Source of the DNA: Treponema sp.
GTDB lineage: Bacteria > Spirochaetota > Spirochaetia > Treponematales > Breznakiellaceae
Assembly: GCA_009777335.1 (NCBI GenBank)
Contig: WRMC01000006.1
Coordinates: 59,473 to 123,472 of the forward strand
Direction of reading: 5' to 3'
DNA: 64,000 nt
The position numbers were made by a program, and so were the translations under genes. Of this stretch, positions 1 through 64,000 are shown piece by piece. A model generated the notes under the pieces. It was not told the origin of the DNA. It searched no databases and saw nothing but the letters and a program-made list of their open reading frames with translations. Positions within the stretch are counted from its first letter, which is position 1, and each line of letters begins with the position of its first letter.

Positions 1-22
1 GAATGTCCAATCACCGATTATC

Positions 23-1276
23 ATGTCAACGATTAAGGGGGACCATGCGGCCAACTATGTGACCGACGATGAGTACATCCGCCTTGGCAGCGATGTCACC
101 CCGGGCCCCCAGGCTCCCTTAAAGAAGAGCCAGGTTCTGGAAAAGGCGGGACCCCGGGAGATGATCTACTTTGCTCCCGCCAATGTCCACGCGGGCATCG
201 TCACCTGCGGGGGTCTCTGTCCGGGGCTCAATGACGTGATCCGGGCCCTGGTCCGTAACCTCTGGTACCGCTACGGGGTCCGCCGGATTTCGGGGATCCA
301 GTTTGGCTACCTGGGCTTCCTTCCGGAACACCAGTACGGGGTAAAACCCCTAAGCCCCGAAAATGTGGACACCATCCACAAGCTGGGGGGAACCCTCCTG
401 GGAAGCGCCCGGGGGGGCGGTCAGGAGACCAGCAAGATTGTGGATACCTTGGAACAACTGAACATGAACATGCTTTTCACCATAGGGGGGGACGGGACCC
501 AAAAGGGAGCCCTAGCGGTGGCAGAAGAAATTGAAAGGCGGAAGCTGAAGATCGCCGTGGTGGGGATCCCCAAGACGGTGGATAATGACTTCATCCTTAT
601 CCAGAAGTCCTTTGGCTTTGATACCGCCGTAGACAAGGCGGTGGAAACCATAGATGCGGCCCATACGGAGGCCATCTCGGCCATCAACGGCATAGGGCTG
701 GTAAAACTCATGGGCCGGGAGGCGGGCTTTATCGCCGTCCATACCGCCCTGGCCAGCCATGATGTCAACTTCGTCCTCATCCCCGAGGTGCCCTTCGACC
801 TGGATGGTCCCAACGGCTTTTTGACCCACCTGGAACAGCGGATGGCCCGGCGGAACCATGCGGTCATCGTGGTAGCCGAAGGGGCCATGCAGGACCAGCT
901 CCAGACCGAAAGGAAGCTGGACGCCGGGGGAAACCTCCGGCTGGCGGATGTGGGAACCTACCTAAGGGACCAGATCAACAAGTACTTTGCGGACAAGAAG
1001 ATCGAGATCAACCTAAAGTACATCGATCCCAGTTACATCATCCGCTCGGCCCCCGCCAACCCTGCGGACTCCATCTACTGTGAGCGCCTGGGGAATGCGG
1101 CGGCCCATGCGGCCATGGCGGGGAAGACCAAGTTAATCATAGGCCTGGTGAACAACGAATTTGCCCACCTGCCGATTAACACGGTGGTGGCCCAGCGCAA
1201 CCTGGTGGACCCGGAAGGGAACCTCTGGCGGGATACCCTGGATGCCACCCTCCAGCCTACGCTCATGGTAAATTAA
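23..1276 (+). CDS. pfkA: 6-phosphofructokinase family protein
   Basis: Translation has PFK motifs ([29 protein letters not shown]). The start lies near the window edge, so the true N-terminus is uncertain. Confidence 0.9.
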
Positions 1277-1354
1277 GCTTTCTTTTTCGAAGAAGCGCTG
1301 TTACTATGGTTACAGATAGGGACGAAAAAAAACGAACAAAATAAGGAGAAGAGA

Positions 1355-2233
1355 ATGAATTTTAAATCTGCAGTGGATACCTACAAGCTGTCCGATGGGA
1401 CCGAAATACCCTGTATAGGTTTCGGCACCTGGCAGACCCCCGACGGAGAGACCGCCGTTAATGCGGTCAAGGCCGCTCTGGAAGCGGGGTACCGGCACAT
1501 AGATGCCGCAGCGGTCTACAACAACGAAACCAGCGTGGGCAAGGCCATCCGGGAAAGCGGCATCCCCCGGAAGGACATTTTTGTGACCAGCAAACTGGCC
1601 AACTCCCGGCGGGGTTACGATTCCACCGTCGAGGGCCTCAACAAGACCCTCAGCGACATGGGCCTCGATTACCTGGACCTCTACCTCATCCATTGGCCCA
1701 ACCCGAAAAACTTCCGGGATAACTGGCAGCACAATAACAGTGAGTCCTGGAGGGCCATGGAAGATCTCGTCAAGGCCGGAAAAATCAAGGCCCTGGGGGT
1801 AAGCAACTTCCACGAACACCACCTGGATGCCCTGATCAAAAACGCCACGATTAAACCCACGGTTAACCAGATCCGCCTCTGCCCCGGTGATACCAAGGAT
1901 GCCATCGTTAAGGCCTCCCGGGACAGGGACATCCTTCTTGAAGCCTACAGCCCCTTTGGAGGAACCGTGGGCGGCATGGGGTCCAACAGCATCCTTAAGG
2001 CCCCCCTGCTCTTGGAGTTGGAGAAGAAGTACTCCAAGTCGTCGGCCCAGATCTCCTTGCGCTGGAGTCTGCAGATGGGCTTCCTGCCCCTGCCCAAGTC
2101 GGTGACCCCCGCCAACATCGTGTCCAATCTGAGTGTCTTCGATTTTGAACTCGCCGAGGAGGACGTAAAGGCCCTGAGTAAGCTGGAAGGCTACCCGGAT
2201 CCCTTCGCCCACCCCGACGAAGCCCCCTTCTAA
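1355..2233 (+). CDS. Aldo/keto reductase (2,5-diketo-D-gluconate reductase-like)
   Basis: AKR motifs GFGTWQT, GYRHIDAAAVYNNE, YLDLYLIHWP, GVSNFHEHHL; upstream aaggag. Confidence 0.92.
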   Translation: MNFKSAVDTYKLSDGTEIPCIGFGTWQTPDGETAVNAVKAALEAGYRHIDAAAVYNNETSVGKAIRESGIPRKDIFVTSKLANSRRGYDSTVEGLNKTLSDMGLDYLDLYLIHWPNPKNFRDNWQHNNSESWRAMEDLVKAGKIKALGVSNFHEHHLDALIKNATIKPTVNQIRLCPGDTKDAIVKASRDRDILLEAYSPFGGTVGGMGSNSILKAPLLLELEKKYSKSSAQISLRWSLQMGFLPLPKSVTPANIVSNLSVFDFELAEEDVKALSKLEGYPDPFAHPDEAPF

Positions 2234-2241
2234 GTAAATAG

Positions 2242-2272
2242 GCCCGGGGCTTTAGGCTCCGGGCTTTTTTTA
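2242..2272 (+). terminator. Rho-independent terminator after the aldo/keto reductase
   Basis: GCCCGGGGC-ttta-GGCTCCGGGC followed by a T7 run. Confidence 0.85.
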
Positions 2273-3376
2273 TATAACTTCGAGATCGTCCCGGCTCCCC
2301 AGGGGCTCGAAGGGCCTATGGGGTTCCCCCTGGTACCAGTAGGCCACCGAGGAGATATCATCCTGGAGGGCCATGAACCTCCGCTCACTCCTCCATCCTA
2401 TGGCCTGCATGAGGGCCCTAAAATCTTTAGTAAAGCGGATGGGGTCGGTGATGTGGAAGCGGTACATGCTATGACGGTTCCCCACGCTGTTGGGGGGCCG
2501 CTTCTCCCCATACTCTCCCCCGTACATAAGATCCTGGTAACCCATGAAGGGGGCCGAATAATTTTCCTTAAAGCACCAGGCTCCGCCAAAGTAATCTTCG
2601 GTCCCCGTGTGGCAGTAGGAGGGGAACTCCCCGTCCCCGTCTATGAAGGCCTTGAATTCCCCTTCCCCCCACCAGCGGCTGGAGTTCTGCTGCCAGCCCA
2701 TCTGGGTCCCCACATAATGTCCCTCCCCCTCGATGCCGTCTATGATGAGGTAATTCTCCTTGTAGGGGAGGGGATTGGAGCGGCGGAACTTGGCATGGAA
2801 GTAAGCTTCCCTTGGGTCCACCTCCCCCTCTTCCATGGAGATGGCATAGAAGAACTCGACCCTCTCGGGGCTCCGGTTTTCTATGGTCACCTTTGCATGG
2901 CCCCTAAAGGGCATAGGGAGGAAGCAGTTCATTCCCCCCGTGGGGTTGGCATTCATGGGGAGGGAGAGGATCTTCAGGGGCCGGGCAAAGCCGCAGCAGA
3001 AAAAATCCCCCAGGGGGCTCTCGACACTGGGCTCCTCTTCCCCGTCCCAGTAGATTCGGAGGATCAGATCCCGGAAATGGAGATAATTGCAGGTGCACCA
3101 CATATGGGTAAAGCGCCCCGGCCCGCTGATGTCCACAATCCGGGTTTCCTCCCCGGGGGCAAGAAAGATGGCGGGCCGGATCTTCCAGGGGGCCCCCAGG
3201 TCCCGGGCAAACTCACTGGGCCCGGTCCACAGCTGCCCCATCCGGACCACCTCTTCCTGGGGCTCCGATGACTGCCGCGCCATGCCCCCCTTACCCTTCT
3301 CCCCGTAGACGTTCTCCCCGGTGAAGAGTCTTGTTCTGCCCTTACGTAGGGTGCCTAGGGATGATATATCAAACAT
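2270..3376 (-). CDS. DUF2961 / glycoside hydrolase family 172-like protein
   Basis: N-terminal ENVYGEKGKGGMA, GRFTHMWCT, TEDYFGGAWCF, YRFHITDPIRF resemble the DUF2961/GH172 family. Confidence 0.8.
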   Translation of the reverse strand: MFDISSLGTLRKGRTRLFTGENVYGEKGKGGMARQSSEPQEEVVRMGQLWTGPSEFARDLGAPWKIRPAIFLAPGEETRIVDISGPGRFTHMWCTCNYLHFRDLILRIYWDGEEEPSVESPLGDFFCCGFARPLKILSLPMNANPTGGMNCFLPMPFRGHAKVTIENRSPERVEFFYAISMEEGEVDPREAYFHAKFRRSNPLPYKENYLIIDGIEGEGHYVGTQMGWQQNSSRWWGEGEFKAFIDGDGEFPSYCHTGTEDYFGGAWCFKENYSAPFMGYQDLMYGGEYGEKRPPNSVGNRHSMYRFHITDPIRFTKDFRALMQAIGWRSERRFMALQDDISSVAYWYQGEPHRPFEPLGSRDDLEVI

Positions 3377-3463
3377 GGCATACTCCTGTATAGTTGTGGT
3401 TTGTTTTGATTATATACGAATAGTATACCTACCCTAAACACAGAGACGGAAGGGAGGCAGCGG

Positions 3464-4006
3464 ATGGAGTCCAATAGGTTGATCTATGAGAGGCTGGAAC
3501 GAAGGTATAGGCGGCTCTGCCGGGTCCAGAAGGAACTGGAAGACCTGGACCTCAGCCAGGCCCGGGAGGACAAGAAAACCCTGGAAGCCTATGTGCATTC
3601 CCGGATAGATTTTTCCCGGTACCGGAGGATTCCCCTTGAAGACTTTGAGGACTTCTACCTTCCGGGCCTCCAGGACTTTGAGGACCCCTACCTGGTTTCC
3701 GCCTTTGCCCTGGATCGCCGGGAGCTCTCTTCCCTTATAACGAAGAGTTACACCCGTACCGAACCCTGGTACCTTCTTACTATAGAAAGCAACCTGGTCC
3801 TCTCGGTCATGAGAACCCTGGACTGCTCCCTGGACTGGGAACCGCTCGTAGACAAAACCGAAAAAGAAACCCTGGGCCCCTATCTCCATGACTTAGACTT
3901 CACCCATAGTGATGGTGCCATTACTACCCTTAATCTCTCAGACCATGGAGAACTCGTAGCCCACTTCAGGCCTAAAGGTAAGAGCTGGACTGTAGTGGTA
4001 GGATAA
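3464..4006 (+). CDS. Hypothetical protein
   Basis: 180-codon ORF with coding-like composition, followed directly by repeat element A. Confidence 0.6.
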   Translation: MESNRLIYERLERRYRRLCRVQKELEDLDLSQAREDKKTLEAYVHSRIDFSRYRRIPLEDFEDFYLPGLQDFEDPYLVSAFALDRRELSSLITKSYTRTEPWYLLTIESNLVLSVMRTLDCSLDWEPLVDKTEKETLGPYLHDLDFTHSDGAITTLNLSDHGELVAHFRPKGKSWTVVVG

Positions 4007-4012
4007 AATTAT

Positions 4013-4652
4013 CCTAGGTTTGATCTCGCCACTAATTGTATAAAACCACATGAGGGGTGGGTGCCGCTCAGGTCTAGGAATTGAGGTGAACCCGCCTACG
4101 GAGCCCCCGGCACCCAGTTTCTTGTATTCTATCATTGCGTTCAGCTTTCCTCGCACATACTGGATGCCGGAGCTTCTCTCATTATCCCATTCTGCTTTTC
4201 CCGAGGTCTCCTCCGGCGGAGAACCCCCAGATATTCCTAGCCCCAAGCAGCCCCCACCCCTCACGTGTTTGATCACCTAGGTGGCGAGATCAAGTCCAAC
4301 ACCAAGGGTGTCAGTCACTTTTCTGCTATAGCTTACTTGATATTTAAATTGGTACACAAATACCAATTCTTGTTATCAATTTTAGGGTATTTGTACTAAT
4401 TTCAAAAACCCCGGTGACTCACATCTTTGTCAGCAATTTTCATCATTCTTCCTCCCCGATAACACTTGTAGGGTTGATTCTTATAAGGCTCTTCTAAGTC
4501 AAACCACGCATAGTTATCTCAGCTGGAGCAGGAACTTCGTTCCGGGCGAGCCTTTTTTCAGCTCGCCAGGGATGAAGGTTCCTGTCCAGCGTGAGCTGAG
4601 TGTGCTGGGTTGGTCTTAGTCTTAGATATAGGAATGACAAGATCAAACCTAG
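4013..4652 (+). repeat. Composite palindromic element A (alpha module + beta hairpin module)
   Basis: Ends CCTAGGTTTGATCTCGCC (4013) and GACAAGATCAAACCTAG (4636-4652) are inverted repeats. Internal alpha module (4013-4297) is shared with 36708-37010 and the beta module with 37.1-37.4, 39.9-40.2 and 62.5-62.9 kb. Confidence 0.85.
4346..4402. repeat. Small palindromic repeat gamma, copy 1
   Basis: AAATTGGTACACAAATACCAATT...TTTTAGGGTATTTGTACTAATTT; related copies at 35355-35410 and 35417-35471. Confidence 0.85.
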
Positions 4653-4719
4653 CTTCTTTACAGGTCCCGGTAAAGGGATTAAAATTGGAGCATCTACAGA
4701 TAAAAAGAGAGGTGCCGCA

Positions 4720-5811
4720 ATGGCGAAGAAACTCAAGTATGGAATCATAGGCTGCGGCGGCATCGCCATGCAGAAGCATCTTCCTTCGATAAGTACCCTC
4801 GATGATGCGGAGCCCGTGGCTTTCTGCGATCTTGTGGTCTCCAGGGCCGAAAAAGCCAACCAGGATTTTGGGGGAGGGAAGGGGAAGGTCTTTACGGACT
4901 ATCGGGACCTCTTAAAAGAGGATCTCGATGCGGTCTTCGTTCTTACCCCCAACGATTCCCACAGCGAAATTTCCGTGGCGGCCCTGAATGCCCAAAAACA
5001 TGTGATGTGCGAAAAGCCCATGGCGAAAAGCTATGCCGAAGCCAAGGCCATGCTGGCCGCCAGGGATAAAAACAAAAAACTCCTTACCATAGGCTACCAG
5101 GGACGCTATAGGCCCGACTCTCTCTTCCTTAAACAGGAATGTGAGAAGGGCGCCCTGGGGGAGATTTACTTCGCCAAGGCCATAGCCCTCCGCCGCCGGG
5201 CGGTCCCCACCTGGGGGATTTTCCTCAATGCAGAAAAGCAGGGCGGGGGGCCCCTGATAGACATAGGGACCCACTCCCTGGATCTGGCCCTCTTTATGAT
5301 GAACAACTACGAGCCCCATTATGCGGTGGGGACCACCTACCACAAGCTGAACAAGGACAAGAATACCGGCAATGCCTGGGGGGACTGGGACCCCAAGCTC
5401 TTTACCGCCGAAGACTCGGCCTTTGGCTTCATCGTCATGAAAAACGGGGCCACCATCATGTTGGAATCATCCTGGGCCATGAACATCACCTGGGAAAGGG
5501 AAAACGCCTGCGCCCTGGCGGGGACCAAGGGGGGGGCCGAGATGCTCAAGAACGGGGACCTCCTCTTAAACGGGGTGAAGAACGGGAAGCTCTACAACTT
5601 GAGTCCCCTCCTGGGGGCCGGCGGGGTGGCCTACTATGACGGCCGGAACGATAAGCCAGCGGATGTGGAGGCCCGGGTCTTTAGGGATGCCATACGGGGC
5701 AAGGGGAAGCTCTATGTCCAGGCCGAAGAAGCTCTTGCGGTGACCCGGATCCTCGAGGGGATCTACCGCTCCGCCGCCTCGGGAAAACCCCACTACTTTG
5801 ACGAGGAATAG
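4720..5811 (+). CDS. Gfo/Idh/MocA family oxidoreductase
   Basis: MAKKLKYGIIGCGGIAMQKHLP Rossmann start; CEKPMAKS motif; start moved from the ORF-track 4600 to ATG 4720 with upstream agaggtg. Confidence 0.9.
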   Translation: MAKKLKYGIIGCGGIAMQKHLPSISTLDDAEPVAFCDLVVSRAEKANQDFGGGKGKVFTDYRDLLKEDLDAVFVLTPNDSHSEISVAALNAQKHVMCEKPMAKSYAEAKAMLAARDKNKKLLTIGYQGRYRPDSLFLKQECEKGALGEIYFAKAIALRRRAVPTWGIFLNAEKQGGGPLIDIGTHSLDLALFMMNNYEPHYAVGTTYHKLNKDKNTGNAWGDWDPKLFTAEDSAFGFIVMKNGATIMLESSWAMNITWERENACALAGTKGGAEMLKNGDLLLNGVKNGKLYNLSPLLGAGGVAYYDGRNDKPADVEARVFRDAIRGKGKLYVQAEEALAVTRILEGIYRSAASGKPHYFDEE

Positions 5812-6391
5812 CTTAAGCCTAAAATCAGAATTTGAACGGAAGGGGATCCATGTGCTCATCGCCCTGGTTCCCCCCCTGGCCTCCCTGGATTATGCCTTGA
5901 CGATCCTCCTCCTCATGGGGGGCCTTGTGGTCTACTCCGCCGCCGAGGGGATCCGGTACCTGGGCTTCTCGGTGCCCCTTATCTCGGGGGTAACCTCCCG
6001 GGTCCTCCGGGATAGGGAACGGGGGCACTACGCCCTGGGCCCGGTGACCCTGGGTCTGGGGGCCCTTTTAACCCTCATCCTCTTTCCCTTCCCCATAGCC
6101 CAGGCGGCCCTCCTGGTCCTGGCCTTTGGAGACTCGGCGGCCAGCATAGTCGGAAACCTCTGGGGCCGCCTTCGCCCCCCCTTCCTGGGTGGAAAAAGCC
6201 TGGAGGGTACCCTGGCTGCTACGGCCCTCTCTGCCGCCCTGACCTACTGGGTTCTCGCGGACTGGCGGGCCGCCCTGGTCATGGGTCTGGGGGCCCTCCT
6301 TTCGGACCTCCTCCCCCTGGGGGATTTTGATAACCTGGTCCTGCCCCTCCTATCGGGCCTGGGGGCCTCTCTGCTTATGGGTCTTGCATAA
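5798..6391 (+). CDS. Integral membrane cytidylyltransferase / dolichol (phytol) kinase-like protein
   Basis: LKSEFERKGIHVLIALVPPL, AFGDSAASIVGNLWG, GKSLEGTLA motifs. Confidence 0.75.
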   Translation: MTRNSLSLKSEFERKGIHVLIALVPPLASLDYALTILLLMGGLVVYSAAEGIRYLGFSVPLISGVTSRVLRDRERGHYALGPVTLGLGALLTLILFPFPIAQAALLVLAFGDSAASIVGNLWGRLRPPFLGGKSLEGTLAATALSAALTYWVLADWRAALVMGLGALLSDLLPLGDFDNLVLPLLSGLGASLLMGLA

Positions 6392-6429
6392 ATTTAAATT
6401 AAACTGGTATACCCTAAGAAGGAGCAGCT

Positions 6430-7428
6430 ATGGACTTCTTAACCAAGACCCTCTCTAAGGCCAAGGCCCGGCAGAAAAAGCTGGTCCTTACGGCGGGGGA
6501 GGAGCCCGAAACCCTCAGGGCCGCCAAGGTCATTCTCACCGAGCGTCTAGCTTCGGAGGTGATCCTTTTGGGCAAGGAATCGGAGATCCATAAGCAGGCG
6601 GCCCATGAGGGGATAGATCATTCGGATATGACGATCATCAACCCCGAACACTCCGACGATTTTGACGACTATGCGGGGGAATACTACGATCTCCGGAAGA
6701 TCCGGGGTCTTACGGAAGAGCAGGCCCAGATCGATATCCTGAGCCCTCTCCGCTGGGGGGCCATGATGGTCCGCATGGGGGATGCCGATGCGGTCATTGC
6801 AGGGGCCAGGGACAATGCGGTGGATGTCTTCTTCGCCGGGCTTTCTATCATAGGGACGGCCCCCAACATCAGAACCGCCTCTTCCTGTACCATAGTCCTC
6901 ACCGAGGACAGCAGCTGGGGGGCCGACGGGGCCTTCATCTTTTCTGACTGTTCCATAGTGCCCAATCCCCTCCCGGACCAGCTATCGGACATAGCCCAGA
7001 GTGCCGCCCAGACCTGCCGGGATCTCTTTGACCATGAGCCGGTGCTGGCATTTATCTCCCACTCCACCCGGGGATCTAAACGGGATAACAAGGACATAGA
7101 AAAGCTCAGGATCTGCATCGAAATGGTTAAATTCCGGGAGCCAAGCCTTCTGGTAGACGGGGAGATGCAGCTGGGGGTGGCCCTTAATCCCGCCGTAACG
7201 GACATTAAACTGCCCGGCAGCCCCGTCCGGGGTAAGGTGAATACCCTGATCTTCCCCAACATAGATACGGGGAACGTGGCCTACCAGACCGCCCGGCTCT
7301 TTGGGAAGGCCGCCATCTTTGGACCCTTCCTTCAGGGTTTTGCCAAACCCATAGGGTATATTCCCCGGGGTTCGGAGCTAAACTCGGCGGTCATTACCTG
7401 CGCCGCCGCCCTGGCCCGGGCAAAGTAG
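6430..7428 (+). CDS. pta: Phosphate acetyltransferase
   Basis: PTA motifs FISHSTRGS, VDGEMQ, LIFPNIDTGNVAYQ. Confidence 0.93.
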   Translation: MDFLTKTLSKAKARQKKLVLTAGEEPETLRAAKVILTERLASEVILLGKESEIHKQAAHEGIDHSDMTIINPEHSDDFDDYAGEYYDLRKIRGLTEEQAQIDILSPLRWGAMMVRMGDADAVIAGARDNAVDVFFAGLSIIGTAPNIRTASSCTIVLTEDSSWGADGAFIFSDCSIVPNPLPDQLSDIAQSAAQTCRDLFDHEPVLAFISHSTRGSKRDNKDIEKLRICIEMVKFREPSLLVDGEMQLGVALNPAVTDIKLPGSPVRGKVNTLIFPNIDTGNVAYQTARLFGKAAIFGPFLQGFAKPIGYIPRGSELNSAVITCAAALARAK

Positions 7429-7486
7429 GCCCCTCCGCCTGGCCCCCAGTTCCATACGGTTCCCTGTATTTTTATGCAATGGTCCC

Positions 7487-7515
7487 TTGCGTTAATGCTT
7501 TTTTCCTGATACTAT
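7487..7515 (+). promoter_or_regulatory. Predicted sigma70-type promoter of the V-ATPase operon
   Basis: TTGCGT-17 bp-TACTAT, 55 bp upstream of the first operon gene. Confidence 0.55.
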
Positions 7516-7569
7516 AGGAGCTGTAGTAAAAAAACCAATAGTCTAACAGTACACAAAATAGAGGAGCCT

Positions 7570-8187
7570 ATGGAAATCCAGCTGCAAGAACTCATCGATA
7601 AGATTAAAAAAGACGGAATTGAAACCGCCTCCGAAGAAGCGGCGAAGCTAAAGCGGGAAGCCGAGGCAGAAGCGGCCAGAATTGTCTCTGCAGCCCAGAA
7701 AGAAGCGGCAGATATAGTGAATCAGGGCCGGGTCGATGCTGATCGGGTGGAAAAAGCCGGAAAGGCAGCCCTGGAACAGGCCTCCCGGAACCTAATTCTG
7801 GCCTTTAGAGGGGAGGTTGACGCCCTTTTAGAGCGTATCGTGGCCCAAGCGGTGGCTTCTTCCTACAAAGAAGACACCCTTAAGGCGGTTTTACCCGAAA
7901 TTTTCAAGGCCTGGGCCCAAAAAGACGGGGTAGAATCCATAGACCTCCTCCTTTCGGAAGATAATCTTAACTCCCTCAAATCCTGGGCCACCGGAGCCCT
8001 CTCGGAGGAGCTAAAGAAGGGGGTGGAGCTTAGATCGGACCGCAATTTAGGGGCAGGGTTTAGAATCGCCAACAAGGACGGCTCGGCCTACTACGATTTC
8101 TCCGCCGAATCGGTGGCGGTCCTCCTTTCAGCCTACCTGAATCCCCAACTGGCGGAGGTTCTTTCGCTCTCCGCAAAGGGAATATAA
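7570..8187 (+). CDS. atpE: V-type ATP synthase subunit E
   Basis: Coiled-coil EAAKLKREAEAEAARIV N-terminus, first gene of the V-ATPase operon. Confidence 0.85.
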   Translation: MEIQLQELIDKIKKDGIETASEEAAKLKREAEAEAARIVSAAQKEAADIVNQGRVDADRVEKAGKAALEQASRNLILAFRGEVDALLERIVAQAVASSYKEDTLKAVLPEIFKAWAQKDGVESIDLLLSEDNLNSLKSWATGALSEELKKGVELRSDRNLGAGFRIANKDGSAYYDFSAESVAVLLSAYLNPQLAEVLSLSAKGI

Positions 8188-8190
8188 GAG

Positions 8191-8796
8191 GTGGGAGCCT
8201 ACTACTACCTGGGGGCCCAGCTTCCTTACCTGGTCTACGGCCAGGGTCCATCCATGAGCTCCGAAGCTTTCAAGGCCCTGGCCCGGGAGCAGATGAGTTC
8301 CTCCGATGGGGCCCTTCTAGAGGTCTGCACCCTGGATCCGGAACCCCTGGCGGAGGTCCCGGAAGATATGGCCGAAGCAGAAGAGGCGGAACAGCTTCCT
8401 TCCTATGCTAACCTGCCCCCCCGGACCTCCTCTTCCCTCCTTAACTACTGGAGAAAATGGGAAAGACTCCTCAGATTAAACCTGGCCAGGGGCCGGGCCT
8501 TAAAGCTAAAACTGGAGGCCCCCGAGGCCCCCGAATCCCCCCCGGAGATCAGCGCCGCAGTACAGCAGGCCCTAACCATAGAATCCCCCCTGGATGCGGA
8601 ACTCTACCTGGACAAGGCCCGCTGGGATGCCATAGATAGCTTTCTGGGGAACGATATTTTCAGCGAAAACGCCATCTACGGCTATTTATTGAAGCTGCTC
8701 TTAATGGAACGAAGGGCCTCTTTTGACGCCGAACAGGGATACAAGGAATACGAAGGGCTTTATGCCGCCATACTGGGGTCTAAGAACCTCAGTTAG
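8191..8796 (+). CDS. DUF2764-like V-ATPase operon protein
   Basis: YYYLGAQLPYLVYGQ N-terminus; spirochaete V-ATPase operon position between E and A. Confidence 0.75.
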   Translation: MGAYYYLGAQLPYLVYGQGPSMSSEAFKALAREQMSSSDGALLEVCTLDPEPLAEVPEDMAEAEEAEQLPSYANLPPRTSSSLLNYWRKWERLLRLNLARGRALKLKLEAPEAPESPPEISAAVQQALTIESPLDAELYLDKARWDAIDSFLGNDIFSENAIYGYLLKLLLMERRASFDAEQGYKEYEGLYAAILGSKNLS

Positions 8797-8837
8797 ATTT
8801 TTTACATTATAGATCGAAAAGTCTATGGAGAAGTAAC

Positions 8838-10598
8838 ATGATCGGAACAAAGGGAAATGTGGTTGCCGTTAACGGCAATATGGTCAGCGTACGGTTTGAC
8901 GGCGCTGTCTCCATGAACGAGGTTGGATACGTCAAGGTCGGAGATCAGCGGCTGAAAAGCGAGGTCATCAGGATCCGGGGCGAGGTATCGCAGCTTCAGG
9001 TGTTCGAGATAACCAAGGGGATCACCGTCGGGGACCAGGTTGAGTTTTCCGGCGACATGCTGGCGGTTGAACTGGGCCCCGGCCTTCTGGGCCAGGTCTA
9101 TGACGGCCTCCAGAACCCCCTGCCCCAGCTGGCCGCCAAGGCCGGCTACTTCCTCGAGAGGGGGGTCTATCTGGACCCCCTTTCAACTGAAAAGGAATGG
9201 GCCTTTAGCCCCTCGGTAGGGGAAGGTCAGGCGGTGGAACGGGGAGACTCCCTGGGAACGGTCCCGGAGGGTTCCTTCCAGCACCGGATCATGGTTCCCT
9301 TCAACCTCTACGGCTCCTATACGGTGGCTTCGATTAAACCCGCCGGGACCTACAGGATCCGGGACACCATTGCGGAACTCCGGGACGACCGGGGCACCAT
9401 AGTACCGGTGACCATGTCCTTTTCCTGGCCGGTCAAACGGCCCATAGACTGCTACGAAGAGAGGCTCATGCCCCGGGAGCCCATGGTTACCCGGGTCCGC
9501 CTGATCGATACCTTCTTCCCCGTGGCCCGGGGGGGAACCTACTGCATCCCCGGTCCCTTTGGAGCCGGTAAGACGGTCCTCCAGCAGATTACCAGCCGTT
9601 TTGCCGACGTGGACATCGTCATCGTGGCGGCCTGCGGTGAGCGGGCCGGGGAGGTGGTCGAAACCCTGAAGGAGTTCCCGGAACTCACCGATGAAAGGAC
9701 CGGCCGCTCCCTGATGGAACGGACCATCATCATCTGTAATACCTCCTCCATGCCCGTGGCCGCCCGGGAAGCCTCGGTCTATACCGCGGTCACCCTGGCC
9801 GAGTACTACCGCCAGATGGGGCTCAACGTCCTCCTCCTGGCGGACTCCACCAGCCGCTGGGCCCAGGCCATGCGGGAAATGTCGGGCCGCCTGGAAGAAA
9901 TCCCCGGCGAAGAGGCCTTTCCGGCCTACCTGGAATCTACCATTGCCAGCTTCTACGAGCGGGCGGGGATTACCCGCCTCAGGGACGGCACCATAGGCTC
10001 GGTTACCATTGGGGGCACCGTAAGCCCCGCGGGCGGTAACTTCGAAGAGCCGGTCACCCAGGCGACCCTTAAGGTAGTCGGGGCCTTCCACGGCCTTTCC
10101 CGGGAGCGCTCGGACGCCCGTAAGTTCCCCGCCATCCATCCCCTGGATTCCTGGTCCAAGTACAAGGGAATCATCGACGAAGAAAAGGTGGCCTATGCCC
10201 ATAACTTCCTTCGCCGGGGCTCCGAGGTGGAGCAGATGATGAAGGTCGTCGGCGAAGAGGGCACCAGCATCGAAGACTATATCATCTACCTCAAGGGTGA
10301 ACTCATAGACTCGGTCTACTTTCAGCAGAACTCCTTTGATGAGGTCGATGCGGCGGTTAAGCCCGAACGGCAGATTTATACCTTTAGCAAGCTCCTCACC
10401 ATTTTGGCTTCCCAGTTTAGCTTCCCCGACAAGAATGAGGCCCGGGTCTGGTTTAACCGGCTCAGGCAGCGCTTCCTGGACTATAACGGTTCGGTGTGGC
10501 AGGACGAAAGGTTTAACACCCTGGAGAAAGAAATCGAAGAGGCTGTTCAGAGCCAGTCCCAGGGCCTCGATAGGACCGCAGAGAAAATTTTGGCATAA
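8838..10598 (+). CDS. atpA: V-type ATP synthase subunit A (catalytic)
   Basis: PFGAGKTVLQQ Walker A; ACGERAGEVVE. Confidence 0.97.
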   Translation: MIGTKGNVVAVNGNMVSVRFDGAVSMNEVGYVKVGDQRLKSEVIRIRGEVSQLQVFEITKGITVGDQVEFSGDMLAVELGPGLLGQVYDGLQNPLPQLAAKAGYFLERGVYLDPLSTEKEWAFSPSVGEGQAVERGDSLGTVPEGSFQHRIMVPFNLYGSYTVASIKPAGTYRIRDTIAELRDDRGTIVPVTMSFSWPVKRPIDCYEERLMPREPMVTRVRLIDTFFPVARGGTYCIPGPFGAGKTVLQQITSRFADVDIVIVAACGERAGEVVETLKEFPELTDERTGRSLMERTIIICNTSSMPVAAREASVYTAVTLAEYYRQMGLNVLLLADSTSRWAQAMREMSGRLEEIPGEEAFPAYLESTIASFYERAGITRLRDGTIGSVTIGGTVSPAGGNFEEPVTQATLKVVGAFHGLSRERSDARKFPAIHPLDSWSKYKGIIDEEKVAYAHNFLRRGSEVEQMMKVVGEEGTSIEDYIIYLKGELIDSVYFQQNSFDEVDAAVKPERQIYTFSKLLTILASQFSFPDKNEARVWFNRLRQRFLDYNGSVWQDERFNTLEKEIEEAVQSQSQGLDRTAEKILA

Positions 10599-10613
10599 GA
10601 AGGGTTAACTAAT

Positions 10614-11912
10614 ATGAAGAAAGTATACAGCAAAATCGAATCTATCACCGGAAGCGTTATCACCGTCCGGGCCGAAGGGGTCCGCTACGGAGACCTGGCA
10701 GAGGTCGACACGGTCTTCGGCACCTCCCTGGCGGAGGTTAACCGTCTCGAGAACGACATGGTCTCCCTCCAGGTCTTCGCCGGGGGCCGGGGTATCTCTA
10801 CCAACGATACGGTCCGCTTCCTGGGCCGTCCCATGGAGGTGCCCTTTTCCGATAACCTCATGGGCCGGGTTTTCTCGGGCTCCGGGTCTCCCCGGGACAA
10901 GGGTCCGGCCCTTCACGACAAGGTGATCCCCATAGGGGGCCCCTCGGTTAACCCCTCCCAGCGCATCATCCCCCGGAACATGATCCGGACCGGTATCCCC
11001 ATGATCGACCTCTTTAACACCCTGGTGGTCTCCCAAAAGCTCCCCATTTTCTCCGTATCCGGGGAACCCTACAACGAGCTTTTGGCCCGGATCGCCATGC
11101 AGGCCGAGGTCGATGTCATCGTCCTGGGGGGCATGGGTCTTAAATACGATGACTACCTCATCTTTAAGGACACCCTGGAAAACGCCGGGGCCCTGGCCCG
11201 GACGGTGATGTTCATGCACACCGCCTCGGACCCCACGGTAGAATGCCTCATGATCCCCGACATGTCCCTGGCGGTGGCGGAGCAGTTCGCCCTTCAGGGC
11301 AAGGACGTGCTGGTCCTCTTGACCGACATGACCAACTTTGCCGACGCCATGAAGGAAATATCGATAATCCAGGAACAGGTTCCCTCTAACCGGGGCTACC
11401 CTGGGGATCTTTACAGCCAGTTAGCCAGCCGCTACGAAAAGGCCGTCGACTTTGAAACCGCCGGTTCCATCACGGTCCTGGCGGTGACCACCATGCCCGG
11501 GGATGACGTGACCCACCCGGTACCGGATAACACGGGCTACATCACCGAGGGCCAGTTCTACCTAAAGAACGGCCGTATCGAACCCTTCGGCTCCCTGTCC
11601 CGTCTTAAGCAGCAGGTCAACGGCAAGACCCGGCCGGATCACCGGGCCCTGATGGACGGGATGATCAAGCTCTACGCCTCCTTTAAGGACACCCTGGAAA
11701 AGAAGGCCATGGGCTTTATCATGACCCACTGGGATGACAAGCTTTTAAAGTACGGCGAGATGTTCGAGGCCCAGATGATGGACCTTTCGGTGAACATCCC
11801 CCTGGAGCGGGCCCTGGACCTGGGCTGGGAAATCCTGGCGGAATGCTTTAGCCCCGAAGAAACGGGCCTAAGGACCGAGTTAATCAGCCGCTTCTGGCCC
11901 AAGAAGGACTAA
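10614..11912 (+). CDS. atpB: V-type ATP synthase subunit B
   Basis: [50 protein letters not shown]. Confidence 0.97.
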
Positions 11913-11913
11913 G

Positions 11914-12555
11914 ATGGCAAAAATAAAACTCACCAAAAATGAGTTAAAGAAACAAAAAGATTCCCTGAGGATGTACGAGCGCTACCTGCCGACCCTGATC
12001 TTGAAGAAGCAGCAGCTCCAGGCCGAAATCAGGACCACCGAGATCCGTTTACGGGAGCTCATGGCCGACAAGGACAACCTGAACGAGATCTTCCGGGTCT
12101 GGATTGGGGTCTTTGCCGAGACCGAGGTCTTTACCCCCGATATACTCACCATCCTGGATATAAAGACCTCCCAGGGGAACATAGCAGGGGTGCCTATTCC
12201 CATCTTCGAGGGGGCCGATTTCGAGATCTCCTCCTACGACCTGGCCCGTAAGCCCCTCTGGCTGGATCTGGCGGTGGAGAAGCTCAAGCAGGTCTTTCTT
12301 CTTGACCTGGAAGCCGAGGTGGTGGAGGAACAGCGCAAGCGGCTGGACCATGAGCTGCGGATCACCACCCAAAGGGTAAACCTCTTCGAGAAAATCAAGA
12401 TCCCCGAGACCAAGGGGAATATCAAGAAGATCCAGGTCTACCTGGGGGATCAGCAGACCGCTGCGGTGGTCCGGGGCAAGATAGCCAAACGGGGCCTGGC
12501 CAAGGCAGCTGCCGCAAGCCAGGCCTCCGCAGCCTCTCAAGCGAGCGGAGCGTAG
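11914..12555 (+). CDS. atpD: V-type ATP synthase subunit D
   Basis: KIKLTKNELKKQKDSLRMYERYLPTL; RVNLFEKIKIPE. Confidence 0.92.
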   Translation: MAKIKLTKNELKKQKDSLRMYERYLPTLILKKQQLQAEIRTTEIRLRELMADKDNLNEIFRVWIGVFAETEVFTPDILTILDIKTSQGNIAGVPIPIFEGADFEISSYDLARKPLWLDLAVEKLKQVFLLDLEAEVVEEQRKRLDHELRITTQRVNLFEKIKIPETKGNIKKIQVYLGDQQTAAVVRGKIAKRGLAKAAAASQASAASQASGA

Positions 12556-12559
12556 AACT

Positions 12560-14593
12560 TTGATAGTGCCCATGAAACGGGTATCCCTGGTGGTAATGAA
12601 CAAACACCGGGAGGACTCATTGCATAAACTCCGGAATGTGGGGCTCCTCCACCTGGAAGAAAAAAATGTCTCCTCTGAAACCCTTACGGCACTATTAGAA
12701 GAACAGGCCCAGATAGAAAAGGCCAAGGGGATCCTGGAACCCTATAAATCCAGGGCGATCCTACAGAAGATTGATATACTCCATAAGCATGTGGCCCCCC
12801 ATAAGCGGGCCGCCGATGCGGAGGGCGAACTATTCAGCGACGAGGGGGTACCCCTTTCGGCGGATGCTCCCGAACGGCCCGCGGGCCAGCGTTTATCCCT
12901 TTCGGCCCATATTGCGGGGCTCGAAGAGAGGCAGAGGTCCCTCCTGGAGCTGGAGGCTTCGGTGGCCAAGGAACAGGCGAGGATCCAGGGCTGGGGTAAT
13001 TTTAGTCCCCGGGATATCCGCTTTCTGGCCCGGAACGGGGTGCACCTCTACCTTTACGAGTTTGCCCCCGGAGCCTTGCGCTACATTTCTTCCGATGTAT
13101 CCTACCTGGTCATTAATAAAACCAGGGATACGGCCTACATCGTCAGTCTGGGGATGGAGATCCCCGGCGAAACTCCCGTATCTCCGGGGCGCCAGTCCCT
13201 GGAAGAGCTGACCTATCAGCTGCAAGAAATTCGAAAAGAGCTTAGCGAGATCGACAGCCAGTTCCTCTCCCTCTACTTCCGGGATCATGTCCTGGATGGT
13301 GAATTGATCAACGTTATGGAGCGCATCGAATTTGAATCCGCCCATGCGGGCATGGAGTCCCTGGGCTCGGAGATCTTCGGGCCCGTTATATCCTGGGTTA
13401 CCGGTTTTGTCCCTGCCGAAGATGCCCTGCCGGTCAGGCAAGTAGCCGTAGACAACGGCTGGGCCTATGCGATTTCTGATCCCAGCCCCACGGACCTTCC
13501 CCCGACCATTATGCGCAATAAATCCCTGGCCCAGATCATCCAGCCCCTCTTTAGGCTCCTGGGGACCCTTCCGGGCTATTGGGAGTACGACATCAGCATC
13601 TTATACATGCTCTTTTTCTGCATCTTCTTTGCCATGATCTTCGGCGATGGGGGCTACGGGCTGATCTTCTTTGGCGGAACCATAGCCGCATTTTTCATTA
13701 CGAAGCTTAAGACAGGCCGCGTCCCCGATTTGGTAAAGCTGTTTTTTTTCCTTTCGATCTTTACCGTCTTTTGGGGGGCCATCACCGGGGCCTGGTTTGC
13801 GGTGCCCCATGCGAATCTGCCCCCCCTTCTGCGTTCCTTTATCATCCCCCCCTTTAATAACCAGGGGCCCGTGTCCGAGTTTCCGGCCATATTACAACAG
13901 ATTTTTGAGCTCCCGGCGGCGGTGCCCACCGATGAGTTAAAGACCCGCTGGTACATCCAGTTCCTCTGTTTTACCATCGCCCTGGTCCAGTTGATTACCG
14001 CCAGAACCTATCTTTTGGCCAAGCTTCTTCCTTCGCTGGAAGCCTTTGCCCAGGTGGGGATGATCCTCATGATAGGGGGGATCTACTTTTTCGTCCTCTC
14101 TCTCCTCCTGGCCATACCCCTGCCTTCGTTTGTTCTGCCCTTTGTCATTGCCGGGGTGGCCCTCAATTTTATCTTCTCTGAACAGAAGGGGGGAAACTTT
14201 TTTGTTAACATTTCCAAGAGTTTTTCCAACTTCTTCTCGATCTTTTTAAAAGTGGTAAGCTGCTTCTCTGACATTATCAGCTACATCCGGCTCTTTGCGG
14301 TGGGCCTTGCGGGTTCCTTAATTGGCAAAACCGTGAACACCATTGCCCTCTCTTCCGGGGGCATTTCGGAAGGGCTTGCGGGCTTTACCATGGACTTCTT
14401 TTTAAAACTGACCGGTACTGCCCTGATCCTTATCTTTGGGCATCTTTTGAATATATTAATGGGTTCCCTCTCCCTGGTGGTCCATGGGATCAGGCTCAAC
14501 CTTTTGGAGTTTGCAGGGAACCACCTGGGGATGGAATGGTCTGGGTATGATTACAAGCCCTTTGCATTAAAGCATAAAGAAGCAGTTTCATAG
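12560..14593 (+). CDS. atpI: V-type ATP synthase subunit I, paralogue 1
   Basis: MIVPMKRVSLVV N-terminus; SYIRLFAVGLAG; C-terminal HGIRLNLLEFAGNHLGMEWSGYDYKPF. Confidence 0.93.
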   Translation: MIVPMKRVSLVVMNKHREDSLHKLRNVGLLHLEEKNVSSETLTALLEEQAQIEKAKGILEPYKSRAILQKIDILHKHVAPHKRAADAEGELFSDEGVPLSADAPERPAGQRLSLSAHIAGLEERQRSLLELEASVAKEQARIQGWGNFSPRDIRFLARNGVHLYLYEFAPGALRYISSDVSYLVINKTRDTAYIVSLGMEIPGETPVSPGRQSLEELTYQLQEIRKELSEIDSQFLSLYFRDHVLDGELINVMERIEFESAHAGMESLGSEIFGPVISWVTGFVPAEDALPVRQVAVDNGWAYAISDPSPTDLPPTIMRNKSLAQIIQPLFRLLGTLPGYWEYDISILYMLFFCIFFAMIFGDGGYGLIFFGGTIAAFFITKLKTGRVPDLVKLFFFLSIFTVFWGAITGAWFAVPHANLPPLLRSFIIPPFNNQGPVSEFPAILQQIFELPAAVPTDELKTRWYIQFLCFTIALVQLITARTYLLAKLLPSLEAFAQVGMILMIGGIYFFVLSLLLAIPLPSFVLPFVIAGVALNFIFSEQKGGNFFVNISKSFSNFFSIFLKVVSCFSDIISYIRLFAVGLAGSLIGKTVNTIALSSGGISEGLAGFTMDFFLKLTGTALILIFGHLLNILMGSLSLVVHGIRLNLLEFAGNHLGMEWSGYDYKPFALKHKEAVS

Positions 14594-14603
14594 GGAGATG
14601 TGA

Positions 14604-15041
14604 ATGGAATCAAGAACCTTGGTTGAGTTGGGTTTAACCCTTTGTTTTGGCCTTTCCTCCTTAGGCGCCGTCATTGGGGTTACCGTCAATGCCCCGGCGG
14701 TTATCGGTGCCTGGAAAAAGAGCGCCCTGAACAATAGGCCCGCCCCCTTTATTATGGTCATCTTTGCCGCCACCTGTATGACCAATATTATCTATGGCTA
14801 CATTGCCATGGATGCCATGGCCAACAGCGTCATCATGAGTGATAACTTTATTTTCTTTATGAGCCTGACGGCGGGAATTTGTATAGGGATGAATTCATAC
14901 ATCCAGGCAATGATCTGTGCCAATGCGGCGGATGCCTTTGGCGAAACCGGCAGAAACTTTGGTAACTATATGATGGTAGTCGGCGTGGTCGAAACCTTTG
15001 CACTTTTTATAATGGTCTTTGTAATCCTCATCGCGGGTTAG
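14604..15041 (+). CDS. atpK: V-type ATP synthase subunit K (c-ring), paralogue 1
   Basis: Four-helix proteolipid; CMTNIIYGY and ...VVETFALF ion-binding helices. Confidence 0.92.
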   Translation: MESRTLVELGLTLCFGLSSLGAVIGVTVNAPAVIGAWKKSALNNRPAPFIMVIFAATCMTNIIYGYIAMDAMANSVIMSDNFIFFMSLTAGICIGMNSYIQAMICANAADAFGETGRNFGNYMMVVGVVETFALFIMVFVILIAG

Positions 15042-15065
15042 AAAGATCCAGATTGGAGTTGGTCT

Positions 15066-16922
15066 ATGGTTGTACCGATGAAAAAAATCTTCCTCCTGGT
15101 TCAGGAAAAATACCAGGATGGGGCCCTTAAACTCCTCAGAAAGATGGGGGTGGTTCACCTGGAAAGGCGGGCCGTCTCTTCCGAGGCCCTGGTAAAGCTT
15201 ACGGCCGAAAAGGCCAAGGCAGACACCGCTCTGCGGATGCTCAGGCTCTACCAGATAGAACCCGAGAAGGGGGCCGTAGCTGCTCCCCGACCGGATAAAA
15301 GGGCCCTTAAAGAGGGCCTCGTGAGCCAGACCCTAAGCCTGGTGGAAGAACGGAAGGTTCTCTTGGATGAACTCCTCAAGCTAAGAAGGGAAAAAAGCCG
15401 CATAGAAGAATGGGGTGACTTTGATCCCAAGGGCTTTGCGGAGATCTTTTCCGGCGCCAAACTAAGCTTCTTCCTCTATAAACTTCCGGCCAAGGCCATG
15501 GAAAAGCTCCCCGAAAGTATCAGTTATATTGCCATAAGTTCTGACAAGAGCTTCCACCGGATTGCAGTCCTTAACGAAGAGATCCCCGGCAGAAGCCCCC
15601 TCTCCATGAGCGACTACTCGGTAGGGGAGATCAATTCCCTCATACAGGGGATCGACGGAAAGATCGCGGCCCTGGAAGACCAGCTTAGGAGTCTCGCCGA
15701 GGACATTCCCCTTTTAGAGAACGAAATCAACATCTGTCTGGAAAACATAGAGTTCGAAACCGCCCGGGCTAAGATGAACTCCCTTGACGATGTCCCCCCC
15801 GAGGCGGCCATCTCCTGGATCACCGGCTTTGTTCCTCAAGAAGACCTGGGGCTCATTAAACGGGGGGCCTCGGAGAACGGCTGGGCCCTCTTGGCTTCCG
15901 ACCCGGGGCCCGAAGATACGCCCCCCACGAAGCTCAAAAACAGCAAGTTTGTAAACTTGTTGAATCCCATCACCGACTTCTTAAACATATCTCCCGGCTA
16001 TGACGAGCCCGATATCTCACCCTGGTTTTTAATCTTTTTAACCATCTTCTTTGGCATGCTCTTCGGCGACGCCGCCTACGGGGCCCTTTTTGTGATCATT
16101 TCGATTATTGGGATTATCAAAACCGCCAAGAAGGGGGTGCCCATAGGGCTTAAACTCCTCCTTCTACTGGGGACCTCAAACCTCATCTGGGGCATCCTCA
16201 CCTGTTCATGGTTTGGCCTGGAGGCCCACCAGGTACCCCTGGCCCTCCAGCAGATTTCCCTGCCCCTGATTTCCAGTGTCACCGCCGCCAGGTCCGAATA
16301 TGACGCAGGGATCGTTCAGCAAAACTTAATGATCATCTGCTTTAGCCTCGCCCTGGTCCACCTTTCCATAGGCCATATCATCGCCATCAGCCGGACCAGG
16401 GGTTTAAAGATCCTCTCAGAGCTGGGGAGCATAGCCATGCTCCTGGGGATGTACGGGGTGGTTCTCTCCCTCATCGCCAGTAATGAGCACCGGCAAATTC
16501 CCCTTCCCATGATCTGTGTCTATCTATTGGCCGGGGGCTTTGTCTTTGTCTTTGTCTTCACCGGCTACCAGGGCAGTATAGGGGCCTCTATCCTGGATGG
16601 CTTTAAGAACATCATCGGAATGATCCTGGGGATCGCCAATGTGTTCTCCGATACCATGTCCTATATCAGGCTCTGGGCTGTGGGGCTCGCTGGGGGTTCC
16701 ATAGCCATGACCGTCACCGGCATGGCTGGACCCATGCTGGGGAGTTTTATCTTCTTTATCTTCGGGGTCATCATCCTGGCCCTGGGACATGGCTTGAATC
16801 TTATCTTGAACCTCCTGGGCGTCCTGGTCCATGGGGTTCGTCTAAACACCCTGGAGTTTTCGGGGCATGTGGGCCTGACCTGGTCGGGCACCGCATACAA
16901 GCCCTTCCAGGAGAAGAATTAG
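15066..16922 (+). CDS. V-type ATP synthase subunit I, paralogue 2
   Basis: MVVPMKKIFLLVQEK; SYIRLWAVGLAGG; HGVRLNTLEFSGHVGLTWSGTAYKPF. Confidence 0.93.
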   Translation: MVVPMKKIFLLVQEKYQDGALKLLRKMGVVHLERRAVSSEALVKLTAEKAKADTALRMLRLYQIEPEKGAVAAPRPDKRALKEGLVSQTLSLVEERKVLLDELLKLRREKSRIEEWGDFDPKGFAEIFSGAKLSFFLYKLPAKAMEKLPESISYIAISSDKSFHRIAVLNEEIPGRSPLSMSDYSVGEINSLIQGIDGKIAALEDQLRSLAEDIPLLENEINICLENIEFETARAKMNSLDDVPPEAAISWITGFVPQEDLGLIKRGASENGWALLASDPGPEDTPPTKLKNSKFVNLLNPITDFLNISPGYDEPDISPWFLIFLTIFFGMLFGDAAYGALFVIISIIGIIKTAKKGVPIGLKLLLLLGTSNLIWGILTCSWFGLEAHQVPLALQQISLPLISSVTAARSEYDAGIVQQNLMIICFSLALVHLSIGHIIAISRTRGLKILSELGSIAMLLGMYGVVLSLIASNEHRQIPLPMICVYLLAGGFVFVFVFTGYQGSIGASILDGFKNIIGMILGIANVFSDTMSYIRLWAVGLAGGSIAMTVTGMAGPMLGSFIFFIFGVIILALGHGLNLILNLLGVLVHGVRLNTLEFSGHVGLTWSGTAYKPFQEKN

Positions 16923-16993
16923 GTTTGCCCGGCAAACCGGGTCAGCCTGGCTGCCCTGTTTGCTTTGCAAAGCTTATCTAAGCCCCTCGGGGC
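16922..16993. repeat. Run of four short palindromes between I2 and K2
   Basis: GGTTTGCC-c-GGCAAACC, CAGCCTGGCTG, GCTTTGCAAAGC, GCCCCTCGGGGC in succession. Confidence 0.75.
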
Positions 16994-17035
16994 CTGGACA
17001 AGCTAGATATATTATCCAAATGAGGAGTGTCTTTT

Positions 17036-17473
17036 ATGAATTTAGGTTTACTTGCATCAGGTCTTGTGTTAGGTGTTTGTGCCATTGGCTCGGCTATCGG
17101 TATCGTAACCGCCAGTCAGGCGGTAATTGGGGCATGGAAGAAATGTTACATCGCCGACCGGCCCGCACCCATGACCATCCTGGCCTTCGGGGGCGCCCCC
17201 TTAACCCAGACCTTCTACGGGTACATACTGGGGCTGCTCTTCATGAAACCCGCCGCCGAAGCGAATCCCGAGATGGGGGGCTTTTACCTCTTCATCGGTA
17301 TCTTCTCCAGCTTGGCCATCGCCGCATCAGCCATTACCCAGGGTATGGTTGGGGCCCGGGGCGCCGACGCGACCGGAGAAACCGGACAGGGTTTTGTTAA
17401 TTACATGATGCTCGCGGGGGTCTGCGAAACCGTTGCTATCTTTGCAATGGTTCTTTCCATGATCAGCCTTTAG
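17036..17473 (+). CDS. V-type ATP synthase subunit K (c-ring), paralogue 2
   Basis: Four-helix proteolipid; PLTQTFYGY, SAITQGMVGARG, VCETVAIF; ATG at 17036 preceded by gagg. Confidence 0.92.
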   Translation: MNLGLLASGLVLGVCAIGSAIGIVTASQAVIGAWKKCYIADRPAPMTILAFGGAPLTQTFYGYILGLLFMKPAAEANPEMGGFYLFIGIFSSLAIAASAITQGMVGARGADATGETGQGFVNYMMLAGVCETVAIFAMVLSMISL

Positions 17474-17499
17474 GCATCCAGAGCAGTAAGGAAGAAAAG

Positions 17500-18603
17500 A
17501 TTCTCAAGATTGGCGGTTTTGCCCATGTACAGCCCGCATACCTTGGAAAGGGTTTGCCGGTGCTTATCCAAACCATGTGGAAGGACCGCCTTTCTTATGA
17601 GGATCTAAAGACCGGTGTATTAGATACCCATATAAAACGTATAAGGGGGCTGCAAGACATGGGCTGCAGCCTCCTGCGTTTTGCGGTTCCCGACATGGAA
17701 GCCGCCGAGGTCCTGGGTAAGCTCTCAGAGGCGGTTACCATGCCCCTGGTGGCGGACATACACTTTGATTACAAAATAGCCCTCCGCTGTCTCGATTTTC
17801 CCATCGCAAAGATACGCATAAACCCCGGCAATATAGGCAATAGCGATCATTCCCGGGCGGTGATCTCCCGGGCCCAGGAAAAGCAAAGGCCCATCCGAAT
17901 AGGGGTCAACGGGGGAAGTCTGCCCCAAGACCTGGCCCAAAAGGCAGAGGGGGGCCAGTTGAGCCTGGCCCTAGCCATGGTAGAAGCGGCGGAACGAGAG
18001 CTGGCCATATTCGATGAGCACTCCTTTAAGGAAGTCCTCCTTTCCATGAAGGCCTCCAACATCAGGGACACCATAGAAGCTAACCGCCTCATGGCCCAGC
18101 GCAGGGACATCCTCCTCCATGTGGGGGTTACCGAGGCGGGACCCCATGTGGCCGGGACGGTCCGAAACACCGCCGCCCTATTGGCCCTCCTAAAAGATGG
18201 CATAGGGGATACCATCCGGGTCTCCCTCTCGGATACCATGGAGCGGGAAGTGATGGCCGGCCGGGAAATTCTTGCCGCCCTGGAGGAACTATACCCGGAT
18301 CTGCCCAGGGAAGGCCGCCCCAGGGGGGTGCAGCTCATTTCCTGCCCCCGCTGCGGCAGAAGCAGTTTTGACACCATCGCCTTTACGGCCCGCTGGGAAA
18401 ACCGCCTCTATGCCATGGCAAAGGATATCACTGTGGCCATCATGGGCTGTGTGGTAAATGGCCCCGGGGAGGGCCGTCATGCTGATTTAGGGATCACCGG
18501 GGCAGGGGAGAAGGTCCTCATCTTCCGCCATGGCCAGGTGGTAAAGACCATAGAGGAAGGGGATGCCGACCGGGTCTTTGCAGAGGAGCTGGACAAGTTC
18601 TAA
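17500..18603 (+). CDS. ispG: 4-hydroxy-3-methylbut-2-en-1-yl diphosphate synthase (possible ATT start)
   Basis: VADIHFDYKIAL, KIRINPGNIG, SCPRCGRSSFD, MGCVVNGPGE. Conserved N-terminal sequence extends upstream of the ORF-track TTG start at 17554; candidate ATT start at 17500 after AAGGAAG. Confidence 0.85.
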   Translation: MLKIGGFAHVQPAYLGKGLPVLIQTMWKDRLSYEDLKTGVLDTHIKRIRGLQDMGCSLLRFAVPDMEAAEVLGKLSEAVTMPLVADIHFDYKIALRCLDFPIAKIRINPGNIGNSDHSRAVISRAQEKQRPIRIGVNGGSLPQDLAQKAEGGQLSLALAMVEAAERELAIFDEHSFKEVLLSMKASNIRDTIEANRLMAQRRDILLHVGVTEAGPHVAGTVRNTAALLALLKDGIGDTIRVSLSDTMEREVMAGREILAALEELYPDLPREGRPRGVQLISCPRCGRSSFDTIAFTARWENRLYAMAKDITVAIMGCVVNGPGEGRHADLGITGAGEKVLIFRHGQVVKTIEEGDADRVFAEELDKF

Positions 18604-18611
18604 GGCCCCGT

Positions 18612-19553
18612 TCACTGAGATCTAATCACCCTGATAATATCTTCCACCATGGCTTCTACTCCAAAACGGGGTTTCCAGCCCAGCTCCCTTTCGGCCCGGC
18701 TGCAGTCTATGGTCCATTCCTTGTAGGCCGAAACGACCGCCATGATATCTTCCACCGGGGTATAGGCAAAGGAGGCTGAGGGGATGAGTTCCTTTACCCG
18801 GCTCACCATCTTCTTCACCACCACGTTCCCCGAGGCAAAGTTGTAGATTCGGGAGGGGGCTGCCGGTGCCTCCATAAGCTTTAGGAGGGCCTCCACCGCA
18901 TCGCGGATGTATACCACCGGGTAGGAGGTATCTTCGCTCACCTCTATGTCATAATGCTCGCCCCGGGCGGCCTTTTCGGGGATCAGGGAGGTAAAGAGGC
19001 TGGCAGAGCCCTGGGCCACCCTATTGGGGCCCGTGACTGCGGCAAAGCGGCCGGCCCGAAAATCCAGGCCCTGACGCCGGGCATAGAGGAGCCCCATCTG
19101 CTCCGCCGACTGCTTGGTGGCCCCATACCAGCCATCGGGCTCCAGGGGCATCTCTTCGGTAATGGGCTGGGGGAGCCCCCGGCCATAGACCCCTATGGTG
19201 CTGGCCAGGATTACCGGCCTCTTTCCGTTCTGAAGGGCCCCCTCGAGGATATTGAAGGTCCCCCCCAGGTTTACCTCTATGGCGAGCCGGGGGTCCCGGT
19301 CGCATCCGGCCGTAAGCATGGCCGCCAGGTGTATGATGGGGTCCTTATTCCCGGAAGCCTTTACCAGGTCCAGGATTTTTGCTGCGTCCCGGATATCACC
19401 CTGGACAAACTCGGCCTTTCCCTTCCAACGGCTCAGGACCTCTTCCTTGGGGGGGTTAAAATCAAAAGCCAGAACTTCCTTTCCCTGCTCGGCCAGGGCG
19501 GTCACCAGGGCCTGTCCTATAAAGCCCCCTGCACCGGTAATAAACACTGCCAT
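18612..19553 (-). CDS. NAD-dependent epimerase/dehydratase
   Basis: MAVFITGAGGFIGQALV Rossmann; YGATKQSAEQ (YxxxK). Confidence 0.92.
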   Translation of the reverse strand: MAVFITGAGGFIGQALVTALAEQGKEVLAFDFNPPKEEVLSRWKGKAEFVQGDIRDAAKILDLVKASGNKDPIIHLAAMLTAGCDRDPRLAIEVNLGGTFNILEGALQNGKRPVILASTIGVYGRGLPQPITEEMPLEPDGWYGATKQSAEQMGLLYARRQGLDFRAGRFAAVTGPNRVAQGSASLFTSLIPEKAARGEHYDIEVSEDTSYPVVYIRDAVEALLKLMEAPAAPSRIYNFASGNVVVKKMVSRVKELIPSASFAYTPVEDIMAVVSAYKEWTIDCSRAERELGWKPRFGVEAMVEDIIRVIRSQ

Positions 19554-19571
19554 ACGGTCCTCCTTTGCAAT

Positions 19572-20636
19572 CTAATTATCGAGCCAAACGGCCTTGGTAA
19601 TTTCCATACCCATGGACTCCCCGGGGTTCCCGGTATAGCTTCCGGGGACGCTCACTCTTAGCATGGTCCCTCCCTTTAGCTGGACCTGGTACTCTGTCTG
19701 GTTCCCATGGTAGAGCTTCCCCGTTATGGTGCCCCGCAGAGCCGAGCCCTCATGGGGCTGTATATGGTGGGAACGGACCGCCAGTAAGCCTTCCTTCCCC
19801 CCCTCCTTATGGGGCACCTTCAGGGTATAGTCCCCTTCTATGGTCACTCGAATCATCCCATCTTGATCTATAGCTTCACTGGACCTGGCGGCGGGGATGA
19901 TATTGGCAGAACCGATAAACTTGGCCACAAAGGAATTTTCCGGGTCCTCATAGAGGTTATAGGGGGTGTCAAATTGAATCAAACTTCCCTGATCCATCAC
20001 CGCCACCTTATCAGACATGGTCATGGCCTCGGTCTGATCATGGGTCACATTGATGATGCTAATCCCCAGCTCCCGCTGGATCTCTTTTATCTCGCTCCGC
20101 ATTTCTTCCCGTAAAGCTGCATCCAGGTTAGAGAGGGGTTCGTCCAGCAAGAGCAGGTCGGGCTTCATGATGAGGGCCCGGGCCAGGGCTACCCTCTGCT
20201 GCTGGCCCCCCGAAAGCTCATGGGCCATACGGTTCTCGTATCCATCCAGGTGGACGGTCTTAAGGGTGGCGCTTACCTTCTCTTTGGTCTCAGCCTTTCC
20301 CATCTTCCGGACCTTTAGGGGGTAGCCCACATTCTCGCTCACATTCATGTGGGGCCAGACCGCATAGGACTGAAAGACCATGCCCACGTCCCGCTCTTCG
20401 GGCATCAGGGGAAAGGCCCGGCTCATGGGGTCCACCAGGACCCGCCCGTTAAGGCTGATACTGCCCCCATCGGGGAGGATAAAGCCCGCGATCATCCGCA
20501 GTAGGGTGGTCTTACCGCAGCCCGAGGGCCCCACCACCGTAAGGAGCTCGCCGTTTTCTACGGTAAGGGAAAGATCCTTTACCGCCTCCACCTTGCCGAA
20601 TCGTTTTGCTACATGGGAGAGGATCAGTTTCCCCAT
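19572..20636 (-). CDS. fbpC: ABC transporter ATP-binding protein (Fe3+/spermidine-type)
   Basis: GPSGCGKTTLLRM, ELSGGQQQRVALARAL, LLLDEPLSNLDA. Confidence 0.93.
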   Translation of the reverse strand: MGKLILSHVAKRFGKVEAVKDLSLTVENGELLTVVGPSGCGKTTLLRMIAGFILPDGGSISLNGRVLVDPMSRAFPLMPEERDVGMVFQSYAVWPHMNVSENVGYPLKVRKMGKAETKEKVSATLKTVHLDGYENRMAHELSGGQQQRVALARALIMKPDLLLLDEPLSNLDAALREEMRSEIKEIQRELGISIINVTHDQTEAMTMSDKVAVMDQGSLIQFDTPYNLYEDPENSFVAKFIGSANIIPAARSSEAIDQDGMIRVTIEGDYTLKVPHKEGGKEGLLAVRSHHIQPHEGSALRGTITGKLYHGNQTEYQVQLKGGTMLRVSVPGSYTGNPGESMGMEITKAVWLDN

Positions 20637-22378
20637 AGTGGGTTATTCTCCTTGTTTCTGCCCAGGGATTGGATACACAGATATATCAGTATAACAAGGA
20701 AAATTAAAATAATCGCCAGCGAGGCGGTGCGTAAAATTCTTCCCTCTTCCTGGGCGTTAAACACCACGGTTCCTATGGTTTCGCTCCCCAGGGACCAGAG
20801 AAGGGTCGAGAGGGTAACCTCTGAGATGGTGGGGGCGGCGACCAGAAAAAAGGAGCTAGCCAGGGAGCCCCCCAGAAGGGGGAGGGTGATATCCCCAAAG
20901 GCCCTCAAATGGGCCGCCCCGGAAATCCGGGCCGCCTCCTGCAGGGAGGGGTCTATCTGGCTAATGGCCCCGGAAATATTGTTGTAGCCCAGGTTCATGA
21001 ACCGGGCCATGTAGGCGATAAGGAGGATCCAGATGGTCCCGTAGAGCCGCCAGCCCAGGACAGGGAGGGGCCGGGCAAAGGTAAGGATCATGGCGATTGC
21101 TATGATGGTCCCCGGCAGGGCATAGGGGAGGGTGACCATGGTCTGCATGAACCCTATGCCCCGGACCCCCCGGACTCCCCGGCGGATTGCAATATAGGCC
21201 ACCACCAGGGTTACAAAGGTGATAACCAGGGCGGAGAGGGTCGAGAGAAAAAGGCTGTTCCGAAAGGCCCTGGTGATGTTCGGTATGGCCCCCAGCCCTA
21301 TTATATTTCTCAGGGTGATATTTTCCATCCCAAAGGGAAGACCATAGACCCTGGTAAGGGCGGTCACCAGGGTGGCAATGACGGGAGCACAGGCACTGAT
21401 AAGGAAAAACAAGATCAGTCCCCCCATGATAAGGATCTTGGCGGGGCCCAGCTTGAGGGGCTCGGCGGGGGCGCTCTTCCCGCTGATGACCGCAAACTTA
21501 TTGGTTTGCAAAACCCGGTTATAGAGCCAGAGGCCCACCAGGCCAAAGAGGGATAAAAAGATGGAGTAGGCGGCGGCGATCTGCATGCTGTTGGGCATGT
21601 CGGGCCGGCGGACCAGAAAATAAATCTGGGTGGTCATAAGCCGAATGCGGTTAGGAGCCCCCAGGGCTGCGGCGACCCCAAAGTCGGCCAGGACATACAT
21701 AAAGAGGAGGAGCATCCCACCGATAATCGAAGGGGCCAAAAGGGGGAGGGTGATATCCCTAAAGGTTCTGAAAGGCCCTGCCCCGGAGATTCTGGCCGCC
21801 TCTTCCATGGCTGCGGGGATCCTCCGCATGGTGGGGAGTACCACGATAAAGGGCACCGCATAACGGTAGATGGTCAGCACAAAGACCATGCCGGGGATGG
21901 TATATATATTTACCGGGGCCTGGTCCAAAGAAAAGAGGAACATGAAAAAGCGGTTGAGGTGCCCCACGGGACCCAGCAAGAAGGTCCAGGCTATGGCCCC
22001 GATAAAGGGGGGAATCACGTAGGGCACCAGGAGTAAAAGCTGCCAGGCCCTCTTGCCGGGTATATCGGTCCTTACCACCACCCAGGCCAGGCTTACCCCC
22101 AGGATGGTACCCAGGATGGTGGTGGGGACCACCACCCTGATGGAGTTAAGGATGCTCTGTACTATGGCCCTGTTCTGAAAGACCGCCAGGTAGTTACCCA
22201 GGGTAAAGCTAAAGTGCCGCTGTCCCCCGATAATTTCCAGGGATCTAAAACTGTTTGTAATAAGCACCAGGGAGGGCATGATGACCACAAAGCTTAAGAA
22301 GAGGACGGTCCCCCACCAGATGGCTGAGGGGGCGTAGGAGTAGCTGCGCTTCTTATAGTCCCTGCCCAAAGGAGGCAT
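20624..22378 (-). CDS. fbpB: ABC transporter permease (fused two-domain, FbpB-like)
   Basis: Two EAA-type motifs (EEAARISGAGPFRTFRDITLPLL and QEAARISGAAHLRAFGDITLPLL). Confidence 0.92.
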   Translation of the reverse strand: MPPLGRDYKKRSYSYAPSAIWWGTVLFLSFVVIMPSLVLITNSFRSLEIIGGQRHFSFTLGNYLAVFQNRAIVQSILNSIRVVVPTTILGTILGVSLAWVVVRTDIPGKRAWQLLLLVPYVIPPFIGAIAWTFLLGPVGHLNRFFMFLFSLDQAPVNIYTIPGMVFVLTIYRYAVPFIVVLPTMRRIPAAMEEAARISGAGPFRTFRDITLPLLAPSIIGGMLLLFMYVLADFGVAAALGAPNRIRLMTTQIYFLVRRPDMPNSMQIAAAYSIFLSLFGLVGLWLYNRVLQTNKFAVISGKSAPAEPLKLGPAKILIMGGLILFFLISACAPVIATLVTALTRVYGLPFGMENITLRNIIGLGAIPNITRAFRNSLFLSTLSALVITFVTLVVAYIAIRRGVRGVRGIGFMQTMVTLPYALPGTIIAIAMILTFARPLPVLGWRLYGTIWILLIAYMARFMNLGYNNISGAISQIDPSLQEAARISGAAHLRAFGDITLPLLGGSLASSFFLVAAPTISEVTLSTLLWSLGSETIGTVVFNAQEEGRILRTASLAIILIFLVILIYLCIQSLGRNKENNPLWGN

Positions 22379-22388
22379 CAGCTATCCC

Positions 22389-23426
22389 TTAGTTACCAAA
22401 TCTCTCTTCGTAGGTACTGCGTATCTGGGGTGACTCCCGGATAAAGAAATCCAGATCGAAGGGCATGGTGACAATCTGGTCCACCGCCGGAGCTCCTGGG
22501 GGCAGGGGTGCTCCGGGCATGACGGGGATATAGCCCTGCCGGGAAAAAAGGGCCTGGGTTTCATCCTTAAAAAAGTGATCCACCAGGGCCTTGGCGGCCG
22601 CTTCCTGCTGGCTCGTCATGTTGTTAACCAGGGCCAGGGGGGTGGGAATCAGGACCGCCCCCGATGCAGGCCATACCACTTCAACGGGGCTCCCCTCGAT
22701 TCGGGCGTTATTGGCCATGAAGTCTACGATGAGCACCGCCGCATATTCCCCTGAGCTTACCTTGGTCTGCAAGACCCCATTGGCCAGCTCCATCTTCATG
22801 TCGTTGGCCTGCATCTCTTCGTAGAAGCGCCAGCCCACCTTGTCGCTGTTCTGTATGTGGGCCACCAGGGCGGTAAAGGCCCCCCCTGAGTAGTTGGGGT
22901 TCGCCATGGCTACCATGCTTCGAAATGCCCCCTGGGTTAAGTCCATCCAGTCCCGGGGGGGGCTCGTGACCATACGGGTATTGTAGGCGATGACGTTATA
23001 GATAAGCCGGACCTCGTGGCCCATGCCATTGTTGTAGGCGTATTGGGGATCTATCCTGGCTGCCGCCGGGGGGCTGTAATGGAGGATGAGCCCCTGGCTG
23101 TCCAGGTTAGACATAAACCCTATGTCGGCGAACCAGATGAGGTTTGCTTCGGTGCCGCCGGTGGCGATCATTTCGGCATTAATCCGGCTGATCACATCCC
23201 CGGTGCCGGAACGGAAAATTTCTACCTCCACCTGGGGGTAGCTTTTTTGAAAATCGGCTATAGCCTCCTGGGCCAGTTCCAGGGGCTCAGAGGTGTAGAG
23301 GGTAAGCCAGGCAGATATGGTTCCCTCCTGGCTTGGGGGGGACCTTCTCTGGCAGCTCCAGAGGAGGGGGAAACAGAGGATTCCCAGGATTATGACGAGT
23401 AAGGGGGCAGGTATCTTTTTATTCAT
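22389..23426 (-). CDS. ABC transporter substrate-binding lipoprotein (FbpA-like)
   Basis: Signal peptide with lipobox-like LLWSC; LTLYTSEPLELAQEAIADFQKSYPQVEVEIFRSGTGDV. Confidence 0.88.
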   Translation of the reverse strand: MNKKIPAPLLVIILGILCFPLLWSCQRRSPPSQEGTISAWLTLYTSEPLELAQEAIADFQKSYPQVEVEIFRSGTGDVISRINAEMIATGGTEANLIWFADIGFMSNLDSQGLILHYSPPAAARIDPQYAYNNGMGHEVRLIYNVIAYNTRMVTSPPRDWMDLTQGAFRSMVAMANPNYSGGAFTALVAHIQNSDKVGWRFYEEMQANDMKMELANGVLQTKVSSGEYAAVLIVDFMANNARIEGSPVEVVWPASGAVLIPTPLALVNNMTSQQEAAAKALVDHFFKDETQALFSRQGYIPVMPGAPLPPGAPAVDQIVTMPFDLDFFIRESPQIRSTYEERFGN

Positions 23427-23563
23427 TTTTTACTCCTTAACGTGCACTGGCCCGCATTCTTCTGTCAATTTGATAGAAATGGCCCATAATTTCAAGACCT
23501 AAGGGGGCCTTGGACTATGGTAAGGGGGCTTTTTTTACGATAATCTAACAAGGAAACCAGAAA

Positions 23564-24694
23564 ATGACGAAGAAACTGATTCTTTTATGCCTATTCTTTT
23601 CGGCCCTCTCCTTTGCCTCTGCCCAATCGGAAATTCCCTGGTGGTTCCGGCTTGAGCAGGGAAAGCAGCTCTTCCGCTCCGGGGCCTATGGGGACGCCCT
23701 CATCGCCTTCGAAGATGCCCGGCAGGGTCGAATCCAGGACTTCGCCCGGATGGAAGATGATATGATCCTCCTCCTGTCCCACCCGGACGTGCGGCTCATA
23801 GGGGATGCCCTGGATATAATAGAAATCTACATCGCTGCCCTCCACGAAACCCGGGCTGCCCGGGCCCTCTCGGAACTCTATCACCGGGTTCCCCGGGATT
23901 CCCTGGGGGGTTCGGTCAACCGGGCCCTGGAAGAGCTGGACCGCCTTAAGGGCTACCCCGAGGCGGAGTTCTGGCTGGGTGAGACCTACTGGGTAGAGGG
24001 AGAACTTTCCCTGGCCCTGCGTCAGTACGAGAAGGCCTATAGGGACCGCTCCCTTTTGGAGATCCCCGAATTTGACGTGGAGATCCTCTACCGCATGGCG
24101 GAGCTTCACCGGGTCCGCCAGGAATACCAGGAGATGGAAATGCGCCTCCGGGAGATCATCAGCGGCACCGGCCCCACCCAGGAAGGGCGGGACATGTTTT
24201 GGGCCGACAACTCCATGATCCAGATCCGGGCCGCCATGCTCAGGCTCATGGAGAATGAGGGGATAGATCGCTTTCTGGTGATCTACCGTTACGAGAACCA
24301 CCTCACCGAAAGGGCCCACCGGCTTTTGGGTTCCTTCTTTTATACCCAGGGCCGCTATACCTCGGCGGTGGAGCACCTCCTCTTTTCCTTCCTAATTCAG
24401 AATACCCTGCTTATTAACCAGGCCCTTTTAGCCGAATTTGATTTTACCTACACCAGCCTGTCAGAGCTCTTTATCTTTATCAATTCCCGGCCGGACCTCA
24501 TGGCCCTCCTGGACCAGATGGAATACTACCGGGTTCTGTCTTATTTGGCCTCCTCCCTCCAGGCCACGGGGCGGACCCGGCCGGCGGCGGAACTCTGGGC
24601 CTTTCTGGCTTCCCGGGCCGATGCGGGGGTCTGGGGAGACCGGGCCCGCCGGAACTCCCTGCCCATAGTCGATGTGCCCATAGAACTGCCCTAG
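23564..24694 (+). CDS. Exported TPR-like protein
   Basis: Signal peptide MTKKLILLCLFFSALSFASAQ; helical repeat pattern. Confidence 0.7.
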   Translation: MTKKLILLCLFFSALSFASAQSEIPWWFRLEQGKQLFRSGAYGDALIAFEDARQGRIQDFARMEDDMILLLSHPDVRLIGDALDIIEIYIAALHETRAARALSELYHRVPRDSLGGSVNRALEELDRLKGYPEAEFWLGETYWVEGELSLALRQYEKAYRDRSLLEIPEFDVEILYRMAELHRVRQEYQEMEMRLREIISGTGPTQEGRDMFWADNSMIQIRAAMLRLMENEGIDRFLVIYRYENHLTERAHRLLGSFFYTQGRYTSAVEHLLFSFLIQNTLLINQALLAEFDFTYTSLSELFIFINSRPDLMALLDQMEYYRVLSYLASSLQATGRTRPAAELWAFLASRADAGVWGDRARRNSLPIVDVPIELP

Positions 24695-24767
24695 GGTGAG
24701 CTAGCCTCATTGACAGGCTAAACATTTCTATAGTATCCTCAGCCAACGAAACAAGAAGGAGGTTACC

Positions 24768-24938
24768 ATGGGTCAAGCCAGTAAAAACTCGCGGACCGCC
24801 AGTGCTACGCAGAAATTTTTCTGTCCCTGCGGCGGCGAAGTAAAAATGAAAACCCTCTTTGGCAATGGCAAAATAAAAAACCATGCGGAATGCGAAAAAT
24901 GCAAGCGCATGGAACGCCGGCCTTCGGACTTTAGATAG
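24768..24938 (+). CDS. Small zinc-ribbon-like protein (56 aa, absent from ORF track)
   Basis: MGQASKNSRTASATQKFFCPCGGEVKMKTLFGNGKIKNHAECEKCKRMERRPSDFR; aagaaggagg 5' of ATG; CxC...CxxC. Confidence 0.8.
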   Translation: MGQASKNSRTASATQKFFCPCGGEVKMKTLFGNGKIKNHAECEKCKRMERRPSDFR

Positions 24939-24966
24939 CAAACAACGATAATCATGGAGGATTCTT

Positions 24967-25257
24967 TTGGCCAAGAAGAAATCATCTGCCGAAAAACGGC
25001 ACCGGCAGAGCGAAGAGCGCAGGCTCAGAAACAAATCGGTTAAGTCATCTGTCAGAACCAGTGTAAAAAAATTCACCGCCCTTGCCCAGAAAGCAAGCCG
25101 CAACCCCAGTGAGTTAGGCGAAACCGAAACTGCCCTCAGGGAAATGATCAAGAAGCTCGATACCGCGGCCCAGAAGGGCATCATTAAAAAGAATACTGCG
25201 GGACGAAAAAAATCCCGGATGCAAAGGCTTTATAATTCCATAAAAATGGCTCAATAG
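24967..25257 (+). CDS. rpsT: 30S ribosomal protein S20
   Basis: (M)AKKKSSAEKRHRQSEERRLRNKSVKSSVRT; TTG start with upstream ggagg. Confidence 0.95.
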   Translation: MAKKKSSAEKRHRQSEERRLRNKSVKSSVRTSVKKFTALAQKASRNPSELGETETALREMIKKLDTAAQKGIIKKNTAGRKKSRMQRLYNSIKMAQ

Positions 25258-25547
25258 TGGATAAAATCACCAAAGCTGATATAGTCGATGCCATTTATGC
25301 CAAGACTGAGATAGAGCGCAAAGACGTTCGGATGGTGGTGGATTCATTTATAGAGGAACTTAAGTCGGCCCTTATTTCCCGGAAGATCATAGAATTAAGG
25401 GGTTTTGGAACCTTCGAAGTCAGGGTCCGCAAGGGCCGCCAGAGGGCCCGGAACCCCAAGACCGGCGAAACCCTCTCGGTGGATGCCCATGGCATAGCCC
25501 ACTTTAGGGCCGGAAGGGATCTTAAGCAGGATGTCTGGGATCTTTAA
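25257..25547 (+). CDS. HU/IHF family DNA-binding protein
   Basis: ELRGFGTFEVRVRKGRQRARNPKTGE signature. Confidence 0.95.
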   Translation: MDKITKADIVDAIYAKTEIERKDVRMVVDSFIEELKSALISRKIIELRGFGTFEVRVRKGRQRARNPKTGETLSVDAHGIAHFRAGRDLKQDVWDL

Positions 25548-27153
25548 ACTCCCCGCTCCCTTTAGTAATGCGCTGATGGTCCTTGCCGGGGCCGTCCTTT
25601 TTTCCGCCTCCTTCCCCAACCTGCTTTTTCCCCAGGGGCTCCCCTTTCTGGCTTGGATCGCCTATGTGCCGGTGTTTCTGGTGGTCCGCCGCTCCAGCCT
25701 GGGGGCTTCTTTCTTTTGGGGAGCCCTCTACGGCTATGGGGCCTACTGTCTCTTTAATTACTGGCTCTTTGTCTTTAATCCCCTGGCGGGCCTGGTGGCT
25801 TCCCTCCTCTACCTGGGCTACATGGCCCTTCTCTTCCCCCTCCTACGCCTGGCCCTGATCCTCTTTCCCCGGCGGGGCTATCTTCTTCAATTTCTTTTAT
25901 GGATGGCCTATGAGTATATCCGCACCCTGGGGTTCCTGGGCTACTCCTACGGGGTCACCGGCTATTCCCAGTGGAGCTTTATCCCCCTGATTCAAATTGC
26001 CAGCATCACCGGCGTGTGGGGGGTCTCGGCCCTGGTGGTCTTCCCCTCCGCCTTCCTAGCCTCGGCCCTGGCTGAGGAGGGCTTCTTCCGCCGGGAGAGA
26101 CTCAGCGCCTGTGTATGGGTCCTCCTCCTTGGGGCCTCCCTGGTCTATGGCCTTTTTTTCACCCCCGACTACAGCGGGGCTCCCACCTTTAAGGCGGCCC
26201 TGATACAGCACAATACGGACCCCTGGGAGGCCAATAGGGCCGAAACGCCCCTGATGATATACGAGGCCTATAGGCAGGATCTCCGGGTCCTTCGGCGTCT
26301 CTCCAATGAAGCCCTCCAGGCCCGGCCGGATACGGATCTGGTGGTCTGGTCAGAAACGGCCTTTGTCCCCCGGATCTACTGGCACTCCACTTATAGGACC
26401 GATCCCTCCCTCTGGATGCTGGTCCAGGAACTGTTAGAGTACCTGGCGGTCCAGGAGCATCCCTTTATCATAGGCAACGACGACGGCCGCCGTGATCCGG
26501 TCCTCAACCCCAACCCCGATCAGAACCACATGGTAAATTTTAACGGGGCCCTCCTCTTCGAGGGAGCCGAACTAAGAGAGGACTACCGGAAGATGCATCT
26601 GGTCCCCTTTACCGAGCATTTTCCCTACCAGCACCGCTTTCCCCGGATCTACCAGGCCCTGGTGCAGGCAGACGCCCACTTCTGGGAGAGGGGGACCGAT
26701 TTGACGGTCTTCCAGACCGGGGGGGTCAAGTTTTCCACCCCCATCTGTTTTGAGGACACCTTCGGCTACCTTTCCCGGGACTTTGTCCTCCAGGGGGCCG
26801 AAGTGCTGGTAAACCTCTCCAATGATGTCTGGGCCCAGAGCCTCCCCTCCCAGATGCAGCACCTGGGAATGGCGGTCTTTAGGGCCGTGGAAAACCGCCG
26901 GTCCATGGTCCGCTCTACCTCCTCGGGGCAGAGTGCGGGCATAGACCCCGCAGGGAGGATCCTGAGCATGGCCCCCCCCTTTACGGAGACCTGGATCCTC
27001 GCCGAAGTCCCCGTCGTAAGGGATTCCTATAGTTTTTACACCCTCCATGGGGATTACCTGGGCCGCTCATTTATCTGGGCCGCTTTGCTTATGTTGATTA
27101 GCGGCCTTTTATGGGGTACAATCAAGCATCTCTCATGGAGAAGGAAGGCCTGA
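25531..27153 (+). CDS. lnt: Apolipoprotein N-acyltransferase
   Basis: VVWSETAFVP, PICFEDTFG, LVNLSNDVW nitrilase-type motifs after multiple TM helices. Confidence 0.93.
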   Translation: MSGIFKLPAPFSNALMVLAGAVLFSASFPNLLFPQGLPFLAWIAYVPVFLVVRRSSLGASFFWGALYGYGAYCLFNYWLFVFNPLAGLVASLLYLGYMALLFPLLRLALILFPRRGYLLQFLLWMAYEYIRTLGFLGYSYGVTGYSQWSFIPLIQIASITGVWGVSALVVFPSAFLASALAEEGFFRRERLSACVWVLLLGASLVYGLFFTPDYSGAPTFKAALIQHNTDPWEANRAETPLMIYEAYRQDLRVLRRLSNEALQARPDTDLVVWSETAFVPRIYWHSTYRTDPSLWMLVQELLEYLAVQEHPFIIGNDDGRRDPVLNPNPDQNHMVNFNGALLFEGAELREDYRKMHLVPFTEHFPYQHRFPRIYQALVQADAHFWERGTDLTVFQTGGVKFSTPICFEDTFGYLSRDFVLQGAEVLVNLSNDVWAQSLPSQMQHLGMAVFRAVENRRSMVRSTSSGQSAGIDPAGRILSMAPPFTETWILAEVPVVRDSYSFYTLHGDYLGRSFIWAALLMLISGLLWGTIKHLSWRRKA

Positions 27154-27154
27154 T

Positions 27155-27877
27155 ATGAGCCCTAAAAAGATCCTCATAATCGATGATGAAGAAATTAATC
27201 TTGATTTTTTCGATGTAATGCTGAGCAAACTGGGGTTTACGGTAGAAAAAGCCAGGGATGGAATCGAGGGGATGGAAAAAACCAAGAAGTTTTTCCCCGA
27301 TCTCATCCTTTTGGATAACATTATGCCCCGCATGTCGGGCTGGGAATTTACCAAGGCCATTAAAAAAGATGCCAAGTACAAGGAAATTCCCATCATCATG
27401 CTCTCGGCCCTGGACGATGTAAAGGACAAGGTCACCAGTTTTGAACTGGGCATCGACGACTATATCACCAAGCCCTTTAACTTCTCCGAGGTTCTGGCCC
27501 GGATTCGGGCCGCTTTACGAAACAGCGAACTCTACGCCCAGATCGTGGTAAGGGAGTTCCGCCTGGATCTGGCGGAGGAGCTAAACCGGGATATCAAAAA
27601 CCACCTGATGGCCTTTGTAAAGAGCATAGACGAGCTTGATGCGGCCATTGAAAAGATTGATTTTACCGCCCAGGAGGCAGGGGAGGGGAAGAAGAAATCC
27701 AGCTCCCTTTCGGCCCTCTCAGAAAAATCAAAGAAGGTCCGCAAACAGGTGGCGGAGCTGGACGGGCGCATAGAAAAGACCATGGCCGAATGGGAACGGC
27801 TAAAGAAGGATGAAATTGGCCTTTCCATGCTGGAAACCCAGATGAGCGAAGACTTAAGCCAGGAGCAGACAGGGTGA
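27155..27877 (+). CDS. Response regulator receiver with C-terminal coiled coil
   Basis: ILIIDDEE, DLILLDNIMP, KPFNF receiver motifs; no recognisable output domain. Confidence 0.88.
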   Translation: MSPKKILIIDDEEINLDFFDVMLSKLGFTVEKARDGIEGMEKTKKFFPDLILLDNIMPRMSGWEFTKAIKKDAKYKEIPIIMLSALDDVKDKVTSFELGIDDYITKPFNFSEVLARIRAALRNSELYAQIVVREFRLDLAEELNRDIKNHLMAFVKSIDELDAAIEKIDFTAQEAGEGKKKSSSLSALSEKSKKVRKQVAELDGRIEKTMAEWERLKKDEIGLSMLETQMSEDLSQEQTG

Positions 27878-28299
27878 TTCTAAAAAGCGAGGGTAAAAAA
27901 CGTGAAACCGCTAAGGTGGTGGTTTTTGGCAATACCACGCGGTTTAACGGCCGCCTGAAGTTCAAAGATTCCCTATGCATCCAGGGGACCTTTAAGGGAA
28001 CCATAGATGCCACCGGGGACCTCATCGTCGACAAGGGGGCCGTCGTCGAAGCCGATTCGATCACCGTCAATTCCCTCCTGGTCTATGGTACCGTGGTGGG
28101 GGCCGTCAACGCCCAGGACCGCATCGATATGTACAGCGGTGCGGAGGTCCGGGGGGATCTGAGCGCCGCCCGGCTCCGCATAGCCGACGGGGTCCTCTTC
28201 GAGGGCCAGTGCAGCATGACCGGGGTCAGCAAGGACGTGGAGATCTTCTCCCGGCCCACCGAAGAAATTAAGGCGGAACTCCAGAGGATGAATGCCTAG
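27874..28299 (+). CDS. Bactofilin family protein
   Basis: TRFNGRLKFKDSLCIQGTFKGTIDATGDLIVDKGAVVEADSI beta-helix pattern. Confidence 0.9.
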   Translation: MILKSEGKKRETAKVVVFGNTTRFNGRLKFKDSLCIQGTFKGTIDATGDLIVDKGAVVEADSITVNSLLVYGTVVGAVNAQDRIDMYSGAEVRGDLSAARLRIADGVLFEGQCSMTGVSKDVEIFSRPTEEIKAELQRMNA

Positions 28300-28831
28300 G
28301 GAAGAGGAGGCCCACGATGCCTCTTCGTATACAGGACGGGGGCCGGCCCTGGCAGAAAGTCTCTTTCAGCTTTTACTGGAACGGAAGGAACAGCTAGTCC
28401 TGGCCGAATCCCTCAGTGCGGGCCTCGCATCGGATCTCCTGGCCCGGATTCCGGGGGCCTCAGATGTTTTATGGGGCTCCTATGTCTGTTATAGGGCCGA
28501 AGCAAAGATGGCCATGCTGGGCCTCAGCGAAGCCCTTATCCAGGAACATGGAACCGTAAGCTCCCAGGCCGCCGGGGCCATGGCTGCTTCGGCCCTGGAA
28601 AAAAGCGGCGCATCCTGGGCCCTCTCTCTTACGGGCCTCGCGGGCCCCGGGGGGGATGACCGGGGCAACCCCCTGGGGACCCTCTGGATAGGCCTTGCAG
28701 GCCGGGGCAGGATAGGGGAGACCCGGCACTTTCTATGCACCGGCGATCGCCCCGGCATCCGCGAAACCGCCGCTGCCGCCGCCCTGGGGGAGCTCATACA
28801 ATTTATCCAAATTTCTATTGACAGGGTATAA
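28292..28831 (+). CDS. CinA C-terminal domain protein (nicotinamide-nucleotide amidase-like)
   Basis: LAESLSAGLASDLLARIPGASDVLWGSYVCY; SLTGLAGPGGD. Confidence 0.88.
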   Translation: MPREEEAHDASSYTGRGPALAESLFQLLLERKEQLVLAESLSAGLASDLLARIPGASDVLWGSYVCYRAEAKMAMLGLSEALIQEHGTVSSQAAGAMAASALEKSGASWALSLTGLAGPGGDDRGNPLGTLWIGLAGRGRIGETRHFLCTGDRPGIRETAAAAALGELIQFIQISIDRV

Positions 28832-28847
28832 AAAAAAATCATAGTAT
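28818..28847 (+). promoter_or_regulatory. Predicted sigma70-type promoter of rho
   Basis: TTGACA-18 bp-TAGTAT, overlapping the end of the preceding CDS. Confidence 0.55.
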
Positions 28848-28944
28848 AGGGTAACGAACTAATGTTTTTCCGGATAATCCTTTCGTTGTCAAAAACAATC
28901 AATCAATGATATGAACGAAACATTCCAAACCAGCGGAGAATTTA

Positions 28945-30579
28945 ATGGCAGTAGTCAGAAGAGGTAAAAAAACAAAGACCCTGGAGCATGATATCATGCC
29001 CGGCGATTATGAGGCCGGGGAGGGGGATATCTATGAGGAGCCTTCCTATACAGAAGAGGACCTGGATGGCCAGGGGGCCAAGACGGTGGTCGTCAAAACC
29101 CGGGGCCGCTACAGCCGGAACCAACAGCATAACGAGGCCCAGGGCCCCAACCTAAACGAGGGCATGCTGGGGGTAGATAAGGGCCAATCCTTTCGGGAAG
29201 CCCCGGTGCCGACCGGCACCCTTCACGCCCTGCCCCGGCTTCCTTCCATGCCCGATATTTACGGCCAGCCCGAACCCCGGCCGGATCAGGATAACGGCAA
29301 ACCCCGTCTTACGATTAACGAACTTAACCGCCTTAACATGGTGGAACTCCGCAATCTGGCGGCAGCCTACGGGTTCGCCCTGGACGACATGGTCACCCTC
29401 AAAAAACAGGAGATCATCTTCTCCCTTTTAAAGGCCCATACCGAAAGGGGGGGCATCATCTATGCCTACGGCTCCCTGGAGATCCTCCCCGATGGATACG
29501 GCTTTCTGCGGAGCCCCCAGAACTCCTACCTTCCCGGCCCCGATGATATCTACATCAGTCCCAGCCAGATTCGGCTCTTTGCCCTAAAAACTGGCGATAC
29601 GGTCTACGGCCAGATCCGCAGCCCCAAGGAGGGGGAACGTTTCTTTGCCATGCTTAGGGTCGAGACGGTAAACTATGATGACCCCACGGTGGCCCAGAAC
29701 CGCATCCCCTTTGACAACCTGACCCCCCTCTATCCGGATGAAAAACTGGATTTGGAAAACACCACCGAGGGGATCAGCGAGCGGATCATCAACCTCTTCT
29801 GTCCCATAGGAAAGGGCCAGAGGGCCCTCATTGTGGCCCCACCCAGGACGGGGAAGACCATCATGATGCAGAAGATCGCCAACGCCATCACCCGCAACCA
29901 CCCGGAAGTCTACCTCATCGTCCTCCTCATAGATGAGCGGCCCGAGGAGGTCACCGACATGGAGCGGACCGTCCGGGCGGAAGTCATCTCCTCCACCTTC
30001 GACGAGCAGGCCACCCGGCATGTACAGGTGACCGAAATGGTCCTCGAAAAGGCCCGCCGCCTGGTGGAGCATAAAAAGGACGTGGTGATCCTCCTGGATT
30101 CCATCACCCGCCTGGCCCGGGCCTATAACCAGACGGTCCCCACCTCGGGGAAGATCCTCTCCGGCGGGGTGGACTCCAATGCCCTCCACAAGCCCAAGCG
30201 CTTTTTCGGGGCCGCCCGGAACATCGAAAGCGGCGGGAGCCTTACCATCATCTCCACGGCCCTCATCGAAACGGGGAGCCGCATGGACGAGGTCATCTTT
30301 GAAGAGTTCAAGGGCACGGGCAACCTGGAAATTAACCTGGACCGGCGCATCTCTGACCGGCGGCTCTTTCCGGCAATTAACATTAAGAAGTCCGGAACCC
30401 GGAAGGAAGAACTGCTCCTTAACGAAGAAGAACTTCAGAAGATCTGGGTCCTCCGCAAGGTTATTAACCCCATGGACGATATCGAGATCATCGAGCTCCT
30501 GGTTGACAGGATGAAGAAATCCAAGAATAATGAAGCCTTCCTGCGTTCCATGAACACCGGTTCGGCTGCAGTAGAGTAG
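28945..30579 (+). CDS. rho: Transcription termination factor Rho
   Basis: [45 protein letters not shown]. Confidence 0.97.
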
Positions 30580-30605
30580 GGCAGGGCCCTAATGGAGGAA
30601 AAGAC

Positions 30606-30812
30606 GTGAAAGACAAGATACACCCCAAGTACGAAACTGCCAAAATCAGCTGTGCCTGCGGAAACGTCATCGAAAGCCGTTCAACCGTAAAGGACATCAA
30701 GGTAGAAATTTGCTCCACCTGTCATCCCTTTTTCACAGGGAAGCAAAAGCTGGTTGACACCGCCGGCCGGATCGAACGGTTCAGAAAAAAGTACAACATC
30801 AAAGAGACCTAA
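30606..30812 (+). CDS. rpmE: 50S ribosomal protein L31
   Basis: [27 protein letters not shown]...[24 protein letters not shown]. Confidence 0.97.
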
Positions 30813-30813
30813 T

Positions 30814-34807
<3,994 letters not shown>

Positions 34808-34913
34808 GTAGGTATGGAAAAATTTTACCCCCTCTTCATACCTTTGTGGTATGCCCAATAGAAAAAAGCTGGTCCCTCAAACCAGGAATCGATGTGGTAT
34901 CCCTGGAGGATCT

Positions 34914-34940
34914 AAAAGACCGGCTCGTTTAGGTCTTTTT
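34914..34940. terminator. Bidirectional terminator between HAD and HTH genes
   Basis: AAAAGACC-loop-GGTCTTTTT with A and T runs on both sides. Confidence 0.65.
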
Positions 34941-35283
34941 AATCATCCTCCCAAAATTCCTTATCCAGTGGTTTCATCTCTTTCAGGACCCCCGTAACCT
35001 CCTCGGTAAGTCTAAGGGCCCGCCGGGCAGCCCTCCTTTGAGCCAGTTCCTTTTCCCTAGCCTTCACTATGGTGGTCTCATTTCCCCCCAATAGGTAGTC
35101 CAGAGTGACCCCCAGGGTGACGGCGATATCATAGGCCATGGTCACTTCGGGTACCCGCTTATGCTTAATCCAGCTGTACAGGGTATTTACCCTTATATTC
35201 AGATAGTTAGCATAATCTTTGAGGCTCATGTTTTGAGCATGGATAAGGGGCCTCGCCCGGGCCCAAAATGTTTCTCCTCTCAT
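34939..35283 (-). CDS. XRE/HTH-type DNA-binding protein
   Basis: MSLKDYANYLNIRVNTLYSWIKHKRVPEVTMAYDIAVTLGVTLDYLLGG. Confidence 0.85.
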   Translation of the reverse strand: MRGETFWARARPLIHAQNMSLKDYANYLNIRVNTLYSWIKHKRVPEVTMAYDIAVTLGVTLDYLLGGNETTIVKAREKELAQRRAARRALRLTEEVTGVLKEMKPLDKEFWEDD

Positions 35284-35354
35284 ATATCTAATATATAAAA
35301 AATAACAAAAATTGTCAATACCTTTAGTATTCTTCGGTCAAAATGGGAAATTGC

Positions 35355-35471
35355 AAATTGGTACGTAAATACCAATTTGGTTTACACATTTTAGGGTATT
35401 TGTACCAATTCGCCATAAATTGGTACACAAATGCTAATTTTAGCAAAACATTTTAGGGTATTTGTACCAAT
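35355..35471. repeat. Tandem pair of gamma palindromic repeats
   Basis: 35355-35410 and 35417-35471: AATTGGTAC(g/a)(t/c)AAAT...TTTTAGGGTATTTGTACCAATT. Confidence 0.88.
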
Positions 35472-35479
35472 GTGAGGAT

Positions 35480-35728
35480 GTGCTCATCGAGTTTAAGCAA
35501 TCGGCATTTATCCGGAATATTAGCGAAGAGAACATCCGTCATGCATTTTTGAACCCACATTATGACGGCCCGATTGAAGAAGGCGGCTTAACCAACCGTT
35601 TCCTTAGACTTGGATTTGACTTGAATGGTAATTTACTAGAAATAATGTATAATGAATACGAGGATCGGGTTTGCATATTCCATGTAATGAGGTGTAGAAG
35701 CATATTTTTTCATTTATTAGAGCCTTAA
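35480..35728 (+). CDS. Putative toxin-like small protein
   Basis: IEFKQSAFIRNISEENIRHAF...LGFDLNGNLLEIMYNEYED...FHVMRCRS pattern; the downstream partner has antitoxin-like sequence. Confidence 0.6.
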   Translation: MLIEFKQSAFIRNISEENIRHAFLNPHYDGPIEEGGLTNRFLRLGFDLNGNLLEIMYNEYEDRVCIFHVMRCRSIFFHLLEP

Positions 35729-35743
35729 CAGAAGGAGTAAAGG

Positions 35744-35962
35744 TTGGAAAGGATGACAGAAGAAGAAGCATATGCTCTTGATGAGCATTACACTAATAAT
35801 CCCCCCAAGGTTGACCGGTCAAAAGCTCGCATCCGTATTCCCATGGTGCGAATAGACGGTGCTACAGCTGAATACCTTGCAAAAGAATCAAGGGCTTTAA
35901 ATAAAAAGCCAGAAGAAATTATTAGCGGTTTGGTTTCGGAGAAACTTGCTAAAGCACATTAA
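35744..35962 (+). CDS. Putative antitoxin-like small protein
   Basis: MTEEEAYALDEHYTNNPPKVDRSKARIRIPMVRID is typical of ribbon-helix-helix-type antitoxins. Confidence 0.6.
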   Translation: MERMTEEEAYALDEHYTNNPPKVDRSKARIRIPMVRIDGATAEYLAKESRALNKKPEEIISGLVSEKLAKAH

Positions 35963-36008
35963 AATGTTTTACCCGCCGTACCCGCCGTGACTTAGCAAGG
36001 GTTTCCTC

Positions 36009-36713
36009 ATGAAAGCAAAAACAGATAAAAAAATCGAAGGGATGGTGGTGGGGCTCGTCCAGACCAATTGCTGGTTCTACCCCTTGGAAGAGACCCAGGA
36101 CACAGAGAAGGGCCCCTCAGGCGAACAGCCTTGTGTTGTTATTGATCCCGGTGATGAGGCCCCCTTACTCATTAAGCGTTTAGATGAGCTTGGCTGGATA
36201 CCCCGCTATATATTCCTGAGCCATGGACATTTTGACCACCTCTTTGCCCTGCCGGATCTGATCGAGCATTACAACAAATTCCTGGATACGCCGCCCCAGG
36301 TGGGCATACACCGGCTGGATGTTCAGTACCTGGGTAAGGATGCCTATGGGGCCCACCAGGAAAGCGTCAGGGCCGCCACCGGGAGCAGCGCCTATCTGGA
36401 CCCCCTCTGGAAACCCCTCCCCGAGGCGGACCTCATCTTTGAGGAGGGCAGCCAGGCCGGACCCTTTCAGATCCTCCATGTCCCCGGCCATACCCCCGGA
36501 AGCGTCTGTTTTTATGACAGAGAGGGCGGCCTCCTCTTTAGCGGCGATACCCTTTTCCGCATGGGCCGGGGCCGCACCGACCTCCCTGGAGGCAACGAAG
36601 AGCAGCTGCACCAAAGTCTCGCGAGGCTCCTTAGCATGGACAAGGGGACCAAGGTCTACCCCGGGCATGGTGCGGTTACGAGTATAGGTGATGAATTGCA
36701 ATATTATAGGTAG
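36009..36713 (+). CDS. MBL-fold metallohydrolase (glyoxalase II-like)
   Basis: LSHGHFDHLFAL, HVPGHTPGSVCFYD, FSGDTLFRMGRGRTDLPGG. Confidence 0.92.
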   Translation: MKAKTDKKIEGMVVGLVQTNCWFYPLEETQDTEKGPSGEQPCVVIDPGDEAPLLIKRLDELGWIPRYIFLSHGHFDHLFALPDLIEHYNKFLDTPPQVGIHRLDVQYLGKDAYGAHQESVRAATGSSAYLDPLWKPLPEADLIFEEGSQAGPFQILHVPGHTPGSVCFYDREGGLLFSGDTLFRMGRGRTDLPGGNEEQLHQSLARLLSMDKGTKVYPGHGAVTSIGDELQYYR

Positions 36714-37410
36714 GTTTGATCTCGCCACATACTATATATAACCCCAAGAGGGGTGGGTGCCGCTCAGGTCTAGGAATTGAGATGAACCCGCCTACGGAGC
36801 CCCCGGCACCCAGTTTCTTGTCTTCTATCATTGCGTTCAGCTTCCCTCGCACATACTGGATGCCGGAGATCCCTTCATTATCCTATTCTGCTCTACTCGA
36901 GGTCTCCTACGACGGGGAATTCTGCGCATGTATGCGCCGATATTACCTAGCCCCAAGCAGCCCCCACCCCTCCTAGTGTTTATCCCTTCATGTGGCGAGA
37001 TAAAACCAAATTGCCTGGTGATAAAGCAAATTTACTCAACACTTATGGGTAAGAGATGATTACTGCGTATGGTGATAGCCCAGGATGATGATCACTTCAC
37101 TGGAGCCTTATAGAGCCCAGCGCAAAGTGACTGACACCCTTGTTATGCATCATTCAAAATTTTTCTTCCCCCATTTAACTTGGAGGATTGATTATGTAAA
37201 GGCTCTTCTCAATCCAACCGCTCATTGCTTGCTCAGCTGGAGCAAAAAATGCTCCTGGCGGCGACATTGGCAGGAGAATGGTGTTAAATACTGGAACTTA
37301 GGTTAAGGGCTTTCCCTGCCACCGGAGCCGCTAGGGGCATGTTTTTGTCCAGCGGTGAGGGAGTATGGAGGTCTTGGATTAAGGAGGCTGTGGCGAGATC
37401 ACACCTACCT
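36708..37410 (+). repeat. Composite palindromic element B (alpha + beta modules)
   Basis: TIRs AGGTAGGTTTGATCTCGCCAC (36708-36728) and GTGGCGAGATCACACCTACCT (37390-37410) match at 20/21; alpha module matches element A, beta module matches element C. Confidence 0.9.
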
Positions 37411-37444
37411 CTAGATTATTTAATATAATTCAAGGAAAATTATA

Positions 37445-38011
37445 TTGGAGTTATATATTAAAACCTTCATTGTTTTTTTCATTATCTTCTTTATACCCAT
37501 AGTAGGTATCCCTGCACAGCATGCAGAATCTGGGGTTCTTTATTTTCATGTCATTGATGAAGAGGAGACCCTCGTTTTTAATAATTACTATAACCAAAAT
37601 CCCAGATCGACATTTAATGAAAGAGGTGAATTATTACATCCCAATTTGGTTTCTTCAGAAGTTATTATTCTCCCTGTATTTGAGATGGGTCAACAGAGGA
37701 CCAACGAACATGGGAACCCTGACTTTGTAGCTATTAGAACGGGAATTAGACTGGACAGAAATTTGATACAAGAAGTCAACATGGAAACTCACATATTTTC
37801 TGGAGAACCCCTCATATCATTTACCCTTACTCCCGAGGGTGGGGTGATGTTTTTTAACTATACCATGAGGAATATCGGAGAACTCATGGTTATCGTTTTG
37901 AATAACCAGGTTAGAGTTATTGCCCGTATTATAGCCCCTATACGAGAAGCTGGAATGATTCAAGGTTTTAATGTAGAAGAAGCAATGATGATATATGATC
38001 TTTTAAAATAA
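37445..38011 (+). CDS. Secreted stand-alone SecD-head (SecDF P1)-like protein
   Basis: Signal peptide; ISFTLTPEGGVMFFNYTMRNIGELMVIVLNNQVRVIARIIAPIREAGMIQGFNVEEA resembles the SecD TPEGA..F...T..NIGK.LAIVLDG.V..AP.I...I..G...I.GF...EA region. Confidence 0.65.
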   Translation: MELYIKTFIVFFIIFFIPIVGIPAQHAESGVLYFHVIDEEETLVFNNYYNQNPRSTFNERGELLHPNLVSSEVIILPVFEMGQQRTNEHGNPDFVAIRTGIRLDRNLIQEVNMETHIFSGEPLISFTLTPEGGVMFFNYTMRNIGELMVIVLNNQVRVIARIIAPIREAGMIQGFNVEEAMMIYDLLK

Positions 38012-38040
38012 AGCATAACCATGTTTTGCCCCAAAATTTG

Positions 38041-38094
38041 CCACAGGCGTTTCCCGCGGCATAGTTTCCTGCGCTATTGGGGTACGCCTGTGTG
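38041..38094. repeat. Inverted repeat between convergent genes
   Basis: CACAGGCGT...ACGCCTGTG 9-bp arms. Confidence 0.55.
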
Positions 38095-38140
38095 AGACCT
38101 TATTATACAGTACTATGTACCTTTTTATGCCCGTAAAACC

Positions 38141-39073
38141 TTAATTCCCCGGCGAATAGGCCATTCTGCCGTTTTGGCCTACAGCTACAAACCTGCCGCT
38201 GCCATAGGCGATATTCTGGATACTATTAGTACCAAATCCGCTAGCTCCGGGGGTACCTGGATTTGCGCCGGTTCCATCGCCGCCTGCTATGCCTGTCCAG
38301 CTTATGCCATCTGTAGAATACGCCATTCTGCCATTACCACCTACAGCAACAAACCTGCCGCCACCATAAGCGATGCCATTGATTTGATTTTGTCCAAATC
38401 CACTATCTCCGGGGTCAGTTGGTTCTGCGGTGGCTCCGGTGCCGCCTGCTATGCTTGTCCAGCTTGTGCCATCGGTCGAATACACCATTCTGCCTCCAGC
38501 GCCTACACCAACAAACTTGTTGCCGCCATAGGTGATTCCCAGGATTCGACCTAAACCAAAATCGCTAGTACCGTCTCCAGTACCTCCTGCTATGCCTGTC
38601 CAGCTTGTGCCATCTGCAGAATACGCAATTCTGCCACTTTCACCCACAGCAACAAACTTATTATCGCCATATGCGATTCCCCAGATTTCATTAGTACCAA
38701 ATTCACTATCACCGGGGTTAGCTGGTGCCGCGATGTTTTGAGAGCCGCCTGCTATGCCTGTCCAGCTTAGACCATCTGTAGAATACGCCATTCTGCCCTG
38801 ATAACCTACAGCAACATACCTGCCGCCGCCATAAGCGATTCCTTGGATTTGATTAGTACCAAATTCGCTGGCTCCGGGGGTGGGTGGATTTGGGCCGGTT
38901 CCAGTGCCGCCTGCTATGCCTGTCCAGGTAATGCCGAGGTTATTAGGCTCGCCATTATTATTGTCGTTGTTGTCACCTCCCGTAGGGCTAGAGCAGGCAG
39001 CCAAAGACAAGACTATTGCACTGATGAGGGTGATAAAGCCAAAAAACTTCAATTTTTTTAACACATTTTTCAT
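38141..39073 (-). CDS. Lipoprotein with five ~50-aa beta-propeller-like repeats
   Basis: Lipobox LSLAACSS; repeated FGxxxIxGIAYGxxxFVAVGxxGRMAYSTDGxSWTGIAGG. Confidence 0.85.
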   Translation of the reverse strand: MKNVLKKLKFFGFITLISAIVLSLAACSSPTGGDNNDNNNGEPNNLGITWTGIAGGTGTGPNPPTPGASEFGTNQIQGIAYGGGRYVAVGYQGRMAYSTDGLSWTGIAGGSQNIAAPANPGDSEFGTNEIWGIAYGDNKFVAVGESGRIAYSADGTSWTGIAGGTGDGTSDFGLGRILGITYGGNKFVGVGAGGRMVYSTDGTSWTSIAGGTGATAEPTDPGDSGFGQNQINGIAYGGGRFVAVGGNGRMAYSTDGISWTGIAGGDGTGANPGTPGASGFGTNSIQNIAYGSGRFVAVGQNGRMAYSPGN

Positions 39074-39156
39074 AATAACTCCTTTTTACGCAGAAAATAG
39101 ACATTTTTTAAGGAAAATACCTGGCAGTATTTCATTATACAGGTAATAATCTGTGG

Positions 39157-39618
39157 GTGAGTGTACTTCACCAGTGGATAATTGTCAAGGGTATTGTAGT
39201 GAATAAAATTGAATTTATTAACTGGTGGTATATCGTAGTGAAGTCAAGTTTACGGCAAATTTTAGCTCTGAATATTAAGAAACGCAGATATATACTAGGC
39301 CTTTCACAGGCAAAACTGGCCGAAGCCGCTAACATTGCTACAGCTTATGTCGCCATGATTGAACTGGAAAAGAAATTCCCCTCTGTGGATGTCCTGGAAC
39401 GGATTGCCCATGCCTTACAAATAGACCCGCCAGAACTTTTTTCCAAAGCCTGTTATCCATCGGAAGCAGTTAAGGACCTTCACCGGTCTGTGTTAACCGG
39501 CATAGAACAGATTGTAAAAAACCATATCGAAGAATTTGAGGCAAAAGTAAACTCCGGCGATTTTGAAGCCCCACAGAATGAAAAAGATGCACAGACAAAC
39601 CAGAAATCTGGTAAATAA
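39157..39618 (+). CDS. XRE family transcriptional regulator
   Basis: NIKKRRYILGLSQAKLAEAANIATAYVAMIELEKKFPSVDVLERIAHAL. The start may be downstream (GTG near 39241). Confidence 0.85.
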   Translation: MSVLHQWIIVKGIVVNKIEFINWWYIVVKSSLRQILALNIKKRRYILGLSQAKLAEAANIATAYVAMIELEKKFPSVDVLERIAHALQIDPPELFSKACYPSEAVKDLHRSVLTGIEQIVKNHIEEFEAKVNSGDFEAPQNEKDAQTNQKSGK

Positions 39619-39640
39619 ATCGATACTGCTTCCGGAAGCT

Positions 39641-40174
39641 GACCTCATTATCCCTTCACTGCTGGTTAAATACATGCCTAATTTACTGAACACCCACCAA
39701 GTCCCCTCTCGCTGGTCAGCAAACAATCGCCAGAAGGGAACCTCACTCGTATACACTCGTTCGGTGGGGGTTCCTGTCGGCTCCAGCTGCAGCGAACTCC
39801 TTCATCTAAATAATAAATATATAGCTTATTTGTGCTGCAGAAATCGCCGCCAGGAATTTTTGCAGCACCAGCGTTGAAAGATACGCGTGGTTCGATAGAA
39901 GATGATCATCGAAAATCACCTGCATGGTATAGTTTGACACCTTTGTCGTGCATCATTCAAAATTTATCTTCCCCCATCATACTTGTAGGATGGATTATGA
40001 TAGGCTCTTCTCGATCTGCCCGAGCATTGCTTGCTCAGCTGGAGCAAAAAATGCTCCTGGCGACGACATTGGCAGGAAAAAAATGCTATGTATAGTTGGT
40101 TAGGTATAAGGCTTTCCTGCCACAGGAGTCGCTAGGGGCATGTTTTTGTCCAGCGGTGAAGGGATAATGAGGTC
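39641..40174 (+). repeat. Composite palindromic element C (delta + beta modules)
   Basis: TIRs GACCTCATTATCCCTTCACTGCTGG (39641-39665) and CCAGCGGTGAAGGGATAATGAGGTC (40150-40174) match at 24/25; delta module shared with element D, beta module with B. Confidence 0.9.
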
Positions 40175-40230
40175 TTCGAATTTAATGTATCAATCATTAT
40201 AATCCTGCTATACTACTCACAGGAGACATC

Positions 40231-41430
40231 ATGCCTAATAAAATAATAATGAAGACCCCCATCGCGGAGCTGGATGGGGATGAGATGACCCGGATCCTTT
40301 GGGGTCTTATTAAAGAGATGCTCATCCTTCCCCGGGTGGATCTAAAAACCGAGTACTTCGATCTGGGGATAGAGAACCGGGAAGCCACCGGGGATCAGGT
40401 GACCCACGATGCCGCCCAGGCCATAGCCCGGCTGGGGGTGGGGGTAAAGTGTGCTACCATCACCAGCAATACCGCCAGGCAGAGGGAGTACAAGCTGAGC
40501 AAGCTGCACCCCAGCCCCAATGCCACCATCAGGGCGGCCCTGGACGGGACGGTCTTTCGCCGGCCCATTAATGTGTCCCGGATAAGACCTACGGTCTCTA
40601 CCTGGAAGGAGCCCATAGTCATAGGCCGCCACGCCTACGGGGACATCTATAGGGGGGCCGAGATGATCATTCCCGGCCCGGGGACGGTGGAGCTGGTCTA
40701 TAGGGATCTTCAGGGCCGGGAAGAGCGGCGCATGGTCGCCGACATGAAGGAGCCGGGGATAGTCATGGGGATCCACAACCTGGATGATTCGATCCGGAAT
40801 TTTGCCCGGGCCTGCTTTCTTTATGCCCTGGATGAAAAGCTTCCCATCTGGTTTGCCGCCAAGGATACGATTTCCCAGACCTACGACGGCCGTTTTAAGG
40901 ATCTCTTCGAAGAGGTCTATCAGCAAGAGTTTAAAGAAAGATGCGACGAGGCGGGCCTCAGTTACTATTACACCCTCATCGATGATGCGGTGGCCCGGGT
41001 GATGAAGCACCAGGGGGGCTTCCTCTGGGCCTGCAAGAACTACGACGGGGACGTAATGAGCGACATGATCGCCAGCGCCGCCGGCAGCCTGGCCATGATG
41101 ACCAGTGTCCTCGTGTCCCCCCAGGGGGTCTTTGAGTACGAGGCGGCCCATGGGACGGTTCAACAGCACTACTACCGCTGGCAAAAGGGCGAAAAGACCA
41201 GCACCAACCCGGTGGCCCTCATCTTCGCCTGGACCGGGGCTCTGGCCAAGCGGGGCGAACTGGACGGGACCCCCGATCTTGTTGCCTTCGCCCGGACCCT
41301 AAGGGATGCTTCACTTTCTACCATAGAGGAGGGGAACATGACGGGGGATCTGGCGAACCTCTCGAATCCCCGGCCAGAGAAGGTTCTTAACTCCTGGGAA
41401 TTCCTCGAAAAGGTTAAAGAAAAGCTCTAG
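40231..41430 (+). CDS. icd: Isocitrate dehydrogenase (NADP-type)
   Basis: PIAELDGDEMTRILW, ATITSNTARQREYKLSKLHPSPNATIRAALDGTVFR, YDGDVMSDMIA, EAAHGTVQQHY. Confidence 0.95.
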   Translation: MPNKIIMKTPIAELDGDEMTRILWGLIKEMLILPRVDLKTEYFDLGIENREATGDQVTHDAAQAIARLGVGVKCATITSNTARQREYKLSKLHPSPNATIRAALDGTVFRRPINVSRIRPTVSTWKEPIVIGRHAYGDIYRGAEMIIPGPGTVELVYRDLQGREERRMVADMKEPGIVMGIHNLDDSIRNFARACFLYALDEKLPIWFAAKDTISQTYDGRFKDLFEEVYQQEFKERCDEAGLSYYYTLIDDAVARVMKHQGGFLWACKNYDGDVMSDMIASAAGSLAMMTSVLVSPQGVFEYEAAHGTVQQHYYRWQKGEKTSTNPVALIFAWTGALAKRGELDGTPDLVAFARTLRDASLSTIEEGNMTGDLANLSNPRPEKVLNSWEFLEKVKEKL

Positions 41431-42026
41431 GCTCCCAGAGCCTTATGTTTGGGCCGGCGATAGGGGGGCATAAAATAAAGCCTATCCATCTGCCATTCAA
41501 AGGAATAGCTCCGCCCCTTTCCCAGGGGGTGAATCCGAAGAAGGGTCAGGGCGGCGGTCCTAAAGGCGAAGACCGGGGTCTCTGGGCTGCCTGGGGGGGG
41601 ATTAGCTTCATCGGGGCACAGAATAGCCGCAGAGAGGAGGGGAGGGTACTCTAATAAAACGGGACTTCCGCAGATCTCCTTTATGCGAAGGTCCAGGTTT
41701 AAGGCTGGACCAAAGAGGGAGAGACCCTCCCAGGCGGGGGAGGGCAGCTTCAGGCCCAGGGGGCAGCGGACCAAGACCCCGCTCCCTATCCATCCTTCAT
41801 TCATTATGGTAGCTTCCCGGATCTTCTGTGCCAGGGCCTTCAAGTCCCCGGGCCCCAGGGCTTCACCCAGCTGGGCCAGGATGGCTCCGGGGGGAAGGGA
41901 GCGGGCCCCCAAGAGGGCCTGGGAAAAGAGGCTTCGTCTGTAATCCTCCAGGGCCTTGATTGTTTCTTCCTGGGGGACCAAAAAAAGAAAAAGGGCCCCA
42001 TCCGGCTTTATTCCAAGGCTACCCAA
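41427..42026 (-). CDS. Hypothetical protein
   Basis: 199-codon ORF filling the space between icd and the next gene; stop overlaps the icd stop. Confidence 0.55.
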   Translation of the reverse strand: MGSLGIKPDGALFLFLVPQEETIKALEDYRRSLFSQALLGARSLPPGAILAQLGEALGPGDLKALAQKIREATIMNEGWIGSGVLVRCPLGLKLPSPAWEGLSLFGPALNLDLRIKEICGSPVLLEYPPLLSAAILCPDEANPPPGSPETPVFAFRTAALTLLRIHPLGKGRSYSFEWQMDRLYFMPPYRRPKHKALGA

Positions 42027-42088
42027 GGCGGCTTCTCCCTATTATAGTAGTAGTGTGTAATCCGATAATCATTTTATAAGGAAGGGCT

Positions 42089-42868
42089 ATGAAGTATAAG
42101 ACTAAGCTGCTGGTGGATCGCTTCGCATCAATTATTTCAAAGTGGCCCCAGGTGGAATGTATCTCCATCAACGAGGCGGCCCTGCCGGATACCCTGGATC
42201 CCTATTTTGCGGTCATCCTGGATGTGTTCTATAAAGATCAGATTCCCGGCCCCGAGGACAGGCAGAAATTATACGGCAACGACCTGGGGGCCTTCGAGAG
42301 TTCCGGCGGCGGCGCCAAGGATCGCTTCCTGGTGGGAGACATTCCCATCCGCCTGGAGTATAAGTCCATTGCCATGGTGGAAGAACTGGTCTCCATCGCC
42401 GACACCAAGCTCTATTCCCTCTGGCTTATAAAGGACTCGGGGACCTATGGCTTTTACCGTCTCTCCCAGGGGGAGATCATTTACTCCCAAAGTGACTGGA
42501 TCAAGGGCATCCGGGGGCGCTTAAAAAACCTGGGGGAAGAGTTCTGGTTCAACATGAGGAATGCCACTGAATCCAAGATGGAACACTTCCTCAGTGACCT
42601 GGGGGCGGCCTTTATGCAGGAGGATCAGTTCTTCTATTTGACCTCCGCGGCGGGCTTTATCAAGAGCGCCTGCCTCACCCTCTTTTGCATCAATAAGCAT
42701 TTTGAGCCCTCCCATCGGGCCTATTATTCCCAGGTTCTGGCCCTCAAGTCCCTGCCCAATGCCTTCCCGGCTTCGCTGGAAACCTTTTTATCCTCCGACC
42801 CGGAGATGACCATGGAGCGGAAGTTCCACCTGGCCCAGCTCATCGCCAAGGGAATCGTGGCCCTATGA
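42089..42868 (+). CDS. Hypothetical protein (possible DUF4037-like nucleotidyltransferase)
   Basis: Coding-like ORF with RBS aaggaaggg; stop overlaps the next start. Confidence 0.6.
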   Translation: MKYKTKLLVDRFASIISKWPQVECISINEAALPDTLDPYFAVILDVFYKDQIPGPEDRQKLYGNDLGAFESSGGGAKDRFLVGDIPIRLEYKSIAMVEELVSIADTKLYSLWLIKDSGTYGFYRLSQGEIIYSQSDWIKGIRGRLKNLGEEFWFNMRNATESKMEHFLSDLGAAFMQEDQFFYLTSAAGFIKSACLTLFCINKHFEPSHRAYYSQVLALKSLPNAFPASLETFLSSDPEMTMERKFHLAQLIAKGIVAL

Positions 42869-43797
42869 GGTCCCTCTTTCTTGGCTTCATCCTGCTCCTC
42901 TTCCTCCTTCCCGGGGGGGAGCTTTTTACCCAAGACTATCCCCCCATCCTGGCCGACCCGGGGCAGATCCTCTCCTGGCCCCAAAGCAGCTGGCGGGACC
43001 GGCGCTTCGAGGTTTTTTCCTGGGACCGCTACCCGGAGATCCTCATCTTCGACACGGCGGATTTTGAGATCCAGGCGAAGCTCTTTAAGCGCCTGGCTTT
43101 TTTCGTGGAAAAGTCGGGCTTTAGGGGACGGCTGGCCCATGATCACGAGATCGCCCATCTCCACGGCTGGAACGCCCATAACTATAGGGCCGAGGATCTG
43201 GCGAATTTTTTCCAGACCGCCCGGCTGAACGATTTTCCCCTTTTGGAAGAAGAGTGGGAGCTGGAGTACATCCTCTACTCCGCGGGGGTCCTGCGCTGGG
43301 ACGCCCAGCGGGGCATTACCGCCGGCCGTGGGGCGGTCCTGTCCATCTCCCGGGAGGGGAGCCACCAGAGCTTAAGGCCCCGCTTCATGGCCCACGAGGT
43401 CTTCCACGGCCTCTTTTTCATAGACCAGGATTTTAGGAATTTTTCCCAGCGCCGCTGGGAGGCCCTGCCCGATTATGCCCGGACCTTCTTTCTGGGCTGG
43501 TTGAATTTAAGCGCCTACGATATCACCGACGAATACCTGGTGGTGAACGAGTTCATGGGCCATATCCTCCAGTTCCCCCCGGCCAATATTCCCTGGTACT
43601 TTGGGGAGCACCTGCCCAACCAGATGGCCGCCCCCACGGCAGGCTTAAGGTCCATCCTGCCGGCCCGGGAAACCCGCACCCTCGAGGGCCGCCCCTTTTG
43701 GCCCGACCTGGCCGAGACCTTCGCCCGGGAAGCCGATGCCTTTTCCCTCTATGTGACCCAGCGCTGGAACCTCCAGCCCGGACGGCCCTGGCGCTAA
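42865..43797 (+). CDS. Exported hypothetical protein, possible peptidase-like HExxH region
   Basis: Signal peptide MRSLFLGFILLLFLLPGG; MAHEVFHGLFF. Confidence 0.65.
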   Translation: MRSLFLGFILLLFLLPGGELFTQDYPPILADPGQILSWPQSSWRDRRFEVFSWDRYPEILIFDTADFEIQAKLFKRLAFFVEKSGFRGRLAHDHEIAHLHGWNAHNYRAEDLANFFQTARLNDFPLLEEEWELEYILYSAGVLRWDAQRGITAGRGAVLSISREGSHQSLRPRFMAHEVFHGLFFIDQDFRNFSQRRWEALPDYARTFFLGWLNLSAYDITDEYLVVNEFMGHILQFPPANIPWYFGEHLPNQMAAPTAGLRSILPARETRTLEGRPFWPDLAETFAREADAFSLYVTQRWNLQPGRPWR

Positions 43798-43810
43798 GCT
43801 CCCCCTAGTT

Positions 43811-44467
43811 TTGTTTTCTATAATAAGCTACATTCCTCTCATGCACCCCATCTTTACAAACCTGTTGGAACGATACCCCGACCTCTCTTCCTGTGCCGAA
43901 GCAATCACCGGTGCGGCGGAGCTGCTTTTAAAGACCGCCCAGGAGGGGAGGAGCATCCTCATCTGCGGAAACGGGGGCAGTGCCGCCGACGCGGATCATA
44001 TCTGCGGGGAACTGGTAAAAAGCTTCTGCAAGAAGCGGCCCATAGACCCGGAGGTCGCGGCCGAATTAACCCGGCTGGATCCCGAGGGCGCCCAAATTGC
44101 CTCCCGGCTCCAGGGGGGGGTCAGGGCCCTCTCCCTGGCCCAGCATCCGGCCCTTACTACGGCCTTTGGGAACGACGTGGACCCCCACCTGGCCTTTGCC
44201 CAGCAGTGCCATGTCTACGGTCAGAGGGGGGACCTCTTCTGGGGGATCTCCACCTCGGGGAATGCGACAAACGTCTGCGCCGCCGCCCTGGTGGCCCGGG
44301 CCCAGGGACTCAGCGTTTTGGGGATGACGGGCCTTGGGGGGGGAAAGCTCAAGGGCCTCTCGGATGTCTGCATCAATGTGCCCCGTACAGAAACTTACGA
44401 GATTCAGGAGCTCCATCTTCCGGTCTACCATGCCCTCTGCCTTTTTATTGAAGACCGTATCTGGTAA
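43811..44467 (+). CDS. gmhA: SIS-domain phosphoheptose isomerase-like protein
   Basis: SILICGNGGSAADADHICGELVKSF; GISTSGNATNV. Confidence 0.85.
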   Translation: MFSIISYIPLMHPIFTNLLERYPDLSSCAEAITGAAELLLKTAQEGRSILICGNGGSAADADHICGELVKSFCKKRPIDPEVAAELTRLDPEGAQIASRLQGGVRALSLAQHPALTTAFGNDVDPHLAFAQQCHVYGQRGDLFWGISTSGNATNVCAAALVARAQGLSVLGMTGLGGGKLKGLSDVCINVPRTETYEIQELHLPVYHALCLFIEDRIW

Positions 44468-44476
44468 ACTAGGGCT

Positions 44477-47400
44477 TTGGAGGAACAGGTGTACAAGAGT
44501 GTAGATCCCAAGGTGAGCTTTCCCAAACTGGAAGAAGAGGTCCTGGCCTTCTGGGAAAAAAATCAGACCTTTAAAAAATCCATCGCCATGCGGGAGGGGA
44601 AGGAGGAGTTTGTCTTCTACGACGGCCCCCCCTTTGCCACGGGGCTGCCCCATTTTGGTCATTTTATCCCCAGCACCGTGAAGGACATCATCCCCCGCTA
44701 CCAGACCATGAGGGGGAAAAAGGTTGAACGCCGCTTTGGCTGGGACTGCCACGGCCTCCCCATCGAAAACCTCATCGAACAGGAACTCAACCTTAATTCC
44801 AAAACCGAAATTGAAGCCTACGGCATCGCCGAATTTAACGAGGCCTGCCGGGCCTCGGTGCTCCGCTACGTGGACGAATGGCGGCAGACCATCACCCGCC
44901 TGGGCCGCTGGGTGGACTTCGACAACGATTATAAGACCATGGAAAATGATTACATGGAGAGCATCTGGTGGGTGGTAAAGACCCTCTGGGAAAAGGATCT
45001 TATCTACGAGGGCTACTATGTGCTTCCCTACTGTCCCCGCTGCGCCACGGTTCTTTCTAACCACGAACTCAACCTGGGGGGCTATAAGGATGTCCACGAC
45101 CCCTCAATAACGGTCCGCTTTAAGGTGGCCGAAGGGGCCCTACTGGGAAACCAGGCCTGCCCCCCCTCCACCTACTTCCTGGCCTGGACCACCACCCCCT
45201 GGACCCTCCCCTCCAATTTGGGGCTGGCCCTGGGGCCCGATCTCGATTACGTCCTCTTACTGGACAAGAAGAGCCCCCAGGGGGAACACTACATCCTCTG
45301 CGAAAGCCTCATAGGAAGCTACTATAAAGATGAAAGTGACTATGAAATCCTCTGGAAGGCCCAGGGGAAGGATCTGGCCGGCATAGCCTACGAGCCCCTC
45401 TTCCCTTACTTTGCCCAGCACCGCAGTGAGGGGGCCTTTCGGACCTTTATGGGAGATTATGTCTCCACCGAGAACGGCACGGGGATAGTTCACATCGCTC
45501 CCGGCTTTGGGGAGGATGATGCCCGGGTTCTTAAGGGGACCGGGGTTCCGACCATCTGCCCCGTGGACAGCGAATGCCGCTTTACCGCCGAGGTAGGGGA
45601 CTTCCAGGGTCTCTTCGTCAAGGACGCAGACCGGGCCATCATGGATCACCTCAGGGCCCAGGGGAGCCTGGTAAAGCGGGACCAGATCCTCCACGCCTAT
45701 CCCCATTGCTGGCGATGCGAGAGCCCCCTGATCTACCGGGCGGTGAACTCCTGGTTTGTCCGGGTGGAGGAGATAAAGCAGGATCTGCTGGATGCCAACG
45801 ATCAGATCCACTGGGTGCCGGGCCACATCAAGACCGGCCGCTTTGGCAAGTGGCTCCAGGGGGCCCGGGACTGGGCCATCAGCCGGAACCGTTACTGGGG
45901 GAACCCTCTGCCCATCTGGGTCTGCCCGGACTGCGGAAAAAAGATCTGCATAGGCAGCCGGGATGAACTCAAGGAACTGTCGGGGGTCTACCCCCATGAC
46001 CTCCACAAGCACTTCGTGGACAAGATAACTATCCTCTGTGCCAAGACCGGGGGGAGCTGCGGGGGCACCATGGTCCGGATCGGCGAGGTCCTGGACTGCT
46101 GGTTCGAATCGGGGGCCATGACCTATGCCCAGAATCATTATCCCTTCGAGAACAAAGAATACTTCGAGGATCATTTTCCCGCCGATTTTATCAGCGAGAG
46201 CCTGGATCAGACCCGGGGTTGGTTCTACACCCTCATGGTCCTCTCCACGGCCCTCTTTAAAAAGCCGGCCTTTAAGAACTGCATAGTCAGCGGTATAGTC
46301 CTGGCCTCCGACGGCCGGAAGATGAGCAAAAGCTTAAAAAACTACACCGACCCGGTGGATGTGATAAACACCTATGGGGCCGATGCGGTCCGGCTCTTCC
46401 TGGTCCACTCGCCCCTCCTTAAGGCCGACGATCTTCGCTACAACGATGAGGGGGTGAAGGAAGTCTTAAAGAGCATCCTCCTTCCCCTCTGGAATGCCTA
46501 CAGTTTTTATGTCACCTACGCCAACATAGACGGCATAGAGCCCAAGGCTCCGGAGGACCCATCGAACCCCCTGGACCAGTGGATCCTCTCCCTGGCCGAG
46601 GCCCTGGTGGAACGCTGCAGTACCGCCCTGGACAGCTACGATCTGGCAAAAGCGGTGGACCCCATCGTGGAGTTCATCGACCTCCTCAATAACTGGTACA
46701 TCCGCCGGTCCCGCCGCCGCTTCTGGAAGGCCCTGGGGCCCGAGGGCAGCTCCGACCGGGACAAGGCCGAGGCCTACGACACCCTCTACGATGTGCTGAA
46801 GACCCTTATCATCGTGGCGGCCCCCTTCATGCCCTTCACCACCGAGGCCATCTGGGGAAACCTCCGCAGGGAGGACGAGAGCGAATCGGTCCATCTCTTG
46901 GATTATCCCCAGGTAAGGGCCCAGAGGCGAAACCAGGACCTGGAGTTCCGGATGGCCACGGTGCAGAAGGCGGTCTCCATGGGGCGGGCCCTCCGCTCCC
47001 AGTACAACGTCAAGGGCCGCCAGCCCCTGGAAAGTCTTAGCCTCGTGAGCCCCCAAGGGGAGGAGCGAAGGATCCTCACCGAGATGGAAGACATCATCCG
47101 GGAAGAACTGAACGTAAAGAAGGTCATCTTCCGGGAAAACGAAGAGGACCTGGTGGAGTATGAGGCCAAGGCCAACTTTAGGGTCCTGGGCAAGGAACTG
47201 GGAAAGAACATGAAGGAGGGGGCCGATAAAATCGCCGCCCTCAGCCAGGCTGAGATCAAGGAGATCCTCGCTGGAGCCAGCCTTTCAATTAACCTGGAGG
47301 GGGCTTCGGGGCCCCTGGAAATCACCCTGGAAAAGCTGGACATCCGGCGCATAGAGAAGGCAAACCTCAAGATCCTCAACGAGGGGACCCTGACGGTGGG

Positions 47401-47674
47401 GCTCGACACGGAAATTAGCCCCGAACTCCTCATGGAAGGGGAGGTCCGCGACCTGGTCCGGGGGGTTCAGAACCTCCGCAAGGACCTGGGCCTGGAGGTT
47501 ACCGATAGGATCATCCTTAAGCTCCAGGGCCCCGATAGCTTACGGGCCGCTTGGGAGGCCTTTAAGGACTATGTGGCAGATGAAACCCTCTCTATAGAAA
47601 GTACCTGGGCCCAGGCCGAGGACATGAGGGACCTGGAAGGGGGAGCATGGAGGGTGAAGATTGAAAAGGCCTAG
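44477..47674 (+). CDS. ileS: Isoleucyl-tRNA synthetase
   Basis: DGPPFATGLPHFGHF (HIGH region) and DGRKMSKSLKNY (KMSKS). Confidence 0.97.
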   Translation: MEEQVYKSVDPKVSFPKLEEEVLAFWEKNQTFKKSIAMREGKEEFVFYDGPPFATGLPHFGHFIPSTVKDIIPRYQTMRGKKVERRFGWDCHGLPIENLIEQELNLNSKTEIEAYGIAEFNEACRASVLRYVDEWRQTITRLGRWVDFDNDYKTMENDYMESIWWVVKTLWEKDLIYEGYYVLPYCPRCATVLSNHELNLGGYKDVHDPSITVRFKVAEGALLGNQACPPSTYFLAWTTTPWTLPSNLGLALGPDLDYVLLLDKKSPQGEHYILCESLIGSYYKDESDYEILWKAQGKDLAGIAYEPLFPYFAQHRSEGAFRTFMGDYVSTENGTGIVHIAPGFGEDDARVLKGTGVPTICPVDSECRFTAEVGDFQGLFVKDADRAIMDHLRAQGSLVKRDQILHAYPHCWRCESPLIYRAVNSWFVRVEEIKQDLLDANDQIHWVPGHIKTGRFGKWLQGARDWAISRNRYWGNPLPIWVCPDCGKKICIGSRDELKELSGVYPHDLHKHFVDKITILCAKTGGSCGGTMVRIGEVLDCWFESGAMTYAQNHYPFENKEYFEDHFPADFISESLDQTRGWFYTLMVLSTALFKKPAFKNCIVSGIVLASDGRKMSKSLKNYTDPVDVINTYGADAVRLFLVHSPLLKADDLRYNDEGVKEVLKSILLPLWNAYSFYVTYANIDGIEPKAPEDPSNPLDQWILSLAEALVERCSTALDSYDLAKAVDPIVEFIDLLNNWYIRRSRRRFWKALGPEGSSDRDKAEAYDTLYDVLKTLIIVAAPFMPFTTEAIWGNLRREDESESVHLLDYPQVRAQRRNQDLEFRMATVQKAVSMGRALRSQYNVKGRQPLESLSLVSPQGEERRILTEMEDIIREELNVKKVIFRENEEDLVEYEAKANFRVLGKELGKNMKEGADKIAALSQAEIKEILAGASLSINLEGASGPLEITLEKLDIRRIEKANLKILNEGTLTVGLDTEISPELLMEGEVRDLVRGVQNLRKDLGLEVTDRIILKLQGPDSLRAAWEAFKDYVADETLSIESTWAQAEDMRDLEGGAWRVKIEKA

Positions 47675-48575
47675 GATCTGGGGAGCCCTGACGCTCCTCC
47701 TCCTCGCCGCATCCTGCGCCACCACCCCCCGGGGCTCCCTGCATCTTCCTGATGGGGCTCCGGATTTCTCCCTCCTCCCCCCAGGGGCCAATGTATACCT
47801 CTGGGCAGATACCCAAGCCGCCCGGCCCGTCTTGGAGATCCTCTCCCTGGGGGGCCTTAACTCCCGGGATGCGGCCCAGATCCTGGACCGGACCACGGCG
47901 GTCATGGCTGGCTTCTACCCCCCCGGGGGGGAGCAGAGCTTCTACCTGGCAGGGCAGGGTAATTACCCCAGCGGGGGGGCCCGGTTCTCCATGGGCTTAA
48001 GCGGCGACTGGAGCCGCATACGGTCCGCCGCCGGGGGCCGCTACTGGCACTCGGCCTCGGCCAACCTGGGGGTGGCCCTGGGGCCCCATCTGGCCATGGT
48101 AAGCGATGGAGACCCCCTCTCTGTATCTTCCGCCGCCGGGGAGGAGACTCTAGTCCCCCAGGGCTTCGAGGACTTCCGCCGCCCCCTGGCCCTGGCAGGC
48201 TGGCTGGGGAATCCCCTTTCTACCCTCGATTCCTTCATGGCCTTCCTGGGGCTTCCCCTCCAGATCCCGGCCCAGGAGTTCTATTTTGGCCTCGATTCCC
48301 CTTCCCCCTATGAATACGAAATGGTCCTCATGATTAAGGCCGATTCCCCCAGCCAGGCGGGCTCCCTCTTGGCCCTTTTTTCTACCGCCCGGTTCTTCCT
48401 CCTCTCTGCCATGTCCCTCCAGGGTGCTGATACCCCGGTTTTGCCCATCCAGGAGGCGGGGGCCCTCCTCTTTAGCAACCTTCCCCGCCAAGAGGGGGAT
48501 TCCCTCATTCTGCGAACCCCAGCCCTGGACCTGGACCATATAGCTTTACTTTTTTTCCTCTTTTCGTTACAGTAA
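47661..48575 (+). CDS. Lipoprotein of unknown function
   Basis: MKRPRIWGALTLLLLAASCATT lipobox; overlaps the ileS end. Confidence 0.7.
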   Translation: MKRPRIWGALTLLLLAASCATTPRGSLHLPDGAPDFSLLPPGANVYLWADTQAARPVLEILSLGGLNSRDAAQILDRTTAVMAGFYPPGGEQSFYLAGQGNYPSGGARFSMGLSGDWSRIRSAAGGRYWHSASANLGVALGPHLAMVSDGDPLSVSSAAGEETLVPQGFEDFRRPLALAGWLGNPLSTLDSFMAFLGLPLQIPAQEFYFGLDSPSPYEYEMVLMIKADSPSQAGSLLALFSTARFFLLSAMSLQGADTPVLPIQEAGALLFSNLPRQEGDSLILRTPALDLDHIALLFFLFSLQ

Positions 48576-48607
48576 GATTAGCACCTACATGAAAGAGAGA
48601 GAGGATT

Positions 48608-48889
48608 ATGCCCACCTACGGATACGAATGTAAGAGTTGCAAGCACACCTTTGATGCCTTTCAGAGCATGAAGGATGATCCCCTAACAGAATGCCCCAAG
48701 TGCCACAAGGAACTGCGCCGCCTTATTAACGGGGGCGGAGGGCTCATCTTTAGGGGGGGCGGTTTTTATGTGAACGATAAATCCGGCGGCTCCTCCAAGG
48801 CCGAAGCATCCAAGTCCGAGGGCCCTAAGGCCGAGGCCTGCGGAAGCTGTGCCCAAGCCGAGGCCTGTCCCGCCGCCGTCACCGCCTAG
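48608..48889 (+). CDS. FmdB-type zinc ribbon protein
   Basis: MPTYGYECKSCKHTFDAFQSMKDDPLTECPKCHKELRRLINGGGGLIFRGGGFY. Confidence 0.95.
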   Translation: MPTYGYECKSCKHTFDAFQSMKDDPLTECPKCHKELRRLINGGGGLIFRGGGFYVNDKSGGSSKAEASKSEGPKAEACGSCAQAEACPAAVTA

Positions 48890-48908
48890 GCTCCTTTAAG
48901 GGGGGGAT

Positions 48909-49289
48909 GTGTTTGGTTTATCCAAAAAGAGCCCCGGAAAAGAAGGCCGCTCCTACAAATTTTTATGCGAAAACTGCGGCGCCGATGTCCCCAGGGACGC
49001 CAAGACCTGCCCAAAATGTAAAAGCTCCTTTTCCAATATCCGCTGTCCCTTCTGCGAGTTTGTGGGGGAAGAACAGCTCTTTATAGAGGGCTGCCCCACC
49101 TGCGGTCACCGGATCTCGGGGCTGGGGGAGGATGAGCCGCAAAAACAGGGCCGGCCAGCAAGGACCCCCCGAAAAAGCAGGCAGGCCCACCAGTATACCC
49201 ACGGGCCCCTGCCGCTCTGGGTCTATATCCTGACCACCGCCGCCTTTACGGCCACCCTGGCGGCCCTCTTCCTCCGGCTTATACGCTAG
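48909..49289 (+). CDS. Zinc-ribbon membrane protein
   Basis: CENCGADVPRDAKTCPKCKSSF plus C-terminal TM helix. Confidence 0.75.
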   Translation: MFGLSKKSPGKEGRSYKFLCENCGADVPRDAKTCPKCKSSFSNIRCPFCEFVGEEQLFIEGCPTCGHRISGLGEDEPQKQGRPARTPRKSRQAHQYTHGPLPLWVYILTTAAFTATLAALFLRLIR

Positions 49290-49292
49290 GGC

Positions 49293-50357
49293 CTAGACCG
49301 GGACCTTGGTATCCATGTCAGCAAAGATGTCCTTCACCGCACTATGCCGGGCCCTGCCAAAGGCCTCAGGCAGGGTGGCTGAAAGGTACTGCCCCGGCAG
49401 GACCGCCGAAAAGGGGGCATGGTAGTAGGGGTCTTGGGCCTTCAGGTTGAGGATCTTATCCCCCTTAAGGGAATCATCATAGGATATAAGATAGACATTT
49501 TTCGTGGCCCCCCCGGCTATGCGGGAAAGGCGGATCATCCTTTCTGAATCTTCGTCATGGGATAAATAGATGAAAAGGGCGGTCCCCGGATCGAGACAGC
49601 AGACCGGGCCGTGGAGGAACTCCTCAAAATCGTAGGCAGAGGCGGGGTAGCAGAGGGTCTCCAGCTCCTTTAGGGCCGACTCTGAACCGGCGGCAGAGGC
49701 GGGGCCCTTGCCGGTAAAGATATAGTGATTGGCCTCCTTCAGGGCCTCCCTATGACCCAGGAAAAAAGCTGCGCAGCTCTCCTGGTTTTCTTTCATGTAG
49801 CTTATGGACTCCTTAAGGCCCCCCAACTGGGATGCCAGGGCCCCTTCGTCCAGGGTGCCGCTCTTTCGGGCCGCCCCCAGGGCCGCCAGGTAGAGGGCCA
49901 GGACCGTGCCGGTATAGCCCCTGGTTTTGGGCCCCGCGGTTTCGTTGTCCACGTCCAGGACCAGGGGGCAGTCCCCTGCCTGGGCCACCGGGGTCTCGAG
50001 GCTATAGCTAAGGGTAGCCGCCGGAATGCCCTGGCCCTGGAGGCGGGAGATAAGGGCCAGGGTGTTGGTGGACCGGCCTCCCTGGCTTACCGCCAGGGCC
50101 AGGGGCCTCTCTCCATAGAGCCGGCCGCACATGCTGGGGGCCAGGACGCTTACTTCGATGTGCAAGAGGGCTTCGATAAAGTCCCGGGCAGAATTACAGG
50201 CATGGTAGCTGGTGCCGCTCCCTATAAGGTAGATCCGATCCGGTTTATGTTTGGTGTATAAATCGGCGAAGGGCCCCAGGCAAGCCTCCCGGGTTTGAAG
50301 GATCCGCTCCAGGTATTCCCCCTGGCTCAGGTAATAATCGTACATGGTAGCTTCCAT
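49293..50357 (-). CDS. SIS-domain sugar-phosphate isomerase/deaminase-like protein
   Basis: RIYLIGSGTSYHACNSARDFIEAL; LAVSQGGRSTNT; FEEFLHGPVCCLDPGT. Confidence 0.85.
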   Translation of the reverse strand: MEATMYDYYLSQGEYLERILQTREACLGPFADLYTKHKPDRIYLIGSGTSYHACNSARDFIEALLHIEVSVLAPSMCGRLYGERPLALAVSQGGRSTNTLALISRLQGQGIPAATLSYSLETPVAQAGDCPLVLDVDNETAGPKTRGYTGTVLALYLAALGAARKSGTLDEGALASQLGGLKESISYMKENQESCAAFFLGHREALKEANHYIFTGKGPASAAGSESALKELETLCYPASAYDFEEFLHGPVCCLDPGTALFIYLSHDEDSERMIRLSRIAGGATKNVYLISYDDSLKGDKILNLKAQDPYYHAPFSAVLPGQYLSATLPEAFGRARHSAVKDIFADMDTKVPV

Positions 50358-50466
50358 AATACTTCCTCTTTATATGGACAAAGGATTTTCAGTATAGTAG
50401 CCTAAAGGGCACTGTCTGTCCACAAAGCCATGTATCGTGGCGGAGGGGTGGAAGCAAAGGACTCCC

Positions 50467-51414
50467 ATGGATTATGTCATAGGCATTGACAGCGGTTCCA
50501 CCAAATACCTAATCAAAGCCCGAAGCCTCGATGGGCAGATCCTGGGCCAGGTCAAAGGCCCCACCGCCAACCACCGGATCATAGGGACCGAAAAGGCTGG
50601 GGAGGCCATCAAGACCATGGTGACAGAGCTCCTCTCTTCCTTTGGGGCTGCCCCCGGGGACTGCCGCTGCCTGGTGGCCGCTGCGGCGGGGATAGATTCT
50701 GAACAGGACCGGGCCGCCGTCCAGGCCCTCTATGGGGTCCTGGGGCTGTCGTGCCCCCTCTTCTGCATGAACGATGCCATGGCGGCCCTCTATGCCGCTA
50801 CCCAGGGCCAGGGGGTCCTCTCCATCAGCGGCACCGGGTCTATCGCCGTGGGGCGCAATAGCCAGGGCCGCATCACCCGCTCCGGGGGCCACCCCACCAG
50901 CATCTTTGGGGATGAGGGCTCCAGCCGCTGGATGGCCCTCATGGCCATGCGCCATGCCTCCCGCTGGATAGATGGGATGGTCCCCCCCTCAGCCTTAACC
51001 GATAAACTCGATTCCTTTTTTGGGGGCCTGGACGCAAATAAGCTTTCCCAGACGGCGGCCCGCTACAAGCAGAGCCCAGTGGAAACAGAACTGGCGGTCC
51101 TGGTGTACGAAGCCGCCAAGGAAGGGGACCAGGGGGCCCTGGAGATAATCCAACAGGGGGCCCGGGAGCTCTTCGACCTGGCACTCTCCTGTGTGCATAA
51201 GCTTTCCCTGGACCAGGACCCCTCATTTAAGTCCGGGGTCTGGGGCTCCGTCTTCGTGGAGAACCATTTTTTTTATGAGACCTATAGGGATCTTTTCCTA
51301 AAAGCCTACCCCCAGTGCCAGGTGGTGTTCCCCCAGGGTGATGCGGCCGACGGGGCCCTCGATCTGGCGGCGGACTACCTGGAAGGCAAGATCCCCTTTA
51401 TCGGCGAATTGTAA
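50467..51414 (+). CDS. BadF/BadG/BcrA/BcrD ATPase-family N-acetylglucosamine kinase-like protein
   Basis: VIGIDSGSTKYLIKA; SISGTGSIAVGRN; GDEGSSRWMALMA. Confidence 0.85.
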   Translation: MDYVIGIDSGSTKYLIKARSLDGQILGQVKGPTANHRIIGTEKAGEAIKTMVTELLSSFGAAPGDCRCLVAAAAGIDSEQDRAAVQALYGVLGLSCPLFCMNDAMAALYAATQGQGVLSISGTGSIAVGRNSQGRITRSGGHPTSIFGDEGSSRWMALMAMRHASRWIDGMVPPSALTDKLDSFFGGLDANKLSQTAARYKQSPVETELAVLVYEAAKEGDQGALEIIQQGARELFDLALSCVHKLSLDQDPSFKSGVWGSVFVENHFFYETYRDLFLKAYPQCQVVFPQGDAADGALDLAADYLEGKIPFIGEL

Positions 51415-51427
51415 AAGGAGGCTAAGG

Positions 51428-51964
51428 ATGGAATTAAAGGAACATGATGTCTATGTGCTCTATGCGGCGGAAAAGCTTTCGGGGGCCACCCCGGCCCAGC
51501 TTACCCGCTTCCTCTTCGAAAGCGGGATCTTCCAGGGCTTTGACCTGAGCTGGTCCCTGGCCAACCTTAACGAGGCCGGGCACCTGGTCCAGGCCATTTC
51601 GTCTAACGGTATCTGCTACGAGATAACCGACCAGGGTAAGAATGCCTTGGCCCAGGGCCTCTCGGAGGCCGACCAGGGGAAGCTCAAAGAGCTGGACGAA
51701 AAGGGGGCAGAGTTTTCCCGGATCTTCCGCATCGAAGAGGACTACCCGGCCCAGTACACCGAGTCGGCCAATGCCATCGTGCCGGTTTTTCTTTCCATCC
51801 GGGAGGGGGCCAAGATTCTAATGAAGGTCTCCATCATCGTAGAGGACACTGAAACGGCCAGGGATATCACCAAGAACTGGGCCCAGAATGCCCGGGACAC
51901 CTATAAGGCCATATGGGAATCCATAGGCCAGGGGAGACCCTTTCCCTCCTTCACCCCCTACTAG
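51428..51964 (+). CDS. DUF4364-like protein
   Basis: DVYVLYAAEKLSGATPAQLTRFLFESG; ITDQGKNAL; winged-helix-like start. Confidence 0.65.
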   Translation: MELKEHDVYVLYAAEKLSGATPAQLTRFLFESGIFQGFDLSWSLANLNEAGHLVQAISSNGICYEITDQGKNALAQGLSEADQGKLKELDEKGAEFSRIFRIEEDYPAQYTESANAIVPVFLSIREGAKILMKVSIIVEDTETARDITKNWAQNARDTYKAIWESIGQGRPFPSFTPY

Positions 51965-51974
51965 GAGGGCCCCC

Positions 51975-53057
51975 ATGTCAAACTACGAAACCTATCCCCT
52001 TTGGAATCCCCGCCTCCCTTACCCCTCAGAAAACGAAATGCCCTTCCCCCAGGGGATGGGCCACATCCTGGCCCACGACGGCCGGGTGGACATCCTTCCC
52101 TTCCTCCATGATGTGTCCATCGCCGCCTTTGAAGGCCGGATTTATCTGGCCTGGTATAACTCCACCGATGCGGAGATCTGGGGCTCTTCGCTGATCCGGG
52201 GAAGAAGCTCCGCCGACGGGGGAAACAGCTGGTCAGAACCCTATACGGTGGCGGGAAGGATAGATTCATCGGAGGAGCACTTTGTGCCGGTGAACCTTTT
52301 TCCCCGCCGGGGGGTCCTCCACGCCACGGTCACCGAGATGGCGGGGAAAAACATGACCACGGGGCTCCATCTTTTTACCCGGGGGGCCGGCGATAATGAC
52401 TGGACCTTTACAGCCCGGATAGGGGAGGGCTTTATCTGCAACACGGTCCCCCAGCTAATGGACAACGGCAACTACCTGTCCCCGGCCTGGATGCCCATGA
52501 AGCAGGAGACCCCTGCCTTTCCGGCGGCCCTGATCAGCCAGGGGGATGATATCGCCAAACCCTGGCGCTGCCGCTTCTTCTACGACCCCCTCCATCCCCA
52601 GGCAGTGAGGATCCGCTGTCCCGAAACCACCTTCAGCCTCAAGGGCCCCCAGATTACCGCCTATGTCCGGAACGACGAGGGGCCTTCCTATGTCTTTCAA
52701 AGCAATGACTACGCCGAGACCTGGAAGGGGCCCTATATTAACCCCATGACGGTGGGGAACTCCAAGCTCTTTGCGGGGAAGCTCAAGGATGGAAGGAACT
52801 ACCTTATCTATAATGCCGACCGGGGCTACTTTATCCGGACCCTCCTGGTCATGGCCGTCTCGGATCCGGGGGAAGGGCAGTACAGCCGGGTCTACAAGAT
52901 CTTCGAAGATGATTCGGCCGACCTGGGCCGGGGTTCCATCTGGTTTTACCCCACGGCCTGCGAAGAGGAGGGCTTCCTCTATGTGGGCTGTACCCTCCAG
53001 GAACCGGGGAACATACGCAGCGCTGTGGCCGCTAAAATACCCACCTCTTCTTTATAG
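51975..53057 (+). CDS. BNR/sialidase-like protein without signal peptide
   Basis: RGRSSADGGNSWSEPYTV and QSNDYAETWKGP Asp-box-like repeats. Confidence 0.75.
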   Translation: MSNYETYPLWNPRLPYPSENEMPFPQGMGHILAHDGRVDILPFLHDVSIAAFEGRIYLAWYNSTDAEIWGSSLIRGRSSADGGNSWSEPYTVAGRIDSSEEHFVPVNLFPRRGVLHATVTEMAGKNMTTGLHLFTRGAGDNDWTFTARIGEGFICNTVPQLMDNGNYLSPAWMPMKQETPAFPAALISQGDDIAKPWRCRFFYDPLHPQAVRIRCPETTFSLKGPQITAYVRNDEGPSYVFQSNDYAETWKGPYINPMTVGNSKLFAGKLKDGRNYLIYNADRGYFIRTLLVMAVSDPGEGQYSRVYKIFEDDSADLGRGSIWFYPTACEEEGFLYVGCTLQEPGNIRSAVAAKIPTSSL

Positions 53058-53069
53058 AGGCTCTTCCCT

Positions 53070-54026
53070 CTAGGGCCCCGCAACCTGGCTGAGGAGGGGC
53101 TGGGAGGCCCTCCACCGTTTAAGGTTCTCGAACCATACCCCCATGATGGCCCCGTAGACGGCCCCGAACTCCTCGCCCCCCGCCCTATGGGGGGTGATGA
53201 GGGCGTTTTTAATACCCCAAAGGCGGTGTTCCGGCGGCAGGGGCTCCGGGTCCGTCACATACAAACCGGCCCCCCCCAGATGACCCCCTTCCAGGGCTTC
53301 GCAGAGGGCCTCGGTGTCCACCGCCGTCCCCCGGCCCACGTTGAGCAGGAGGCTCCCCTTTTTCATGAGGCCAATCCGCCGGCGGTCAAAGAGGCCCGCC
53401 GACTGGGCATTATTGGGAAGGCAGAGGGCGGTGATATCCATCCGGGGAAGGATCTCGTCCAGATCCTCCAAACCCAAAAGGGCCTTGAGGTAGCCGGGCT
53501 TTTCCCCCTGGGTCCGTTTAATCCCCCAGACCTGGGCTCCCAGGACGGCCATCTTCTGGCCATACTGGCCCCCTATGTCCCCCAGGCCCACCACCAGGAC
53601 CGAAGCCCCGGCGATGATCCCCACGGGACCCGCGTTCTCCCAGACCCGCTGGGCCTGCTGGTCCCGGTAGTGGTGGAGCCTCTTCATGAGGGTAAAGCTC
53701 ATCCCCACCAGGTATTCAGAGATGACCCCCCCAAAGGCCCCCGAGGCGGAACAGAGCTGGGCCCCCTGGGGCAGAAGCCCCGGGACTATATAGGGGTCAT
53801 AACCGGCGGTCCCTAGCTGGAGCCAGGCCAGGTTCTTGCATAGGGCAAGCTCCTGGGGCCGGGGGTTCCCCCAGATGATATGGGCCCTCTGGAGCTCCTC
53901 CTCCTTGGGGGGGGAGTTTTCGCCATACATGATCTCGAAATCCGGAGCCAGGGCTTCAAGCTCCCTCCGGTACTCGGGGAGCATGGTTTTGAGGATGAGG
54001 AGGCTCGGTCTTTCCCCCCTAGCCAT
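53070..54026 (-). CDS. D-2-hydroxyacid dehydrogenase
   Basis: VLVVGLGDIGGQYGQKMAVLGAQVWGI; NVGRGTAVDTEAL; start placed at MARGERPSLLILK, overlapping the GH9 stop by 8 bp. Confidence 0.88.
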   Translation of the reverse strand: MARGERPSLLILKTMLPEYRRELEALAPDFEIMYGENSPPKEEELQRAHIIWGNPRPQELALCKNLAWLQLGTAGYDPYIVPGLLPQGAQLCSASGAFGGVISEYLVGMSFTLMKRLHHYRDQQAQRVWENAGPVGIIAGASVLVVGLGDIGGQYGQKMAVLGAQVWGIKRTQGEKPGYLKALLGLEDLDEILPRMDITALCLPNNAQSAGLFDRRRIGLMKKGSLLLNVGRGTAVDTEALCEALEGGHLGGAGLYVTDPEPLPPEHRLWGIKNALITPHRAGGEEFGAVYGAIMGVWFENLKRWRASQPLLSQVAGP

Positions 54027-56358
54027 GGATGCCCCTATAGGTCTTGGCGATGCTCCACATGAGCCGGGCGGTGCTGCAGACCCAGATTTCCTTATAGGTG
54101 CAATTATTCTGCATGGGCATATAGGGCTCATCCTCGTCCTCGAAGGTCTGGAAACCCACGGGGACCGAACCCACGGGCATCCCCGCCAGGCCCCCGTAGA
54201 GGGGCGGGTAATCGTAGCCTTCACCGTACATGGTGCTGTAGGCAAAGGGGTTCATCCCCAGGGTGTATTCCAGCTGCCGGACCGCCAGATCGTAGAGGGA
54301 GCGGTCCTTGTAGTACTCCGCCAGGATGAAGACATTCTTGGCCTTGCTCAATAGGGTGGTATGGAAGCCCCTAAACTGGTAGCAGACCGGAAAGCGGCGG
54401 AGGAAGTGGGTCTCGCTCAGCTTAATCCCCTGGTGAAGCTGCCGGTTGTATTCCTCCAGGGTGGGGCTCCCTATGGCCCTGTTCCCCTCGTGGGAGAGGT
54501 TGGCAAACTCGGTGTTGTCTATCTCGTAGACCCCCGAGGGGAGGATATCGTAGGGGGCCATCACATGGGCGGTCTCGGTGATAAAGTCCCGGTAGGCGTC
54601 CACGCATTGCCGCCAGAGGGGGGCTTCTTCGTGCTGGGGAGCATCGGTAAGAAGGAGGATGAAACCTTCCATAAAGAAGTGCTCGTAGCTCCGGTGGTAA
54701 AAGCTGATGGGCCGGGTCTTCTTCCGGTCCTCGAAAAAATAGCCGTGGAGGGGGATGCTAAAATCCTGCCGCCGCTCCAGCTGCTGGCACTGGGAGAGCT
54801 GCCGGGCCCGGTGGGCGGCGGCCTTGAGGAAGCGCTCCTCCCCGGTAACCCGGTAGAGCATGGCGGCGGCGGCACAGCCCAGGGCTATCCGCTCGGACAT
54901 GAGGCTGTTGTCGGTGGAAGACTCCAGGGTCTCTTCCCCAAAGTAAAAATCTTCTATGGCGCACTTGATGCACCAGTCGTAGAACATCTTGTCCCATTCA
55001 TAAAACTTGGCCCCATAAGCACAGGTGTAGGAGGCGGTGTAATTATGAATCGCCGTTTTGAGGGCCTCCCCGGTCATGTCATCCTTGTCCCCCCGAAAGT
55101 TCTTGGTCCATAAGCTCTTGGTCAGGTGGGTGTGGCGGTAGCCGTCCCCAAAGCGGGTCCGCATGGCCCAGTTAAGACCCCAGCGGGCCTCTTCCAGGAC
55201 CCGTTCCGAAAGTTCCGGCTCGCTCTCTTTGGTGGCATCCCCCAGGTCGAGCATGGCCACGATGATGTCGCAGGTCTTGTCTATGGCCTGGGAAAGATCC
55301 GCCGCATCGTGCCAGCCCCCATGGATGGGAAGGGTCCGGCCGTCGGGGTGCTGGCTATAGGTGTCCAGGTGACATTCGATGTGGAGCCCCGGCACCTCAA
55401 AGCCGCAGCGCTCGGCAAAGAAAAAGTTGAGGGTCTTCCAGGCGGCCCCCAGGTAGGCATCGTTCCCAATGGCAAAGAACCCCGAAGAGAGGGGCCCCGC
55501 TTGGATTGTATAAAAGCCCGGAGTCTTAAACTCCGAAAAGTCCAGCTTCTTAAAGCCCTGGTCCAGGGCTTCTGCCTTTCCGCTAAAGACCGTCTTCCCC
55601 CCCGCATCGGCGAGGCTAAAGCTGTCTTCCCTAAGGTTCTGCACCAGGGCCTCTTTTTTGGCCTCCGCCAGATAGCCGCTGTGACAGTAGGCGATGGAAT
55701 CCCGGTTAAGATCCCAGCCCTTGGTTTTTTCCGGCTCCACCACTTCCAGCTTAAAATCGTCGATGTATATGGACATCTCTTCGCTGGCATTCATCAGGGA
55801 GCCGTGGATAAGGGTGTAGAAGTTAAAGCCCGTGGCCTTGTCCCTATAGATGTCGGGGAACTCCCAGATCACCTGGGTCCACTGACCGGGAACCACATCG
55901 GCGTGGTGGAAGCCATCGAAGCGCCCCGGGGCGGGCATGATTTTCTCCCCCTCGTTATGGAATGAGATGATGACAAAGTTCGATGCAAAGCCCGGGGAGT
56001 CCACGTAGGTCCAGAATGAAAGGCGGTTATACTCCCGCAGATCCTCCCCCTCCAGGGGATAAAAGAAGCCCGGCTGGGCATAGGCCCGGTTGGTGGGTTT
56101 TTTCACCCCCGTGGAGGTAGGGGTATCGAGCCTGATGCTCCCCTTGCCGCTATGGCTGTGGGCCAGGTCCAGGTGCAAGGTACCGGGGCCGTTATTGTGG
56201 AGGAAGGGGAACTGCTTTTGGATCTCCATGTCCCGGACCTTCTTTACCGGCTTGGCGGCCCACCGCGGAAAGGCCCCCCCCTTAGGATCCGCTTCCATGG
56301 GCCGCCGGATCATACGGCTCTTCTTCAACTGGTCTTCCAGGGGCTGGTACATGCTCAC
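54019..56358 (-). CDS. Glycoside hydrolase family 9 protein
   Basis: IHGGWHDAADLSQAID (catalytic DxxD region); C-terminal LGMNPF...NNCTYKEIWV. Confidence 0.88.
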   Translation of the reverse strand: MSMYQPLEDQLKKSRMIRRPMEADPKGGAFPRWAAKPVKKVRDMEIQKQFPFLHNNGPGTLHLDLAHSHSGKGSIRLDTPTSTGVKKPTNRAYAQPGFFYPLEGEDLREYNRLSFWTYVDSPGFASNFVIISFHNEGEKIMPAPGRFDGFHHADVVPGQWTQVIWEFPDIYRDKATGFNFYTLIHGSLMNASEEMSIYIDDFKLEVVEPEKTKGWDLNRDSIAYCHSGYLAEAKKEALVQNLREDSFSLADAGGKTVFSGKAEALDQGFKKLDFSEFKTPGFYTIQAGPLSSGFFAIGNDAYLGAAWKTLNFFFAERCGFEVPGLHIECHLDTYSQHPDGRTLPIHGGWHDAADLSQAIDKTCDIIVAMLDLGDATKESEPELSERVLEEARWGLNWAMRTRFGDGYRHTHLTKSLWTKNFRGDKDDMTGEALKTAIHNYTASYTCAYGAKFYEWDKMFYDWCIKCAIEDFYFGEETLESSTDNSLMSERIALGCAAAAMLYRVTGEERFLKAAAHRARQLSQCQQLERRQDFSIPLHGYFFEDRKKTRPISFYHRSYEHFFMEGFILLLTDAPQHEEAPLWRQCVDAYRDFITETAHVMAPYDILPSGVYEIDNTEFANLSHEGNRAIGSPTLEEYNRQLHQGIKLSETHFLRRFPVCYQFRGFHTTLLSKAKNVFILAEYYKDRSLYDLAVRQLEYTLGMNPFAYSTMYGEGYDYPPLYGGLAGMPVGSVPVGFQTFEDEDEPYMPMQNNCTYKEIWVCSTARLMWSIAKTYRGIHG

Positions 56359-56378
56359 CTTCCTTTTTTTTGTTCATT

Positions 56379-56492
56379 GTTAAATGGAAAATCAGTTTCC
56401 ATTTAACTTCCGCTAAAAAATGCACTTTTCAATGCTTTAGTATTGAAAAGTGCAAGTTAAAGGAAGCAAGCAACCGGCTTGCTTCGTTTAAC
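56379..56492. repeat. Three consecutive near-perfect hairpins in a divergent promoter region
   Basis: GTTAAATGGAAA/TTTCCATTTAAC (56379-56407), TGCACTTTTCAAT/ATTGAAAAGTGCA (56421-56454), GTTAAAgGAAGCAAGC/GCTTGCTTCgTTTAAC (56456-56492). Confidence 0.9.
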
Positions 56493-56575
56493 CATTATAT
56501 GGCTCAAATTTTTTATAGCCAAGGGCCGTTTATAAGCATATACTTATCGTAGACAATTTTCCTTGGAGGAATCAC

Positions 56576-59500
56576 ATGAAGGGGAACAATAATAGATTTT
56601 TCGGCCCCCTGGGGCTATTATTCCTGGCGGCTTTCTTTTTCCTTTCCTGCGGCTCCTCCGCCGGGCCCGACCCAGCCCATGTGGCCGCCCACTCGGCCGG
56701 AATCCTGGGCCGCACCGAGCCCATCCGGATCGAATTTACCCAGCCCCAGGACAGCAGCATAGAGCTTCCCGCCAATGCCTTCAGCCTCCGGCCGGCGGCC
56801 CCGGGGACCCTCTCCTGGCAGAACGATTACACCCTGGTCTTTACCCCCCAGGAGCCCCTGCGGCCCAACCAGCGCTATAGGGCCCGGGTCAACCTTCCCG
56901 AAGTCCCCTCCTTTAGTTTTGAGTTCATGAGCGCCCCTCCCTTGTTTGCAATCCACCTGGACCCCATCCGCATTGGCCCCGAGGATGAGATTACCCTCTC
57001 GGGGGTCCTGCTTTTGGACAGCGATGCGGATCTTACCCGGATCGCCTCGGTCCTTAGCTCCCGGGAGCTGGGGAGCCCCCGGTGGACCCACGAAAACGGG
57101 ACCCACCGCTTTTACTTTGAAGGAATCCAGCGGGGCCAGGTAAGCCGCACCGCCGAACTTAACTGGAACGGCCGGGCCTTAGGGATCTCTGAGCGGGGCT
57201 TTACCACCGTCATGATCCCGGGGGCCGAACACTTTGAACTTCTGGGACTTAACCACGAGAATGGGATCATCGAAGTATCCTTCTCTTCCCCCATCCCCGC
57301 CCATACGGACCTGCGGGGTTTTATCACCCTTTCGGGGAGAAGCGATGTGCGCTACACCCTGGAGGGAAACATCATTCGCATCTACGGAGACAACGCCGGG
57401 GGCTTTAGTCCCGGGACCGAACTGGTCATCCAGGACCTGGAGGATGTCCACGGGAACCGCCTGGCTATTCCGGTTCAGTTTACCGTCTCGGATCGCTGGG
57501 AGCTGCCGGAGATCCGCTTTCCCGGGAGCGGGACCATCCTACCCTCCAGCCAGGGGACCAACCTGGTCCTGGAAACCCGGAATGTCTCGGGGGTCATCGT
57601 CGAGGCCTTTCATATCTACGGGGACAATATGTTCCAGTTCCTTCAGATTAATGCCATGTCGGGAGAACGGGAACTGGACCGGGTAGGGGAGCCCGTCTGG
57701 TCGGCGGCCATAGACTTCCCCTGGGATCCCATGGACCAGAACCGCTGGGTCCGCCGGGGCCTGGACCTAAGCGAACTCAGCCGGGCCCACCCGGGGGGCA
57801 TGTTCAGAATCCGGGTGAGCTTTAGGCCCCGCCATGTCCACTATGAGTGCACCGTGGGCCATGGGGACTTTTCCAACCGGGAGTTCCCCGACGATACCCT
57901 GCCCCCCTACTTTACCGCCGGGGAGCAGAGCTTCTGGAACCAATGGTCCTCCAGCCCCAACTTTAACTGGAGCGAGTGGAACAGCCGCCGCAGTGACCCC
58001 TGCCACCCTGCTTTCTATCACCCCAACTACAACCGGAACGCCGTCATAGGGCGGAATGTCCATATCTCCAACCTGGGGCTATTGGCCCGAAGGACCCTGG
58101 AGGGGGACTGGGCTGTGGTCACCACCAACCTCATTAGTGCCCAGCCTTCGCCCAATACGGAATTCTTTGTCTACAATTTCCAGGGCCGCCTCCTCTATCA
58201 GGGCAGGACCTGGGCCGACGGCATGGCCCGGATCCCCGCCTCCTTGACCGCCGAAATGAGGAGCGGGTCCCGGCTCTTTATCATCGCCCAGAATAATCTG
58301 GGCCGGGCCTACCTGCGCATTAACGATTCTTTGGCCCTGACGGTAAGCCACTTCGATGTGTCCGGGGGCTCCCCCACCTCGGGGCTCCGGGGGCTCATCT
58401 ACGGGGAGCGGGGGGTCTGGCGGCCCGGGGATGATATCTTCCTCACCTTCCTCCTCTCGGATCCCCAGGGGACCCTGCCGGCCAACCACCCGGTCAACTT
58501 CGAGCTCATCGACCCCAGAGGCCGGGAAGTGATCAGCCGCAGCTACAGTTCCTCGGTGGACGGCTTTTATCCCATCAGCGTCTCCACCGCCCCCGATGCA
58601 CCCACCGGCGATTACCTGGCCCGGGTCCGGGTGGGGGGCAGCGTCTTTAGCCGCAGCCTCAAAGTCGAAACGGTGATGCCCAACCGCCTCAAGATGGACC
58701 TGGACTTTGGGGATGCGGGCTTTATTAGGAGCGGCACCCAGGAAGTAAGCCTCGAATCGGAATGGCTCTTTGGGGCCCCCGCCCCGGGCCTCCGGGCCGA
58801 TATCTCGGTGAGCTTTAGGGACGTGGAAACCAGCTTTGCCGACTTCCCCGATTTTTCCTTTAGAGATTTTTCCCGGACCGTCTCTACGGAACGGCAGAAT
58901 GTCTGGGAGGGAACCCTGGACCAAAGCGGCCGGGCGGTCTTTCCCATGCGATTAAACCCCGGGAACAATGTCCCCGGCCGGGTGAGCGTCCAGTTCCTGA
59001 CCCGGGTCTTTGAACCCTCGGGGGTCTTTTCCTCCGAACAGATCAGCATCGATTATTCCCCCTACAGCCGCTACACCGGCATCAGGCTCCCCCGGGGGGA
59101 TGCCGCCCGGGGCATGCTCCTGACCGACATAGACCACACCGCCGAGATCGTGGTGGTCGACGAAGAGGGGGCCCTGGTCCAGGGGAACCTGGAACTGAGC
59201 GCGGCCATCTATAAATTATCCTGGCGCTGGTGGTGGGAGATGGGCTCCGGCGAGGCCGCCGATATCGCCAGCACGCTTTCCCGGAACCCCATAAGCCGGT
59301 CCTCGGTGACCGCCGTCAACGGCCGGGCCTCCTGGAACTTTAGGATCAACTACCCCGACTGGGGCCGCTACATGATCATCGTCCAGGACCGCAACGGGGG
59401 CCATGCGGCAGCCCAGATAGTCTACATAGACTGGCCGGGCTGGGCAGGGAGACCCCAGGAGGGCGGGGCGGGTGCCATGCTCTCCCTCACCACCTCCCAG

Positions 59501-62134
59501 AACAGCTACAGCACCGGGGAAAGGATAGAAGTGAGCTTCCCCTCCAACAGGGAGGCCCAGGCCCTGGTAAGCATAGAGAAGGGGGGCGAGATCATCCGCA
59601 GCGAGTGGATCCAGTGCCAGGAGGGGCAGACCATCTTTGAATTTGCCGCCGAGCCCTCCATGGTCCCCAATGTCTATGTCCATGTGAGCCTCTTCCAGCC
59701 CCATCTTCAAACTCAAAATGATCTTCCCATCCGGCTCTATGGCATCGTACCGGTGATGATCCAGGACCCCATGACGGTCTTGAGCCCCCTCATCCGGGCC
59801 CCCGAGGTCTGGGAGGCCGAGTCGACGGTCTCCTTTACGGTGAGGGAGCAGAACGGAAGGCCCATGGCCTATACGGTGGCGGTGGTGGACGAGGGCCTTT
59901 TGGGCCTTACCCGCCACACCCTCCCCAACCCCCGGAGCACCTTCTTTGCCCGGGAAGCCTCATTTTTAAGAACCTGGGATCTCTTTTCCGAAGTTATCGG
60001 TGCCTATTCGGGGAGGCTCGAAACCCTCCTGGCCATAGGGGGGAGCGACGATATCCCCCTGGATAGCATGAAGGAGACCCAGCGCTTTAGACCCGTGGTG
60101 CGCTTCTTTGGCCCCTTCGAGATAGGGCCCAACCAGGAGAAGACCGAAACCTTTGACCTTCCCCCCTATGTGGGAGCTCTGCGGATCATGGTCCTCGCCG
60201 CATCCTCCAGTGATGAATCCCGGGCCATGGGCTCCCAGCGGGCTTATGGCACCGCCGAAACTTCCGTGAGGGTCACCTCGGACCTCATGGTCTTTGCCAC
60301 CCTTCCCCGGGTCCTTTCTCCCAATGACGAAGTGGAGGTTCCGGTCTTTGTGAACTCCCATGTGGAGGGGAGGCGCAGCGTCCGGGTCCAGCTGGCCCTG
60401 GAAGGGGCGGAAGTTATAGGAAGCAGCGTCCAGGATATTAACTTTGAAGGGGCAGGGGAGCAGATGATCCGCTTTAGGGTCCGGGCCCCGGCAAACCCGG
60501 GGGCCATGGAAGTGAGGGCCCAGGCCAGTTCGGCGGGGCTTAAGACCGCCACTCATGTGACCGAGCTGGAAGTCCGGTCCACCGAAATCCCCGTGACCCT
60601 TTCTGAGTATGTCTTCCTCAACCCCGGAGAGACCTGGGAGGGGATCATCAACTTCCCCGGCCGGGAAGGGACCAACAGCCTCAGCGCCGAGTTCTCCCGG
60701 CTGCCTCCGATTAACCTCGAGTCCCGGCTGGACTTCCTTATCCGCTATCCCCATGGCTGTCTGGAGCAGGTCACCTCGGGACTCTTCCCCCAGCTTTACC
60801 TGGACATGGTCATGGACCTAAGCCCCGAACGGAGGGCCCAGATCCGCACCAATGTCACCGATGGGATAGAGAAGCTCTACGGCTACCAGGTCTCTTCCGG
60901 GGGCTTTGCCTACTGGTCCGGGGAATCGATCCCCCATGACTGGGGAAGTTCCTATGTGGGCCACTTCCTCCTGGAGGCCCGGCGCCTGGGCTATCCGGTC
61001 CGGGACTCGGTAATCCAGGATTGGATCCATTATCAGAGGGATAGGGCCGCGGTCTGGCAGGCCAGGAACACCTCCTTTAGTTATACCGAACAGGCCTATA
61101 GGCTCTTTACGATAGCCCTCGCCGGGGACCCGGACCTGGGGGCCATGAACCGCTTAAGGTCCCACATGGTCCAGCCCGGGCAGGTACCCCTCCAGGCCCA
61201 GTGGCGTCTAGCCACCGCCTACTGGTATGCGGGCCAGCGGGACATAGCCCGAACCATGGCTAGGGCCCTGGACCTGCCCCAGGGGAACTATAGGGAACTT
61301 TCTGCCACCTTTGGTTCCACCCTCAGGGACCGGGCCATGATCCTGGAAACCCTGGTCCTCATGGGGGCCGACCGCTCGGGCCAGGGATTCACCCCCGAGG
61401 AAATCAACCGCACCCGGAGCCTCTTTGAGTCCATCGCATCGGCCCTCTCGGAGAACAACTGGCTTTCTACCCAGGAGACCGCCTATGCCCTGATTGCCAT
61501 CGCCCCCTTCGTGCAAAACAATGCGGGCAGCGGCACCTTGAATGTGGATTATAGTGTAGGCGGCCGAAGCGGCACCAAGAGCTTTAACAGCCCCTCTTCG
61601 GAAGAAGCCTTTGGGGATGCGGCGGGCCTTTCGAGCCCCTACCGCTTTACCAACCGTTCATCTATTCCCGTCTATGTGAAGCTTGTCTCCCGGGGCCTCC
61701 CCGAAGAGGGAAGCGAGCCAGCCCTTTCGGAGGGCCTGGCCCTGAAGGTGGAGTACCGGACCATGGCCGGCCAGGCCTTAGACCCTGCCGCCCTCGTGCC
61801 CGGCCAGGACATGGAAGTGAGGATCACCGTGGGGAACACCCACGGAAATCTGGTAGAAGAGATAGCCCTAGTGGTCCCCGTCCCTGCCTCCTGGGAAATC
61901 ATCAACACCCGGCTGGCCGATGAGGGAACCCGTCCCACCGCCAACTACCGCTACCAGGACATCCGGGACGACCGGGTGATGACCTACTTCAACCTCAACC
62001 GGGGCGCCGAAGTTACCATCAGCTTCATGGTCAACATGACCTACGAAGGCCGCTTCTACCGCCCCGCCATACATGCCTATGCGATGTATGATGAGTCGAT
62101 TAGGGCGCTGATACCGGGGTATAGAGGAGAGTGA
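56576..62134 (+). CDS. Alpha-2-macroglobulin family lipoprotein
   Basis: 1852 aa; lipobox FFFLSCGSS; RGLIYGERGVWRPGDDIFLTFLL; thioester motif YPHGCLEQVTSG at about 60758-60769. Confidence 0.93.
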   Translation: MKGNNNRFFGPLGLLFLAAFFFLSCGSSAGPDPAHVAAHSAGILGRTEPIRIEFTQPQDSSIELPANAFSLRPAAPGTLSWQNDYTLVFTPQEPLRPNQRYRARVNLPEVPSFSFEFMSAPPLFAIHLDPIRIGPEDEITLSGVLLLDSDADLTRIASVLSSRELGSPRWTHENGTHRFYFEGIQRGQVSRTAELNWNGRALGISERGFTTVMIPGAEHFELLGLNHENGIIEVSFSSPIPAHTDLRGFITLSGRSDVRYTLEGNIIRIYGDNAGGFSPGTELVIQDLEDVHGNRLAIPVQFTVSDRWELPEIRFPGSGTILPSSQGTNLVLETRNVSGVIVEAFHIYGDNMFQFLQINAMSGERELDRVGEPVWSAAIDFPWDPMDQNRWVRRGLDLSELSRAHPGGMFRIRVSFRPRHVHYECTVGHGDFSNREFPDDTLPPYFTAGEQSFWNQWSSSPNFNWSEWNSRRSDPCHPAFYHPNYNRNAVIGRNVHISNLGLLARRTLEGDWAVVTTNLISAQPSPNTEFFVYNFQGRLLYQGRTWADGMARIPASLTAEMRSGSRLFIIAQNNLGRAYLRINDSLALTVSHFDVSGGSPTSGLRGLIYGERGVWRPGDDIFLTFLLSDPQGTLPANHPVNFELIDPRGREVISRSYSSSVDGFYPISVSTAPDAPTGDYLARVRVGGSVFSRSLKVETVMPNRLKMDLDFGDAGFIRSGTQEVSLESEWLFGAPAPGLRADISVSFRDVETSFADFPDFSFRDFSRTVSTERQNVWEGTLDQSGRAVFPMRLNPGNNVPGRVSVQFLTRVFEPSGVFSSEQISIDYSPYSRYTGIRLPRGDAARGMLLTDIDHTAEIVVVDEEGALVQGNLELSAAIYKLSWRWWWEMGSGEAADIASTLSRNPISRSSVTAVNGRASWNFRINYPDWGRYMIIVQDRNGGHAAAQIVYIDWPGWAGRPQEGGAGAMLSLTTSQNSYSTGERIEVSFPSNREAQALVSIEKGGEIIRSEWIQCQEGQTIFEFAAEPSMVPNVYVHVSLFQPHLQTQNDLPIRLYGIVPVMIQDPMTVLSPLIRAPEVWEAESTVSFTVREQNGRPMAYTVAVVDEGLLGLTRHTLPNPRSTFFAREASFLRTWDLFSEVIGAYSGRLETLLAIGGSDDIPLDSMKETQRFRPVVRFFGPFEIGPNQEKTETFDLPPYVGALRIMVLAASSSDESRAMGSQRAYGTAETSVRVTSDLMVFATLPRVLSPNDEVEVPVFVNSHVEGRRSVRVQLALEGAEVIGSSVQDINFEGAGEQMIRFRVRAPANPGAMEVRAQASSAGLKTATHVTELEVRSTEIPVTLSEYVFLNPGETWEGIINFPGREGTNSLSAEFSRLPPINLESRLDFLIRYPHGCLEQVTSGLFPQLYLDMVMDLSPERRAQIRTNVTDGIEKLYGYQVSSGGFAYWSGESIPHDWGSSYVGHFLLEARRLGYPVRDSVIQDWIHYQRDRAAVWQARNTSFSYTEQAYRLFTIALAGDPDLGAMNRLRSHMVQPGQVPLQAQWRLATAYWYAGQRDIARTMARALDLPQGNYRELSATFGSTLRDRAMILETLVLMGADRSGQGFTPEEINRTRSLFESIASALSENNWLSTQETAYALIAIAPFVQNNAGSGTLNVDYSVGGRSGTKSFNSPSSEEAFGDAAGLSSPYRFTNRSSIPVYVKLVSRGLPEEGSEPALSEGLALKVEYRTMAGQALDPAALVPGQDMEVRITVGNTHGNLVEEIALVVPVPASWEIINTRLADEGTRPTANYRYQDIRDDRVMTYFNLNRGAEVTISFMVNMTYEGRFYRPAIHAYAMYDESIRALIPGYRGE

Positions 62135-62213
62135 TATTGATAATGATGATATTGGTTAACTGAGTGTATCCAGTGCAGGATGGTAAGATAATTGCACCAA
62201 CAGGGCTATTATT

Positions 62214-62901
62214 AAGACCTACCGCTCAGTTCACCGCTGGACAAAAACATGCACAATCGATCAAACACCCACCAAGTCCCCTCTCGCTGGTCAGCAAACA
62301 ATCCCCAGCGGCTCAAGCGGCTTGACCACGCAATTTATGAAACTATCGAAGCTTAGGGATTAGTATGGTTTTACTTAAAACAAAGTTGCGTGGTCAACCG
62401 AAATCGCCGCCGGGAATTTTTGCAGCACCAGCGTTGAAAGATACGGGTGGTTCGATAGAAGATGATCATCGAGAACCACCTAAATAATTTAGCCTATGTC
62501 GTACCATCATTGTCCATATAAAAGTGAGTGGGGGAAAGCAGCTGTAGAATGATTACGTGACAGGTGTAATATCGCACCGCTCGGTAAATGATCACCGTTG
62601 GCAGGGCCCTATTTCACCCAGCCCAGGATCTCCTCCCGTCTTCTTCCCCCCCCACCCATGATATGGATGATTACTAAGGTACAGAGGCTCATCTATGCAA
62701 AGGGTTTCTTATGAAAATGCTCTTCTTGAGCTAGCCACGCATTGCTGTCCCAGCTGGAGCAGGAACTTCGTCCATGACGAGCCTCTGGCGGGCAGGAAAA
62801 GCGAGCTTAGGAGTTAAATATTTTAGGGTCAGACCGCCAGCGGAGCTCGGCAGGGATGAAGGTTCCTGTCCAGCCTGAGCTGGAATTGCTGGGTAGGTCT
62901 T
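62214..62901 (+). repeat. Composite palindromic element D (delta + beta modules)
   Basis: TIRs AAGACCTACC (62214-62223) and GGTAGGTCTT (62892-62901); delta blocks at 62264-62303 and 62401-62479 match element C; beta arms match element A. Confidence 0.85.
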
Positions 62902-63057
62902 AGATTAGATTAGTCTTCGTAGTAAAGCCATCAGAGTTTGTTTGCTAACCAGCTATATAGATAGATATGTTCTACATTATCTTGAATCGTACATGATCAC
63001 TTCACATTTTAGTCTTCACATAGAGACAAACATACGTTTTCATACTATACTTAACCC

Positions 63058-63867
63058 ATGGAAACCATCAATATTGATATCCTTAGTAACACCCTCTCCT
63101 TCGTATCATCCTCCGAACCGGATCTCCTCCATTGGGGCATCCTTCGGACCGTGGGTGATGTGGACCAGTCTATTCTGGCTTTGGGGCTGGCCCTCTATAG
63201 GGTGAAGACCGAGAAGCTGTATAAGGCCCTGGGGTATAAGAACCTGAGCGCTTATATGGAGGCCCTGGCTCTGGCCCTGGGGAGGGACCGGAGCTGTGTC
63301 TACAAGTGGCTTAAGATAGGGAAGATCTATGTGATCTATCAAAAGGAGCTAAGCCAGATAGGTTTTTCCCATAGAAATGGCCCCACCAAGCTCCCCTACC
63401 TGGAGCGGGCCCTGGAAAGGGGACCACAAAGACAGGTATATGCCTATTTAATGGAGATGAACCAGAGGGATTTTGCCCATTTTGCCAAAACCGGGAGGGC
63501 CAAAGGCCCGGCGGTCCAGGACCATAGGCTGGATGAACTCCTCCATGGGCCCAATAGCCCCTTCAAGGAAGAAAAAGGTAAAGGAGAATCGACTATATTT
63601 TATCAAGAGGCCTGGGCAGTCAGGATGAATAGCACCCTGAGCGCCCGGGTCAAAAGATGGCTCCGGATGTCCATACAACTGGCCTTCAATGCCCTGGACA
63701 GGAAGGGCTCTGTCACCGCGGTCCACCTGGATTCCGAACGGGAACTAAAACTCTTCAATGTTATAGCCCATGAGGCCCGGGCAAAGATGCGGGAAGAGAT
63801 AGCCCAGGAGAAGAAGCTAAGGGCAAGGAGGAAGGCCCTTGAAATGAGTCCCTATTTGAGGCTATAG
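63058..63867 (+). CDS. Putative DNA-binding protein of unknown family
   Basis: 269 aa; HTH-like LSAYMEALALALGRDRSCVYKWLKIGKI; basic C-terminus. Confidence 0.65.
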   Translation: METINIDILSNTLSFVSSSEPDLLHWGILRTVGDVDQSILALGLALYRVKTEKLYKALGYKNLSAYMEALALALGRDRSCVYKWLKIGKIYVIYQKELSQIGFSHRNGPTKLPYLERALERGPQRQVYAYLMEMNQRDFAHFAKTGRAKGPAVQDHRLDELLHGPNSPFKEEKGKGESTIFYQEAWAVRMNSTLSARVKRWLRMSIQLAFNALDRKGSVTAVHLDSERELKLFNVIAHEARAKMREEIAQEKKLRARRKALEMSPYLRL

Positions 63868-63934
63868 TTTTATTGTCCATTTGTGTAATGGATAAAAAAC
63901 TTTAATAAAGAGGTATGTATGAATTTCTTCATTA

Positions 63935-63978
63935 CCCCCCCCCCCACCCCCCCTCCGCTAAACCCCTCCCCCCCCCCC
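63935..63978. repeat. C-rich homopolymer tracts C11-A-C7...C4-T-C11
   Basis: Read directly from sequence; the complementary strand carries four G runs. Confidence 0.95.
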
Positions 63979-64000
63979 TTACTTCCTTTTTCCCGATCCA

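Follow-up and report, generated by a model that had tools for sequence, protein, structure and literature searches.

The window analyzed here is a 64,000-nucleotide stretch of contig WRMC01000006.1 of a Treponema sp. genome, a 2.16-Mb MAG of 28 contigs and 77% completeness. The closest proteins to the isocitrate dehydrogenase encoded by the icd gene of the window belong to Treponema sp. and Spirochaetaceae bacterium MAGs and to Breznakiella (about 69-79% identity), and these relatives suggest a termite-gut origin for this Treponema-like spirochaete MAG. The window also carries a CI/XRE-like HTH gene (34939-35283, minus strand), beside which an operator-like repeat, AAATTGGTAC..AAATACCAATTT..GGGTATTTGTACCAAT, is present twice (35354-35471). 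A lipoprotein-like gene (38141-39073) contains internal repeats of about 150-300 bp; a relative is encoded on contig C13, where another hairpin locus is nearby. The end of both window and contig (63938-64000) consists of a long C-rich run of low complexity. Four repeat elements, A to D, are distributed along the window and are built from two kinds of hairpin, alpha and beta, the latter with outer stems of types t1, t2 or t3. Their components are as follows.

4015-4651, plus strand: element A, alpha hairpin, linker and short beta hairpin (t2), with ends TA-GGTTTGATC...GATCAAACC-TA
4015-4300, minus strand: alpha quasi-palindrome of A, whose stabler fold is that of the element's minus strand
4522-4590, plus strand: beta hairpin of A, type t2, with arms GCAGGAACTTCGT / GATGAAGGTTCCTGTCC
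36707-37413, plus strand: element B, alpha, linker and beta (t1), with inverted ends bounded by TA
36711-37004, minus strand: alpha quasi-palindrome of B
37236-37353, plus strand: beta hairpin of B, type t1, with GCGGC (37258-37262) paired with GCCGC (37327-37331)
39641-40175, no strand assigned: element C, an inverted pair of beta hairpins, with a 38-bp terminal inverted repeat (39641-39678 / 40137-40174)
39755-39872, minus strand: left beta hairpin of C, type t3
40038-40154, plus strand: right beta hairpin of C, type t1, with GCGAC (40060-40064) paired with GTCGC (40128-40132)
62213-62902, no strand assigned: element D, an inverted pair of beta hairpins (t3 left, t2 right), with ends AAGACCTACC...GGTAGGTCTT
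62286-62432, minus strand: left beta hairpin of D, type t3
62753-62874, plus strand: right beta hairpin of D, type t2

The original prediction had counted four copies of the beta hairpin, one in each element. The corresponding strings are present, but the window holds six such hairpins, as the left halves of C and D are inverted beta units; a separate module ('gamma') for these halves was rejected on the basis of the profiles. The predicted folds are stable, with -63.6 kcal/mol (z -8.1) for the hairpin of B and -62.3 kcal/mol (z -9.0) for the right hairpin of C. The 29-base 3' arm shared by B and C occurs twice (0 occurrences expected by chance), and the GATGAAGGTTCCTGTCC arm exactly twice, at 4571-4587 in A and 62855-62871 in D (0.03 expected).

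A search of the genome with elements A to D, in which the matches were merged, retrieved at least 66 loci, totaling 36.5 kb or about 1.7% of the MAG and mostly measuring 500-750 bp each. The true copy number is probably higher because several contigs start or stop inside or near elements; this is the case for ends of C3, C5, C12, C22, C23 and C25. The loci are non-coding and lie between ORFs. Profiles derived from all copies resolve them into two building blocks: alpha, a quasi-palindrome of about 282 bp with ends TAGGTTTGATCTCGCCAC...GTGGCGAGATCAAACCT, and beta, a unit of about 250 nt whose core is the hairpin singled out originally. The beta hairpin spans about 68-150 nt, and some 77 copies of it are found across the 66 loci. 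The most common layouts are alpha-beta> (24 loci) and beta<-beta> (19 loci), the alpha-alpha layout being represented by one locus, L072. Since the more stable strand of alpha is opposite in direction to that of beta, both common layouts amount to an outward-facing pair of hairpins on opposite strands. The hairpins of each element are drawn from four kinds (alpha, beta-t1, beta-t2 and beta-t3), and like pairs are almost absent: none of the 18 typed beta<-beta> elements contains a same-type pair, whereas reshuffling predicts 5.7 (P = 0.001). Whole elements are never near-identical to one another, and there is therefore no sign of recent movement. The operator-like repeat mentioned above is also found in or near some elements, namely in the linker of A (4345-4400) and at loci L036 and L060.

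Ends resembling TA-GG.TTGAT, with up to 2 mismatches, are present on both sides of 29 of the 66 loci and on one side of another 30, against a background of 20 out of 132 flanks. In several elements the termini are inverted with TA at both ends, and TAGGNTTGATCTCGCCAC ends are located at element loci with the exception of one site near a contig end (C24:113-130). The foot of the beta stem is typically CTCAGCTGG. A small hairpin is also observed upstream of beta (L032-L097), as GGATTGA..TCAATCC in many t1 copies and GGTGGTTCTCGAT..ATCGAACCACC in t3; its foot reads GTAGG in 22 of 66 copies, which recalls the GTAG-tagged REPs. Genomes of the same genus share about 70% DNA identity with a rearranged neighborhood, and their comparison yielded no empty site.

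The three types of beta outer stem, t1 (B and right hairpin of C), t2 (A and right hairpin of D) and t3 (left hairpins of C and D), follow a common plan with small departures: three paired segments of 6, 6-7 and 3-4 bp are separated by bulged Gs, the first on the 5' arm and the second on the 3' arm, and lead to a wobble followed by C-G pairs. The U.G wobble is invariant in all 44 t1 and t3 copies. A symmetric fold-back alignment, which does not favor wobbles, gave 170 G.T against 33 A.C mismatches in the beta stems, about one G.T per copy being the conserved wobble; in the alpha stems the counts are 319 and 138. The sense strand is the better fold in 71/71 beta and 34/37 alpha copies, and a covariance model built from sense strands scores C at 119 bits versus 48 bits. 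Because G.T exceeds A.C and one strand folds better in all 71 beta hairpins, the evidence points to a single strand, be it RNA or single-stranded DNA (ssDNA), as the constrained form. Within each type, the terminal 20 nt at either end of the hairpin show 94-100% identity. Outside the stem, identity amounts to 63-84% in the adjoining 60 nt, to 56-58% between 110 and 60 nt upstream, to 64-72% directly past the stem and to 40-47% farther downstream. The neutral decay of a dead repeat is disfavored because the stem arms are conserved far above the outside sequence.

Covariation was quantified on an alignment of the 44 t1 and t3 hairpins with a 29-pair structure, that is 1276 stem cells. Pairing is observed in 97.8% of these cells versus 86.9% upon shuffling, a level reached by 0 of 500 shuffles, and changes on both sides are found in 13 of the 29 stem pairs. 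The covariation score is 0.317 as compared to a shuffled mean of 0.115 (0/500) and to at most 0.082 in slid controls. When t1 is analyzed alone, which takes out the t1/t3 split, helix pairs still rank 1, 2, 4 and 5 of 1770 column pairs (APC-corrected G). Parsimony on a FastTree tree gave 27 double and 9 single changes that keep the pair, against 6 single and 2 double changes that break it, whereas slid partners gave 0-5 pairing doubles and 35-51 single breaks; these counts are indicative, as the tree is built from recombining sequences. The change first noticed in the window, from GCGGC/GCCGC in B to GCGAC/GTCGC in C, is confirmed at its positions and corresponds to one pair change, at columns 26/126, which are G-C in 39 copies, A-U in 4 (C among them) and G-U in the single copy L036, the expected intermediate. 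The companion claim that A and D on one side and B and C on the other had swapped both arms is not supported in that form, as it compares distinct types, t2 and t1, and not edited arms. As pairing is maintained in the stems while the letters vary, the folded shape looks to be what is kept. As to the proposal of a selected structure, it is upheld by covariation far above the shuffled and slid controls, including inside t1, and is further backed by the G-U intermediate, the mismatch asymmetry and the contrast between the arms (94-100%) and the outside sequence (40-84%); part of the signal is nevertheless explained by exchange between copies.

The same observations bear on the possibility of a dispersed structured RNA, in which the elements would be transcribed, outward from the middle or by read-through, and the hairpins would act as RNA, the DNA being only its gene; such hairpins could be targets of RNase III or other proteins, regulators of adjacent mRNAs or small RNAs. 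It is favored by the tolerance of G.U and avoidance of A.C on one strand of both hairpins, as well as by covariation strongly above background. A sigma-70-like match lies at a conserved TGACACC just upstream of beta in B (37131) and C (39934), but promoter-like sites are not in excess overall (10 versus 7.2 in shuffles, sd 2.7). At 19 of 28 alpha-beta loci (two assigned by eye), the gene past beta runs in the same direction, yet neither orientation nor position relative to genes displays a significant preference. Moreover, no Rfam family was matched, and the beta<-beta> layout places a sense hairpin on each strand, which is odd for a single transcript. This explanation is considered doubtful. 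An RNA role without mobility would produce the same stem signature, which counts against a mobile repeat.

Comparison of the copies reveals how the variation is organized. Outer type, middle pairs and inner module are found in many combinations, the inner modules a, b1 and b2 each being shared by t1 and t3 hairpins. A change in one arm is nearly always accompanied by one in the other, so that outer, middle and inner layers recombine almost freely with their arms matched. Because the layers move with both arms together, part of the covariation reflects the exchange of contiguous inner segments. Gene conversion had been named at the outset as a possible refutation of a selected structure; it accounts for part of the signal, as exchange is likelier than independent mutation at 17/135 and 21/131, where identical double changes recur, but 26/126, 27/125 and 23/129 have point changes that still stand as good compensatory cases. 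Exchange alone is insufficient because differing breakpoints would leave mismatched arms, which are not seen apart from one noticed hybrid, L091 (t3 5' arm with t1 3' arm). Correction templated by the hairpin itself is insufficient as well because the conserved bulges and wobble would vanish, which is not seen either.

These results also weigh on a decaying MITE devoid of any selected fold, the modules of which were born as inverted repeats and the arms of which are kept matched by inter-copy or intra-hairpin gene conversion. The clear exchange of layers, the recurrence of identical double states on the tree and the inverted TA-ended termini typical of bacterial MITEs would all fit such an origin. 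However, uniform decay would be expected, unlike the arm conservation reported above; correction within hairpins would remove the bulges, the internal loop and the wobble, which are present in all types; no G.T/A.C asymmetry is predicted; and one-arm recombinants look very rare. This account, already disfavored, is therefore rated as quite improbable. Selection on the fold, with exchange supplying the variation, is the simplest account.

The properties of the family were compared to those of known systems. Like REP/BIME sequences, the elements are high-copy extragenic imperfect palindromes arranged as inverted, mostly heterotypic mosaic pairs, with a conserved bulge, one folded strand and pairing kept in variants (PMC2817692, PMC8266576). 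REP variants keep the palindrome, which was read as selection for complementary mutations, so that palindrome preservation through such mutations has already been proposed (PMC2817692). The y, z1 and z2 REPs of E. coli combine into heterotypic mosaics; their bulge is conserved and recognition is limited to one strand, this single-stranded form with its bulge being what the transposase reads (PMC8266576). The Treponema units differ by their size (about 70-290 nt versus 20-40 nt), by the lack of a consistent GTAG/CGTC tag at the stem foot, by their exchangeable concentric stem layers and TA-ended outer inverted repeats, and by the fact that no RAYT was found in the 77%-complete MAG. With MITEs bearing TA termini (Correia/NEMIS, ERIC, RUP) and with CIR, they share a non-coding, intergenic nature, TA-ended inverted termini and long stem-loops. 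In CIR repeats a linker connects two arms, and TA ends are frequent among bacterial MITEs (PMC2229807). Unlike these, the Treponema elements measure 500-750 bp instead of about 100-200, display four interchangeable hairpin kinds with strong compensatory change, and no cognate IS630/IS5-type transposase was found in the MAG. By unit size and tag, the family is thus not a REP/BIME, and its match to MITEs is incomplete. No description of its size, its four interchangeable hairpin kinds, its heterotypic rule or its concentric layer exchange was found in the literature searched.

Taken as a whole, the data are best explained, with a probability of roughly 55%, by a lineage-specific, non-coding intergenic repeat working like an oversized REP/BIME or MITE. 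The element would have spread as a non-autonomous mobile sequence, and a trans-acting protein would read its folded single strand by shape, either as ssDNA during replication or transposition or as RNA; both propositions are made because of the analogy with REPs and TA-ended bacterial MITEs. The shape recognized would be 6 bp, a 5' G bulge, 6-7 bp, a 3' G bulge, 3-4 bp, the wobble and C-G C-G. Selection for recognition would hold both arms matched, while stem layers would be exchanged among copies by recombination and asymmetric products lost. Long perfect palindromes are unstable, and this probably underlies the heterotypic pairing. No transposase of the IS630 DDE_3, Y1_Tnp (PF01797) or DDE_Tnp_1 families was detected in the MAG, the contigs of which are broken by the repeats; since the assembly is 77% complete, this absence weighs little. 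The lack of near-identical whole elements also counts against this reading. A more radical proposal, regarded as unlikely, is a new class of repeat whose long hairpins evolve by concentric layer exchange: matched arm pairs of outer, middle and inner segments would be swapped between copies, the folded hairpin itself (cruciform or ssDNA) would recombine, a dedicated factor would recognize the structure, and like-with-like pairing would be barred by a rule.

The folded strand could also be the substrate of a recombinase, making the hairpins attC-like or IS200/IS605-like ssDNA recombination sites, with layer exchange as a by-product. In IS200/IS605, both end hairpins are on the same strand. A folded single strand with extrahelical bases is recognized in IS200/IS605 subterminal hairpins and integron attC sites (general background and PMC8266576), and the strand-specific fold, the conserved extrahelical G on each arm and the concentric exchange of layers are in line with such structure-recognized sites. 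The Treponema hairpins are however much longer and located on opposite strands, and no Y1 transposase was found in the MAG, which makes recombination sites of this kind highly improbable. Returning to the oversized REP/BIME-like or MITE-like repeat, the roughly 77 hairpins carried by a single genome, in three types, constitute a natural experiment in which selection on shape, selection on sequence and recombination can be separated. If the elements are mobile, REP/BIME-like biology would extend to units several times larger, for which no report was found in the phylum, and the way in which matched arms are exchanged would become directly testable.

Relatives of the repeat were searched for at several levels. 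The absence of Rfam matches applies to gathering as well as relaxed thresholds, sub-threshold miRNA-like matches being dismissed as generic hairpins. A DNA search of 58 relatives gave no copy save one 39-base match (E 9e-4) in genome G019, and the covariance model with strict filters gave none outside the source MAG among 200 genomes of the family (199 others). GTDB and IMG/VR, queried by exact arm pattern, and collections of plasmids and phages, queried by blastn, yielded no copy; 79 viral matches to the 16-base terminus were single and judged to be due to chance. About 380 kb of one same-genus genome and 15 kb of another contained no comparably dense repeat and no match to the model. In other treponemes, the region upstream of icd was checked by fold-back with an exact-arm criterion, which was uninformative since even the known hairpin was missed. 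Two further roles were considered and rejected, namely terminators, as convergent gene pairs are not preferred, and a divergent promoter in the middle of the element, candidate sites being at chance level. The reverse transcriptases of the MAG (a DGR and an animal-LINE-like fragment) are unlinked to the repeat elements. The DGR (L215, G000:C9:110069-112481) consists of an FGE-sulfatase-like variable protein, a bAvd-like protein and a reverse transcriptase, encoded consecutively. Contig C18 begins (L216:1-742, G000:C18) with putative animal-LINE-like reverse transcriptase pieces, followed by a lipoprotein-like ORF, and this region is possibly a host-DNA chimera or contamination of the MAG.
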